This document shows, one piece after another, positions 1-64,000 of a stretch of 64,000 nt of DNA (the first letter of the stretch is position 1; each line of letters starts with the position of its first letter). Below the pieces are notes generated by a model, which was given only the letters and a program-made list of their open reading frames with translations, had not been told where the DNA came from and searched no databases. The stretch is from Rhizoclosmatium globosum (Eukaryota > Chytridiomycota > Chytridiomycetes > Chytridiales > Chytriomycetaceae): contig MCGO01000037.1 of the NCBI GenBank assembly GCA_002104985.1, forward strand, positions 62,001 to 126,000. Reading direction: 5' to 3'. Made by a program: the position numbers and the translations under genes.

Positions 1-3000
1 GAGCTCGAATCAGTGCATCGTAGTCACATTGTCGAGGTTCATTCTGATATTGAGCTATTGTATTTGTTGTATAGCTTAGTTCTGGCCTCGTCACTTGAGA
101 TAAGTGCGATAGTTTCATGTTTGTTGATAATATCCATTTCTTAACTTTTAAACACGTGATAAGTGGACTACTGTTATCATGTATCCATGATTCACGCATA
201 GGTGATTCTTTCATTTCGCTTTCGGGTATATCCCAATAACCGGCTTCTTTGAGGACTTCGGTCGCATAATTCGGCTGACCAATCCATATTCCACCATTTA
301 TGCGTTCGATTTGGACTTTAAGTATCCAGTTTGCATTGTCATTTTCAGTTATTGTGAATTTCGATTTCAATAGATCTTTAACCATTTGAATCGCGTCGTG
401 CGAGTTACTTGCGATTAGAATATCATCGACATAGATAAGTACTATGGTCATTTGTTTTGTATCGGGATCAAATTTAAACATTATACAGTTATCAGATGAT
501 AGTTGTTGGAAACCATTGTTAATGAAATGATCGCGAATCACTTTATAGAATTCGCGCGACGATTGGTGAAGACCATATAACGTTTTCATCAATTCGGCAA
601 TCATCTGTTTTCCTTTCGCATCGGTTTCTTCAAAACCGGGCGGTAGTCGCATGAAGTTCTTTTCTTTTAGGATTCCATGCAAGAATGCAGTCTTTATATC
701 CGCTGTAGACGTATGTAAACCTAATAGCATCGCTAATGCTAATGTTAATCGTACAGCTTTCATTCTAACTACAGGTGAGAATGTCTCGTTGTAGTCTTCG
801 TTTTTAACTTGACCTGTTCCAACGGCAACGAGGCGCGCTTTGAAACGTTCTAAGAAACCCATCGGGTCTTGCTTATAGTCGAAAACCCATTTGCAGTTTA
901 TAAGCTTCCTTCCTTCAGGTAATTCGCTTATACTCTTTTTATCAAATACGCCTAAGTCTCTTAACGACTCGAACTCGATTAACATTGCTTTCTTTAAATA
1001 ATTCGCAAATTTATGATTCAATGCCTCCTTCAGGTTTTTCGGTACTGGCCCTAATTCCGAGACATGTACTTTTCCTGGTGGCTTTGGTGAATCAGCTACG
1101 TCGTCCCAATTTATTCTATCCTTTTGGGTTCGTTTTTGATTAATGCTTGTAGCAGCGGCTTTGAATTTTTGTTCTTGTTTCTCTACAAACTCGCTGAGTT
1201 TTCGGTAATGTTTTTCGAGTCTCTTCTCGTGGTTTCTATGTTGAATATTTTTACCGTCTCCATTAACAGCTCTTGCTTCGGTGTCTTCAGCAAGTATCTT
1301 AAAAAGCTTCGAGTTATTCGCATATAGCTCATCTAAGGCTAAAGCGGTTATCACTTCAGGCAAGCTTTCACAATTAGATTCATTGATTTCGTATTTGTAG
1401 TTAACTCCAAACAGTTTCGGTTTAAGCTTTGCCTCCTTCTTCAACGGCTCCGCCACGTTGAGTTTCGGCCTGTCTTTACCAACTTCCGCCTTTGTTGGCC
1501 CGAGCGAATTGGATACTACGGATTTTGTTTCAGGTCTTGTCATGAGTTCAGGTTTGTTTTCGCTTCTTCGCTTTTTATTTAAATGTTTAATGTATTTTAT
1601 CTCATCTGACTTTGCACGCTTTCCTGCCAACCGGATTTGTGCGTCACCATCGGAATCGCTTTCACTAGCGTTGGGTGAATCTAAGTCATGTGAGACCTTC
1701 TCTCTATCACCATTTGAATTCAACGAGTCCTTTACTTTAGGTTTCGTTCGTTGAATTACCTCTTCCTCAGGGCACCCGAGGGATTCTACGCGTTTCTGTT
1801 CTGGAATCCAATGGGTCGGGCCAGGACCATCTACGGGATCCAGACGGAGTTGACCATCGAACGTAAGCTCAGTGTTTGGTGCTCCATTTTCAGCACTAAC
1901 CAATTCTTGACTCGAAGGATCTACTGCTGTTACCACACCAGCGGCGCCGCCAAGGTCAAATAGGTCAGTTGGACTCACATCCCCGAATTCTTCAACGTGC
2001 AGGTCTTTATACGCTGATTGTTGAAGCAGGAACGGATTCAAGTGATGTGGTCTCAAAACCAAACCAGGGAATATCGTCGGGTAACATCGAATGTGGTATT
2101 CTGTACTCACAGTCGCCGTTCTAAAATTATAAACGCGTAGCAGCAATTGTCCTTCATATCCCAGAAAGATGACCGGTTCACCTTTGTGAAACTTGGTCTG
2201 GCGGACAAGTGGGTCTCTTTCGCTTCTATTGGCTTTTCTAACCTCACTTCGTGTCTCCTCAGGGATAAGCTTCATTGCTAGGCAACCAAATGGCTGGAGG
2301 ATTCGTAAATCTATTTTTGGTTGTAGTGGTAATAGTTGGCAAGGTATTTGTTTTGTTGTTGAATGTATTGTTAAGTTTTCAGTGAATATAGTATAATCTA
2401 AAGCGAATTCAATAAAGCTAGGTGGTAATGTGCTATGTTGTAACGAACTTGCGGCGCGGTGTCCTGAGACCCCTATTGGTCGTTCAACTCCACCATTGAA
2501 TTCCTTCACGTAGCTTGGCGACTGTTTATGGTCCCAATTATTCTTTTCGCATATAGTTTCAAATCTATTCGTTGCGAGTTCACCTCTATCGGATCTCCAT
2601 TCAACGATTTTGACATTATATCTTCGTTCGAGTTTCTCACCAAATGCGGCGATCTTCTCATCAAGTTTTTGTAAATTGTGGTGCCATAAGATCCATTTAT
2701 ATTTCGAGTATGCATCCACAATTAAACTAGCGTAACGTCGTCGATGGTACGTTTCAACTAATAATGGAAATGTGTCTTCAAATAAGGTGTGTCCAAACTT
2801 CGGCGCTGTTGCATTTGCCGAATAGACAGGTTTCTTTTTGATTGCTACCAGTCCACAAATTGGACAATCTGTTTCGCATTTTGAAAAGTCGAACTCAATA
2901 TTCATTGCTTTAAGCGTACGGCACATGCCTTTAACACCAACATGGTTTAATTTGTAATGCCATTTCAAATAATCAGTCTCAACTTTTCGAGTTTGGGATT

Positions 3001-5125
3001 GGGGCATAATAAACTTCTTTTTCTTTTCGTCTTTTAATTTATCTTCTTTCTTTTTATTATTCACATTGTTCGCAACTGGTTGTTGCGTGTTTCGGATTTT
3101 CGAGATTTCCAAATAATATAGATCGCCGTGGCGTTTGCCAATACGGACCATTTGATTCATGTTACGTAAATAAAGATGTACTGCATGCTTATCCAATACT
3201 ATTGCATCGTCCGTATCACCCAGCAAGTGAGTTACGGACATCAATGCGTCTGATAATTCTGGAACATACAGAACATTCTCTATTCTGCGCGTTATTCCGT
3301 TTCCAAGATTTAAAACGATTGTTCCATATCCCTCTATCGGGATCTTGGAATCGTTTGCGAGGTAAACGAATCGCCCACTAGTTGGTTTAAAGTCGATCAA
3401 GTCCGACTTCTTGGGAGTCATATATTTTGATGCGCCACAGTCAACCATATCATTGGTCTCGCTTTTATCCGTATTTGCTTTATTTGCTGATAATTTGTTG
3501 CATTTTACACAACTACAACTTTTTATTTCAAATAAACCCGCTTCTTTCAGCAGAGTATCAATTAGGTTAGATAAATAAACATTGTCTTTTGTAATTTCTG
3601 ACTTGAATTTGAATCCATCATTCGTCGTCGTTGGATTCACTGTCAGACTCGAAGGACTGGTTGCCACTTTCTCTGTCGGTTTCGTCTTCGACTGTAACTC
3701 GGCAGGCTTTGGAAGATCCAGTTTCCTCCTTTTTGATTGGTGAGTTATAGTGTAATTGTTTAAAGGACTTACTTTGAGTAGATTCTCAAGTTCTTCCAAG
3801 TCCTTGGTATCCACGTGGTTTCCACGTTCCTTCTTGATCGTCTTGAATTTCTTGCCGTTGTACTCATCACGTTGGCTGTTCTTCAAGCGATCCTTGGCAT
3901 CCTTAATCTTCTGGGTAAGCTCCTTCACTTTCCCCGCTGCTCTCATTGTCTTAACGGTATTGCAGTCTTCAAGGGTATGAGGAACTCCGTACGGATGAAG
4001 GACGCATTGGTCTTTGCTGGGTTCGCTGTGTCCACGTTTCCTTCCAGCATCTGTACGCCCTTTGCCATCATTTCCACGTCCACGTTCGGCGCGATCATCT
4101 TCGCGATTGCGACTGTAGCGACCCCCCTTGTAATCGATGGGAGCGGTGGATGACGCGGCATTGGCTTTGGCTTTTGCAGCAGAGTTTTCTTTTTCGAGTT
4201 CCGTTTGATATGCTCGAAGGCAGCTGTTCATGTTATCCAATAAAGCTCGTGCGGTTTTATACTTTGAGTTACCGTCACGGCGAATCTCGGATGCTAGTTC
4301 CATGAAGCAGTGTCCCATCGAGGTGTTCGGATCAGGTAGAACAGACTTGCACGCAGCCAACATCAAATCCACAACAATGTTGTTAAGTGTGGATGTATCA
4401 TCATTGGTAGCGTACCTCGGTTTTAATACTTGGGCTTCGTCGAGGCATTTTTCCGCTTCATTCAAGAACGACTTCATTTGGTTAGCATCGTTCCGTTTAT
4501 ACGCGTTTCCAAGATTAAGGACTTTAGTGAAAAATTCGGATGCTTGAGTACCAGATTTATCTACATGGGAGACTTCAGATCCAATAATTTTGATGGCGCA
4601 GAACAACGTCGGATTCTTTTGATAATCCGCGTGTCGTTTCACCTTGTCAATAAGGTCACCATCCTTTGGAAACAACATATAAAGTTTCGAGAATGCTTGA
4701 GCGTGAGATGATTTAACCTTTTTGTATTTTTCCATCTCCTTCTCATGCTGCTCCAACAAGTAGTTATAGTTTTTCCAAGCACCAATGTAGATGGCATGGT
4801 CATATTCATAGTTTCGATAGTTTTCAGCATTTTTGAGAATATTTTGTTGGATAGTATCATTATCTGGTGCGCCTTCTTCAGTTGTGGTTGGAAGTTTGAC
4901 AGGCGCGTTTGGCTCTGTGAAGGTCTTTTGACCAGGATGTTGGGTCGTCACGAGATTATCAATGGAAATATCATCATTGAACTCGTTGTAGAATCCCAGA
5001 CTGCTGAAAATAGTTTCCAAGTCTTTTTGACATTGGGTCCAATTGAGAGCATTCAAACCCCCGGTGTACGTATTTTGGAACTTCTTAATTAAGAAGTCGG
5101 CGTCCTTGTTTTTGTCAGAGAACAT
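1..5125 (-). mobile_element. Ty1/copia LTR retrotransposon, partial (cut by window edge)
   Basis: Minus-strand copia-class element whose coding frame is open from its ATG at 5125 to the left edge of the window. The domain order gag, protease, integrase, reverse transcriptase is typical of Ty1/copia (integrase before RT). The distal RT, RNase H and 3' LTR lie outside the window. The 5' LTR and primer-binding site should lie just right of 5125, but without the second LTR I cannot place their ends. The intact frame suggests a recent insertion. Confidence 0.93.
1..5125 (-). CDS. Copia Gag-Pol polyprotein (C-terminus missing)
   Basis: At least 1708 codons without an in-frame stop. Read from 5125 downwards, the first ~430 residues are a gag-like, lysine-rich region ending in an Arg/Gly-rich tract. 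This is followed by an atypical zinc-knuckle-like motif with the order Cys-His-His-Cys near 4020. The protease active site reads DCGAS instead of the usual DSGAS near 3440. The integrase HHCC finger begins near 2960 (WHYKLNHVG, then CPICG), and the D-D-E core follows with VDAYSKYKWI and SDRGEL. RT follows, with FKARLVAVG, TAFLHG and the catalytic YVDDILIAS near 430. The last visible residues (RPELSYTTNTIAQYQ) match the conserved copia segment just after the RT core. One continuous frame means Gag and Pol are made as a single polyprotein. Start chosen as the first ATG of the open frame. Confidence 0.92.
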   Translation of the reverse strand, partial: MFSDKNKDADFLIKKFQNTYTGGLNALNWTQCQKDLETIFSSLGFYNEFNDDISIDNLVTTQHPGQKTFTEPNAPVKLPTTTEEGAPDNDTIQQNILKNAENYRNYEYDHAIYIGAWKNYNYLLEQHEKEMEKYKKVKSSHAQAFSKLYMLFPKDGDLIDKVKRHADYQKNPTLFCAIKIIGSEVSHVDKSGTQASEFFTKVLNLGNAYKRNDANQMKSFLNEAEKCLDEAQVLKPRYATNDDTSTLNNIVVDLMLAACKSVLPDPNTSMGHCFMELASEIRRDGNSKYKTARALLDNMNSCLRAYQTELEKENSAAKAKANAASSTAPIDYKGGRYSRNREDDRAERGRGNDGKGRTDAGRKRGHSEPSKDQCVLHPYGVPHTLEDCNTVKTMRAAGKVKELTQKIKDAKDRLKNSQRDEYNGKKFKTIKKERGNHVDTKDLEELENLLKVSPLNNYTITHQSKRRKLDLPKPAELQSKTKPTEKVATSPSSLTVNPTTTNDGFKFKSEITKDNVYLSNLIDTLLKEAGLFEIKSCSCVKCNKLSANKANTDKSETNDMVDCGASKYMTPKKSDLIDFKPTSGRFVYLANDSKIPIEGYGTIVLNLGNGITRRIENVLYVPELSDALMSVTHLLGDTDDAIVLDKHAVHLYLRNMNQMVRIGKRHGDLYYLEISKIRNTQQPVANNVNNKKKEDKLKDEKKKKFIMPQSQTRKVETDYLKWHYKLNHVGVKGMCRTLKAMNIEFDFSKCETDCPICGLVAIKKKPVYSANATAPKFGHTLFEDTFPLLVETYHRRRYASLIVDAYSKYKWILWHHNLQKLDEKIAAFGEKLERRYNVKIVEWRSDRGELATNRFETICEKNNWDHKQSPSYVKEFNGGVERPIGVSGHRAASSLQHSTLPPSFIEFALDYTIFTENLTIHSTTKQIPCQLLPLQPKIDLRILQPFGCLAMKLIPEETRSEVRKANRSERDPLVRQTKFHKGEPVIFLGYEGQLLLRVYNFRTATVSTEYHIRCYPTIFPGLVLRPHHLNPFLLQQSAYKDLHVEEFGDVSPTDLFDLGGAAGVVTAVDPSSQELVSAENGAPNTELTFDGQLRLDPVDGPGPTHWIPEQKRVESLGCPEEEVIQRTKPKVKDSLNSNGDREKVSHDLDSPNASESDSDGDAQIRLAGKRAKSDEIKYIKHLNKKRRSENKPELMTRPETKSVVSNSLGPTKAEVGKDRPKLNVAEPLKKEAKLKPKLFGVNYKYEINESNCESLPEVITALALDELYANNSKLFKILAEDTEARAVNGDGKNIQHRNHEKRLEKHYRKLSEFVEKQEQKFKAAATSINQKRTQKDRINWDDVADSPKPPGKVHVSELGPVPKNLKEALNHKFANYLKKAMLIEFESLRDLGVFDKKSISELPEGRKLINCKWVFDYKQDPMGFLERFKARLVAVGTGQVKNEDYNETFSPVVRMKAVRLTLALAMLLGLHTSTADIKTAFLHGILKEKNFMRLPPGFEETDAKGKQMIAELMKTLYGLHQSSREFYKVIRDHFINNGFQQLSSDNCIMFKFDPDTKQMTIVLIYVDDILIASNSHDAIQMVKDLLKSKFTITENDNANWILKVQIERINGGIWIGQPNYATEVLKEAGYWDIPESEMKESPMRESWIHDNSSPLITCLKVKKWILSTNMKLSHLSQVTRPELSYTTNTIAQYQNEPRQCDYDALIRA

Positions 5126-6320
5126 TGTAGGCTGATGTTGTGTTTGAGCAGGAATGCGAGTGTTTTGGGAATAAAAGAGTTGTGTTTATTGTTTGTACTT
5201 TCGGACAATTATAAGACACGATGGAATGTTCTAGAAACTCCCTTATTTACCACTCCTTACTCATCTCCAACATCAGGAATCCATGTATTCTCTGCTGTCT
5301 ACGATGATCGGGTGAACATGCAGGACTTCGTCGGTCTAACTCGCGTCTAGCGGGTCAAACAAATCTGGTATTGAACAAAATGCATACATTCGAGTTGCAT
5401 GAGTATGGACTTGGTTGGATGCCCTTTTTGTTGGTAGTTGAAGCCTTAAGTATTAAGTATGGTATGCAACTTCATGATTTTGGGATAGTTCTTCTTCTCG
5501 TCGCCCAAATCAAGGTATACAGCCTCTGAGTTCGGAAACAATAACGATGATTCAGCATCCATTAATGTGAGGGTTCGCAGGAATGTTCTGAAGCAGATTG
5601 GTTCATAAGGAGAGACAGGTGAAGGGATATGAGGTTTCGACACTTGAAAAAGAGTATTCCTTATGCCTTCACGGATTTCTTTTTACTTGTTGAATTATTT
5701 AGCTCGTGTTTGAGAGATGAGATTGGATTTAAGCAAGGGACGGATAGGTTGGCCTGGGAACACAGTTGGTGGCATGAAGCAAGAGTGATGATCGAGGTCC
5801 ATAGGCTTGAAGAGTGGATCAGAGTGTTTCTTGTTGTTTGATTGAGGTGCAGGAGAGTGAAAATGTCGTGCCAAGAACATCTGAACACAGCTTAGAGTTA
5901 GACCAAAACAGACATATGAACAACGACTTACCCAAACTGTTATGGGAGATACAAATGAGGATCTCAGCGGGAAGAAGAGAGGTGAAAGTCTCTGTAGCGC
6001 CCATAGGGATCTTGTACGGGGAGCCGTAGCTCGGTGGGCACGACGAGTCCAGGAGAGTCCCTTGCAAGCCCAATTTATTGATCTTTCTTGCACTATACCT
6101 ACATATCCCAATATTCATGTCGATCACGACAGTCTCAATGAGATACATGTACATTGGGTTTTATTTCATATGTATTTGTTCTACTTCTAGGAAACACTGA
6201 ATCACATGGGATTCACAGTTGCTGTCTTTCTTCCGGGCTTGTCCTTTTTGGAGATGAAGAGAAGGAAAACTTGCGAGCGTCTTCTTTAGCCACAAGTTCA
6301 CAACTCATTCAAAACCTCAA
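5126..6320. other. Element flank and gene-poor stretch; possible decayed coding fragment
   Basis: This 1.2 kb holds the presumed 5' LTR/leader of the copia element (from 5126; right end not determinable) and then sequence without a convincing gene. On the minus strand, pieces with protein-like composition are scattered over several frames between about 6150 and 5440. One short piece resembles an F-box-like helix (near 5880-5800). No frame-consistent splicing joins them. This could be a decayed gene or noise. The 5' exon of the surface-protein gene at 6321 may also lie here. Confidence 0.3.
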
Positions 6321-7727
6321 ATGGTTCTCAACATTGTGTCCCTCGCTGGAGGCCCCTTTGAGCGATTCGTTGCTCCAAATGGAGATTGTCAAGCGTTCAA
6401 CGGGCGTGTCATTGTACCTACTGCTGCTCAATTGGACTGTCTTGCACTTTCAATGCCAGACACATTTAATTCTTCAACGTCCGAATACGGTCTTTCAGGA
6501 ACCATCGCTAGCTTGCTCTCTTTCAAGAACACCAGCGCTGCTTGCGGCGGATCGGACCTTGTTTCCCGCTTGACGTCTGTGTATGGTAACATCTCAGCCG
6601 ATTTTCCGAATGGGATTCTGCTCCAATCGTTCGTGCCTTCGGTGACTGGATTGGTCCATGTCGATTTTATTCAGGCCCAATTTGGAATTGCAGGAAACGG
6701 AACTGGAAAGCCCATCGAAGCAAGAAGTAACTTTCTTGAAGCGCAGTGCATAGTTAGTTGGGTGTCATCTGTCAAACTTGTTCCAACTTTCTATATTATT
6801 GCGTACAATAACCCAGTCTGTGGACCAAAGGCTCCTGCTATTCTCGACGCTTCTGAACAGAACCGCCTAAACTATGTTGTCGCCCAAGTAAACTACCAGG
6901 AAGAAATCTACATGAACAGCGGAAATAACTACACTGCCACGTTTTCATCCCTCTACAGCGTCAACCCATCTGCCATTTTGCTCCAGAAGCTTTCTGCCAT
7001 CAAGTTTTCCATCACTGTCACATCCAACCCTGCCGCTCCTTCTGCTGAAAACTCTTGCGTTTACCAGTACCTTGCAGGCGACCGATACACATACGTGCGT
7101 GACTTCACTCTTGTGAAGTACGATCTTGGTGGTGCCAAACTTTTGCCAAACGTCTCTATTGAAGATGGATGTATCACAAAGGGGTCCACGGCGTCTTTGA
7201 GATTCATGTTTACCAACACTTCGGACGTTTGTGGAAGCACTGCCCCCGAAACCCGGTTCCAACGCTACTTTGGCGCACTTTCTAATGTTCAGTTTTATTA
7301 TTTGGATGTTGCGGATGGATACTTTAACATTACTGTTGGGCTTCCACCTGCTCCTGGTCGTCGTGATGCAAGTAATGCGGTTTTCCACTATGCTGACTTA
7401 GCATTCTCGACTACAACTAGCACGACGACTTCTTCTACTACTTCCACGGCAACTACTACTTCTACTTCAACTACCAAGACCACTACATCTACTACCACCA
7501 CTTCTGTTGCTGCTCTTGGGTCGTCGTCTGTTTCCTACTCCTCGACCTCTGCAGTCGCTGCTATTCCAACTGGTTACGTCGCCCCAACTGGCTATGTTGC
7601 TCAACCTGCTTACAACGGCCCAACTGCGTATGGGGCTCCAGCCGCCAACAACATTTACAAGGGAGCTTCCGTTGGAAAGGCTGGAATTGTTTCCACGTTG
7701 GTTGCTTCAATTTTGTTTGCGCTCTAA
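6321..7727 (+). CDS. Ser/Thr-rich GPI-anchor-like surface protein
   Basis: A single 468-codon frame. The body (~residues 1-350) contains several Cys and many N-glycosylation sequons. A long Ser/Thr stalk (TTTSTTTSSTT type, about residues 355-400) follows, then a Tyr/Pro/Ala segment with GYVAPTGYVAQ repeats. The protein ends in a short hydrophobic tail (IVSTLVASILFAL), as expected for a GPI-attachment signal. No good signal peptide starts at the ATG at 6321, so a short upstream exon may be missing. The fold is not recognised. The arrangement (globular domain, O-glycosylated stalk, GPI tail) suggests a cell-wall or plasma-membrane protein. The next gene has the same architecture but no obvious sequence similarity. 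Confidence 0.75.
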   Translation: MVLNIVSLAGGPFERFVAPNGDCQAFNGRVIVPTAAQLDCLALSMPDTFNSSTSEYGLSGTIASLLSFKNTSAACGGSDLVSRLTSVYGNISADFPNGILLQSFVPSVTGLVHVDFIQAQFGIAGNGTGKPIEARSNFLEAQCIVSWVSSVKLVPTFYIIAYNNPVCGPKAPAILDASEQNRLNYVVAQVNYQEEIYMNSGNNYTATFSSLYSVNPSAILLQKLSAIKFSITVTSNPAAPSAENSCVYQYLAGDRYTYVRDFTLVKYDLGGAKLLPNVSIEDGCITKGSTASLRFMFTNTSDVCGSTAPETRFQRYFGALSNVQFYYLDVADGYFNITVGLPPAPGRRDASNAVFHYADLAFSTTTSTTTSSTTSTATTTSTSTTKTTTSTTTTSVAALGSSSVSYSSTSAVAAIPTGYVAPTGYVAQPAYNGPTAYGAPAANNIYKGASVGKAGIVSTLVASILFAL

Positions 7728-8213
7728 ACAAGAGTGTTCGGTTTTGATTCATTTTCATGTTTTATTCAGTTATCGTTAAGATTAGTTTTTAGATACAATA
7801 TACTGGTCAATGCCCATTTGTGACGTGGAATTGTGCGCCCAGGGGAAAAATGCACAATTTCCCAGACAAGCGACAGGTTCTTTCTGCTTTGTCAGATTCA
7901 AAATATTTCCCCCCTTATTTCGGAGACACCCCGCAGTTTTTCCCAGTTCTGCCGTTATCTCTCAAAAGCCCACGCAGCACCGTCTGCCAACACTTTGTGT
8001 TCAACACCGCTTATAGAAAACAAACGCTTGTTTCTCGTTGCTCCTCTTTAGCTGAAATTTGAACCCTCTTCTTTCTTTTGGCCGAGTCAATTTAAAGGTG
8101 GATTCATACTATCTTGAACCCTTTGTTTCCCCCCCCAAAAAAAGTTCTCACCAAAGTTGAGTCGACTGTGCTTCAGATCCTGAAAAACTAAACCTAGTTC
8201 TCATGAAACAGTG
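7728..8213. other. Intergenic region between two surface-protein genes
   Basis: This 486-bp stretch holds the 3' flank of the upstream gene and the promoter of the next one. It includes a C/T-rich tract with a run of C followed by A near 8130. No conserved ORF or RNA was recognised. Confidence 0.4.
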
Positions 8214-9570
8214 ATGCAAGCTTTCGTGTTGGCAGCCTTGGCGATCATCTGTGTTCAAGCGCAGCAGAACCCATACGTATCACAATTGAACGCAGTGAAG
8301 AACAATTACCAGTCCTTGCCGAGTGAATGTTTTGCGGGATGGGCGTCCATCCAGACTGAAGGAACCGCTGGTGTGGCTTCATTCTGCAAAAGTCGGTTGA
8401 TCTCAGCTTTCGACCCTAATAACACGGCTAATTGCCTTGCGTCTATTACTTTGGTAACTCCAGCGCCGTCCGCGTCTTCCATTGCAAATGCCAGGCGTAA
8501 TGCTGAATCCTCTACTGCATCTGTTGAATTGTTTAAAAGTGCTTGGACCATGATTATTTCCATTTGTAGGGATGCAATTAACCAAGACAGCACAGCTAAT
8601 GGACAAGGGCAAACGCCAATTCTACCCGCTGGTTCCAATCCACCATACACCGGTGACTCTAAAACGCTTTCTGCACTTATCACGAACAGTCATCTCGACC
8701 TTGATCTGACAACTATAATCCAGTCACTGGTTGAAGGTTCAGTGTCTCTTAAAAGTGGAGGGAGCCAGAATATTCCAGGAATGACACTGAATGGTGGGTT
8801 CAAAAATGCTGTGATAATACAAGTTCTGGCGGATGGATACCAAGTAATGTTATTGATTTGACCCTATATTCACCATTCATTATGCTCGACAGGTTGCACT
8901 CACGGCAAATAGCACAGGAAACCCAAATCTTTTTAATAACAACGGCACACTTGGAACCGGAATCGTTGCATTCACTCTTGATGCTTCCATAGCTAGCTTT
9001 TTTTTAACCATTGCTCTTTCTCCCAATGGAAATTTCATGCAGGTTAATGTCATGGACAGCAGGTCGGCTTTGGGTTCTTACATATTCGAATTGAAAAACT
9101 TGAGACGGAGAGCCAGAGATACCAACGTGAAGCTTATTATTGGTGCAGCTCCTGTTGGCCGTTCCGCCACTATTGTCACGTCTGCTAGCACGAATTCGGC
9201 TGTGTCTTTATCGTTTACTTCTACATCTGGGACCAGTGTTTCAACTTCTAGCGCGACTTTCGTTACTAGTTCGACTGCTGCAAGTAGCACCGTTCTTTCT
9301 ACGTACAGCTCAAGATATTCCTTCACTGCGTCCAGTACTGTAAATTCTGCAACCAGTACGACGGGAGCTGCAACTTTATCCAGCCGCTTGCCTTACACCT
9401 CCACTACAGCATCCACAACTACTGGAGCTCAAGTCAATGTCGGAGATCAAACAAAAACTACCACTATCACCACAACCGCCTCAAATAAGGTTAATATTAA
9501 AGTCGGGGCAGCCAAGAATAAGGAACTTTCGTTTATCGCCCTTTTGGTTGTACTTGTCGTCTTGGCTTAA
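8214..9570 (+). CDS. Secreted Ser/Thr-rich GPI-anchor-like protein
   Basis: Two exons, 8214..8843 and 8893..9570, joined by a 49-bp intron in phase 0; product 435 aa. The start is the ATG at 8214 and gives a clear signal peptide (MQAFVLAALAIICVQAQ). The mature N-terminal part (~20-240) carries a few Cys and a repeated small-residue pattern. From ~300 on the protein is a Ser/Thr/Ala stalk (SSTVLSTYSSRYS type). The C-terminus is a hydrophobic GPI-like tail (LSFIALLVVLVVLA) after a lysine-containing spacer. The family is not recognised. A role at the cell surface is inferred from architecture and from the similar neighbour upstream. Confidence 0.82.
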
Positions 9571-9907
9571 CATTTTCCCTTTTTGTACCCGACGTTTCCT
9601 TGACCTTTTTTTTTCTATTTCGCGTCATTTAACGCTGTGTTGTTTTATTTCTGTGTTTTTATTTCTGAATCTCTTGTTTTTTGTCTTTCCTTCACTGGAT
9701 CTATTTTCTGTATTTCGTCACAATAAATTGACAATGTTTGAATTCAAAGCGTGTAATTTTATTGCAGTTCTTTGATACAAACAAATAGAGGATATGGAAG
9801 AGAATCTCGGTGGGAAGTCGTGAAATAAAACATCGAATCTACAAGTTCACACTTATCCATTTTTTAGTTAACGATTTTATTTCATACATATTCAACAAAA
9901 GGCACAT
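9571..9907. other. Convergent intergenic region
   Basis: T-rich 3' flank shared by the surface-protein gene and TVP23, which converge here. Polyadenylation-like AATAAA-type motifs occur near 9722 and, on the minus strand, near 9890. Nothing else was recognised. Confidence 0.4.
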
Positions 9908-10813
<906 letters not shown>

Positions 10814-10856
10814 TTTGGGGATAATAAATAAAAGAAAGTAATTAATAAGAAATAAG
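10814..10856. promoter_or_regulatory. 43-bp bidirectional intergenic region
   Basis: Only 43 bp separate the ATG of TVP23 (minus strand) from the ATG of the small RING gene (plus strand). The segment is very A-rich on the plus strand. Any promoter and both 5' leaders must fit here or overlap the coding exons. Confidence 0.6.
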
Positions 10857-11194
10857 ATGGAGAACTCGTCGGATTCTTCAAAGACGGTTTCAAAGACAAC
10901 TTGCTTAAACTGTGATAAGGGTGTGATTGCGTACGAGTGCCTGCCTTGTCAGCATAAGGGTATGTACTGTTTATATGTTGGGTTTAAGCACTTTGACACT
11001 AAGTCTCCCTCTTACTGCCCTCTATCAACTCAAATAGCTCTGTGTAAATCGTGTGCTATGAAACAAGCGACAGGCGGAAAGTGCAAGTAAGTTGGCTCGT
11101 GGATTAGCTCTACCGATGACTCATCAATACTTCACATCATCGCGATATCGACAGAGTATGCAAAGAACTATTCACGGAGCTGCGCAAGATTTAA
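10857..11194 (+). CDS. Very small RING-type zinc-finger protein
   Basis: Three exons, 10857..10959, 11038..11086 and 11155..11194, introns of 78 and 68 bp in correct phase; only 63 aa. Almost the whole protein is one finger: Cys pairs CLNC and CLPCQH, then LCKSCAMK, and finally CKVCKELF. This is the spacing of a C3HC4-type RING with His after the third Cys. The pattern ATGGKCKVC is common in C-terminal RING domains of eukaryotic E3 ligases. With no substrate-binding region, the protein could act as a subunit or free E3-like regulator; that is inference. It shares a 43-bp promoter region with TVP23. Splicing was inferred from frame and Cys spacing. Confidence 0.72.
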
Positions 11195-11702
11195 TTATTG
11201 CTCGAGTTATTCAACGTCCTGAATAAACTCCATGAGACTCAGAATCAACAAATTCTTCTCAATTCAGCGTTAAGAATGATGGATGGATGGTTTGCTTGAT
11301 TATGGTTAAGGCTTTCAAAAAGTCAGGATTTATATCAATTAAACCCGAACGAGGTAATCAATACCGTTTTGATAACAATTATAACTGTACCTTACGTGAT
11401 AGAATGTAGAGGGCCGAGATCTATGGAGAAGAATGGATGTTGTTGACAAGAACAGGTTAACGCCGCTGAAGATCTACAAAGACGCTTCATCGAAAATCAA
11501 CAAATTGTCTGGATCGTTTCAATGAATCGTGCAAATTGCGTGTCTGCACGCTTCAGATAACGTGGTGCGGGGTTAATTTTGTGGAGATGCACGTGCGGTT
11601 TCGCCATCTGCACCTGCCTCGTTGTTCAAATTTCGTACTGAAGCCGAGCATGAAAAAAACGTCAAACAACAAGCTAGTTATTTCTGTCAAGAACCTTATC
11701 TG
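11195..11702. other. Intergenic region without recognised features
   Basis: A 508-bp AT-rich stretch between the RING gene and the STAS gene. No ORF with protein-like composition and no RNA structure was recognised. It should contain the promoter of the downstream gene. Confidence 0.4.
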
Positions 11703-12803
11703 ATGTCGCTCCGATCCATGTCCATTTCGTCATCCACATCGAGCTCCTTCAATCCTGAGACGGGCGTCTTTGTCTTGACTCCTCCAGAGTCCCTTAAATA
11801 CCCTGAAGCGCACAACTTTCTGGATCTTCTCAAGTTCAGAGTCGAATTGGAAGAAGGATCTGTGAGTTTTGTCGTGCTTGGCTTTCCAACTTATTACTGA
11901 CTTTTAGATCCATAGCAATTTATGACATCACTCATTCTCGACTTCCAAAACGTTGAATATCTTGACTTTACTGGCCTTCAGTCGTTGTTGCAAGCCAAGG
12001 ACTTCTTGTCGCAACATGTTGGCGGGAGACACGTTCCAATCTTCTTTGTCAACATGTCTCCAAACCACATGTCCCGTCTGATGCGTGTCACTGCGTACAT
12101 TCCAGGACACGCTGCCGATCCATCTCTCATGTACACAACTCCATCCCGCCGGCCATCACTCACTCGATCTGCATCACCCGCTTCAAGTGCAGCTGGCAGT
12201 GTCGCCGGCAGTCCCGCAATGGAATCCCTCCCCGAACCACCCTCCCTCGTCCTCAGAACCCGCTCCTCCTCAAAACTACCCCGCCTCACAACCCTCCCTT
12301 CAACACCACCCCAACGCAAAGACTCCGCCGGCCCATTCCCATCCCCCGCTTCAACCCTCCCACTCTCATCAACACGCAGCAGAAGCGACTCAAACCCAAT
12401 CCCTCCAAACGCATACATCCGACGCGACTCTGCTTTCGTTGCGCAACAGGAATACGACGATGGCCAGCAGTACCCGCCACAACCCTTCCCAACAGTCCCC
12501 ATCATCCGCCGCGACGTGTATGAACCACCTAAAGATGGTATTGACATGACTCCAAGTGTGTCCATTGGGTCGTTCCTCAAGAAACTCAAGAGTAAAGCGA
12601 AAGAGGTTGAAGTCGTTGATAACGATGTGGAGGACCCGTTCAGAGCGACGCGAGTCACTGGAGAAGAGTTCCGTCGAGTCATTGGTGCGAGTGAGCCGTT
12701 TGGGGTTCAGGAGGATGAGTTTCCAAGAGGGTTTGGGAAGGAGCTGAGGTATTTCCATTCGAGTTTGGAGGAGGCTGTTGGAGCTGCTTCAGTCAGACGG
12801 TAA
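11703..12803 (+). CDS. Stand-alone STAS-domain protein
   Basis: Two exons, 11703..11861 and 11916..12803, with a 54-bp phase-0 intron; 348 aa. Residues ~15-130 look like a STAS domain as found at the C-terminus of SulP anion transporters and in anti-sigma antagonists. It has a beta strand, then LILDFQNVEYLDFTGLQSLL with the D-x-T/S-G pattern around the switch residue, then a VPIFFVNMS strand. The rest is low-complexity Ser/Pro/Arg-rich sequence, followed by a basic/acidic C-terminal segment. No SulP transmembrane region is present: the upstream 500 bp have none and the ATG at 11703 follows stops. It may be a free regulatory STAS protein or a SulP remnant. The intron acceptor at 11915 was chosen because the nearer AG leads to a stop. 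Confidence 0.75.
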
Positions 12804-13068
12804 TGAACTGTCTGTATTATTGTGGCTTGGAATCTTTTGAGCTTGTGATCTTGGGCTCCTTTCTTGGTTTCCTTTTTTTTTGTAGCATCGTTTCTCGTTT
12901 TTCTGTACCATGTTTTATGTCTTTATCCATTAGTACTGTTTAAAATATAATGCCCATAACCATCCCTGACGACTTGTTGGTGTTGTTTGTTGTCTTGTGC
13001 GTGTGTCAATTTATTCTCCATTGTTTGACCAATTCCACCCTTACAACACCTTTTCAAGACCATTTCAG

Positions 13069-15104
13069 ATGATTCAAGTCTACTATTGTAAGACCTTCTT
13101 TTCGTTCACAACTCCAATATCCGTTTCCGAACTCTTGCACCTCTTGAAAGTACGTCGCGACCAATATCCTTCCGTGCTTCCCATCAACGACGATGCTCCA
13201 CCAATAAGCGATTCAGACGAACCAATTCCAGATGGAATCTATACAATCGTGACAGTCAACTCTGTCCCCAAAAATATTCCACCACCGAGTCTTAACTACG
13301 AAGGGAGACAACGGTTCACCCGAGACTTGCAAGGACACAGAATCCCATACAGCGATGCCAGTGACTCCGAATCAAACTATTCTAAAGCTCCATCCGAAGC
13401 CCTCGATTCACGTCCTCGTGCGACTGAAACCCCAAAGTTTCGTGAATGGTATTACAACCAATTTGGAAGGGACGTGAAGGAGCTTCGGTTTGCTGGATCT
13501 ACGAATCCGAAACACTTTTCGAAACGGGGAGATGAGGGGTCGGAGTGTGGTGAGTCGGATGGGAGTAGGTCGAGTCGTTTCATTCCTACCCGGAATCATG
13601 CACGTGCTCCGTCTAGTAATGGCGATTCGATTGACTCGGACGTTTTGTATCAAAGGGGTAGGGAGGAACAGAGGAGGAAATATGCTGTTGAGGTGGAGCT
13701 GAATGATGTGATTGAAGAAGGTGGGACTGATGATGGTCGTTCAACAGCATCGGGGGAAAGTTTGAAAGAGAACAGTGAAAGGTGGAGGGAATCATCGCGT
13801 AAGAACCACCAGCAGGAATCTAGCGATGAAGAAAATGATAGAAGGGAAAACCGTAAAGAACGAGACCTTCCTGCATTGCCACATAAAGCCAGGTCCAGGG
13901 AAAGGGAAGAGAATAGCGGTCGCAGACGGAATGACAGAAATGATTCACCGGAAGAGACGTCTTCAGAAGAATCAGTTTCGATAGAACGAGGTCGCTCCCG
14001 TTCTCGCGAACGACATGGCAACCACAAAGGCGAAAAACGAATAGTGTACACTGATAAAGATCGACAGTTCGATAATGACATGAAAGCTGGAATCAAAGCT
14101 ATGTCAGATGGTAAGCTCCCCTATTCCATAGCTCCACCCTAACTTTCACACCAATTCTTGTAGCCGTCGCATCCATACCAGAAAGGTAACACCCCTCCCA
14201 CCAACTCCAACACCCCCTCCTCAAAAAACTAAACTCCCTCTCTCACAAACTTCCTCCCAGATACTACAAATACAACGCAATCCTCTCCAAAAAGCTCGAC
14301 CACGCATCAACCCGCGTCTCCCACCTCCACCAAACCCTCTCCAAAACCACAGACCCAATCCGCACACGAATCCTCCAAGTCCAACTCCTCTCCATCCTCC
14401 AAGCCGTCTGGCGGACCGCGTGGGAACGGTATACACCGGGAACTCGGCGGTACGCTACGTCTGATATCTCTGCGGGGAGGGTTATCCATGCGGAGGGGGC
14501 GCTTAATAACTTGCATATGTGGAAACGGATTGTTGAGGCGGATTGTTTTGGGAAGGGGCCGCGGAACTCGAATGCGGAGTTTTTGGAGCCGTTGAGGTTG
14601 ATGGATCAGTTGCCGACACATTTGTTTCGGAGGTCTGGGTATAACCCTGCGTATATTTATTTGGCGCGGTATAACCCGCCGCCGTCGGGTGTGGAGGATA
14701 AATCGGAGGCGGAAATTATTTCGGAGATTCGAGTTACGTTTCTGGATTTGGCGATGCGGCAGAATGTGTATCGCGATGAAGAACTGAATGCGATTTTGAC
14801 GGATGTTGTGGATACATATAGGAGTGCAGAGAGTCAAGCGGAGTCGAAACCGAAAGTTGTGTGGGATATGATGTTGACGAAGCTACGGAAAGAGTTTTGG
14901 CTGAATCGGAAACCCGAGAACTTACAAGAACTAGTCAAAAAATGGGATGGAAACAGACAAGCTGAAAAAGCCCAACAAGAAAGACAAACGAGAAAAACAC
15001 AATCCGAAAGCAGCAGCTCAAGCGACGATGACACGGACGATCGCGAACCCGAACCAAAAGTCAAGAACAGAGTTAGGTGGGACAAAGACAGATACTATGG
15101 ATAA
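13069..15104 (+). CDS. Uncharacterised 635-aa charged protein with 22-nt microexon
   Basis: Three exons, 13069..14110, 14164..14185 (22 nt) and 14261..15104; all phases agree. The N-terminal ~50 residues (MIQVYYCKTFFSF, then SVSELLHLLKVRR) look folded and could be a small ubiquitin-like or PB1-like domain. The middle (~100-340) is highly charged, Ser/Arg/Glu-rich and disordered, with RS dipeptides (RGRSRSRER). The C-terminal part (~360-590) is predicted helical and well structured, with a WERYTPGTRRYA segment and LHMWKRIVEADCFGKG. It ends in an acidic/serine tail with DDDTDD and then RVRWDKDRYYG. I do not recognise the family. RS-like composition is compatible with a nuclear or RNA-processing role, but this is only a guess. 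Confidence 0.75.
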
Positions 15105-15164
15105 GACAATAAACCATAAGTTTAATTGTTCCACATAAATAACCAAAGAAACCCAAACAAGCCA

Positions 15165-18100
15165 CTACAAGAAACTAGCCGTCAACTTCAACGCGTGATC
15201 CGTCTTCCTCGTTGTCGGTTTAATAAATCCCATGAACTCCAAATGCGTAAGCGCCGCCGCAAACCTTGCCCTATTTCAAACCATTTTAGCTCCGCCCCAC
15301 CTTTTGAAAAAAGCGAAATCGAAAACTCACTGAATATCCATCTTCGCAGGCTTTGGAACCTCTTTCCTGACCACAAGCTCAAACCCAGTAAACATATCAA
15401 ACAGGTTGATCATATGTCCACACTCGTTGTGAAGTCGATACACGAGACTGATGTCTAAAGCAGAGGGATGTAATACGTCTGAAGCCCGACAACACCTGCA
15501 GGACAAGTAATCTGAAGTTGCACCAAGTGCCGTTTGAATAATGGGCCGCGGGTGTGGTTGGAAGTTCTTTAAAAAAAAACATTAAACCTCGAAACCTCAA
15601 AAACCAAATAAACTCAACTGTCATTGGCGTCTTTGCATTCTCATAATACTGCATTTCATACCACAAGCACTCCTTATACCCCTTCCCCAACCACGTCCTT
15701 ACAAACTGCTCAAACTCCATTGATACACGTATAGCCAGGTACTTGAAACTCTTCTTATCTTCCACAAGGGCGTGGTGCATGATTCCGGCTTTTAGTGCGG
15801 ACTTTGTGAGCCGTTTTTGGACGAGACCGGCGGTTTGGCGTTCGAAGCGGGCTCGTTCTTCGTCTTCGTTTTCAGAGGAGGAAGAGTAGGAGTCTTGGTC
15901 GTTTTTGTTGCGCATGTGACGGGCGAGGAGCTCTTCGAGAAGGGTGGTGAACTTTAAGGCTGTTTCGTATGTGTTTTCAGAGATTTGGCAGGCGCCCAGT
16001 CCAGTTACCCATGACCTTAATAGGCCTTCCATGTCTTTTGGAGTGATCCACCTATACTTTACTTGTTAGTGAACCGATTCGTTTTCAAAAGTAGAGGCTT
16101 ACTTGATTTTCTTGACGATATCCTGGACCACATCGTCCTTGACAATATCCTCGCTACTCAAGACTCGCGAATACAGGTTGTACAGTGAGTTCCACTTGTA
16201 TACTTTCAAATAATTTTTGGTACATCGCAGGAACTCAATCGCAAAGCTTTGCATAACATGGAACGAATTAAGCTCTGTCTGGGCGTATTGAATCAACTGT
16301 GGTAGCATATCGTTGTTATCGATAAGTTGTTGAACGAATTCCCATTGTTCCTGGGCAACCAGCCTCTTGCCGTATCTGTAGAAGAGGTTTTAAAGGATTA
16401 GGGGGTTTACAGATGTTGAGAATAAAGTTTAACCGTTCAAATGAATCTTGCTGTCGAAGCTTCCGGATCATTTCGGGTTGAATTTGGGAGATTCCGTCGT
16501 ATAACATCATTGATGACATTGCATTTGCGTAACAGTGACTCATGGCTGTATACTGAAATTCTCGTTTAGAAAAGGCGTCACAAGCAATTTGGAATAACAC
16601 ACCTGAATTGTGTCTAATAAAGCAGTCACAGAACGGTGATTGTTCTTGAAATGATTAAAAATCAGGGAAAAGACTTCGTGATTGAACTTGATTCCCCCAG
16701 GATACTTCAAAAACACCTTTGTTGTGAAAACAGGTGGGTCAAAAATATGCCGTTTATGGTTATCGACGCAACCAACCTGTTCAACAATGGCATCCAAACA
16801 ATCATCCGACTTGCTTAAAACAAATCTCTCGCACCGCAAAAGTCTCAATACAGACTTGTGCAGATTGTTGTGCACGATATCAAGAGTTGTTGAAATTCCC
16901 AACAAAAAGACGAATGGCAGTGTATCCAGCGAAGCGCTGCACAGTTTGACAAGGTCTTGGAATACAATGGTATCAAAGCGTTCGAATTCTGGGATAGAAA
17001 TAATGAGAACCGTAGAAGCCCGTGTCTTTTTTGATTTCCGCGCGAACCACGATTCCAGAATTCGTATATCGAATGGCGAAGGTTTCCGTATCTATCGTAA
17101 AAAAAATTCGCATTCAATAAGTGAACGAGGAGAGTTCCAGTTCATCGCATCCGTCACTCATCCACCCCGAAACCTCATCACATCCACGCATTCCGATTCT
17201 GCACATCATTTCTCAAACATTCGTCAAGATTCTTCGCTTCCCCTCAACACAAAAAACGTCCCAACAAAAGAGAAAAGAGGAACATACCTTCTCGGACGTA
17301 AACACCAACCCAGCACCACCACCCTCCCCATCCCTCACAACCTCCCCAACCTCATCCTCCACATCCTCTTCATTCTCAATCGCATCCAAAACGCGTCTAT
17401 CATCGTCTCCCAACAACTCCATCGCCTCTTCATTGGTGTTGGTGGCGGAAGAAGAAGGAGTCATGAATTGGTGGATGCAGCTCTTGATACATGCTTTTAG
17501 GTCGGAGGAGTTGAGGGGGCGGAGGACGGCGATGGGGCTGAGGGGGTTGGATAAGAAGCGGGAGGCCATTGTGTCGTAGAGAGATTGGTTTTCTGGAAGG
17601 GGGGGTTTAGTGATAGAGTGAGTTTATGAGTCGTTGACTTTGTTTGCATTTTGATTGGGGGGTTGCCACTGAGTTTCTATGAAACTCGCCGGGTGGTACT
17701 AGTATCGCTCCGCTTGTTATCGTCACACTGATTTCCTCCGTGAAAGGCTTTGTGCCGTGCGCTCACACTTTCATTATTAATACGCGTTGGAGGCTGTGTA
17801 CGACAAGTCGGATCTACTTTGTATGCCTCCTCCTTCCTTCTTCTCTGTGATTCTCGCTTCGCTTGCTATATTTATCTGGCCTTGGACATGACAGAAGTTT
17901 CGCTCGCGACCTCGCTACTTCCCCCTGTATATTCGCGTGAATCTTTTCGACATTCCTTTTTGTTCGTCTCCTCACAGGCTCACTCTATAGCCTCTCATAA
18001 AAACACACACCTCCAAGAATGAGAGCAGCGGGGAGTTCCTTGATTGGCAGATTCGCCAGGAGAGACATTTGAGAATGAGACTGCGAATGAGCATTGAGAG

Positions 18101-18632
18101 CAAAAGATTCGATTCGATGAAAAGCCTGAAGATTGAGAGTGAGGAGAGAGTTCTGTCCAATGAATGAATAGATGTCAATTAAAAACCCAACAAACACGTA
18201 GGTTAATTCAAGGTTAATAAAACAGGCAATAAAGAATACCTCGACATTCGCCTTTGCATTTGACCAGAAGATGTCAAAGGCAGCGACTCGTCTGTCTCTT
18301 CCTTCATCGTTTTCCGTTTCACCCATCAAATGTGGAAACAAGTTGACTTGAGGCGAGGAGTCGATGGCCTGGCGCTTGCTCTGTCTGGCTTTCGATTTGG
18401 ACTTTGACTGTGCCTTTGCCTTTGTCTTTGCCTTTGAATTGGGAGAAGGAATCTCCAAGATGGACACCTGATTGAGAGAGAGTTGGTTGGTTGGTTGGTT
18501 GGTACTGAGTGAAGGTGGTAGGAAGGTGCTAGGAAGAACTAGGAGGTGCTAGGAACTACTAGGAACTACTATAAACTACTAGGAAGAAGAACTAGTTACA
18601 TCGACACTGCGACTGGTTTCTTGTGCGGGCAT
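15165..18632 (-). CDS. ORC3: Origin recognition complex subunit 3
   Basis: Eleven minus-strand exons: 18632..18600, 18467..18240, 18152..18011, 17592..17288, 17091..16777, 16716..16603, 16552..16434, 16375..16103, 16051..15619, 15566..15331, 15270..15165. Product 767 aa. ORC3 is a core subunit of the complex that marks replication origins and loads MCM2-7. Matches to the family run along the whole length. IKELPAALILG (~125-134) matches the N-terminal block. ILESWFARKSKKTR and FVFLLGISTTLDIVHNNL (~300) lie in the AAA+-like region. LDIQ-type helices and YGKRLVAQEQW follow. The C-terminal winged helix reads ALTHLEFMGFIKPTTRKTDH. Most introns are 50-66 bp; exceptions are 418 bp (18010..17593), 196 bp and 132 bp. 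The 60-bp intron 16776..16717 is in frame without a stop, so its retention would add 20 residues. The first exon encodes only 11 residues. Confidence 0.93.
17593..18010 (-). other. 418-bp intron of ORC3
   Basis: Unusually long for this region, where most introns are near 50 bp. Donor GTGTGT after codon GGA+G, acceptor CTTCCAG before the AAC codon. The splice restores the expected ORC3 sequence (LILG then NQSLYDT). I see no ORF, RNA gene or repeat that explains its length. Confidence 0.7.
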
Positions 18633-18724
18633 TTGAGTGTGAGGAAAGAGAGGGTGCCAATTCTCGGACGCTTTTGTCTTCTTCTTCAACAACTCTTCGA
18701 CTCTTCAACAAAAACAAAAACAGA
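18633..18724. promoter_or_regulatory. 92-bp divergent promoter region
   Basis: The ATGs of ORC3 (minus) and of the coiled-coil gene (plus) are 92 bp apart. The segment is CTT/CAA-rich on the plus strand near 18680-18720. No TATA box is evident. Confidence 0.5.
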
Positions 18725-20348
18725 ATGACTTCGTTCACAGCATCGCAGGCCATTGCTGAATTTGAAACATTCCTCAATTGTTCAATCAATAACGATATTA
18801 GTTCGGAAATTGATGCGATTCTGAGGACTTCGAAAAGTACCACTAGAGAGACTAGTAGTACTACTACTAGCATAAGTAGTGCTGAAGGTGGGCTTCCTTC
18901 ACAGGACTCAACTGCTTCTAACAACAAACCAATCAATCAATCAATCTAAAAGCAGCCAGATACCGCCCGACTCAGAGGCCCTTCACCTGAAACAGGTCTT
19001 CTCGTCGTCTGTCCCTCAACAATCTTCAAAGGACCTGTCTTCAAATCACAAGTCGTTGTCTGCTTCTTCCTCTTTCAGACACCCTCTCCAAGAAGAAAAG
19101 AGTACTTCGATTGATGTCCTGGCTGTTCGCGTGGCGGAAATGCAAAAACAGGTTTGTCAACTTTGGTTGGAAGACTCTGTTCTCACTCGCTCACTCACTC
19201 ACTCTCAGATTGATACTCTCGTAAAAGCGACGGCTTCTTCTTCTTCTTCTTCTTCTTCTCATGTTCCTACTGCATCAAAATCACATCCACCTGATAATAG
19301 ACTGGATTCAGTCTGGAAGGAATTGCGGGACCTTCGTTCGCTTATTACTTCAACTCACTCTACTGTTCCTCCTCCTCCACCTCATTCTTCTTTGGCTTCT
19401 TCTACGGGTATTTCGTCCACTCTAAAGTCTTACATCAAGAAAGAAATCAAAAAACATGATCAAGTGATTCTCGATGACATTGTGAGGCCGGAGATTTCAA
19501 AGGAGTTGGCTAGAATGGATGTAAGGTGGAATCAAAAGTTGGGTGAGTTATTATGTTTGTTGTTTGTTATTATTTTGAGAGTGAGTTTGAGTCAGTCGAG
19601 TGAGTTGTTTGGGTATCGTGTCAAGAAATGTGAGCAGAGCGAACGGAATATTCGCGAAGTGTTTGTACGAGAGAGGAGCTCGTCACTAGTGTGAGCGACG
19701 CAAATTAGTTCTGCGGTGGAACAATTCTCCATTAGCGTAGTAAGGTGGAATCAATAGTTGGATGAATCGTTGGGTGTGAAGAAAGGGGAGTAGAGCAATG
19801 CACTTAAACGAGCGGAGCTCGTCAAGAGAGTGAGCAAAGCGAACGAACGAATTATATTACGCGAGAGTGTATGTCTGAGCTGTTTTGCTCTCCGCCGCCC
19901 AATCCCATGACTACCATCATCCAACTCAAAGTTACGTTTAGAACGAATCCGGACTTCTTCAACATTCGATGCACATCCACCAACACTATCAACCGCAATA
20001 GACACATCAGATATAACAGCATCAACAACAACAGATGACTCATCAATTCTTTACGCCCCTGCCGCCACCTCTACCCAATCAACACCTAAACGCCACACTC
20101 ATTCCTCAACACTCCAACATCCAACATACACAGCCTCTTCATCAGCAGAAGAAGAATTACACGACCTGATGACCCGTCTAAAAGCAGACCTTGATAAACG
20201 CACGGGACAGCATCCCCCGATTCCAACTTTCATTTCAAAAACACCGCCGTCGTCAGCGTCAAAGAAGCGGGGTGGGACACAGGCAGCGTCGTATTCGCAG
20301 CCGACGTTTGCAAGTCGTTTGAAGACGAGGAATCCAGTGTGGAAATGA
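18725..20348 (+). CDS. Uncharacterised Ser-rich coiled-coil protein
   Basis: Proposed exons 18725..18887, 18976..19151, 19209..19542 and 19942..20348 (359 aa). All phases agree; the last intron is 399 bp. The N-terminus (MTSFTASQAIAEFETFL) is helical and is followed by a Ser/Thr-rich linker. A short coiled coil (VLAVRVAEMQKQIDTLV) lies near 115-135. Helical segments KELRDLRSL and YIKKEIKKHDQVILDDIV follow, with poly-Ser and poly-Pro linkers between. The C-terminal block (ELHDLMTRLKADLDKR, then FASRLKTRNPVWK at the end) looks conserved in style, but I do not recognise it. A structural or cytoskeletal role is possible; that is inference. Exon 2's acceptor at 18975 is the least certain boundary. 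Confidence 0.6.
19543..19941 (+). repeat. Intron enlarged by a diverged tandem duplication
   Basis: Within this 399-bp intron a segment starting near 19740 (GTAAGGTGGAATCAA) repeats the end of the preceding exon and start of the intron at about 19521, an offset near 219 bp. Later matching pieces include GGAGCTCGTCA followed by GTGAGC (near 19675 and 19814). The second copy carries a stop where the exon copy has a Lys codon, so it is not coding. Copies are diverged by substitutions and small indels. Confidence 0.6.
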
Positions 20349-20734
20349 AGTGGAATGTCATGGGAGGAGTACTCGAAAAGAGAATTGTATTATAAGAATA
20401 AACGGAATGATGGTGGGATGTGATTAGGGGTTTGATCGAAGTTAGATCATCCACTGATGAGACACCCGTCTTTGATTATTCTGGAAAGACGCAGTTTGCC
20501 CGGTTGACAGCTACCGTAATGCTTCCGTGATGTATTGATGACGGTCTAGGTATTCGCTATCGTCTTGAGATGGATGTGCCGGGCTTAGACACAGTGGCGA
20601 TTGTTGTCCCACTTTCCGCTGATGAGTAATTAACTCTTTATCGATTCTGGCGTACCCGTCCTCAAATGTTACTTACTAATAGAGTCTCTTAGTACCGACC
20701 CTATACTCATACACTCTTACCATCCACTCTACGC
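20349..20734. other. Intergenic sequence left of the Ty3 element
   Basis: This 386-bp stretch lies between the coiled-coil gene's stop and the 5' LTR. An AATAAA-like signal sits near 20396. A short piece near 20440-20630 has protein-like composition on the plus strand, but it needs a 34-bp intron with the wrong phase, so I do not call a gene. The retrotransposon interrupts this intergenic region. Confidence 0.4.
20731..20734. repeat. Target-site duplication ACGC, left copy
   Basis: ACGC directly precedes the TGTGG end of the left LTR and is repeated directly after the right LTR at 30236-30239. A 4-bp duplication fits Ty3/gypsy integrases. Confidence 0.75.
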
Positions 20735-21121
20735 TGTGGTGGGTGAAACTGCGGACGGTGGTTACTGTGTTTGTTGGGTGGTATTGGCGTTACACCGAGA
20801 TTTGGGGTAAATGGGAATATTCATAGTTGTTAGACGCGTTTATTGAAAGAATAAAAGAAGAATTATTGAAAGCGGTTGCGTGCCAGCATCAGATAACTCG
20901 GAACCCGGATTTGCACATATCATCGAGCATTGCTACTTAGTATCGCGTGTGAGCGTCAGTTGCAAGAGTCATCGATTCAAGTGGTCCATCCCAGTAGTCT
21001 GTTCAGTGTCCAAGAGCCTACATCCAAGTCTTCATACAGGTGTTGGCTTAGTCTTCTACGAGCGAACCCAATTAGCATTGTCTGTGCAAGCGTAACACAG
21101 TCACCTGTATCCCTTGCCACA
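20735..21121 (+). repeat. 5' LTR of the Ty3/gypsy element
   Basis: 387 bp, beginning TGTGGTGGG and ending CCTTGCCACA. It is a direct repeat of 29849-30235. I found one difference, C against T, in the motif GGTATTGG(C/T)GTTACACC near 20788 and 29902. A GAATAAAAG polyadenylation-like motif occurs near 20848. Confidence 0.95.
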
Positions 21122-21140
21122 GTGGAGCCCAGCGTTTAAA
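21122..21140 (+). other. Probable primer-binding site
   Basis: One base after the LTR the sequence reads TGGAGCCCAGCG, starting with the TGG expected from pairing with a tRNA 3' CCA end. None of the tRNAs in this window has the complementary 3' end, so the primer tRNA is not identified. Confidence 0.5.
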
Positions 21141-21206
21141 CCGTAGCGGATCTTAGTAGAAGCTTTGGGACTGGAAACGAAAAACGCCACCCAATTTAAA
21201 TTCAAC

Positions 21207-23969
21207 ATGTACAACAACGTCGACCTCAAGACCGAGTTTAACGGAGAGGGCGTCTCAAATTTTGATCGATTCATCTACAAGTATACGGCTCAGACTCTTA
21301 CCCCAGACGTGAAGCTGGTAACGGTTTTGCGTGCCTTCTGTTCAAAGGCTGTAACGGACGAGCTGGATGCCTGGATTGCGGTAGAAGAAGCAACAGCTAT
21401 TGCGGCTGGAATTAAAGTGAAGGAGAAGACTTTCGACGAGGTGCGAAAGTGGATGCGCGACACCTACGCTGCAAGGGACGTTATTTACACGTTCCACGAC
21501 CTGTCTTCGCTAGCGGATTACGTTCAGGAAAATCCCTACACGTTGATTGGCGAGTATTGGGCCGACTACAAGGAGATCTACGATCGTATCCCAGCCAGCA
21601 GTGCTCCTGACGAAAACAAGGCCATGATGACGTTTATTGGTGGATGTAAGCCACACCATCGCTTGGAGCTCTCGAAATACACCGTGGATGCCAACAATAG
21701 CCGTTCTAAGGACTGGGTGGGATTCAGTGCTGCTGTTGTTCGCCAGGCAGCAATTGATCGTCAACTTGTTCAACTTGGGACTACGAATGGAGAGGTTGCA
21801 CGAGGAGCGGACCCTTTTGCTGAGAAGTTGCCTGCTATCACTCGGTATGTTCGTTTGACTCCTAAGAAACCTCCAGCTGCGACGTACCCAACGACCACCC
21901 CTTCCGCTGGACCAACTACCACGACTCCTGCCTCTTCCGTGGACGAGCTTACCCGTATGATGTCCGATTTGACTATCAAGATCTCTGCCGGTGTTCCAAT
22001 GGATCAGATCAACGTTCCCCAGTACATCAAGAACATGTACCTTGCTGTAGTGTCCAGTGTTGTTCGCGGTGCCCCAGCTCCAGCTGTTCCTGGTCTTCCG
22101 GCTCAAGGTCCTTCTGTTGGTGGTGTCTCAGCGGCTGCCGGTACTCAAGCCAGACCTTCTCGCTGCCTTTTTTGTGATCGTCAAGAAGACCACTGCCGCC
22201 GAGACAACGTCAAAGTCCACCGCTTTTGGAGAGAATGTCCAGACTTTATTTTCGCTTGCCAGAACGGTTGGCCTTGCAAGGAAGTCAAGGAAGAGAATGG
22301 TCGCAGTCGCCTCTCGGATCTGGCTGGAAACCCATGGGGATCCAATTATGGTAAAGGTGGTATCAAGGCGTTGATCGAAAGATCAATGCGTCCTGCAGGT
22401 AGTACAAATTCTGTTCGTGGTCGTATTATGATGACCAAAGCCGCTGCGCCGGAGTTGGTGGACAGTGACTTGTTGGATATGGAGTATGCACTGTTTGACG
22501 ACAATGGTAAAGTTGTATTGTTACACAACGGAGTGGCGCATTCGCTGGAGAGTGTTATGAGTTTGTGTGGAGTGGACAATGTGACTCACGACGAGGCTGA
22601 CGAAGCCTTTTGTTATATCGCGGAATCCATGAAAGTTCCTGTTGAAGAACTGGAGGTGACTTGTCAGGACGTGTCGTGGGCAGTTTCTCGGATTCGTGCC
22701 GAGGCTTTTGCAAAACGTTCGAGAGAACCGGAGGAGGTTGTTGGTCCAGCCCCTAAACGCTTACCTGTTACTCGTTCCAACAGATTTATGCCATTGTCTG
22801 AGCTTGGTTCCAGTTCTTCTGCTCCACCCGTTGCTGCTCCAGTTCCCCCAGTGGTCGTGCCTCCTCCTGCTGCTCCGGCTCCCGCGCCTCCATCTGGTCC
22901 TGTTCCATTGGGAAAGCCGGAGAAACGTGCGTTTCGTATGGGTAAGACTGGCCCTGTGACTGAGATCAAGCCAGATGACGTTTACAAGGGAATCTTGAAT
23001 ACTGATGTGACTTTAAAGCTTGTCGAGCTTCTGGCTATCTCTCCTGGAGCCGCCAAGTATTTCTACGGTTCTGTTAAAACTCACCGCATGTACGATGTCG
23101 ACGAGCCGCAGCCTATTCCAATGGCGGTGGATTCCTTGATGGGGCAGCCTGGATCTGCAGCAAACCAAATGCTGATGGGTAAGATCCTGTCTGAAGGGCC
23201 CTCTGTCTTGGACCTTCCATCTGCGGTGGTTGGACTTCTTCGTGCAAATGCGGATCGTGTGTTGCCGTCTTCTGAGGACAAGGAACGTCTTGTCAAGGTC
23301 ATGGTTCGTCGCAATGGTTCTGCTATGGACAGTGTTGATTCTCAGTATACTCGCATTGGTGAATACAAGGCTCGGGTCATGTCTGTTGGTTCAAGAGTTC
23401 AGCCGTTCGACCCGAAAGTCCAGTACTCAACTCATGGTTCCCCGCATTTCTACGACGTAGTGTTTCAAGATGGCTTTGTGGTATTGCGCGCTCTTGGAGA
23501 CTCTGGATCGGAGATGAATGTGTGCTCTTTTCGTCTCGCTCAAGACTCAGCTTCTCAGTCTATCGTTGATCGCAATGTGGTGATGTTCATGTACAGCGCT
23601 AACGGGAGCGAAAGCGAAATCTATGGTATGATTCGCGATGCGAAGATTGGGTTCCGCGGTGGTGTTGATGTCCTTCAGAAAGTCTACATTGCTCCTAAGG
23701 CTGACAAGTCTCCATTTGCTCTTCTTTTGGGAATGCCTACTCTGATCTCGACCCGTTCCAGTTCTGTTATTGACACCAACGGAAACATGTGGCACAAGTT
23801 GACGTCTCCTATTACCAATCGTAGTATTCAGGTTATGACGTGCCCAGCTGACCACCCCAGAAACCAAGTGGAGCCAGTCTCTCGCGACAAGCCAATGCAG
23901 GCTGAGCAGTTTGGAATTATTGAGCGTCCACCAGGCATGAAGACTTGGGGGGAAGTGATGGGAATGTAG
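21207..23969 (+). CDS. ORF1: Gag with C-terminal retropepsin-like protease
   Basis: 920 aa from the ATG at 21207. Residues ~1-270 are a capsid-like helical region typical of gypsy Gag (retrotrans_gag style, with FDRFIYKYTAQTL and IGEYWADYKEIYDRIP). A Pro/Thr/Ala linker follows. At ~319-345 there is a Cys/His-rich segment (CLFCDRQEDHCRR, then HRFWRECP) that differs from the usual CCHC knuckle. After a Pro/Ala tract (~535-570) comes a protease domain with the active-site motif GDSGSEMN at ~764 and the later LLGMPTL, equivalent to the ILG motif of retropepsins. Having the protease in the Gag ORF, with Pol separate, is notable. The stop at 23969 is followed by a spacer and not by an overlapping frame. 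Confidence 0.9.
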   Translation: MYNNVDLKTEFNGEGVSNFDRFIYKYTAQTLTPDVKLVTVLRAFCSKAVTDELDAWIAVEEATAIAAGIKVKEKTFDEVRKWMRDTYAARDVIYTFHDLSSLADYVQENPYTLIGEYWADYKEIYDRIPASSAPDENKAMMTFIGGCKPHHRLELSKYTVDANNSRSKDWVGFSAAVVRQAAIDRQLVQLGTTNGEVARGADPFAEKLPAITRYVRLTPKKPPAATYPTTTPSAGPTTTTPASSVDELTRMMSDLTIKISAGVPMDQINVPQYIKNMYLAVVSSVVRGAPAPAVPGLPAQGPSVGGVSAAAGTQARPSRCLFCDRQEDHCRRDNVKVHRFWRECPDFIFACQNGWPCKEVKEENGRSRLSDLAGNPWGSNYGKGGIKALIERSMRPAGSTNSVRGRIMMTKAAAPELVDSDLLDMEYALFDDNGKVVLLHNGVAHSLESVMSLCGVDNVTHDEADEAFCYIAESMKVPVEELEVTCQDVSWAVSRIRAEAFAKRSREPEEVVGPAPKRLPVTRSNRFMPLSELGSSSSAPPVAAPVPPVVVPPPAAPAPAPPSGPVPLGKPEKRAFRMGKTGPVTEIKPDDVYKGILNTDVTLKLVELLAISPGAAKYFYGSVKTHRMYDVDEPQPIPMAVDSLMGQPGSAANQMLMGKILSEGPSVLDLPSAVVGLLRANADRVLPSSEDKERLVKVMVRRNGSAMDSVDSQYTRIGEYKARVMSVGSRVQPFDPKVQYSTHGSPHFYDVVFQDGFVVLRALGDSGSEMNVCSFRLAQDSASQSIVDRNVVMFMYSANGSESEIYGMIRDAKIGFRGGVDVLQKVYIAPKADKSPFALLLGMPTLISTRSSSVIDTNGNMWHKLTSPITNRSIQVMTCPADHPRNQVEPVSRDKPMQAEQFGIIERPPGMKTWGEVMGM

Positions 23970-24333
23970 GAATGTTTGAGATTGAATCATTTGATATATT
24001 GAATTGGGATTGTTGTTTGAAATAAAAGAAAGAGTTCCCAAATTGAGCAAATCGTGCATCAGCAGCAACCAACTCAATAACGACCATTGATCTCACTGAA
24101 TAGCGTCATTCTACATCTGTTACGGTTCATCTACATTAGTATTGCGTGTGCGCATCGTGTATATTGGAGCCTCTGTGTATTGAAGTGATCGTGTCTATCT
24201 GTCAGCATCAAGGTTTCTGTGAGTCCCTGCCGTTGCCTGTTTGCATTTCTGGTCTCTACTATCTGCAACTATTGATTGCCACATCGCCCTTGCGCTTCTA
24301 CCACTTCTGAAATTTAAATTGAGTTGTGATTGC
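23970..24333 (+). other. Spacer between ORF1 and ORF2 of the Ty3 element
   Basis: 364 bp. It contains an AATAAAAG motif near 24021 and no ATG in the ORF2 frame before 24334. ORF2's frame is open from about 24241 without an ATG. ORF1 (frame of 21207) and ORF2 (frame of 24334) do not overlap, so simple ribosomal frameshifting cannot join them. An internal promoter, splicing or re-initiation would be needed. Confidence 0.6.
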
Positions 24334-27300
24334 ATGCCAGTTGAAACAGGCATCCCTGCCCTCGAAGCCTTTGCCTTGAATTGGAACTCGCTACGTTCAT
24401 TCTTCAGGAAAGCTTCTCTTGATCATATCCATCGGCTGTACTGCGCCGATGTAATCTTTGGAACTGAGGACCGCCTTGGTCCCTTCTCTCACATCGATGC
24501 GTTCAAAGTCGCGGACGTTCTTGATCCTCGCTTCAATTTTGAAGCAAAGTTTGAGGTGTACGCTTCAAAGAACCGCTTGAAGCCTGGAAATAATGGAGCA
24601 TCTGTTTGGTTGTGCCGCGATCTGTTCCCTGCCCCTCCGACTTGGTTCATCACCGAGTTTCCTGGTTGGAGTTCCGACCAAATGGAGGGTCGCTACGTCG
24701 AAGTCTGCTACGAACGCCAAGTTTTTATCAGCGTGTATTGTCCTTCTGCCAGCCGAGGTAATACCCATCGGGAGCCATTCAAACGGCTGTTTCATCAATG
24801 TCTCAATGAACGTCTCGCCTCTTTGAAGAGGGAGGGATTTTCCATTTTGATGGGCGGTGATTTTAACATCTCTGCAGAGGAATCGGACATTCACCCGAAT
24901 GTGATTCCTCTAATCTCCTCTGGATTCCAATCCGTTGAACGTGAGTTGATGAAAGAGATGAAACAATCGGTGGTTGACTTTTGGCGGCGGGAGCATCCTT
25001 CTGTATCGGACTGTTTCACCACTTGGTTCCATCTTGACCGTCGCGGGAATCTAGGAATGCGCTATGATGGAATTTTTGGCACTGCTACTATTCGTTCATC
25101 AACTAAACACCTGTCTGAGTTTTCTGCGTCAGATCATGTTCCAGTGGTCTCTGTTATTCCTTTGGAGGATCTGTGCATGACTTTCAGTCATTTGGCAATT
25201 GGTTCGGACGGAGGAACTGTTTCTGAAAATGGAAACAATTTTGGAGAAACATCATCGGAGGGTTCGTCGCCTTCGGTGTGTGAAGGGTGTGGCGCGTTGA
25301 ACGACCCGTTGTGGGCTTGTTCTATCTGCGAAGCGGCGTTGTCCTCAGAGCATTCTGAATGCAATGAAGATATGCCTGACCTTTTGAGTGATTCGGATTC
25401 GGACGCCCCTGCTTCACGGCGATTGGCGAAAGATGATGTGAGGGTTAGTGTTAATATGGGTTTGGATAATGTTGAGTCTGTATCGGCGTATTCTGAATCG
25501 TATTCGGATATGCCTAGTTTGGCACACAGCGAGGACAGCGATTCTGATTCAAACCAGGAGTCAAGTACATGTTTGAGATGGAACGACTTTTTACCTGTCT
25601 CGTCTGATGTGCCTGAATCGGTTGCGAGTAGTTCGGTATGTTCTGAATCATATTCAGATATGCCTAGTTTGGCGCACAGTGATGACAGCGATTCTGATTC
25701 AAACCAGGAGTCAAGTACATGTTTGAGATGGAACGACTTTTTACCTGTCTCGTCTGACGTGCCTGGACCGGTTGCGAATAGTTCGAACGAGGGCTTTGAG
25801 GTGATCGACCACCCACTGCCTGAGCCAGTGAAGGAATCAGCGTCTGATGCTGGTTTTGGAGGCAATGATGGCTCTGTTGCGTTAGATTATGGGTTTCTAC
25901 CCATTGAAGGGTTTGTTAATAACGTAGGCGCGAAAATCAATCTGGAAGAACGGTTTGGTTTGACTGACGAACGAGTGATTGGTGTTGCCGTACCTCTGTT
26001 TTCAGTGGCTGAAGACGCCGAAGGATTGGTCGAGTTGGTGGAAAGCCTGGAATCCGGTGTGGAATTGTCTGAGGATGATTTGGGTCGTGTTCACGTTGCC
26101 TATATGAATTTTCTGGCGCATACCGGTGGAGAAACTGCGGAGGAGTATCACGGAAAGGGAGGGGTCTTGCAGATGCGAGGGTCAGTGTTCACGAAGGCCA
26201 AGAAAGTGGCGGACAAAGTAAGACCTGCGGCTGTTGCGTTGCCTCCCGGAACCGCGATTGATAGTTGGAAGAGCGAGTTGAAAGGGGTGGTGGCGGAACC
26301 ACCAAAATTGCGACTTACAGAGGAAAGGTTGGATGCCATGTTTCGTAAAACGCGGGAGCTGGATCCCGATTTTTTGCGTGAATCTGAAGTGGAGTATTTG
26401 AAGGAGAGGTTGCGCCCGTATGACAAGGCTTTTGCCTTTGATTTGACTGAACGGGGCCGATTGAAAGAGGAAGTCATCAAACCTATCAGGATCCATACTG
26501 TTCCTCATGTGCCTTGGAATGTCCGAGAGCGCCCGATCCCGCGGGCGCATTTTCCGAAATTGATTGAGTTTCTTCGTCAGAAACTTGCAGTGGGTGTGAT
26601 GGAACCTTCAGTTGGCGCTTATGCATCGCCGTGGTTTGTCGTCGCAAAGAAGGATGGTGGAATCCGTTTTATTCAAGATCTCCAGTTGTTAAACAAGGTT
26701 TCTATTCGGAATTGTGGATCTCCACCAAACATGGATGAGTTGACTAGTCGCGCAGCTGGACATTGGATATATTCACTGGTGGATGCCATAAGTTTCTTTG
26801 ATCAGATACCACTGGACGAGCGCGATCGCGATATGACGGCTATTATGACGCCGTTGGGTTTGATGCGGATGACTGGGTTGCCGCAGGGGTGGACTGGGAG
26901 TCCTCCTCACGCGCAGCGTGTTTCGGTTATGGTTTTCCATAAAGAAGGTGAGTGTGAGGTTTTTATTGATGATATGGCGGTGTTCACTGGGAAGCCGCCG
27001 GATCTTGGGGAGTCGAGTATTCCTGGAGTTCGCGTGTTTGTAGTGGAGCACATGGATGCGTTGGCGCGAACTTTGCAGCGTTGTCTGGATTCAGGATTGA
27101 CATTACACGGAGAGAAAAATGAGTTGTTTGTGCCAAAGGCGTTAGTGCTGGGAGTGGTGCTATCTAAGGACGGTAGACAAGTGAACCCGAGTAAAGTGGA
27201 TGCCATTTTGAGATGGGGTCATCCCACTGGTGTTCCGGAGTTGCGTTCGTTTCTGGGAATGATGACTGTTTGGCGCGGATGGATTGACTGTTTCTCTTTG

Positions 27301-29844
27301 CGGGCCTACCCCTTATTCATGTTGTACCGGAAGGGCCAAGATTGGATGTGGGAGTCTGAACAGAAAGCGGCTTTCGAAGATCTGAAGCAGTGTTTGAATG
27401 AGGCGCCAATTCGTGGAAACCTGGATTTGAGTGATTTGGAAAATCGACCTCCAATCCTATCGTTTGATGCTTACATGGTGGGAGAAGGAGCGGTGCTGCG
27501 TCAGGTCGGACTTGACGGGAAGCGATTCGCAATCGCCTTCTATTCGGGGCTGTTCAACGCAGCGGAACGAAACTATCCGCAAGTGAAGAAAGAGTTGTGT
27601 GCGTGTGTTCGTAACTTGAAGCGCTGTTACGTGTTGGTGTTTGGGTGTCCGGTGTTGGTCTTGGAGACAGACGCGTCGGCGTTGAAGGGCATGGTGAACA
27701 ATCCGGCGATAACGGACCCAACCATGTTGCGATGGATCTTGTACATTCTGACGTTTCCTGTTGTTTGGAAGCTGGTGAAGGGTGTGTCGCATCGAGTTCC
27801 AGATGCATTGTCTCGAGTTTTCTCGAAACCTCCGCCTCATGCGGACGCGACTGATGATAGTCGCGAAGTGGAAGATGCCATTGATTCGATGTTACAATTG
27901 GTGAGATCTTGTTTTGTTGGCGACTTAACTTTGAAGGAAGCGGAAGTTGAATGGGGAAGTTACACGAGACGGATGGAGGCTGCTCGTATGTATTTAGTGG
28001 ATTACACGGAATACGAGGAGGATGTGAAGATGCTTGAGGTTGCTAAGTTCCTGAACGGGGACTTAGTTTCAGTTGTTGACTTGAAGGAATTGACGGATTT
28101 GACCGATCCACCCCGCTCTGCCGAGCGCTCTTCGGAGCTTGAGGGTTTGTTGCGGACTGAGGGTTTGTTGCGAACTGAGGGCTCGTTGCGTTCGAGGGAT
28201 TCAGAAGAGCAGGGTGACAGCGCCAAAATGAGCGACGGTAACAGCGCCGAAACGAGCAAGGAAACTGCACCGAATCGTAACGAAATTGAAAACTCGAAGA
28301 GCAGTGGGAACAGCACCGAAATTGAAAATGTAAAGAGCAGTGGAAACAGCACCGTAAAATCAAATGAAGAGTTGAGAACTATAAAGAGGAGGAGTGCGAG
28401 GTACTTTATTCGAGATGGACTTTTGTGGCGTAGAAGTGATGATGTATGGGAGTTTCCGACTAGAGTGGTGGCGAAGAAAATTGATCAGTTGCGAGTGATT
28501 CAGTTGGCTCATGAGGGAGTTGGCGGAGGACATTTTGGTGCGAGTGCTACATATCGGAAGGTTAGATTGCGTTACTATTGGGTGAATATGGAGGCGGATG
28601 TTCGTCGAATTGTTGGATTGTGCGTTGCGTGTATTCATATGAGTTTGCGTCGAGAGGTGGAAAGTAGCAAGCCGAGTAAGGTTCCAATGTCTGTCGTAAT
28701 GGTTTGGATTGGTGACATGGTTCATATGCCGCGTGGAATGAATGGTAAGCGGTACCTGTTTCATATGGTCTGCGATCTGTCTGGATATCCGGAAGGGGAG
28801 TCCTTTGGAACGAAAGCTTTAAAGCCATCGATGGAGTGGGTTGTTCGGAATGTGTTTATGCGTTTCGGGATGCCAATGGTAATGTTAGTGGACGGAGGGG
28901 AGTTCTCGTCTAAGGAAGCGGAGGAAGTGTCTCAGCAACTGGGTTTCCGGATTCATGTTACTACCCCGTATAATTCGCAGGCATTGGGTGTTGTGGAACG
29001 TGCTCACGCGCCATTGGTCCGTGCGATGGCGAAGACTTGCCGTGGCAATCCTAGGGCTTGGCCTCGATTTGTCCATTCCGCTTTGTTCGCAGCTAGAATT
29101 TCTTGTGGTATTCGTGGCCATTCTCCGTTGAAAGTCCTGATTGGTCAAGACGCGCTGTTTCCATTGGATTTCGCTCTCGGCACTTATTTCATTCATTCCT
29201 GGCGCGATGGCATGTCCACTGGTGAGCTTCTTGCTAATCGTATGTTGCAACTGGATGGTCACTCGATTACTGTTTCTCGTGTCCGCGAAGTAGTCAACTC
29301 AGCTAGAGTCAAGTCAAGTTTGGAATTCAATCGTCGAAATGCACACAAGCTTCGTTCTGAGCCTTTCAAAGTTGGCGAGTGGGTATTGTTATGGGACTCC
29401 AGTCTTGACACACAGTGGGGTCGCAAATTTGATGACCGCTACAATGGACCATATGTGATCGTTAGCGTACACGATGGCAGTTACTCGTTACGTGAACTGG
29501 ATGGGCGGGAGTTTCGAAGCCGTATTTCTGGGAACCGCCTTATTCGCTATCCGAGGGAGTTGTCTTTACCTGAGTTTGTTCAAGATGTCTTTGATGGCGA
29601 GCCAGACAACGTTCCCGATTCTCACGAGGATGACAGTCGATCGCTGGCTGTCGCTTGCTTAAACAAGATCTGGAATTCGCCTGAACTGGAATTGTCCGAT
29701 AGGTTTTCTGGATGGCATACTACCGCGTCGTACTCTTCTTCATCCATTATCAGGTCTGCCAAAGAGGTCGAAGCGTACTCCTTTGTGGGTTTTAGTGGTC
29801 CTGTGAATCCAGGGGACGGCTTCACTCGCTACGCTAGTGTTTGA
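24334..29844 (+). CDS. ORF2: APE endonuclease-zinc finger-RT-RNase H-integrase polyprotein
   Basis: 1836 aa in one uninterrupted frame. Residues ~12-275 form an ExoIII/APE1-type endonuclease: NWNSLRS (metal-binding Asn), ADVIFGTED (Glu), MEGRYVEV, ISVYCPSA (Tyr), MGGDFNIS at ~173 (Asp and Asn), NLGMRYDGIF at ~242 (Asp) and SASDHVPVV at ~267 (catalytic Asp-His). At ~315-335 lies a RanBP2-like zinc finger (CEGCGALN then CSIC). An acidic Ser-rich region holds two 50-residue repeats (~386-485). The RT follows with VVAKKDGGIRFIQDLQ, LPQGW and FIDDM (~876). RNase H follows with FDAYMVGEGAVL and LETDASALKGMV. The integrase has its HHCC finger at ~1390 and the D, D, E residues in GDMVHM, VDGGEF and VVERAH. 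A GPY motif (RYNGPYVI) is near 1705. The APE domain starts only ~15 residues after the ATG. Confidence 0.93.
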   Translation: MPVETGIPALEAFALNWNSLRSFFRKASLDHIHRLYCADVIFGTEDRLGPFSHIDAFKVADVLDPRFNFEAKFEVYASKNRLKPGNNGASVWLCRDLFPAPPTWFITEFPGWSSDQMEGRYVEVCYERQVFISVYCPSASRGNTHREPFKRLFHQCLNERLASLKREGFSILMGGDFNISAEESDIHPNVIPLISSGFQSVERELMKEMKQSVVDFWRREHPSVSDCFTTWFHLDRRGNLGMRYDGIFGTATIRSSTKHLSEFSASDHVPVVSVIPLEDLCMTFSHLAIGSDGGTVSENGNNFGETSSEGSSPSVCEGCGALNDPLWACSICEAALSSEHSECNEDMPDLLSDSDSDAPASRRLAKDDVRVSVNMGLDNVESVSAYSESYSDMPSLAHSEDSDSDSNQESSTCLRWNDFLPVSSDVPESVASSSVCSESYSDMPSLAHSDDSDSDSNQESSTCLRWNDFLPVSSDVPGPVANSSNEGFEVIDHPLPEPVKESASDAGFGGNDGSVALDYGFLPIEGFVNNVGAKINLEERFGLTDERVIGVAVPLFSVAEDAEGLVELVESLESGVELSEDDLGRVHVAYMNFLAHTGGETAEEYHGKGGVLQMRGSVFTKAKKVADKVRPAAVALPPGTAIDSWKSELKGVVAEPPKLRLTEERLDAMFRKTRELDPDFLRESEVEYLKERLRPYDKAFAFDLTERGRLKEEVIKPIRIHTVPHVPWNVRERPIPRAHFPKLIEFLRQKLAVGVMEPSVGAYASPWFVVAKKDGGIRFIQDLQLLNKVSIRNCGSPPNMDELTSRAAGHWIYSLVDAISFFDQIPLDERDRDMTAIMTPLGLMRMTGLPQGWTGSPPHAQRVSVMVFHKEGECEVFIDDMAVFTGKPPDLGESSIPGVRVFVVEHMDALARTLQRCLDSGLTLHGEKNELFVPKALVLGVVLSKDGRQVNPSKVDAILRWGHPTGVPELRSFLGMMTVWRGWIDCFSLRAYPLFMLYRKGQDWMWESEQKAAFEDLKQCLNEAPIRGNLDLSDLENRPPILSFDAYMVGEGAVLRQVGLDGKRFAIAFYSGLFNAAERNYPQVKKELCACVRNLKRCYVLVFGCPVLVLETDASALKGMVNNPAITDPTMLRWILYILTFPVVWKLVKGVSHRVPDALSRVFSKPPPHADATDDSREVEDAIDSMLQLVRSCFVGDLTLKEAEVEWGSYTRRMEAARMYLVDYTEYEEDVKMLEVAKFLNGDLVSVVDLKELTDLTDPPRSAERSSELEGLLRTEGLLRTEGSLRSRDSEEQGDSAKMSDGNSAETSKETAPNRNEIENSKSSGNSTEIENVKSSGNSTVKSNEELRTIKRRSARYFIRDGLLWRRSDDVWEFPTRVVAKKIDQLRVIQLAHEGVGGGHFGASATYRKVRLRYYWVNMEADVRRIVGLCVACIHMSLRREVESSKPSKVPMSVVMVWIGDMVHMPRGMNGKRYLFHMVCDLSGYPEGESFGTKALKPSMEWVVRNVFMRFGMPMVMLVDGGEFSSKEAEEVSQQLGFRIHVTTPYNSQALGVVERAHAPLVRAMAKTCRGNPRAWPRFVHSALFAARISCGIRGHSPLKVLIGQDALFPLDFALGTYFIHSWRDGMSTGELLANRMLQLDGHSITVSRVREVVNSARVKSSLEFNRRNAHKLRSEPFKVGEWVLLWDSSLDTQWGRKFDDRYNGPYVIVSVHDGSYSLRELDGREFRSRISGNRLIRYPRELSLPEFVQDVFDGEPDNVPDSHEDDSRSLAVACLNKIWNSPELELSDRFSGWHTTASYSSSSIIRSAKEVEAYSFVGFSGPVNPGDGFTRYASV
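25491..25790 (+). repeat. Two tandem 150-bp units inside ORF2
   Basis: 25491-25640 and 25641-25790 are near-identical in-frame copies encoding 50 residues each, centred on SESYSDMPSLAHS and LRWNDFLPVSSDVP. A degenerate related motif (EDMPDLLSDSDSD) lies just upstream. Mostly synonymous differences suggest a recent duplication kept in frame. Confidence 0.85.
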
Positions 29845-29848
29845 GATC

Positions 29849-30235
29849 TGTGGTGGGTGAAACTGCGGACGGTGGTTACTGTGTTTGTTGGGTGGTATTG
29901 GTGTTACACCGAGATTTGGGGTAAATGGGAATATTCATAGTTGTTAGACGCGTTTATTGAAAGAATAAAAGAAGAATTATTGAAAGCGGTTGCGTGCCAG
30001 CATCAGATAACTCGGAACCCGGATTTGCACATATCATCGAGCATTGCTACTTAGTATCGCGTGTGAGCGTCAGTTGCAAGAGTCATCGATTCAAGTGGTC
30101 CATCCCAGTAGTCTGTTCAGTGTCCAAGAGCCTACATCCAAGTCTTCATACAGGTGTTGGCTTAGTCTTCTACGAGCGAACCCAATTAGCATTGTCTGTG
30201 CAAGCGTAACACAGTCACCTGTATCCCTTGCCACA
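29849..30235 (+). repeat. 3' LTR of the Ty3/gypsy element
   Basis: 387 bp, direct repeat of 20735-21121 with one difference seen. It begins only 4 bp after the ORF2 stop codon. No polypurine tract is obvious immediately upstream; the nearest G/A-rich run is at about 29811, inside the coding sequence. Confidence 0.95.
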
Positions 30236-30239
30236 ACGC
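30236..30239. repeat. Target-site duplication ACGC, right copy
   Basis: Matches ACGC at 20731-20734 on the other side of the element. Confidence 0.75.
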
Positions 30240-30519
30240 TCCTGGAATCAAAACCTATATCAAAGAATATCTACACGAAACCGAGATAGCATCGATAAAA
30301 AAGATAATGTATTCCGCATTTCTAAGCGAGAAGGCTGCATTTAAATTTTTTTCGCCGTTGTTTTCCAATTTAAAAAAGTGCCACACATACAGAAAAGGAT
30401 CAGCAAAAAAAAAAAAACAGCAAGCGAGCCACCCGGGAATAAGTGCCTCCGATCCTTTCCCAAAATCACCCTTTCCATCAAATAGCCCCGAGTCTCCCCC
30501 AAAAAATCCTCAAAAAAAA

Positions 30520-32250
30520 ATGACTACAACCAACGAAACTACTGTGGACTCTGATGTACGGCTTGAGCAGCTCGGGTACAAGAGCGAGTTTAAGCGTGAG
30601 ATGGGGCTTCTTGCGAACATCGGGTTGTCGTTGACTGCCATTGGTAAGTGGCAAAGCAGTGGCAAACAATTTTAAACGTCCTCATGTGGACGCTAACCAA
30701 AACTGCAACAGGTGTGCTCACTGGAATGTCCTCTGCGTTTGGTGCTGGTCTATTCGCCGGTGGTCCGCTGGGTCTCTTCTGGGGTTGGAATATTGTCTCG
30801 ATATTCATGTTCTTGATTGCGCTTTCGCAAGCGGAGATTTGCTCTGCGTTCCCGACTATGGGTGGACTCTACTTTTGGACGTGTAAGCTTGTACCTGAGG
30901 AGTATGTGCCGTTTTGGGGGTATGTCACGGGGAATCTGTATGTCTGGTTAGTAAATTGGAATTTTTTTTTAGGGGTAGGGGTGATTTATGATTATCTGAC
31001 TCAAAGTTCATGAAGGGGTATGGTGTTTACAGGAACTGCTGGAAACATGGCGACTGCCCTTTTCATTGCCTCGCTTTACATGCTTGTAAACCCAGACGCT
31101 GGTCCACTAAAAAATGGCACTATTGTTGGAATCTGTATCTGTGTTAACATCGTAAATGGAACCCTCAACCACATTGGAATGCGTGCCATTGGTACAATCT
31201 CAAAGATCAACGTCTGGTTTACGTTGGTTGGTACAGTTGTCCTCGTTGCTACTCTGTTTGCTGCTTCTCCAGTCAAGAATCCAGCGTCCTTTGCGTTCTT
31301 TGACTTTGAAAATTACACAGGAAGTGATAATTCCGGGTTTGTGTTTATGCTTGGGTTTTTGCAGGCAGTGTATGCTTTGGAAGGGAGTGAGACGTCAGCA
31401 CAAGTGTCTGAGGAGGCTCAGAAGGCAGAGACAAATGGACCTATCGCGATTGTGAGTTGAATCCTTAATTCATCTTTTGTAATTACTCATCTTCATTCAG
31501 TACTCCTCAATTATCGGATCTTGGTTCGTTGGCGTCATCTACCTCATTGCTCTTCTCTTCAACGTCCAGTCCATTCCAAACATTGCGGGAACAAGTTTTC
31601 CAGTCCAAATTGTACAACTCTTCTACGATGCATGTGGCCAGAAACTCGCGATTCTCTGTGTCTGCATCCTCCTGTTTGCGCAATGGGCTGCCGCTTTAAC
31701 TGCTTTCACTGCAAGCTCTCGACTCTTTTTCGCACTTGCCAGAGACAACGCATTCCCATTCAAGGAGTTTTTCATGACGCTTTCCAAGGGTGGACGTGTT
31801 CCATATCGCGGGGTTTGGTTCAGTGTTGTGATTGCTTCATTGGTTCACTGCACGTATCTCGCGAATGCAATGTACTTCAACAGTATTATTTCATGTGCTG
31901 CTACTGGTGTCCTACTCTCCTACTCAATGCCCATGATTTGTCGTGTCATTTGGCCAGGCATTTTGAACGACTCTAACCGCGGACCGTTTTCGCTTGGGAA
32001 ATACAGTTATACTGTTAATCTTGCGGGAGCTGCGTTTTGTGTTGTCATGACTGTGTTCTTCGTCATGCCAACATCTTTCCCTGTTACATCTATGAATATG
32101 AATTACGCGATCGCTGGTATTGGATTGGTTTTGACGTTGGTGATTATCAGTTTCTTTGTTTGGGGGAAGGGGAGATTTGTTGGGCCTGTCAGAACTGTTG
32201 ATATCTCTGTCGATGATTTGGTGGATTTGGACAAAAAGGCGATTGCCTGA
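30520..32250 (+). CDS. Amino-acid/GABA-type permease (APC superfamily)
   Basis: Four exons, 30520..30643, 30712..30946, 31016..31451 and 31501..32250 (514 aa), with introns of 68, 69 and 49 bp. APC-family transporters of the UGA4/GABA-choline group move amino acids or amines across plasma or vacuolar membranes. Family marks: YKSEFKREMGLLANIGLS before TM1, then GMSSAFGAGLFAGGPLG. The conserved motif FPTMGGLYFW is followed by ALEGSETSAQVSEEAQKAE, equivalent to the E(x)4-A-SEE helix. RLFFALARDNAFPF is also present. About 12 hydrophobic segments are visible. The acceptor at 31015 was chosen on phase. The Ty3 element ends about 280 bp upstream, so it may influence this promoter. Confidence 0.92.
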
Positions 32251-32597
32251 TACATCTCCTTCTCTTTCTGGTTCTTTATTTCGCAGTGGTTCAATTAAAA
32301 TTCGTAGATTTGATTGGTTTTGATTCTCACACTGATGTCAACGCAACTCTCTCACATGATAGATAAAACAAGTTCGAATTCCTCGAATCGAGCTCACCGC
32401 AGCATTGCTCTGATGGCTTTCCGACTCACGAAATTTGGAAAATTTGTCAAACAGTTCTAAGCCCGGTGCCTCCCACCTCATTCAAAAGAAGCCAGCCTTC
32501 TACACCTCCCCTCATAAAATCTGTCATAAAACCACAGTAAGTGCAATCAACTACTGCCTAACTTTCCTGTGAATTGTGCTGACTCAAAACAATCTAG
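32251..32597 (+). promoter_or_regulatory. Intergenic region with a probable 5'-UTR intron (32537-32597)
   Basis: The stretch contains the 3' flank of the permease gene and the promoter of the UNC-93-like gene. A good donor (GTAAGT at 32537) and acceptor (CTAG at 32597) with a branch-like CTGAC lie directly before the ATG. This suggests a 61-bp leader intron whose acceptor abuts the start codon. Confidence 0.55.
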
Positions 32598-33988
32598 ATG
32601 GGCTTCTTCGACACACTCAACCAGGCCCGTACTCAAGTCTACGTTATCTCCTTCGTCTGTTTCCTCTGTCCAGGAATGTTCAACGCCTTGAACTCCCTTC
32701 CAACTGCTGGTCCATCTGCTCAGGAAGTCAAGGATAAGCAGAACGCTGCCTTGTACTTGTGTTTCGCCATCATGGGTCTCCTTGCTGGTGGTCTCAACAA
32801 CATTCTTGGACCACGCATTTTAGCTGCAATTGGTGGAACGGGTTACGCTATCTACGCTGCTGCTCAATACAATATCTTCAAGGCTCAGGGTGGTAACGAT
32901 TCCGCTCCAATTCCAGATTCCGCCAACACTTTCTCCATCTTCTCTGGTGCTTACATTGGTCTCTGTGCTGGTATGCTCTGGGCTGCGCAGGGTCAGATTT
33001 GTTTGACTTACCCAACTGAGTCTCAGAAGGGTACTTTCTTTGCTACTTTCTGGGTCATCTTCAACTTGGGAGCTGTACTCGGTAACACCATCTCTACTGC
33101 TCTTTCCTGGGGTGCCGGCTCTTCAGGAGTTGCCATGAACGACGCTATGTACTTGATCTTCATAGTCCTCATGGCCGGTGGTTCTATCGTCGCGTTCCTT
33201 ATCCAACCACCAGGCACTATCATTCGTGAAGACCAAACTCAGGTCGAGACCCCACCAACCAACGTCCTCCGTGAATTCGTCGAAGTCCTCAAGCTTTTCA
33301 CCAACCCAGCCATGTTGACCATTTTGATTCCATGTATGTCTTCCAACTGGTTCTACACCTACCAATTTGGTCCATTCGGTGACAACTTCTCTGGTCGTTC
33401 CAACGGTCTCAAGGCAATTTTCTATTGGTTGGCTCAAGCTGCTGGTGCCTGGGTTCTCGGTAACATGTTCTTGGACAACACCAAGTACTCCCGTACGACC
33501 CGTGCCTGGACTGGATGCTACATCATGATCGGTACTACCATCGCTTTCTTTGGAGGAGGTGCTGCGTTTCAGTACGCGTCTGATTCCAATGGATGGTTTA
33601 AGAAGGGTAACCACATTGACGCTGGTGACAACTTTGGTCAGTTTTTTGGTCCATTCATCTTGTACATCTGTTACGGTCTCTATGATGCTTTCTTCCAGGT
33701 CTACACCAACTACCTCATCGGTGCCATCTCCAACGACTCTGAGACTCTCTCTCGTTATGCTGGTTTCTACAAGGTACTCAATCGGGTGCCGGTGGTATCT
33801 CTTGGGCCTTGAACGGTTTCGTCTTTACCACTGATAAGGGTAACAAGTTATCTGCTACCACCCAGTTCTGGGTTATGGTTATTCCATGTGTCGTGTCTCT
33901 CTTTTTCTTTGCCATCTTCTGTAAGGTCTTTGTTAAGGACACCACTGATGATAGCGTTGAGCAAGGCTCTTCTATCAAGGCGCACTAA
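32598..33988 (+). pseudogene. UNC-93-like MFS transporter with an apparent 1-nt frameshift
   Basis: The frame from the ATG at 32598 encodes 392 codons of a fungal UNC-93/DUF895-type MFS protein (GMFNALNSLPTAGP, then YAIYAAAQYN, LWAAQGQICLTYP). It then breaks at 33774. The next frame continues the family sequence (QSGAGGISWALNG), through the last transmembrane helix (FWVMVIPCVVSLFFF), to a stop at 33988, 71 codons later. One base is missing in the AAGGTACTC context. Alternatively 33774-33838 has GT..AG ends and would be a 65-bp, phase-0 intron. But that segment reads as conserved coding sequence in the shifted frame, so a real or sequencing frameshift is more likely. Strong codon bias suggests that the gene is, or recently was, highly expressed. 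Confidence 0.7.
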
Positions 33989-34454
33989 AAACAGTTTGCC
34001 TGGCTCTTGATTTTGTATGTCTATGTTAGAAATCTTATGTTCCAAATAAATTACTCTGGAATATCACCTGTTGCTTGCAATTGATGCCTTAATGCAGATC
34101 TTGAGGCGTTCAAATTGTTAATGAAATGTGACAACATCAAAGTTGGTAAAATAAAACCTCGCTTATACCATTTCTCGTACACATCCCAGCTGTTTCTCTT
34201 CTATGGTAACTGAGAGGTTGAATAAACTCAATACCAAACAAACAACTAATTGGTATTTCTTAAATTTTCTTCGGATCTATTTTGATTGGGTTCGAATGAT
34301 CCGGAATTTGAAAATTCATTAAGCCACCCTGACGGCGTGCGAAATGCGCGATGTAATGACAGAATTTCAAATCTTCGAATTTGATTTCAGATCGGAAAAG
34401 ACAGTATAAAGACTTCCCCTCCGCCCAACCTTTCTTAGAAATACAAAACTATCA
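33989..34454 (+). promoter_or_regulatory. Upstream region of the fasciclin gene, with TATA box near 34405
   Basis: A 466-bp intergenic stretch. TATAAAG at about 34405-34411 lies 50 bp before the ATG at 34455 and fits a core promoter of a strongly expressed gene. Nothing else was recognised. Confidence 0.55.
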
Positions 34455-35423
34455 ATGAAGTTCCTTGCCTCCGCCCTCCTCGCCTCTGTCGTCTCTGCCG
34501 CCAGTCTCATTGACACTTTGACCACCGCAAAGGCCAACACCTTGATCGCTTTGGTCAAGACTGCACCAGCTGTGCTCTCTGCCGTTCCAACCTTCAACGG
34601 AACTCTCTTTGCACCAACTGATGACGCTTTGGCTGCTGTTGTCAAGGCTGGTTTCAACGCGTCTGACATTACAGCCCTCACCAACGTTTTGACCTACCAC
34701 CTTTCTGCTACCGCCTTCTCCGGAGCTTCTTTCGACGGAACCGGATTCCTCACTACCGTTCAGGGTAACGAGGTCAAGGCTTCCGGCTCCTCTGCCAAGG
34801 GAATCAAAGTTTCCTCCGCCTTTGGAACTCCTGACGCCAACGTCGTCAAGACTTACCCATACGACGGAGGATTCGTTCACGTTGTTGACCAGGTTCTCAT
34901 CCCACCATCCAACGTTGTTGCCACTGCTAAGGCTGCCAACCTCACTTCCCTCGTGAACGCGATTGTGACTGCCGGACTTGCTGACACTGTCTCCAAGTTG
35001 TCTGGAGTTACTATCCTTGCCCCAACTAACGCTGCCTTCGACGCGATCGCTGATGTTGCAAAGACTCTAACTGTCGAACAGTTGAAGCAAGTCTTGTTGC
35101 TCCACGTCCTGCCAGGAAACATTCACTCTACTGACATTGTCAAGGCCAAGAGTATTCCAGCTGCTGCCACCAGTGCCACTGGTCAAACTTTGAACGTTAC
35201 TTTCGACGGAACCAACGTTTTGGCTTCTGGTGCTGGTAACAAGGCTGCTGCTAAGGTTCTTGTTGCCGATGTCCTTGCTGACAAGGTCCTCGTTCACGTC
35301 ATTGACACTGTCTTGTTGCCTGGTGCTGCCCCAGCCTACGCGACCACTGGCCTCAAAGTTGGTTCTGCCTCTGGTGCAGCTCTTGGAGTTGCCAGCGCCT
35401 TGGTTGCCGCTTTGGTCATGTAA
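34455..35423 (+). CDS. Secreted fasciclin (FAS1) protein with two domains
   Basis: Single exon, 322 aa. Signal peptide MKFLASALLASVVSA, then two FAS1 domains (~18-155 and ~158-290). Each has the FAS1 H1/H2 boxes: TLFAPTDDAL and FVHVVDQVL in the first, TILAPTNAAFDAI, LLLHVLPGNI and VHVIDTVL in the second. FAS1 domains mediate adhesion and cell-surface contacts. The C-terminal Ala/Ser/Gly spacer and hydrophobic end (ALGVASALVAALVM) look like a GPI signal. Codon use is strongly biased, implying high expression, in line with the TATA box upstream. Substrate or partner is unknown. Confidence 0.93.
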   Translation: MKFLASALLASVVSAASLIDTLTTAKANTLIALVKTAPAVLSAVPTFNGTLFAPTDDALAAVVKAGFNASDITALTNVLTYHLSATAFSGASFDGTGFLTTVQGNEVKASGSSAKGIKVSSAFGTPDANVVKTYPYDGGFVHVVDQVLIPPSNVVATAKAANLTSLVNAIVTAGLADTVSKLSGVTILAPTNAAFDAIADVAKTLTVEQLKQVLLLHVLPGNIHSTDIVKAKSIPAAATSATGQTLNVTFDGTNVLASGAGNKAAAKVLVADVLADKVLVHVIDTVLLPGAAPAYATTGLKVGSASGAALGVASALVAALVM

Positions 35424-35531
35424 ACCAAACTGTTTGTATAGATATTCGTTTTCGTTTCAATAAATTTGTACTTTCTGGTCAATTCTGAATTTAATCTCAT
35501 CAAGAGTTGTAAGAAATTCAAAAGATCAAGG

Positions 35532-35603
35532 GGCCTTATGGTCTAGTAGTATGATTCTCGCTTTGGGTGCGAGAGGTCCCGGGTTCAATTCCCGGTGAGG
35601 CCC
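35532..35603 (+). tRNA. tRNA-Pro (anticodon UGG)
   Basis: A 72-nt cloverleaf. The acceptor stem is GGCCTTA paired with TGAGGCC (one G-T pair). The anticodon loop TTTGGGT, flanked by CTCGC/GCGAG, gives anticodon TGG. The T arm is CCGGG-TTCAATT-CCCGG. A T run follows at 35604 (Pol III terminator). No intron. A second near-identical copy lies at 62693-62764 on the minus strand. Confidence 0.93.
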
Positions 35604-35766
35604 TTTTGCGCTTTTTTCCTTTATATTTACACAAAGCCAGGCCACCACGGGAAGAAGCCGACAGAATTGCGCTATTTTGAACAAGAAGTGAGGTCTGCGA
35701 TTGATTTGTGTCGATTTGGAGTTCCCTTTTTCAGACGATGAAAAACAAACCAAATAAGAAAAGAAA

Positions 35767-36109
35767 ATGCTCTTCTACTCGTTCTTCAAAACACTTGTTG
35801 GGCAGCCAGTCGTTGTTGAGCTCAAGAATGATCTGAGCATTCAAGGCATTCTTGTGTCTGTGGACCAGTTCCTCAACATTAAGCTTGATGATATCCGAGT
35901 GACCGACGAGAAGCGGTTTCCTCACATGGTTTGTGCACTATCTTCTTGCCCAACCAACCAACGAACTAAGTCGCCGTTCTTGCTAGATGAGTGTCAAGAA
36001 CTGTTTCATCCGAGGCTCAGTCGTGCGCTATGTCCAGCTTCCAGCCGCCGCAGTTGACACGGCCCTGCTTCAGGATGCAACTCGTAGGGAGAACGCTGCG
36101 GAGAAATGA
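35767..36109 (+). CDS. LSM2: U6 snRNA-associated Sm-like protein LSm2
   Basis: Two exons, 35767..35928 and 35987..36109 (58-bp intron); 94 aa, the normal length. LSm2 is part of the LSm1-7 (mRNA decay) and LSm2-8 (U6 snRNA) rings. Both Sm motifs are present: Sm1 LVGQPVVVELKNDLSIQGIL with DQFLNIKLDDI, and Sm2 IRGSVVRYVQLP. The N-terminus MLFYSFFKTLVG is nearly invariant in the family. Confidence 0.97.
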
Positions 36110-36315
36110 TAACCTTTTAATTCTACTTCTGGATACCTTCTACATGTTGCTCAACGGGACACCGTACTACTGATGAATAAACCATGTGTACATTCTGCAC
36201 CTCCCAACGCTTCTCGATGGACTCCAAATAGTCACAGTTTCTGCATACTACAGATTACAGCAAACTCTAGTGTATGTTTATTGGAAGCGGGGATGAAACT
36301 CAATCTTGACTGCGC
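36110..36315. other. Convergent 3' intergenic region
   Basis: 206 bp between the LSM2 stop and the stop of the Tctex light-chain gene on the other strand. Only 3' flanks are seen. Confidence 0.4.
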
Positions 36316-37061
36316 TCATTCAAAGTAACACCCAAACACAATCGCAACAGCAAACAAATGCGCCTAAAAGAGATTGGAAGCTTAATATCTGTTGGAGATG
36401 GGTTGGTTGATGGGACTTACGTTTCTGAAGGAAGCTGATGTGTATGTGTCCGTTGTAGTGTCCCACAGTGAACGTGACGCTACACGAATTCCCTGTCCTT
36501 TGAACTCCCCAATCGTTACATCTACAACAATCTTGTATCGTTCGTATTCCAGTTCTGTTCGTTTGTCCGGTTAGCTACAACTGTATCCAGAAGGAAATTC
36601 CCACTCAACTCTTCACTGCAGCCAAAATCTCATTCCCGATCTTTGCTGAGAGAACAGGTACCTTCTCGGGGTCATACTTGGCCTTTTTGAGTGTATTTTG
36701 CAGAATCTCGTCTACGATTTTCTTCACAGGTGCGCTTTGAAACCTGTTATTATCCGTAGAAAGTAAGGTTACTTTTGTTGTAAACAATCAGAGTTGGGAG
36801 GTCCAAATCCTGAACGTCTGACACGACAGTCTGACACGACACATACTTGCGGTCTGGTTTCATCTTATACGTGTTTTCATATACAAGCGCGTTCGACGGT
36901 GGAGCTGACTCGGGTGGAGGTGGGGCGGCAGCAGCAGCGGCTGGAGCAGGTGGGAATGGGTCGTTTCCTTGAGATCCTCCACTCTTCAGATCCATCCGTG
37001 ACTCTTTCGCAGTTGATGCTGACATTGGAGCGCCTTCAGCAGATCCCCCGCGGTCAGACAT
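36316..37061 (-). CDS. DYNLT2B: Tctex-type dynein light chain, DYNLT2B (TCTEX1D2)-like
   Basis: Four minus-strand exons, 37061..36847, 36743..36610, 36554..36421 and 36363..36316; introns 103, 55 and 57 bp; 176 aa. DYNLT2B is a light chain of cytoplasmic dynein-2, the intraflagellar transport motor, and of some axonemal dyneins. The Tctex fold is clear from ~57 on: NTYKMKPDRKFQ, VKKIVDEILQNTL, then YERYKIVVDVTIGEFKGQGI, RSLWDTTTDTY and the C-terminal strand LFAVAIVFGCYFE. The N-terminal ~55 residues are Ala/Pro-rich and disordered. Presence of this gene argues for a flagellated life stage. Confidence 0.88.
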
Positions 37062-37396
37062 ATTGGTAAATTGGTGGGTTGGATAGGGAGTTTTCTGATG
37101 GAAGAATTGTCACTCCTACAGGAACACTTTTAAAAGCGGAGCCTGAAAAGACCAGGACAGGAAAACAAAAGTCAAAATAAATAGAGTAACTACAAGCATT
37201 AAGCAGTTTAAATGGTAAAGATGTAATTGTTGGTAAATCTGTTTTTGGTTTGGTTCACACAATGGAACAAAAGGAAGCTTCATTTTCATTCGCACGCAAG
37301 GCTTCACTCCTCTTCATTGAACAATATACCTTTCTTTCATCGCGTTAGAAGAGTCAGCCGAAACACACACGATCCTGCTGGCTTACATCACCAACT
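37062..37396. promoter_or_regulatory. Divergent promoter region, light chain / RasGEF
   Basis: 335 bp between the two divergent start codons. AT-rich, with no ORF or recognised element. Confidence 0.4.
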
Positions 37397-40339
37397 ATGT
37401 CGCTTTCGGAGTCAATAAAGAGGTAAGCGCTTTTCATTTGTTTCCCAGGCGAGTCTTACCCTTACATATCAATCCCAACTGTCTTGTGTTCTTCAGCCCC
37501 CAACAAAAGGTGACCAACGTCCTTAAAACTGCCGACCAACAACTCTATCTCCGCGTGCATATCTCCGATGCAGGATCCACAGTGATTCCTGTCTCCGAAT
37601 CCATGACTCTGACCGAAATCCTCCTCGCTGTTTGCTTGAAACGCGGTCTACCTGCTTCAACCCTCAAACTCTCTGTCGTCTACAAAACCGGTACCGAAGA
37701 AAGTGAAGTTGATCAGTCGCGGACATTTGGGGACTTTAAAAACGTGGATTACATCAAGATTATAAACAAAAGTACAAGTAAATACTTGACTGAGAGTATC
37801 TTGAACTTGAGTGGGTGTAATATTGGATCAATGGAAAGTGTGAACGTGTTGGCAAAGGGGAAAAGTAAGGAAGACATTCGGTCGGGAATGTTTCCAAAGA
37901 CAAGAAGTGCGTTTACTACATCGTCGGGGCAGGGAAGTCAAGATGAAAGGGGGACGAGCAGTCCATCATTACTAAAGAAAATCGGAATCGCTGCCGTGGA
38001 AATCTTTGGACAAGTTGAAGTCAAAGAGCCTTCTCAAGATGGAAGTGATGTATCTGAAACTAAACTTTACCAACAACGAATGTCGAATGGGTCTGCATCA
38101 ATCTCATCTGGTGGCTTGGATTCCGACCGTCGCTTATCTTTAGCCCAAACCCAATCTCAACTGAGCCAACCTCAAAATCAATCGTTTTATTTGGCATCCC
38201 GTAAGTCATCGTTCGTGAATATCACTCCACAGCAAAGTGCTATTTCCTTCAATGCAACGTTGGACAAACTCGAACGAGACAGTAATACACCGTAAGTTAA
38301 TTCATTTTGCCATATCTCTATATTTAATACAGCCGATTACAGAAAACCTGACTTCCTTACAAAAGAAGGTGCAACACTCAAACAGCTTGCTGTTCGAGTG
38401 AACCGGTCCCGAGCAAACACCGACGGTATCCAGGAAGTCCATAAACGCGGAAGTATCGACAGCAACTTCATCCTTGCGGACGACAAACCTGACAAACAAT
38501 ACGTCAACCTGATTGTAACGCTTCCCAACTTCCGTAGCGTCACTATCCGTGCACCCACAGACCTTCCCATGGACGCCATTTTGAATTTCGTTTGTTCAAA
38601 GCACGGTGTTGATTTTGAAACACATACATTTCATCGTAATGATGGAAAGGAGATTGTTGTTGAGATGGATAGGACTCTGGGGTATGTCGCGCAGGAGCTT
38701 AAGATTGAGGAGGTGTTTATTGTTCCTGAGGATAAGATATATCGGTCTACGTATCTTAGCGAAGACGGAAATGATGTTATGATGTTGCAGACGATTCAAG
38801 GACGGTGAGTCAGCGGTTGGGAAGGGTTTACTTTGCTTACTAAATTTTGCACAATAGACTGCAAGTCATGGCTGGAACTCCACAGAAGCTTATTGCTCGT
38901 TTAACAGATGAGGAGGGAAAGAGTGAGTAAAAGAGTAGCGTTGTTTGAAATGGATCTCACTACCGAACACAGATGACCATGACTTCATTGAGACTTTCTT
39001 ACTGACGTTTCGGTACTTTATGCCAGCTGATGAGTGTTTCAGACATGTTGTGTCAAGATATAACTGTGTTCCACCCAACAATCCAACTGAAGACGACTTG
39101 GCTTTTTACAACAAAATGAAACTACCCATCCAGCAATGGTATGAGGATTATTAATTCAGTTTAAGTTGTCTCAATTATCACTTTGCAGCGTCGCAAGTAT
39201 ACTGGAAGTATGGGCTGCGGGTCATTGGCACGATTTCGCCCTCAGTTCCGAATTGAAAGCAAACTTGATCCAAATGGCACAAGAATTCATGTACAACGAT
39301 GACATTAGCATTCGATCACATACCCCAAGGCTACTGGATATCATCGAGAAACAGGTTTGTTTAACCCAACAGTCACCACCACCAGTACTCATTCAAATCC
39401 AACTAGACACATAAGTACGAAGAAATGTACTCATACTACAAAATGGTGGAACGCAAAGGAAAAGTCCTTGAAAGCATGCTCCTCGAACTCTCCCCAGAAA
39501 TCTTGAGCCATCAAATATGTATCCACAACTTCAAACTGTTTCGAAACATCCATCCAATCGAGTTTCTGCATCAAATATGGGGCAGTGATCGTGAAATGAC
39601 CCCGTACCTCAACTTCTTTATTGATCGGTTTGATAAGGAAAGTTATTGGGTTGCGACAGAAATTGTGATGCAGAAGGATTTGAAGAAGAGGGTGAACGTA
39701 TTGAAGACGTTTATTCTGACAACAAAGGTGATATCGGCTTTGCGTTACAAGGAACCCAAAATTGATGTTAAAAAAAATGACAGGCTTGCCAAGAAGCCAA
39801 TAACTTCTTTTCACTCTTTTCTTTCATGTCTGGACTTGGATTATCACCTGTATCGCGATTGAAGAAGACATGGGAAGTAAGTTAATCGACTTGGAAAAAA
39901 AGGCTTGATTCTGATCATTCAACAAGGCACTTCCTGATAAAGCAAAGCAAGTCTATGAGGAGCTGGAAAAGATTATTGATCCATCAAGAAATATGAAAAA
40001 CTATAGAGACTTGTTGGCGAAAGCTGTGCCTCCGATTGTTCCGTTTTTACGTGAGACAGTTCCCCTATTTTTGTAATCATTACTGATAGACAATACCCAG
40101 CAATCTATTTGAAGGATTTAACATTCATGAATGATGGAAACTCAAAAATGGTGGAAGGAATGATCAACTTTGAAAAGCTCCGAATGATGGGAAACCGAGT
40201 CAAGGACATTGTATCCCTCGTAGCTGTGGAATACAAAGGGGCGGCTATGCCACATATTCAAAACTACATTGCGAAACCGCCTGTTGAAAAGAATATGGCC
40301 AAGTTGAAGGAAATGTCACTTGAATGTGAAAAGCCGTGA
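37397..40339 (+). CDS. Ras-family guanine nucleotide exchange factor with two Ras-binding-like domains
   Basis: Ten exons: 37397..37422, 37497..38291, 38343..38804, 38858..38922, 38973..39138, 39189..39354, 39416..39727, 39784..39876, 39927..40050, 40101..40339; 815 aa. A ubiquitin-like RBD is seen at ~18-95 (LYLRVHISDAGSTVIPV), then a Ser-rich linker. A second RBD-like domain lies at ~328-405 (YVNLIVTLPNFRSVTIR). The REM/RasGEF-N module follows at ~430-560 (AGTPQKLIARLTDEE, DFIETFLLTFRYFM). The catalytic CDC25 domain at ~590-810 contains IHNFKLFRNIHPIEFLHQIWG, NNFFSLFSFMSGLGLSPVSRLKKTW and PIYLKDLTFMNDGN. It should load GTP onto a Ras or Rap GTPase. The double RBD suggests feedback by active GTPase. 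Introns are 50-74 bp. Confidence 0.9.
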
Positions 40340-41247
40340 TGCGGCTGAGGATTGTGGGATTTGGGGAGGAGTTTATATTTGTCTTTATTTAGCATGAAAA
40401 TAAAAGCCTGTTGGTACCGCGTTGCAGAGGCCCAGACTCAAGTGGAGAGGGTGAATTCACAACACTGCATTGCATCTACAGACAATTTATGCCGAACAGA
40501 AGCTCACGGGACTACTGACTCAGACGCAGAACAATAATGTCAACAACTTAACCCCTGTTATGGCTCTTTGACAGAAGTGGTGCATAGAGTGGGCAATCAC
40601 CCAACGACCACCCAACCTAACTCCATCAAAACTGCAACAGGGAAGGTCGTACCCGGATTCGAACCGGGGTTACTGGTATCAAAAACCAGGGGTATTGTTG
40701 GAGGGAACGAAATCCGTAGGGGGGGAACAATGGGGAGGATTGGAAAATTTTCGCACAGGATTGCAACCTCACCATCACGCTGTCACCGCCCCAAATCAAG
40801 TGCGGGAGCAATGGAAGATGTCGAGCAGATGTTTGGGGATGTAATAGAAGCGATGGGAGGTGGTGGGAGGGAGAGGTGGATGGATGTTGGTTTGACTGAA
40901 TCCCACAAGGTTTCCTGTCGACACACAGTTGCCCTCCTGGGTCCAAATGGCACGAGTGATCCGCCATCAAACTGGAAATGGTATGTAGGAGGAGTTTGGA
41001 GGGAACCGGGGGCTTTGGAGCGACGGATCGTGATGGAAACACTGGCGCACACGATCCCGCCAGAACAGTCGCACAGCTAACTTCCATTGCTCTGATATAG
41101 ACACTCTCATGAGTGTTTTATCGTACAGTGAACTGCTCGGTCGTTGATCTCTATATCGCTCGCAGTATACTCGCTGGTCGCAAGTCCTCACCATTTTGTA
41201 AAACAAAACAAAACAAATAAAAGCAAATGAATTGGAAATGGACTTTA
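40340..41247. other. Intergenic region with a tRNA-Gln fragment
   Basis: 908 bp between convergent genes. AATAAAAG near 40399 could be the RasGEF polyadenylation signal. Apart from the tRNA-like fragment at 40644-40692 and G/A-rich and C-rich low-complexity patches near 40720 and 40860, I see nothing. Confidence 0.45.
40644..40692 (-). pseudogene. 3' half of a tRNA-Gln (UUG)
   Basis: On the minus strand: an intact anticodon arm CTGGT-TTTTGAT-ACCAG (anticodon TTG), a variable loop, a T arm CCCGG-TTCGAAT-CCGGG and the acceptor 3' strand TACGACC. The matching 5' acceptor strand GGTCGTA and the D arm are absent upstream, where unrelated C/T-rich sequence occurs. It is probably a truncated pseudogene. 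Confidence 0.6.
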
Positions 41248-44200
41248 CTAAATCATACGAGCAATCTCCCTGCGCTTCTTTCGATCCTCCGCACGCTTCG
41301 CGTCAGCGGCAGCCTTCTTCCGACTCTTCACCTCTTCGTCCACAACGTCAAAACCCAAATCAGGTTTCTCAATTTCGCACGGAGCTTTCCCCACCACAGT
41401 CAAAGAAAACTTGAGGTAATTTCCAGTGGTTTTGTCTTTCACCCAGAATTTCTCCTTATTGTTGTAGACAGCTGTGATTCCATCCAAGACTGTAACGGCT
41501 TTCCCACCTTCCCGCAAAACTTCCATTGCACAATAGACATGAGCCACAACGTTTGTGTAGCGAGTGTACCACTGAACAATTCCAGGATTCGTAGTCTTGT
41601 GTCGCCAAACAAGATGGTGCCGTCTATTCATAGTAGGAAAATAATTGACGGCGGTGGTGTAAACAAGTCGAAGTCGATCGAGATCAGCAGTTTCTCCGAA
41701 AGCAGCCAACGTACAAACGGGAACATTGACGTCAGATTCAGGCAGTGACTCAGGATCATACGCCTTCCTGTACTTCACAGTGAGAAGACCCCACTCCAAG
41801 ATTTCAACAAAGTCTGAATCATTGACGGCAGCATCACCGGGAATCATAACATCTATCTCAGCAGCCGCTTCATTGACAGGAACAGCAATGTTTTCGACAG
41901 GAGCAGGTTCAGCAGCGGCAGCAACAACAACAGTGGCAGAGACAAGTGCGGGTGACAATGCAGCAGAGTTAGAGGCACCAGTGGAAGCAAGTATCAATTT
42001 GTGCAGTGAGTCAATCTTCTCAGACATTTCATTGATCTGGTTGGACGTATCTTTCTGGGCTTGTTTCAATTCAGTTTGAGATTCCAAGAGAAGGTTCGGC
42101 AAAAATTTCGCAAGAGCGCGTCCAACGTCAGCACAATCCTCTGCCAGTGTTCTGTCAATCTTGAACGGTGTCTCCTTTCGCAACTCAAGGGCGAGAATTT
42201 CCTGTCGCTCAACAATGACGCACACATTTCGGAAATTGTCTGACTGGAATGCAACCGGAAGAAGTTCCCACACCGGAGATACTGAGGTACTGTTGTTAAT
42301 ATACGAGTACGGCAGAGGAGAAACACCTACCAACAACTCCTGTCTCTTTATCAGGTGCCCAAGGGACCAAATCTTTCTCGAAAACACGAAGAAAGGCTAA
42401 TCCATAGAAGAAAGCGTCAACGCCGTACTCCCACCAACCAAGGACGGCCCACATCGAATCTTCCGAGTACATTTCCTGCTGCAACTCCTCATTGAACCAA
42501 GTACACATTGCCTTGCGCTTCTCGGGATCATCCATTGAAACACGAAACTCCACAACAAGGCCATCAAAAAGCAACGAAGAGAGCGACGTCGGAATAGGAG
42601 TCTTCCGGTGGATGGGGATAGATTTTGCTTTCGGGTCATGCCAGCCTTGAAACTTCACGATTTCCGGATGTTGTGAGAACTGTGTGCAGCAACGCTTAAA
42701 CCAAATATAAGAGAGCAAAATAGACCTACAGCGTAATAGATATCCATCACGTGCTTCTCCATACCAGAGAAATTCCACAGAGACTCCAGCTTGTCTTGGT
42801 CAATCCCCATTCGACGCCCACGCTCTGACCACAACGAGCGAAAGATATGACCAGCTTGGCCTTCCAACTTCATCCCAAACTCGAACAGCACTTTGACAAT
42901 TTGGTCGCGGAACGTATGGTAGGCTGGTTCAGATTCCCAGTCAGACACGGCAAAGAAATACATTTTCATCAAGCCAGCAATTCCATGGTGAAATGGGAGT
43001 CGGGCCCGCTTTTGTTCTTGTGTCTCAAGATATCCATGGAATTCCATCGCCATCTCCAACATTGTCATGAAGATTTGGCACATGAGCGGGTGCTGCGTTT
43101 CGGGGATCTGGAAGTATCGACTGTCAAGCTTTCCTTCTTTTGCAAGTTTTTCCTATGAAATAAGTCAGTCACCATATTTTCGCGAAGTACAAAACATACG
43201 GAAGTTTTAGATCCAGTGATCATGAGATTGGACCCATAGAGAATGTCTCCATTTTGTTCGGGAAGTGGAGCTGATGGCAGAGTCAGATGCTCAGGCACAA
43301 GAGCCTTCGAAGAATCGCACACAAGTTTCATGAGTCCAACTTTCGATAAGTCAATGCTGGTAAGGTCGGAGGATCGGCCACCTGAGTTGAGTTCTGCAAT
43401 CATGAATCGAATCGCAGTCCAACCAGCGCGACCATGAACTCGGTCTGCAACAAACAAGAAACGAAGCATATCCAGAATATTATTGTAGTCAAGTAGCTCG
43501 TTCAGTCTTGCAGTCAGTCCTCCGTGAGGATTATATGACTGCTTTCTGTGATTGATTCAGATTAGAAAGGAAGTTTACTGCAAAGAACAAGCGAGTTTAC
43601 TTTTTTACAGTGAGGGCCTTGTGCTCATTTGCAGAAGTATGTGTCCGGGCGTGTCGACTGCATTTGTCACTTCCTCGTCCGCCACACCCGTACTCTTCAG
43701 AATCAATGTGGGTGTTAAGTGGGCGAAGAATTCGAGCAATGAAGGCCATTGAGTTGTGGGCTGATTTGATGACAGCCTGATAAGAATTAGACCAAGAACA
43801 AGACGAATTAAGTACTCACACTTTTCTTTCCGATATCTCCATCGAATTCAGCAGCCTGGGACGGGGTCTTGAAAAGGCGATCCAAGAAGAGAGATATTGC
43901 GAGAGTGGATGGACAATACCGGTAAGTAGCAAGCATCTCCGCAACGTCCTCGCCAGCAGTAGCTCTTTCCCTTAAAATGTCACCAACCATGTCCTGTGTA
44001 ACTTTAGACCAACCATTTCAAGCAAAGAACACGATCACTTACACAATAGTAACCATAATATCGAATATGGGAAATCATGGAGCTCATGTTTTCATTACTG
44101 GCAACGCACGCGAGGTTCTTTAGTTGGCAGAAAACACCTTCTCGTTTGGCAAAGTCATTGCGAAATAGAGGAGCCCAGCCGTCAACGTAGGCAATGGCAA

Positions 44201-46097
44201 GTTCTTCAACGCATTTATCTCCACGAAAGGCTGCAGGAATGACGTTGAAGTGCATTTGTGCTTCCAAATCATCAACGACTCTCCCATCAGCCTGTACTCG
44301 CACAACTACAGACTTTGTCAGAAAACATCGCAATAAACGAACGAGTATCACACACCTTTCTCCTTGATATAGTCCCAGAGTTTGTACATCAGTTCACCTG
44401 CATTTTCCCGGTCTTCCTTCTTACGAAAAGCAACCATTGGCGATTCACGCTTGAAATCAGGAGGCATTGGTACAGGCCAGTCATTAGGACCCAATGGCGC
44501 CTCTCGACGAGCTGGACCGACAAGAGTGCGACCAGTCGTCGATCGCGAAGTTTTGGCCGGCGGTTCGACTGCATCAATTACGACGCCATCTTGAATGACT
44601 AATTCGACTGCGCGCTTAACCCGTGGTCCTTGCTTTCCTTTTGGTTTCGAAGTTGAAGCGACAGTAGAGTTGGATGTCGTAGGAGTTTGCGGAGACGAGG
44701 TCTCAGGAGGAATAGAGGTAGTCGTAGAAGAAGTGGGGACATTGGTAGTAGTTGTAGGGGAGGCCAGTTCGGCAGCAATGGTAGTCTTCCGTGGAACGAA
44801 GTGCTTCGACCCAACAAGTTTGTACTTTTGGCCGTTCTTTCCGACAGTTCCTGGAGCTGTAAGCACTAAGTTAGATAATGTGGATGTAGTAAATAAACGG
44901 ACCTTCGGTGTGGTTCTCCTTGCACCTCTTGCACGCACGACCGGATTTGTGAGCAACTGAACAAGAGTCCGCGACGTGGACCCCGTGATTGGACAAGATG
45001 CACATAGTTGCCTTATTTTCGGTGGTACACGGCTGTTGACAAGTTACGCACAGCGGTGGCGGCAAAGCGGGGCCGGCTTTCTTCTTTGTCGAAACAGCGG
45101 CAGTGACAGCAGACGTGGCCGTTGAGCTCGAGGCGGCGGAAGGACTCGTGGCAGTTGTAGTGGCAGCGGTGGCGGAAGCAGCACGCGAAGGAGTTTGACG
45201 GGTAGTGCGTGGAGGAGGGGGTGGTAGTGGTGGTGGCAGTGGCGGAAGAGGAGCCGGGGGACGTGGATGAAACGCGCCGAGGTCGTGGCGCCGCGTCCCG
45301 GGATGCGTAGACAGGTGAAGCGGGATGGCGCCTTCACCTGGGCCAATGGAGGTGCTGTATTATGAATTTTAACACTTGACATTAGATAAATAAATGAAAA
45401 TCGAAGCCACGTACATTTGATCTTCGCGATTCTCGCGTCTCGCACGAATGTGTTGTGCGAGCATCATTCGGTACTTATCGGGTCGGGCGATGGACAGGTG
45501 GACGCCATTCTCTTCCCAACGGCTCGTGTCAATCCAGTTCGGATTTCCTGGTGGATTCAGTTGGTGGTCTATCGGAAACGCGTCTGCCTCTGGAAATGCG
45601 GGCCCCTCCGAATATCCGGCAGACATGTTGACAGGTGTAGATGGTTTGGACTTGTTGGAGAAAAACGAGACGGGCACATTGATCTTGGCACGGTGGCATC
45701 GACTTTCTGACGTGCAAATAAAAAACCCTTGGCTTTCTCCAATGGTGCGACTGGCGCAACGGCGATGGAGGTGTTGATGGCAGTAGAAACAAGTGATGTA
45801 GTGGTATTCTGAATCGCTCTCGTCGCAATCTTCGTCGCATTCCTGGCAGCGAGTCGCTTTTCTCTTTCCTGATGTAGATTCGCTCTAATGCGTAAGTGAT
45901 AGATTAGTTGAATGAATCGAAATCGCGTCGAATTCGCGCGAACAATGAGGTTTGACAGGCAGCGTGCGTAACACCGTGCTTGCTGTTGGATGTGTATGTA
46001 CCTGAGTGAATAAACGTGAAAATTTGGTTAGATTTGGTGGTGGTGTGAATGCAAGGAGTGTGGGTGGTGGTGGGGGGAGGGAGGGACGCGGGTGCAT
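41248..46097 (-). CDS. Unrecognised 1420-aa protein with two Cys/His-rich zinc-finger-like regions
   Basis: Proposed eleven exons on the minus strand: 46097..46002, 45863..45415, 45354..44903, 44856..44356, 44305..44043, 43993..43820, 43776..43601, 43545..43200, 43152..42730, 42679..42331, 42281..41248. All phases agree and most introns are 43-60 bp. A Pro-rich start is followed by a PHD-like finger (~35-90: RCQECDEDC, CFYCHQHLHRRC, then CRCH-type pairs) and a Pro/Ala/Thr linker. A second Cys cluster reads PLCVTCQQPC, SCSVAH and CKRCKENH. A long, apparently folded region of ~800 residues follows (for example LMYKLWDYIKEK, YGCGGRGSDKCSRHA, LVVEFRVSMDDPEKR). Near the C-terminus there is a short coiled coil, a poly-Ala stretch and a basic end (SRKKAAADAKRAEDRKKRRE) that could be a nuclear signal. 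I recognise no known family. The first exon and its intron (46001..45864) are least certain. Confidence 0.72.
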
Positions 46098-46764
46098 CCC
46101 TGTCCTGTGGCAGGGTGGTTGGGTGGTGAAAAGCTCAGGATTTCGATGGTGTCCAGGCGTCACTGGCTGGATTTTGTTTTAGAAAAGGGCTCGCTCTATT
46201 TTCTGTGGGGGATTTCAGAGGACGCTGACGCTCATTTTGGACGGGTGAGGGGATTTGAAAAATGCGCTACGCTCGCCAAATTGTCAGAATTGTCAGAGAA
46301 CACCCGAGACGTCGCGAAGCGACGGATCGGGGGTTCGACCACTCAAAATAGAAAAATTTTATGTGGGATTTCAACACATCCCTTAAGGGTGATCACCACT
46401 ACACTATACAACACTGGTTATTGAAGGGTGTTACTAAATTATGTTTCGACCAACATTGTCTTCAGACGTCTGCAGATAAATCCAGGCTAACTCGACGATT
46501 GCTTGCTCTATTTAACAGTTATTTTATCGATTTTTTTGATGGTAGCAGTGCATTTGGATGTTGTCGTTTCTGATCGGCTCTACATACATACATACTTTAC
46601 AGTTGAGGCGTTTGTCGAACGTTAGCTGTTAGTTATGTGGTCGCAAGAATGTGTCTGTCCTTTAGAACCTACAATGTCTTCTTGTTATATTTACTGAACT
46701 GTTGTTTTTGTTTTGTTTTGTTTGTCGAGAAAACTAACCAGAACCCAACCAAAGAAACCAAACG
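46098..46764. promoter_or_regulatory. Divergent intergenic region
   Basis: 667 bp between the unknown zinc-finger gene and the DHX35-like gene. It contains G/T-rich repeats near 46020-46130 and TTTTGTTTTG repeats near 46700. No gene was recognised. Confidence 0.4.
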
Positions 46765-49565
46765 ATGGCCACATTTTGGAAGGTAAGCCAGTTTCTACGA
46801 TACAACTAGAGAGTAACCATCTTCAATCAGCCTGGAGCATCGCTGCCTGGTAAGAAAGAAGAGAACGCCTGACACTTCAATGCGCTGAAACACAGACCAG
46901 GCGAAGACCGAGAGAGCCTTGCCGAGCCGTCGCTGCTCCAAAACAACAACAAACACGGAGCAATGCCAATTGAAATGCTCAGGAAAAGACTGCCAATCTT
47001 TGCCTCGCGAAATCAGTTGTTGTTTTTGGTCGAGAACTTTCAAACAGCCGTTGTCGTTGGAGCAACAGGTGCTTTCGCTTGTTAATTTGACAGAATTGGA
47101 AGCGTGGACTAAGATGGTGGCGAAATAGGCTCGGGAAAGACTACGCAACTGCCGCAGTATCTGTTTGAAGAGAAGTGGGGAACCCAGGGCATCATTGCCT
47201 GCTCGCAGGTACAAACTACCTTATTTATATCATAGAACTAACTCGATTCGTATAGCCTCGGCGTATTGCCGTGACCTCAGTTGGTTCGTGAACATGTCAT
47301 GCCGTACATTCTCTAACCTCAAACTCCAAAGCTGCAAGAGTCGCGGAAGAAATGAAAGTCCCACTTGGAAGGGAAGTTGGATACGCAGTTCGATTCGACG
47401 ATGTCAGCAGTGATGCGACGAAAATCAAATTCATGACGGATGGAATCCTGTTTCGAGAAGCACTTCTGGATCCCCTCTTATCAAAATATAGTGTAGGTAA
47501 GTGGTATCTTTCGTTCTAACGACTGACAAATTTATTGATGCATTTATACAGTCATGATTGATGAGGCCCACGAACGAAGTCTTTATACCGATATTATGCT
47601 GGGTATTCTGAAAAAGTAAACGTTAAGACCTGTACGTTAGTATTCTAACGCCAACTTCATCTTGTAGAATCATGAAGAAACGAGCAGAGTTGCGAGTCAT
47701 CATCAGTTCTGCAACACTCGATGCTCAAGTATTTAAGGAATTCTTCAACTTCAATCCGACGCCTTCAGATACCAGCAAAGACACCTCAATAATAGTGTCA
47801 ATAGAAGGCCGAACATTTCCCGTCGATATTCAGTTCTTGAAGACTCCTTGCAGTGACTATGTGAATGAAGCCGTGGAAGTTGCCCTGCAGATCCACAAAC
47901 ACGAGTCAGAGGGCGATATTTTAATATTTATGACCGGAAAAGAAGAGGTTGATGTCGTAGTCTCGACGCTAAACGATCTGGCAAAAAGGTTTCTCTCCTC
48001 CGATTTGTTTTCTAACAATACTCACAATCTCGAACCTAGCACCAAAACTTCTGCGAGATCGCTACGCGCCGTGCCAATCTACGGCGGTCTTACTATTGAA
48101 GAGCAATCACAAGCGTTCGACGCCATGCCTGATGGGATCCGTAAAGTCGTCGTCTCAACCAACATTGCAGAAGCTTCTGTTACAATCGACGGCATAGTCT
48201 ACGTGATTGACTGTGGACTCGTCAAAATCAAAGCGTACAACCCTACAACTGCGATGGAGAGTTTGATTGTAGTGCCATTGAGTAAAGCAGCTGCTCTGCA
48301 AAGAGCAGGTCGTGCGGGGAGAACAAGGCCAGGAAAATGTTTCCGGCTCTATACCGAAAAGTCGTATGGCGAGTTTCGCGATAACTCTATTCCTGAAATG
48401 CAAAGGTATACGATTTAATCCTTTGGTTGAAAGCTTAAACGTAGTTCTGTATGTTTTTTGTAGGAGTAACCTCGTTTCCGTTATTCTTCAACTCAAGGCT
48501 ATGGGAATTGATAACGTTCTTCGGTTCGATTTCCTTTCGCCGCCTTCAGCTGAATCTATGGCCAAGGCGCTTGAGCTGCTGTATAGCTTAAAAGCTCTTG
48601 ATGATTATGGACGCCTAACGATGCCGTTTGGTCTGCAGTTGGCCGAGTTTCCTGTTGACCCGTCTCTTGGAGCAATGGTTTGTGTTTATCCCAGCACATA
48701 CTTTGGCTTCTAAAACTTCAACCAGCTCTTGAACTCGCATGGATTTAAATGTGCAGAAGAGACTTTATCTATCGCAGCTGTTTTGACTGTTCAGGTATGG
48801 AATTTTTTATATATTAGCACTTTCAAGTTATTTAATTCGGAATTTAGAATGTCTTCATCAGTCCGTCCAATGCGCGATTGGATGCCGAAGAAGAGAGAAG
48901 AAAGTTTTGCGTTGAAGAAGGAGACCATATAACGTACTTGAATGGTGAGTATTGTTCTTACTCAGCAAATCAACATTGTAACCATACCTCACAGTTTACA
49001 ATGCTTTCATAAAAAACAAGCAAAGTCAACAATGGTGTCAGAGACGGTTTGTCAATTACAAGGCATTATTGCGAGCTGTTGCGATTCGGAAACAGTTGGA
49101 AAAGTATATGAAAAAGTAAGTATTTAAACCCACCATGTCCCATTACAACTAACTTTTGATATCCAAGATTCGAAGTCGACATTCGTTCTTGTCGTGGAGA
49201 TACTGTCGCAGTCCGAAAGGCGATTGTGTCGGGATATTTCGCTCAAGGTATGTTGAACGGTTTCAAGTATATATCGCTAAATGGCATTGAACAGCTGCAA
49301 AATTGCAACCAGATGGCTCCTACGTGACACTTCGAGAACGAACTGTATGCTATATCCATCCCACATCAGTCTTGTTCAACCGTTCTCCAGGCTATGTAGT
49401 ATTCAACGAAGGTGAGATCGATAGAAAATCCGTAATACTCGACTAACCGATCGTTTGCTACCAGTCCTCCAAACTGATCGAACTTGGATTCGTGACGTCT
49501 CCGTCATTGACGATCCAAAGTGGTTGACCGAGGTCGCGTCTCATTTCTACGAATTCAAGAAATAA
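46765..49565 (+). CDS. DHX35: DEAH-box RNA helicase, DHX35-like
   Basis: Fifteen exons: 46765..46782, 46831..46849, 46901..47068, 47129..47208, 47256..47283, 47332..47496, 47552..47615, 47668..48405, 48464..48677, 48726..48794, 48848..48944, 48995..49115, 49168..49247, 49295..49411, 49465..49565; 692 aa. Spliceosome-associated DEAH helicases remodel RNPs with ATP. Motifs: [14 protein letters not shown], Ia [67 protein letters not shown]. The winged-helix and ratchet region follows ([22 protein letters not shown]) and then the OB-fold end ([10 protein letters not shown]). The N-terminus MATFWKPG and overall order match DHX35 better than PRP22 or PRP43. Two exons of 18 and 19 nt open the gene. 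Confidence 0.93.
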
Positions 49566-49750
49566 ATGAAGAAGCAGTTGAATTTGGCTATATTCGTTTG
49601 ATGCAATCATGTCTACTGGGCATTCGAAATTGACTCTTCTTGAAAAGACCAACTCCCATCGCAACAAACTAACCAAGCTTACTTCCCCAAGGACTGAACA
49701 AGGAATGAAACAAAACAGAAGAAGAAAAAAGAACGGAAGAAGAGAAACTT

Positions 49751-52186
<2,436 letters not shown>

Positions 52187-52389
52187 TTTAATATTTGCGA
52201 ATCGATTGTTCCGTTTTTTCGTTGAGTTAAAAGAAAATTGTTCTCTTTTCTCCCTTAATTCTTTAATCGTGTTTTCTTATAAGAGGCTTAGTGATTTGGA
52301 CGTGAGGTTAATCAGGCTTTAGAGTTAGTTTACTTTTTTTCTTATCGCTTTCGGTTATTGCCAAAAACAGTTCATCTCTCCCCTCCAAT
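52187..52389. promoter_or_regulatory. Divergent promoter region, calcineurin A / F-box gene
   Basis: 203 bp of T-rich sequence between two start codons on opposite strands. No recognised motif. Confidence 0.4.
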
Positions 52390-53430
52390 ATGCCAAACCC
52401 TGTCTCACGGGGTGATATCTCATGTTTGATGGCTAATGAAAGCTCAATATCGCCGATACTCTCGAAACATTCCACGCCTTTGCCGTTAGTGGTCAGGCAA
52501 GGCTCACCAGTTGTTTCTGGCACCACGACCAGCCATTTCTGTAATCTTCCTCGCGAACTGGTCTGTCAAATACTCTCATGGATCCAACCGAGGCTTGTTC
52601 ATCAATGTAGACTGTTATCTCGCGCTTTCAACGATTGCATATCATCCAAAGAGTTTATACGAATGAACTTGAACCTTACAGTGGATCCATCTGTAAAATT
52701 GGTCAAAGCAAATCAATATCCAAGCAGTTTGGAACTGGATATGTTGCAAATGCCTCCTCTCTGGCAGTCAATATACGCACAACTCTTCATGTCTCATCTC
52801 AGTACTCTCAGTTGGGGATTAAGTCAGGAGAACGATTCAGAAGATGAATACGATTCAAGTGATGAAGAAGGTTATAAGCCTCAAACAACGGAAATGCTGT
52901 TGAGACCTGTTCCTTCTATTTTCAATTACCTGACGAACCTGACATATTGCCAGCTGGAAGGATGCGGAATGAAAGGACTGTTCCCATCCGAAATCACAAA
53001 ATGTGTCAAACTGGAATACCTCAGCTTTTGCCGAAACTTTCTGTCTGGTCCTATACCTGCCAACATTGGTGACCTCATTGAGCTGCGAGCTCTATATCTT
53101 GATGCGAATAATTTGACTGGCTCACTTCCTGTGAGTATGGGTAGTTTGATCCATTTGGAAGCATTTACGTGTGGAGAAGGCAACAGTCTCACTGGACCTA
53201 TCCCACCGGAACTTGGCAATCTACTCAATCTACGCGTTCTCGTACTACGAGAAAATTTCTTTGAAGGAACTGTACCTGTTGAGCTTGCGAAACTAAAGGC
53301 ACTGGAACGATTAGATCTGAGCAAGAACCCTCGATTGGATGTTCAAAACGTACCTATCGACATTTTGGCCATGAGTGCATTGACGTTTGAGACCGTATTG
53401 GATTTCAAAGGATTAGAGAACATGGGATAA
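52390..53430 (+). CDS. F-box protein with leucine-rich repeats
   Basis: Single exon, 346 aa. An F-box lies at ~50-95 (FCNLPRELVCQILSWIQ, then CRLLSRAFNDCI). An acidic loop follows (~155-170, DSEDEYDSSDEEG), then about five LRRs from ~185. The LRRs are of the plant-specific type (FLSGPIPANIGDL, NNLTGSLPVSMGSL, SLTGPIPPELGNL). F-box/LRR proteins usually recruit substrates to SCF ubiquitin ligases through Skp1. The target is unknown. Polyadenylation-like AATAAA occurs at ~53437, only ~20 bp before the next ATG at 53457. Confidence 0.85.
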   Translation: MPNPVSRGDISCLMANESSISPILSKHSTPLPLVVRQGSPVVSGTTTSHFCNLPRELVCQILSWIQPRLVHQCRLLSRAFNDCISSKEFIRMNLNLTVDPSVKLVKANQYPSSLELDMLQMPPLWQSIYAQLFMSHLSTLSWGLSQENDSEDEYDSSDEEGYKPQTTEMLLRPVPSIFNYLTNLTYCQLEGCGMKGLFPSEITKCVKLEYLSFCRNFLSGPIPANIGDLIELRALYLDANNLTGSLPVSMGSLIHLEAFTCGEGNSLTGPIPPELGNLLNLRVLVLRENFFEGTVPVELAKLKALERLDLSKNPRLDVQNVPIDILAMSALTFETVLDFKGLENMG

Positions 53431-53456
53431 TAAATTAAATAAAGCAAAAAAAAGGA

Positions 53457-55379
53457 ATGAGCAAAAGAGCGCTTGAGACAGACGGACTGTACCTCGAAAC
53501 CGTCCAACGCCACGTTCTCGACTTTGACTTTGAAGCACTTTGTTCAGTTTCGCTGTCGCCACTTAATGTGTACGCCTGTCTCGTGTGCGGCAAATTGTGC
53601 GTAGTTTGTTTAGCCAACCTTTCCTCGGAACAGAGTAACTTAAAAGAAACCAAAACTAGTTTCCAAGGCCGAGGAACAGCTTCACATGCATACACTCATG
53701 CCCTGGCAGTCGACCACCATATCTTCATCAACCTGACTACCCTGAAGGTGTACTGCCTGCCAGAGTCGTACGAAGTGAAGGATGCCACACTTGCTGATAT
53801 CAAGGTAGGCTCTATTAGATCTGTTTTTATGTGTAGAGACTGATGAGTATACTGTAGTATGTCATTCGGCCGTTTTACACAAAAGCTCAAATCGAAGGCC
53901 TTGATTCACTGTCCACCTATTCATACGATTTAAACAATAAGGCGTACTTGCCTGGATTCGTTGGACTCAATAATATCAAGGCGAACGATTATGTCAATGT
54001 GGTTCGTATTCAGATCTGATTCCTTGAATGTTGGACCAAAAACCATCCCTCTTCCGCAACCGTGATATATCAGTTGGAGATATATCTAGCGAACATCTTA
54101 TCGAAGTTATGGAATTCAAGCTAAAAGACTGCCTCATTAGGTTATCCAAGCCCTCGCACACGTTAAACCATTACGCGATTTTCTACTCAGTGATGACGAA
54201 ATTGATGTTCTCAACAGCGTTGTGGTTCGAGCAAAGCCGATGGCGAATGGTGCCAAGAAGAAAAGCACGGAATTAGGTTTGCAAACACTGAAATCGTGCG
54301 GACCCAAACTAACCAAATTCTCGACTTTCTAGTAAATCGTTTTGCGACTTTGGTTCGCAAAGTATGGAACGCGAAAGCTTTCAAAGGTCAAGTGTCGCCT
54401 CACGAGTTTCTTCAGGTAAAGAGACCCCCAGGCTCCTGATTCTTTAGGACGACAATCTCATAAATGCCCAACCAGGAAATGACAAATGCGAGTGCGAAAC
54501 AGTTCTTGCTCACTGCACAATCAGATCCAGCAGACTTTCTCGCATGGTTCCTGAATCAGCTTCATACGGGACTTGGTGGAAACCCTCGCAAGAACGGCAG
54601 CTCCATTATTCATAAAATCTTTCAAGGTGAAGTGCGTGTGGAAAGTCAGGTTGTTGAAGGGGCTGGAAGTGCTGATTCGGGAGTTGTACCAAGATTTGAT
54701 AATCACAAAGGTAACGTTGAATAGATATTGTGACACCTTAACTTAATAATAACTAAAACAGAAACGACAACGACACAATCGCCGTTCCTGTTCTTGTCGC
54801 TCGACCTACCTCCCATGCCACTTTTTCAAGATGAATTGGAACGCAACATCATTCCCCAAGTTCCTCTCGCAGATCTTCTCGAGAAATATGATGGAGTGAC
54901 TGAAAAGGTGACTGTTTTTAAAACTGATTCGTTTTCTAGATTTCTCATCGGTGAGAATAGGAATACACACTGTCCGTCAAGCGATTCCGTATTACAAAGC
55001 TCCCACAGTTTCTAATTTTCCACATTAAGCGTTTCACGAAAAACAACTTCACAACTGAAAAGAACAGTACAATCGTCAACTTCCCGATTCGAGGAATGGA
55101 TATGCGAGAATGTAAGAGTTTGGTATTTCATTTCCATCACGATTGACATCTTTTCTAGACTTGGACCCAGCAGTGAAAGACTCGAACACAACATACAATC
55201 TTGTGGCGAATATTTGTCATGACGGAAAACCTGGGGCTATCGAAGGTGCTTATAAGGTCCATGTTCACTGTAAAGGTCGGGATCAGTGGTTGCAGATCCA
55301 GGATTTGTTTGTGGAAGAGATTGCACCGCAAATGATTTTCTTGTCGGAAACATATATTCAGATATGGGAGAAGGCGTGA
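53457..55379 (+). CDS. USP39: USP39/Sad1, non-catalytic ubiquitin-protease-like splicing factor
   Basis: Nine exons: 53457..53596, 53660..53804, 53858..54001, 54141..54276, 54333..54415, 54476..54710, 54762..54907, 54961..55111, 55159..55379; 466 aa. Sad1/USP39 is needed for tri-snRNP assembly. The zf-UBP domain opens the protein (VYACLVCGK, FFQGRGTASHAYTHA). The USP fold follows, in which the usual catalytic Cys box is degenerate (GLNNIKANDYVNVV, no Cys), as in the family. The C-terminal blocks LPQFLIFHIKRFTKNNF, NICHDGKPG and IAPQMIFLSETYIQIW are well conserved. The 63-bp intron 53597..53659 is in frame and stop-free, so a retained form could be translated. Confidence 0.94.
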
Positions 55380-55434
55380 AGGAAGAAAAACAATTATGCT
55401 GAATACAGAGTGTATTTGAACATTTATTTCTTCT

Positions 55435-57879
55435 TTATTCCTCGTCGTTTTGTAAAACCATGCCTTCGTGGCGAGTTGTTTTGTATCCATCATCACAAGC
55501 ACTCCAGACTTCCAACTCTGTCACTCCGACACCACCACCCGCCACCCCACTAAAAACAACGCGCAATTTCTTACTCTCCCAACCTCCAGGTTGGATCCAA
55601 ACTCGATTCAACTCCCCAGCAACAGGCTTCTCAAACACCCTCAGCTGATTGGGAATCACATTCCATTGCCCCCACCCCCACCACCACTCACTCCAGTAAA
55701 ACAATTCATAGCTCAATGGCAGATGGACACTAAGGTCAGTATAAAAGTGAATGTCTACAGCCGTAATGTTCTTGATTGGAGCAGTGAATTCAAGTTCAAG
55801 CCATGAATCCCCCGTCCCCGCTTGAGATGACCACCTGTTGCTTGGAATTTCGTCGTGTAAAATAACTCCATCGTTTGCTTCATGTGGCGGGTGTGCGGGA
55901 TCTGACGTGGATGCCGAGATCTTTGTGAAATTTGGTGTGCGTTGAGGGTTGCTTGCCAAATTTTTGCATGAGTTGTAGACAGTTCGAAGAGGCTTGTTTC
56001 CTGGGAGACACGAGTTAGTTGCAGGGGAATATGGGATTTGGGTCATGCCGTACTTTCTATATTTGGGAGTGGGACAATGATGTGAGCTGGAAGGACTTCA
56101 TTCATGAGGTGATACACTTGTTTTCCATTTTGGAAGATACAAAGCCCGGTACAATTGTTATCGTATCGTGTTCCAAACCGATCCCAAAGAATGGTTAGTA
56201 AGTTTCCTTGAAATTGAAGGTTTTCAACCTGAGTCAAGAATCAACATCCGAAAACAACATTGTTCCGTTCGTACTCACCGCGTAATAATCCCACACGTCG
56301 GGAATCAAAGGCTTTAACTCTAAAGTAATATCTCCAGTGGCGTTGTTTGCGAATGGACGAATTCCAAAAAGACCGCCCAACACAAGATCCACAAAGCTTG
56401 AATGGAAATAGTGCTCACTCCAATTCCATGCATCATAAATCCACTCTCCCGTGTACCCGTTCAAAGCCTCGGCAATGTGTGGCTTCCCATTCTTGTAGTG
56501 CGACTTTGTATACGCACTCAAAAGCTTGTAATATGACTCTTTGTTGACGTGAAGGTGGTTTTGATAGTTCACGATGAGGTTCGCAAGAGCTGTCAATGTG
56601 ATTGATGTGCTGTAAGGCCATGACGGACCGTTCCATCGACAACATGTTTCCGCTTCGTAATAAAAGAAACGATGGTCTTTTTGGGCGGTTGCTGGACCAA
56701 AGTCTCCCCAAAAAACGTTGGGGTCAAAGAGATATGACCATGACTCTGCATATTCGGAATCGTCTGGGGGCAGATTGAAGTACCATGGCGTATATCCGAT
56801 TTGCTCTTTTCCATCTAAGTGAGAATGTGAAGGGTTGTCTTCTTTCATCACATGGAAAAAGTGGTGTTGGGTGGAATTCCAGAGGTTGTTGAGGGTTGCT
56901 GATTTCAGATTTTCTGCATGTTTCGTGTAAATATCACTTGTTTGAACGTCGCCAATGAGGTTCGCGATGCGGGCGATGGCGAGGGCGTCAGCGTATTGAT
57001 AGACTGACAAAGTTGGCCGATAACCATCCCCGCCGTGATAGGGATCGGATGTTTGATAGCTTCCAATCGTGAATTCCTGTGTATAAGGTTTAGAAAGAAT
57101 TCCTTCATGAGACTGAGTGTGATAAATACCATAGCATCCCAAACTGGAACCTGCCAGTACAGCCCAAGTTCCTTGTTCCACTTCCCATCTAGCTCCCATC
57201 CTTCCCACTGTTCAATAAGATATGGAAGCATAGTTTTGACATATTCCGCGTCGCCATCAATCAAGTACTTTTCCCAAACAGAATCAGCCATCCAGACACT
57301 GTACATCCTAGCGACCGGCTTCCCAGGTCCCTTCAGCCAATAGTTTATGTATGAATCAACGACTGAAGTGTCACGAAGCCATCTGATTGAAGTTAAGTTC
57401 ACTGCAAAGCACAATGTCATTAAACACCCACCTCGCCTCTCGAATATGATGCCCCGTAGCAGCCACAATTCCTCCAAAGGCTCCAGCGTGACCTGCGATT
57501 TTTACAAACTCAGTCAGAATATAACCTGTCTCTGGAACTGTATACGCAATGTGTCGTCGAACCACAGACCACCTGGCAAACGAGTACAAAGTCAATGGCA
57601 GTTTGATATTGATGAATACAGGTACCGGTAATTATAGATTTCGACAAGTTGTTGGTCGGGGCAGTCAATACTTGGAACGTAGTGCTCGAGCCACTGGTTA
57701 TCAAACTGGTCTTTTGCGGATGGGAGAAAGCGTGTTTCCCATTCAACTGGCTGTAGAGGTTCATACGGCGATGCCGTCAGTAGCGGCGCCCTATGTGCAG
57801 TGCTGCCTGCGGAAAGCATTTGTCTATTCCACCTCTTCGAGAAGGGTTTTGCTGAGTTCGAGTACAACCACCGTATCAT
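55435..57879 (-). CDS. MGH1-like glycoside hydrolase (six-hairpin type) with C-terminal discoidin-like domain
   Basis: Six minus-strand exons: 57879..57626, 57572..57432, 57382..57130, 57076..56279, 56228..56054, 56000..55435; introns 49-53 bp; 728 aa. The centre resembles the MGH1-like/GH63-related (alpha/alpha)6 glycosidases, with conserved WMADSVWEKYL, WELDGKWNKELGLYWQVPVWDAM, GGDGYRPTLSVYQYADALA and CCRWNGPSWPYSTSITLTALA. The WDAM and CRWNGPSWP segments line the presumed active site. The last ~180 residues look like an F5/8-type C (discoidin) carbohydrate-binding fold (NRWSSQAGTGDSWLELEF, then RVVFSGVAGGG). No signal peptide is evident from the ATG at 57879, although the protein has the look of a secreted enzyme, so a 5' exon may be missing. 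It converges with USP39, the stops being 55 bp apart. Confidence 0.82.
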
Positions 57880-57968
57880 AATATCCAACCAGTAATTCTA
57901 ATACTGCACCAGATGATTTATTCAAGTTCAGCAATGAAAGCAAATGAAAAGAGCGAAAAACAAATCGC

Positions 57969-59012
57969 TTAGATCAAGTTGGACTCAGCAAACTGCCAGT
58001 TGACCAAAGACCACCAGGATTCAATGTACTTTGGACGCAAGTTTCTGTAGTCAACTGTATGATTTGAAAAGGATTAGTGAGTCTTTTATCAAACAGGTGT
58101 AAATCAAAGACTCACTGTAGTAGGCGTGTTCCCACACATCGCAGACCAAGATTGGCTTAACGGTGGTGTCTGCATAGCGAATAGTAAGGATTCTGCTTTG
58201 AAACCAAACGAAAACAAACGCGTAAACACAAACCGTGAACAACAGAGACGGCATCGTGGGTGTCGACAATCTTCAAGAGTCCAGAAGACTTGTCCTGAAC
58301 CAACCAGGCCCATCCGGAACCAAAGTGACCAGCAGCAACATCAGAGAACTTGGTCTTGAAAGCATCGAAGGAGCCGAAAGACTTGACGATCAAGTCGTTG
58401 AGCTTCTGGGAAGGAGCAGCTATAAACATAAAAAAGAACGGATTATTACGTAAGAATAGTTTGTTTGGATGAAGGAGAAGGTTGTAGAAAAAATTGCGTG
58501 ATGAGCTGACGATTTCAAAGCACGGATGGGTGTGGGACGGAACGTACCCTGGCGAGTAGCAGCTGGGGCCAAGGACTTCCAGTAGAAAGTGTGGTTGTAG
58601 GTCTGGGCAGCGCTGTTGTAGATACCGGCTGGGACGTTGGTTGGGCCCTGTGTTTAAAGGAGACACGCAAGCAGGGTTAAATCGCGGGTGAATTCGAAGA
58701 AGGTATCGCTTACCTTGGCAGTGATCTCCTCGATGGAGAGAGACTTCAAGTCAGAGGAGGCGATCAGAGAGTTGAGCTAGATCGTATTTGAATTGTTGAG
58801 TAAACTGCTTTGCTATCAAACACAAATCAAATAAGACTAACTCTGGTGACGTATCCAGCGTGGTGCTTTCCGTAGTGGAAGTCCAAGGTCTCAGCAGAGA
58901 TGTGTGGAGCAAGGGCGTCCTGGGCGTATGGAAGGGCTTCAAGGGTGTAGGTCATTTTGGATGAGTTTTCGTGAGCTGCGTTTTTCACTGCCTGTGCTGA
59001 TTTCGAAAGCAT
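57969..59012 (-). CDS. Iron-type superoxide dismutase
   Basis: Six minus-strand exons: 59012..58842, 58776..58714, 58647..58548, 58419..58234, 58169..58116, 58054..57969; 219 aa. The enzyme converts superoxide to H2O2 and O2. Metal ligands are visible: H in [15 protein letters not shown] in [10 protein letters not shown], and D and H in CDVWEHAYY. Gln in [13 protein letters not shown] and the motif [13 protein letters not shown] are typical of Fe-SODs, not of the Mn-SOD usual in fungal mitochondria. An N-terminal ~19-residue extension ([19 protein letters not shown]) could be a mitochondrial presequence. A second Met directly before TYTLEALPY would give a cytosolic form. The intron 58233..58170 was placed by phase and alignment. 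Confidence 0.92.
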
Positions 59013-59436
59013 TTTGGTCGAGATATTATTACTTTTGATTATGGAGACAAACAAAGAAGAGAAATCAAATGAAGCAATGAAAGGATGAACATATCTGTTT
59101 GCACATGGGGATACGTAGTGACTATACGCTTCCACAACACCAAATGCCGCCACATTGCTGAACTCGCATCTTTGCCAAGATCTTGCGTGTTTTTACACTC
59201 TATTTTCGGCATCAAGGTGACTATTGGTTCCGTCTTCACTTTGGGTGTGGCGTTCGGTTCTGATTCGTCATATGTCTTCCGAAAACACAGTCATTACCGC
59301 GAACGTCAGAAAAAGTAGCTGCGTATAAATTGAACAAAAAGGTTAATGTGGTCGCGTATTATAATCCTCGCTGCATAAGTCAATCAATATTCATTTAATT
59401 ACTATTATTTTGACTTTAGTCTTCCCAGAAGTATCT
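59013..59436 (+). other. Intergenic region with a small possible ORF (59085-59318)
   Basis: The stretch upstream of SOD contains a plus-strand ATG frame of 77 codons. Its second half (FGIKVTIGSVFTLGVAFG) could be one transmembrane helix followed by a basic tail (KHSHYRERQKK), like small mitochondrial inner-membrane subunits. The first half looks random. I do not assign a function and may be seeing chance. Confidence 0.2.
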
Positions 59437-59510
59437 GCTCTTGTGGCTTAGTTGGTCAAAGCGTCGGTCTCATAATCCGAAGGTCACCAGTTCGACTCTG
59501 GTCAAGAGCA
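59437..59510 (+). tRNA. tRNA-Met, elongator (anticodon CAU)
   Basis: A 74-nt cloverleaf with a perfect 7-bp acceptor stem GCTCTTG/CAAGAGC and discriminator A. The anticodon loop CTCATAA gives CAT. The T arm is ACCAG-TTCGACT-CTGGT. The sequence GTCTCATAATC is characteristic of eukaryotic elongator tRNA-Met. The downstream TTTT fits a Pol III terminator. Confidence 0.93.
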
Positions 59511-59687
59511 TTTTGCCAAAATTTCCAATTTTATTTGTGCACGTTTTTATCATTCTCCAACTGACAGGAACTTCTTGAAATGAAATACACCGACTGTTCG
59601 CTTGGATAAGCGGTTCCCCAAAACAGTTGTTCAGTATCAACACAGAAGTTGGCCCAATTTGTGGAAGGTGAAATCAATATTTAATTA

Positions 59688-61614
59688 TCAACGCCGACGG
59701 TCGTCCCTCCGGTCGCCATCTCGATGCCTCTCATCTCGTCTTCCATCGCGGTCATCCCTCCGGTAATCACGATCACGATCATCCCTTCGCCCGCTTTCAA
59801 CTCTGTCATCCCTTCTCGAACCATCTCGCTTGCCATCTCCTCTGTCATCACTTCTTTCCCCTCTTCTATCATCATGTCGATATTCCCGTCTATCATCTCG
59901 ACGTCTCTCATCCACCCGTCCTCTTCCTGCATCTCGATCTCTGTCTCTTCGATCGTCACCACCCTTCTCGTCCCTACGAACCCGCTTCTTTTCACGGTCT
60001 AAATCCCCATCATGCTCAAACACCATTTCTTCACCTCGTCGTCCACCACCGTCCCGTCCAACATCCTCATTACGATACTGTCGACGTCGACGTAACCCAG
60101 CCCCTCCAAACTCTTCCTCTTCCACAAGTCCTCTCCGTTTCCCCATCAGTACATCTGCATGCAGTTTACTGACACTCTGTGAAAAGTCAACGTGGATTCG
60201 TCGATCGTCAATCAACACATTGTCCATCTTGAAGTACGCTTCTTCGGCTGATTCCTTCTTTTCAAAGTCGATGAACGCATAGCACAGCGAGTCTTGCGTC
60301 TTTTTATCACGAATGATTTCGCAGCTAGTTTGGTTTGTTTAAAACAGAGAAGAGGATGATGGAGACAAAGGTACCTCCGAATCTCACCAAACCGTGAGAA
60401 AATAAGCTCCAAATCTTCATCTCGCGTGATTGGATTCAGTTTACACACAAATAGGATATTTTCAGGAGGTCGGATTTCCGCGAATGGCAAGTCTCCAATC
60501 ATTTCAAGTGTCAATGCGCGGGCAGCTGCTTCCCGATCTCTTGCCTCTTTTTCCAGGACTTCAGGGTCCACGTCTGGGAACAAGTTTTCGTCTTCTGCAA
60601 TTCGTGCGCTCGCAAGTAATTGTGGCGGTGGAGACGGGGACCGAGATGGACAGCGTAGACCGGGTGGATCAGGGAACGGGTCGTCGAGGATTATAGTGTG
60701 TTTGATTCGAATATCACGGAAAGGGCGGTTGTCATCGTCCACGAGTTGGGCATTCAAAGCGTCAAGGACTTCAAGACCTTCGACTACTCGTCCAAATGGA
60801 GCGTGTTGCGTGTTTAAATACTCGGCGCCGCTTTCCGAGAGCGTAAAAAAGAATTGGGAAGTTGCAAGGAGTTTTTCCTGTTTATCGTTGTGTTAGAAAA
60901 GCTTGGAGCGCTACTACATGTTCCTCTATGATGTTGATGCGAGTTCCTCGCAATACATTTCTCGCTCGTTCCTCGCAATTGTATTTCTAACGTTCCGGCT
61001 CATTGCTCAAAGAACTTGTTTGTCTTTGCAGCACTAGATGAATCTCGTTCCAGGCTATGCGATTCTCGCTCGTTCCTCGCTATCCTGTCCTTGCTCGTTC
61101 CTCGCTATCCTATCCTTGCTCGTCCCTCGCAACCCATTTCTAGCTCGTTCCTCGTACTGCTCATTCTCAACTTGACATTGTTGTCTCTCTCCACCACCAT
61201 ACCTCCTCTCCAACACGTCCTTGAGCACAAACAAAGGAAACAACGCCTTTAGAGTCATGTTTCAGTTTCGTAGAACGCTCTGGTTCAAAAAACTTGTTTG
61301 TCTTTACAGTAGGATCAGATGAATCTGAGGAATCCAAAAGACCCCAAACGGAGGAGCCAGAGTCACGGTCACCAGTGCAGTCACCACCGACAGTGGCAGT
61401 AAAGTTTTTGATGAGAGTGTGAAAGAGGGAATAGTTGTAGGCCTTGCGTTTGCACAGTTTGAGAAAGTTGAGCGATGCCTTTGGAGCTCGTTTTGTGTCG
61501 AGGTCAATGACAATATCGCCGAGGGATGTCTAATTGGGTATGTGAGTGAATCAGATGCTGGGAAAGAGGGGGAGACTGCGGATGGACCCAACCCACCTCA
61601 AGTAAAACAGACAT
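59688..61614 (-). CDS. PPIL4: PPIL4-like cyclophilin with RRM
   Basis: Four minus-strand exons: 61614..61597, 61529..61233, 60877..60375 and 60324..59688; 484 aa. PPIL4 is a nuclear cyclophilin-type peptidyl-prolyl isomerase with an RNA-recognition motif. The cyclophilin domain (~1-170) runs [68 protein letters not shown]. The usual catalytic Arg/Phe block reads [15 protein letters not shown], so activity may be weak. The RRM (~245-325) has [24 protein letters not shown] and [10 protein letters not shown]. The tail (~340-484) is an Arg/Asp-rich array of RRDDR-type repeats. The second intron (61232..60878) is 355 bp and repeat-rich. Confidence 0.9.
60878..61232 (-). repeat. Repeat-expanded intron of the PPIL4 gene
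   Basis: This 355-bp intron contains about seven imperfect copies of a GCTCGTTCCTCGC-like unit (plus strand) between ~60940 and 61160. It also has a diverged copy of part of exon 2: the segment near 61001-61050 (AACTTGTTTGTCTTTGCAG) matches 61288-61330. Neither the repeats nor the exon copy can be read through in the gene's frame. Confidence 0.7.
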
Positions 61615-61828
61615 TTCTTTGTTCCTTTTCGTTTCTTTCTTCTGTTCTGAAAGCAAAGGATTTCTCTTCAGTGTCAGTAATGTTTTATTTAAGCTTTTCA
61701 ATTTTTAATAAAGATAACAAGTCGATTGGATGATTTGGAATGTGGGAGAAGGGAGTGGAACGGGGCAAACATCGGACCAACACGGGATCAACCCAACTCC
61801 TTACTCCCACCCTACTCCAACTACCACC

Positions 61829-62326
61829 TTAGAAAGACTTGCTGTTTGCCTGGCACTGCTTGAGCATGTCCAGGTAGAACTGGCAGGCGCCAATGTCGTT
61901 GCTGCTCTTCTCCAGACAGGCAGTGAAGGCACGCGAATCGGCCTCGCACGGGTTCGCAAACTGGGACGGAGCAGCAACCGACTGTGGTGCAGCCGCCGCC
62001 TGTGGAGCCGGAGCCGGGGCAGAGGAACCACCACCACCAAACATCGAAGTCAGACCCGCGCCGAGTGTGTGTCCAACGGCGGATCCAACGGCGACTCCCG
62101 CGGCAGTCGAGGCCATGTTGGCAAAGAGCGATGGCTGCTGTGGCGCGGGTGCCATCGATGTTGGGGCCGCCATCGATGTTGGTGGTGCTGCGTGCGCAAC
62201 GGGTGGCTGTGGTGGTGGTGGCGCGTGTGCTGGTGCTGCAGCCGTTGTTGATGCTGGGCGGCTTGATGTCGTCGTTGATGCTGGCTTGCGGGTGGCGGTG
62301 GAGGTTGAACGCGTTTGACGGGCCAT
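61829..62326 (-). CDS. MIX17: Mitochondrial twin CX9C protein, CHCHD2/Mix17 family
   Basis: Single exon, 165 aa. The N-terminal half is basic and then Pro/Ala-rich (MARQTRSTSTATRKPAS), like a mitochondrial targeting region. A Gly/Ala hydrophobic helix typical of the family follows (MASTAAGVAVGSAVGHTLG, ~72-90), then a Gly/Pro linker. The C-terminal CHCH domain (~125-160) has two CX9C motifs (CEADSRAFTAC and CQFYLDMLKQC), substrates of the Mia40 relay. The family affects respiratory complex activity and MICOS organisation. Confidence 0.93.
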   Translation of the reverse strand: MARQTRSTSTATRKPASTTTSSRPASTTAAAPAHAPPPPQPPVAHAAPPTSMAAPTSMAPAPQQPSLFANMASTAAGVAVGSAVGHTLGAGLTSMFGGGGSSAPAPAPQAAAAPQSVAAPSQFANPCEADSRAFTACLEKSSNDIGACQFYLDMLKQCQANSKSF

Positions 62327-62692
62327 GCTGTTGCTGTTTTCGTTGATGTTTTCGTTTTGCTTTGTTGGAAACCCTTCACGCACACTTCTCATTTCAAAAC
62401 CACGTGGTGGGGAAACCTGACAAACTTGAAACACACTTTCCACCTTCTGGAAGATTCCTTCGCTGCGTGGCTTTCTATTCATGCATCAATCTTCGATACA
62501 CGGCTAGTAAAAGAAAGTTGTATAAATGAACAGAATCAAGCTCTTGGATGGACAAGAACAACAAATTGGCCGCTACTATACTGCCGTAAGTGGCAAAGCG
62601 AAAAAAGGTGGGTCAATAAAGGGGAATTCAGGAAGAATACACCTCTCACACCAACAGAATCATTGTCATAATTATGAGAAAAAAGTGCAAAA
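62327..62692. other. Intergenic region upstream of MIX17
   Basis: 366 bp of promoter-side sequence for MIX17. No ORF with protein-like composition or RNA gene was recognised. Confidence 0.4.
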
Positions 62693-62764
62693 GGGCCTCA
62701 CTGGGAATTGAACCCAGGACCTCTCGCACCCAAAGCGAGAATCATACTACTAGACCATAAGGCC
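62693..62764 (-). tRNA. tRNA-Pro (anticodon UGG), second copy
   Basis: A minus-strand 72-nt cloverleaf almost identical to the copy at 35532. It has the same acceptor and anticodon arms, but the T stem is CTGGG/CCCAG in place of CCGGG/CCCGG, a compensated change that keeps pairing. A T run follows downstream on the minus strand. Confidence 0.93.
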
Positions 62765-63465
62765 CCTTGTTTACCAGTCAAATTATAGTGTCCTTGAATG
62801 ACAAACCAGTAGGAAATATAGTTTCATATATCCTTCTTCAAACAAAATTGATTCTGAGCTTTCCTTTGTTACGCTTTGAATTCCGTACAATAGTTTTATT
62901 TACAATAATAATGATGACATTTGAGATAGTGACAGAGGGCCGATTTTTTCACAGAACGCATCTCCTTCGCTTAGTGACTGGCTCATTCACTATTGCCTCA
63001 TCAAACTCGAGCATTCTTGCCATTTTGATGGTGCTGGGTGATGAAACAACCAGAGGTTGCTTGTTGTGGTGAGTGTAGGAGTAGCAACCAGCGTGGTTCG
63101 TTTGACTGCAAATGTACGAGTAGCATGTTGATGTGATGCGGACGCCGGGCATTTCGACTGGATTGCTTTTGTCTGTTCGTTGTTTTTGTTTTTTTGTGGT
63201 TGCAGGTTTTGGATGGTGCAATCGATGATGACATTCAGACAAGCTCAACGAAGCACATTTTTCTCTATCTTCTCTTTCCATTTGTTTGTTTTTTATCAGA
63301 CTTCATTCTTGATTCTGCAAAGCCATGGTTTGTATTGCAGAAATCAAACTCGAGGCGAAACTAGCTATTCTTTGAATTGAATGACTCAATACTATTGAAG
63401 ATTATTTCTTGGGCAAGTTTCATGCCTAACTTCGATATATTCCTCTTCTCCAAGCTCTGAGTAGA
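62765..63465. other. Gene-poor stretch with one doubtful ORF
   Basis: About 700 bp of AT-rich sequence. A minus-strand frame at 63281-62949 (110 codons) has mixed His/Ser/Lys-rich composition and a C-terminal TKRRRCVL. It shows no recognised domain, so I would not call a gene without transcript evidence. Confidence 0.25.
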
Positions 63466-63538
63466 GGCCGTTTAGTCTAGTGGTCATGACGTCTCCTTTA
63501 CACGGAGAAGGTCGCGGGTTCGAGCCCCGCAATAGCCT
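63466..63538 (+). tRNA. tRNA-Val (anticodon UAC)
   Basis: A 73-nt cloverleaf. The acceptor strands GGCCGTT and AATAGCC pair with one C-A mismatch and one G-T pair. The D arm is GTCTAGTGGTCATGAC. The anticodon loop TTTACAC between TCTCC and GGAGA gives TAC. The T arm is GCGGG-TTCGAGC-CCCGC. A TTTT terminator follows. The mismatch leaves slight doubt about full function. Confidence 0.87.
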
Positions 63539-64000
63539 CTTTTAACTCCATTTCAAGATAATTTTGCTAATTTCCGTCTGTTCAGTACCAGAACAGCTAT
63601 CCTTTTTGTTGCAACAGTGTTGGATTTCAATAAGATATTGTGTTTAATGTCATGTTCATGTTGAAGTATTAATGAACTTCTGGGGTTGCATTGTTTGTTT
63701 GCATTGACTTAAAACAAATTTCTGATACTTATCACGTTGGTTGGTGTTAGTTGTGAGTTCCTTTTATGTTTGTCATGAATGGGTTGTTCCCCCTATGACA
63801 GTCCTTCCATGTTGTTTGAGTTTGCATCATGTTATCATTTATCTGCTTGTTCTTGCAAGTCTGGTTTGCATTTGTCATTCTATTTGTTCAAGTTTACATT
63901 GCAAAATACTTGTTGCGTATTGTGTAGTTACTTGACTGTCCGCCCTGTTTAGCAGATGTTAAGCTCCAATTGTGTTGTTCTAACAGCTCCTGTGTGATTC
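63539..64000. other. Right-edge stretch without recognised features
   Basis: 462 bp of T-rich sequence after tRNA-Val. No supported gene. It may be the 3' flank or intron of a gene beyond the window. Confidence 0.35.

Follow-up and report, generated by a model that had tools for sequence, protein, structure and literature searches.

The closest described systems are the Ty3/gypsy (Metaviridae) retrotransposons, whose target duplications are normally 4–6 bp long (PMC12440569, in the part of that text available to us). The elements reported here have in common with them long terminal repeats (LTRs) with TG..CA ends, a 4-bp target duplication, the order RT-RNase H-integrase and Ty3 as the best PDB match; they differ in carrying an additional ExoIII/APE1-type nuclease of the EEP superfamily, either before RT or between RNase H and integrase. 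As far as the available portions of the following papers go, a Dnmt3 domain lies in the Pol of Klebsormidium gypsy elements and is under purifying selection (PMC5890265), an AlkB-like domain is found in orchid gypsy elements (PMC9289625), bdelloid rotifer LTR elements encode a DEDDy exonuclease as ORF3 and a dUTPase (PMC5408684), the position of dUTPase varies among retroviral polyproteins (PMC5408684), and Kuafuorterviruses contain a sporadic, possibly host-derived Exo_endo_phos domain (PMC11673190). The Dnmt3 and AlkB-like elements are alike in having captured an enzyme, but the enzymes and their roles are other ones; a nuclease was likewise added to the bdelloid elements, but as a separate ORF3 of an unrelated family, whereas the EEP domain lies in frame in Pol. 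The logic of the EEP domain may be analogous to that of dUTPase at varying places in a polyprotein in retroviruses and retrotransposons, although EEP is a nuclease and not a nucleotide pyrophosphatase, and dUTPase is absent from the Pfam matches listed for the six Pol proteins that we scanned. Kuafuorterviruses and Troyka elements (the latter with 3-bp duplications and CG..CG ends according to the accessible part of PMC12440569) have the RT motif IADD, VADD or LADD, whereas the element studied here has FIDD, a 4-bp duplication, TG..CA ends and an EEP domain that is conserved in the gypsy elements of this genome.

The EEP superfamily is also found beside RT in LINEs with an APE-type endonuclease, and as AP-EN in a transposon protein of Helentrons (PMC6431247, available in part); unlike LINEs, the gypsy EEP elements have LTRs, an integrase, a Ty3-like RT and a domain that is closer to ExoIII by score. 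In the sections available to us, a fungal genome survey ascribes PF03372 to LINEs, yet calls it not exclusively TE-derived (PMC10799480), an insect retroelement survey reports PF03372 in an RTE element (PMC3391268), and a fungal LTR survey of 2011 covers one chytrid and contains no EEP domain (PMC3248453). Given the elements described below, finding Exo_endo_phos (PF03372) close to an RT does not suffice to call a LINE. We found no published account of a conserved EEP-type nuclease in Ty3/gypsy Pol in the partly available literature, including PMC6338049, whose accessible text does not describe this Pol layout; subscription papers, preprints and Repbase reports were outside the scope, and an earlier report is possible. 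A reading of the DNA made from the sequence only (the sequence-only reading) had named no standard gypsy lineage with this layout, in agreement with the available text of the literature matches, which describe none.

We analysed a 64,000-nucleotide stretch of the Rhizoclosmatium globosum genome, referred to as the window, which contains a young, structurally complete Ty3/gypsy retrotransposon with the following features:

20731..20734, no strand: left copy of the target-site duplication ACGC (repeated directly after the 3' LTR)
20735..21121, + strand: 5' LTR, 387 bp, TGTGG..CCACA (self-BLAST against the 3' LTR)
21122..21140, + strand: possible primer-binding site GTGGAGCCCAGCG.., by position only, abutting the 5' LTR
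21165..23969, + strand: ORF1, an open frame of 934 aa from TTG, presumed Gag
24334..29844, + strand: ORF2 (Pol), with EEP nuclease, linker, RT, RNase H and integrase in one frame
about 24364..25167, + strand: ExoIII/APE1-type nuclease (EEP) domain (family profile match)
25483..25782, + strand: 150-nt tandem repeat in the EEP-RT linker, two copies, 92%
26533..27819, + strand: RT and RNase H (profile match, residues 771-1199 of the frame)
28393..29097, + strand: integrase, HHCC zinc finger and D,D,E core (profile match, residues 1391-1625)
29849..30235, + strand: 3' LTR (self-BLAST against the 5' LTR)
30236..30239, no strand: right copy of the target-site duplication ACGC, matching the left copy

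By self-BLAST, the two LTRs are identical at 387 of 388 aligned bases, with one mismatch and TG..CA ends, and the sequence directly 3' of the 5' LTR, TGGAGCCC, is a primer-binding-site candidate by position alone, with no tRNA assigned to it. ORF1 matches DUF4100 in the Pfam scan (29.9 bits; cut-off 27.9) and has no gag or protease match in that scan; a retropepsin-like D-S-G motif is found near its C-terminus (DSG at residue 779). The frame of ORF2 is open from 24223, its first ATG is at 24334 and its stop ends at 29844, and this single frame holds EEP, RT, RNase H and integrase without a stop, as the sequence-only reading had stated. ORF2 scores above the Pfam cut-offs for RVT_1, both RNase H models, Integrase_H2C2 and rve. 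Among PDB chains, the best match of the RT-to-integrase region is Ty3 Gag-Pol (E 3.2e-36), and the integrase part matches foamy virus integrase (E 2.4e-14). The catalytic D, DD and D-E-D-D residues of RT/RNase H are all there; the HHCC, D, D and E residues of the integrase are invariant, with 35 residues between D and E. The linker between EEP and RT is long and Ser/Asp-rich, and its 150-nt tandem repeat is shared by a second copy of the element (L038).

Three other observations concern the window. Straight after the EEP domain, at about 25300-25365, an in-frame CxxC-x9-CxxC (CEGCGALNDPLWACSIC), seen by eye in the translation, is a possible zinc finger. The gap between ORF1 and ORF2 (23970-24333) has weak colinear similarity to the LTR, with 7 of 500 shuffles scoring as high; this weak signal is perhaps an internal promoter for ORF2. 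A copia-type Pol at 2-5125 on the - strand (RVT_2, 161.9 bits) runs off the left edge of the window.

Taken alone, the N-terminal domain of the window copy, for which a profile search had been proposed, matches EEP models weakly: it scores 70.1 bits (E 2e-19), and 68.7 bits in the genome-wide scan, with NCBIfam TIGR00633 (xth), and with PF03372 it scores 27.2 bits in the six-frame genome scan, above the 24.5 cut-off, and 22.1 bits in the protein scan, below that cut-off. The domain of the window family has diverged: it has the catalytic set of ExoIII/APE1 (xth), but is fused into a retrotransposon Pol, and the window copy does not reach the ExoIII equivalog cut-off of TIGR00633 (99.05). Relatives in the same genome do so (e.g. 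L004 with 136.5 bits and L019 with 131.3 bits); 35 of the 67 xth matches in the genome reach the equivalog cut-off, one of them only together with its in-frame neighbours. A phmmer search of the window domain against PDB chains gave 51 matches at E<=1, the best being exodeoxyribonuclease III (E 5.8e-11), a match that spans only residues 110-265 of 278; the Asn and Glu motifs lie in the N-terminal part, which was recognised through the alignment with 16 relatives of the same genome. With these relatives the assignment to EEP becomes clear. Across families the 17 aligned domains are about 20-37% identical, and all 17, which come from both lineages (see below), agree in the columns of the catalytic Asn, Glu, Tyr, Asp-x-Asn, Asp and Asp-His and of the G and R of the EGR motif; we take the catalytic roles of these columns to be those of APE1. 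All motifs that the sequence-only reading had named as an APE1-type catalytic set fall on invariant columns (for EGR, the G and the R).

When searched with the 17-domain profile, ExoIII/AP endonucleases gave a best E of 1.8e-49 and human APE1 one near 3e-40, whereas the best E for LINE-1 endonuclease was only 7.7e-16. L057, a LINE domain from this genome, had nine PDB matches at E<=0.001, which are LINE-1 endonuclease or ORF2 entries plus LR1 and LTX, two entry names that we take as LINE-1 variants. The gypsy EEP domain therefore scores as ExoIII/AP-endonuclease type and not as LINE type. A structure model built from 4 sequences was of low confidence (pLDDT 58.4, pTM 0.66), and AP endonucleases are the top Foldseek matches of this model, which may be taken as supporting evidence only. 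In the second lineage, Thr appears to stand at the position of APE1 Phe266 according to the ungapped spacing to the next Arg-x-Asp (the family profile alignment is one residue off); Phe266 is a residue of the abasic-site pocket of APE1. Because of this Thr, the domain of the second lineage may, tentatively, prefer 3' ends over abasic sites as substrate.

Genome-wide, we merged the tables of EEP, RT and integrase matches by strand and distance, and then by open frame. This yielded at least 48 loci with a gypsy-type RT and an integrase (counts are lower bounds, with searches scoring the best candidates), and EEP is found in 38 of the 48 loci found. It lies in the RNase H-integrase interval at 31 of these 38 loci and before RT at 7, and at all 38 it adjoins RT/RNase H within Pol. 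RT, EEP and integrase share a single open frame at 22 of the 38 (17 with EEP between RNase H and integrase, 5 with EEP before RT), and the other 16 are broken or frameshifted. The remaining 10 of the 48 loci have no EEP match; six of the 10 were rechecked with the family profile, again giving none. Beyond the 48, there are at least 4 RT loci without an integrase match and at least 8 EEP+integrase loci without a listed RT. One decayed gypsy copy without EEP match (L073, G000:C384:148900-151200) has RT and integrase in different frames and a shorter RT-integrase distance than its relatives; EEP seems to have been deleted in it. Some pairs of loci may be two haplotypes of one locus: the endonuclease IV gene is also present twice with the same two-part structure (G000:C109:9401-10311 and C372:155306-156216), so the assembly may hold both haplotypes. 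The window copy and L038 (contig C383) are separate insertions, since their flanks differ and so do their duplications (ACGC in the window, CAGC in L038).

Two gypsy lineages in this genome carry EEP as a regular component of Pol. That the fusion is an artefact, i.e. a chimeric assembly or a one-off capture by the window copy, is of practically negligible probability, and we rejected it given the second copy with different flanks and duplication, the 38 loci found and the N-terminal layout in a protein of Chytriomyces confervae. The sequence-only reading had named a chimeric join between 24334 and 26300, or a domain confined to one copy, as what would undo its claim; L038 excludes the former and the 38 of 48 loci found the latter. 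It saw a single case, and the fusion it described is real, but the fusion is common in this genome and mostly (31 of 38 loci found) at another position in Pol.

In the RT tree of 19 elements, the window lineage (8 rows, including the C. confervae protein, P0001) forms one group (100/100), inside which the N-type rows, five in number, cluster together (98/97), as do the remaining three (100/99). The second EEP lineage, with 6 rows, also forms a clade (99/99) and is placed closer to the EEP-free elements. In the tree of 25 EEP domains, the domains of each lineage form one clade (96/92 and 100/100), and three LINE domains of this genome split off (100/99; the tree is unrooted). An origin from a LINE-derived endonuclease is disfavoured by score and by this separate LINE branch. 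AU tests rejected a single clade of all domains in the RNase H-integrase slot (p 0.0005), did not reject one of the N-terminal domains (p 0.21), and neither showed nor rejected one of all gypsy EEP domains (p 0.24). Trees for both domains had been suggested as a check of shared descent: they unite the domains within each lineage, and for shared descent of both lineages the outcome is that same p of 0.24. Because the tree and the AU tests put one domain lineage in both positions within the window lineage, we read this as a probable move within Pol, which would make it an example of a domain that changed its place in a polyprotein.

Selection was assessed in 13 pairs of copies, of which six were saturated, one had no differences, three had few and three were informative. 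The informative EEP pairs, with synonymous/non-synonymous differences of 15/1, 22/4 and 10/2 (omega 0.02, 0.04 and 0.05), indicate purifying selection on EEP. In the low-difference pairs, synonymous and non-synonymous differences were 2 and 1, 1 and 1, and, in the window pair, 4 and 5 (omega 0.36), with 30 and 0 in the RT of the window pair. The EEP domain of the window family thus appears to change faster than its RT, which would count against full function in that family. As for a gene of the host itself as donor of the domain, the sole non-element xth-like stretch singled out (L069) is presumably APE2-like, judging by its motif. No host ExoIII/APE1 gene was identified in this genome, where introns could hide one; endonuclease IV was found, at C109 and C372.

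We then looked at the marks of insertion. Four of the five EEP elements checked (the window element, L038, L042 on C416, and one on C90) have 4-bp target duplications, and four of the five have TG..CA ends; in the fifth, on C146, LTRs were found and no target duplication was found in the flanks. The catalytic residues of RT and RNase H are invariant in 19 rows and those of the integrase in 18. A replacement of RNase H or integrase by EEP was rejected, as their catalytic residues are intact; since those of RT, RNase H and integrase are all invariant, EEP would add an activity and replace nothing. Given the 4-bp duplications in four of five EEP elements, integrase suffices for insertion, which looks like its work. 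Among the roles that the sequence-only reading listed as possible were an insertion route independent of integrase and a choice of target site, for which the nuclease would nick target DNA. The endonucleases of LINEs, members of the same superfamily, do nick target DNA, and the 4 bp of four EEP elements versus 5 bp (CAAAG) in the sole EEP-free element checked (on C399), which lies 10 bp from a tRNA gene, could reflect a difference in insertion, in very few cases. Against this, four of five EEP elements show what integrase produces, namely TG..CA ends, two complete LTRs and short duplications of fixed length, and the catalytic residues of integrase are intact, and the domain is ExoIII-type by score and not LINE-type; we regard target nicking as very unlikely. 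The link to LINE-like target-primed insertion is not supported, given the same integrase marks and the E-values of 1.8e-49 (ExoIII) and 7.7e-16 (LINE-1). The EEP-free C399 element (L044:6747-7048, G000:C399) has identical 220-bp LTRs and ends 10 bp from a tRNA-Glu gene, a position that resembles Ty3 targeting; for three EEP elements (L038, L042 and the one on C90), the short stretches of flank retrieved contained no tRNA.

Enzymes of the ExoIII family act as AP endonuclease, 3' phosphodiesterase and 3'-5' exonuclease. Reverse transcriptases of LTR elements are not known to proofread, and the repair of their cDNA is generally ascribed to the host. We infer, with about an even chance of being right, that the nuclease trims and repairs cDNA beside RT and leaves insertion to the integrase. 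The nuclease would be made as part of Pol, be packaged together with RT and act on nascent or finished cDNA, where it would take off 3' nucleotides that are mismatched, blocked or extra, and would also cut abasic sites; from the cleaned 3' ends RT could resume extension, the integrase would get clean CA-3' ends, and it would then perform the insertion. A role on cDNA is favoured because EEP adjoins RT/RNase H in the 38 loci, and because of the family chemistry and the parallel with dUTPase; the catalytic columns kept in 17 of 17 domains, the low omega values, the intact residues of RT, RNase H and integrase, the ExoIII/APE1 scores and the 4-bp duplications also count for it. The diverged window domain (below the equivalog cut-off, with omega 0.36 in its pair), the 10 RT+integrase loci found without EEP and the three gypsy-type stretches in plasmid records that lack it (see below) count against it. 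Cutting at AP sites in cDNA would also need a ligase, and none was seen among the proteins that the elements encode.

Since ExoIII also acts on RNA:DNA hybrids, the nuclease could instead process these, by removing tRNA or polypurine primers or by helping RNase H. In families D, E and F, 30-33 residues separate the EEP domain from the RNase H match that precedes it, as such a role might have it, but all four acidic residues of RNase H are kept in every one of the 19 rows, with no sign of needing replacement, and we consider hybrid processing distinctly unlikely. An accessory or host-directed role, in which the domain counteracts host repair or rival nucleic acids, or attaches to DNA and does not cut it, seems unlikely as well: LTR elements with accessory domains of unclear use are known (PMC5408684 and PMC9289625, both available in part) and the EEP of the window family evolves faster than its RT, but neither DNA binding nor a structural role would call for metal-binding and catalytic residues that are invariant in 17 of 17 domains. 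Returning to trimming and repair of cDNA, its fullest form is that in two Ty3/gypsy lineages Pol both copies and corrects its cDNA with a 3'-5' proofreading and abasic-repair nuclease of its own, movable within Pol with its catalytic set kept; this is possible but doubtful. A conserved ExoIII/APE1-type nuclease in Pol makes proofreading and cDNA repair by LTR elements directly testable.

Beyond this genome, the N-terminal EEP layout was found in one protein, P0001 from another assembly (C. confervae); its gene model is without the first 50 domain positions and hence without the Asn and Glu motifs. Three protein searches at E<=0.001 returned 1, 2 and 1 proteins, namely P0001, two RTs of the group II intron type that carry ExoIII domains, and one protein of the ligase D type, and three viral-contig scans gave no relatives; the make-up of the protein database and its length limits make absence of relatives elsewhere uninformative. 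P0004 (959 aa) and P0006 (954 aa) have an N-terminal ExoIII-type domain followed by a group II intron-type RT and a maturase domain, and so represent a further fusion of ExoIII with an RT. In a tblastn search of plasmids, the best 5 of 54 records comprised three with gypsy-like RT/integrase and two with bacterial exodeoxyribonuclease III; the three gypsy-like stretches, serving as outside controls, had no match to the EEP profile. Two unannotated records filed as Bacillus licheniformis plasmids (L077 and L078; NZ_CP065944.1 and NZ_CP065945.1) encode a gypsy-like RT and integrase without EEP, and appear to be misplaced eukaryotic sequence.
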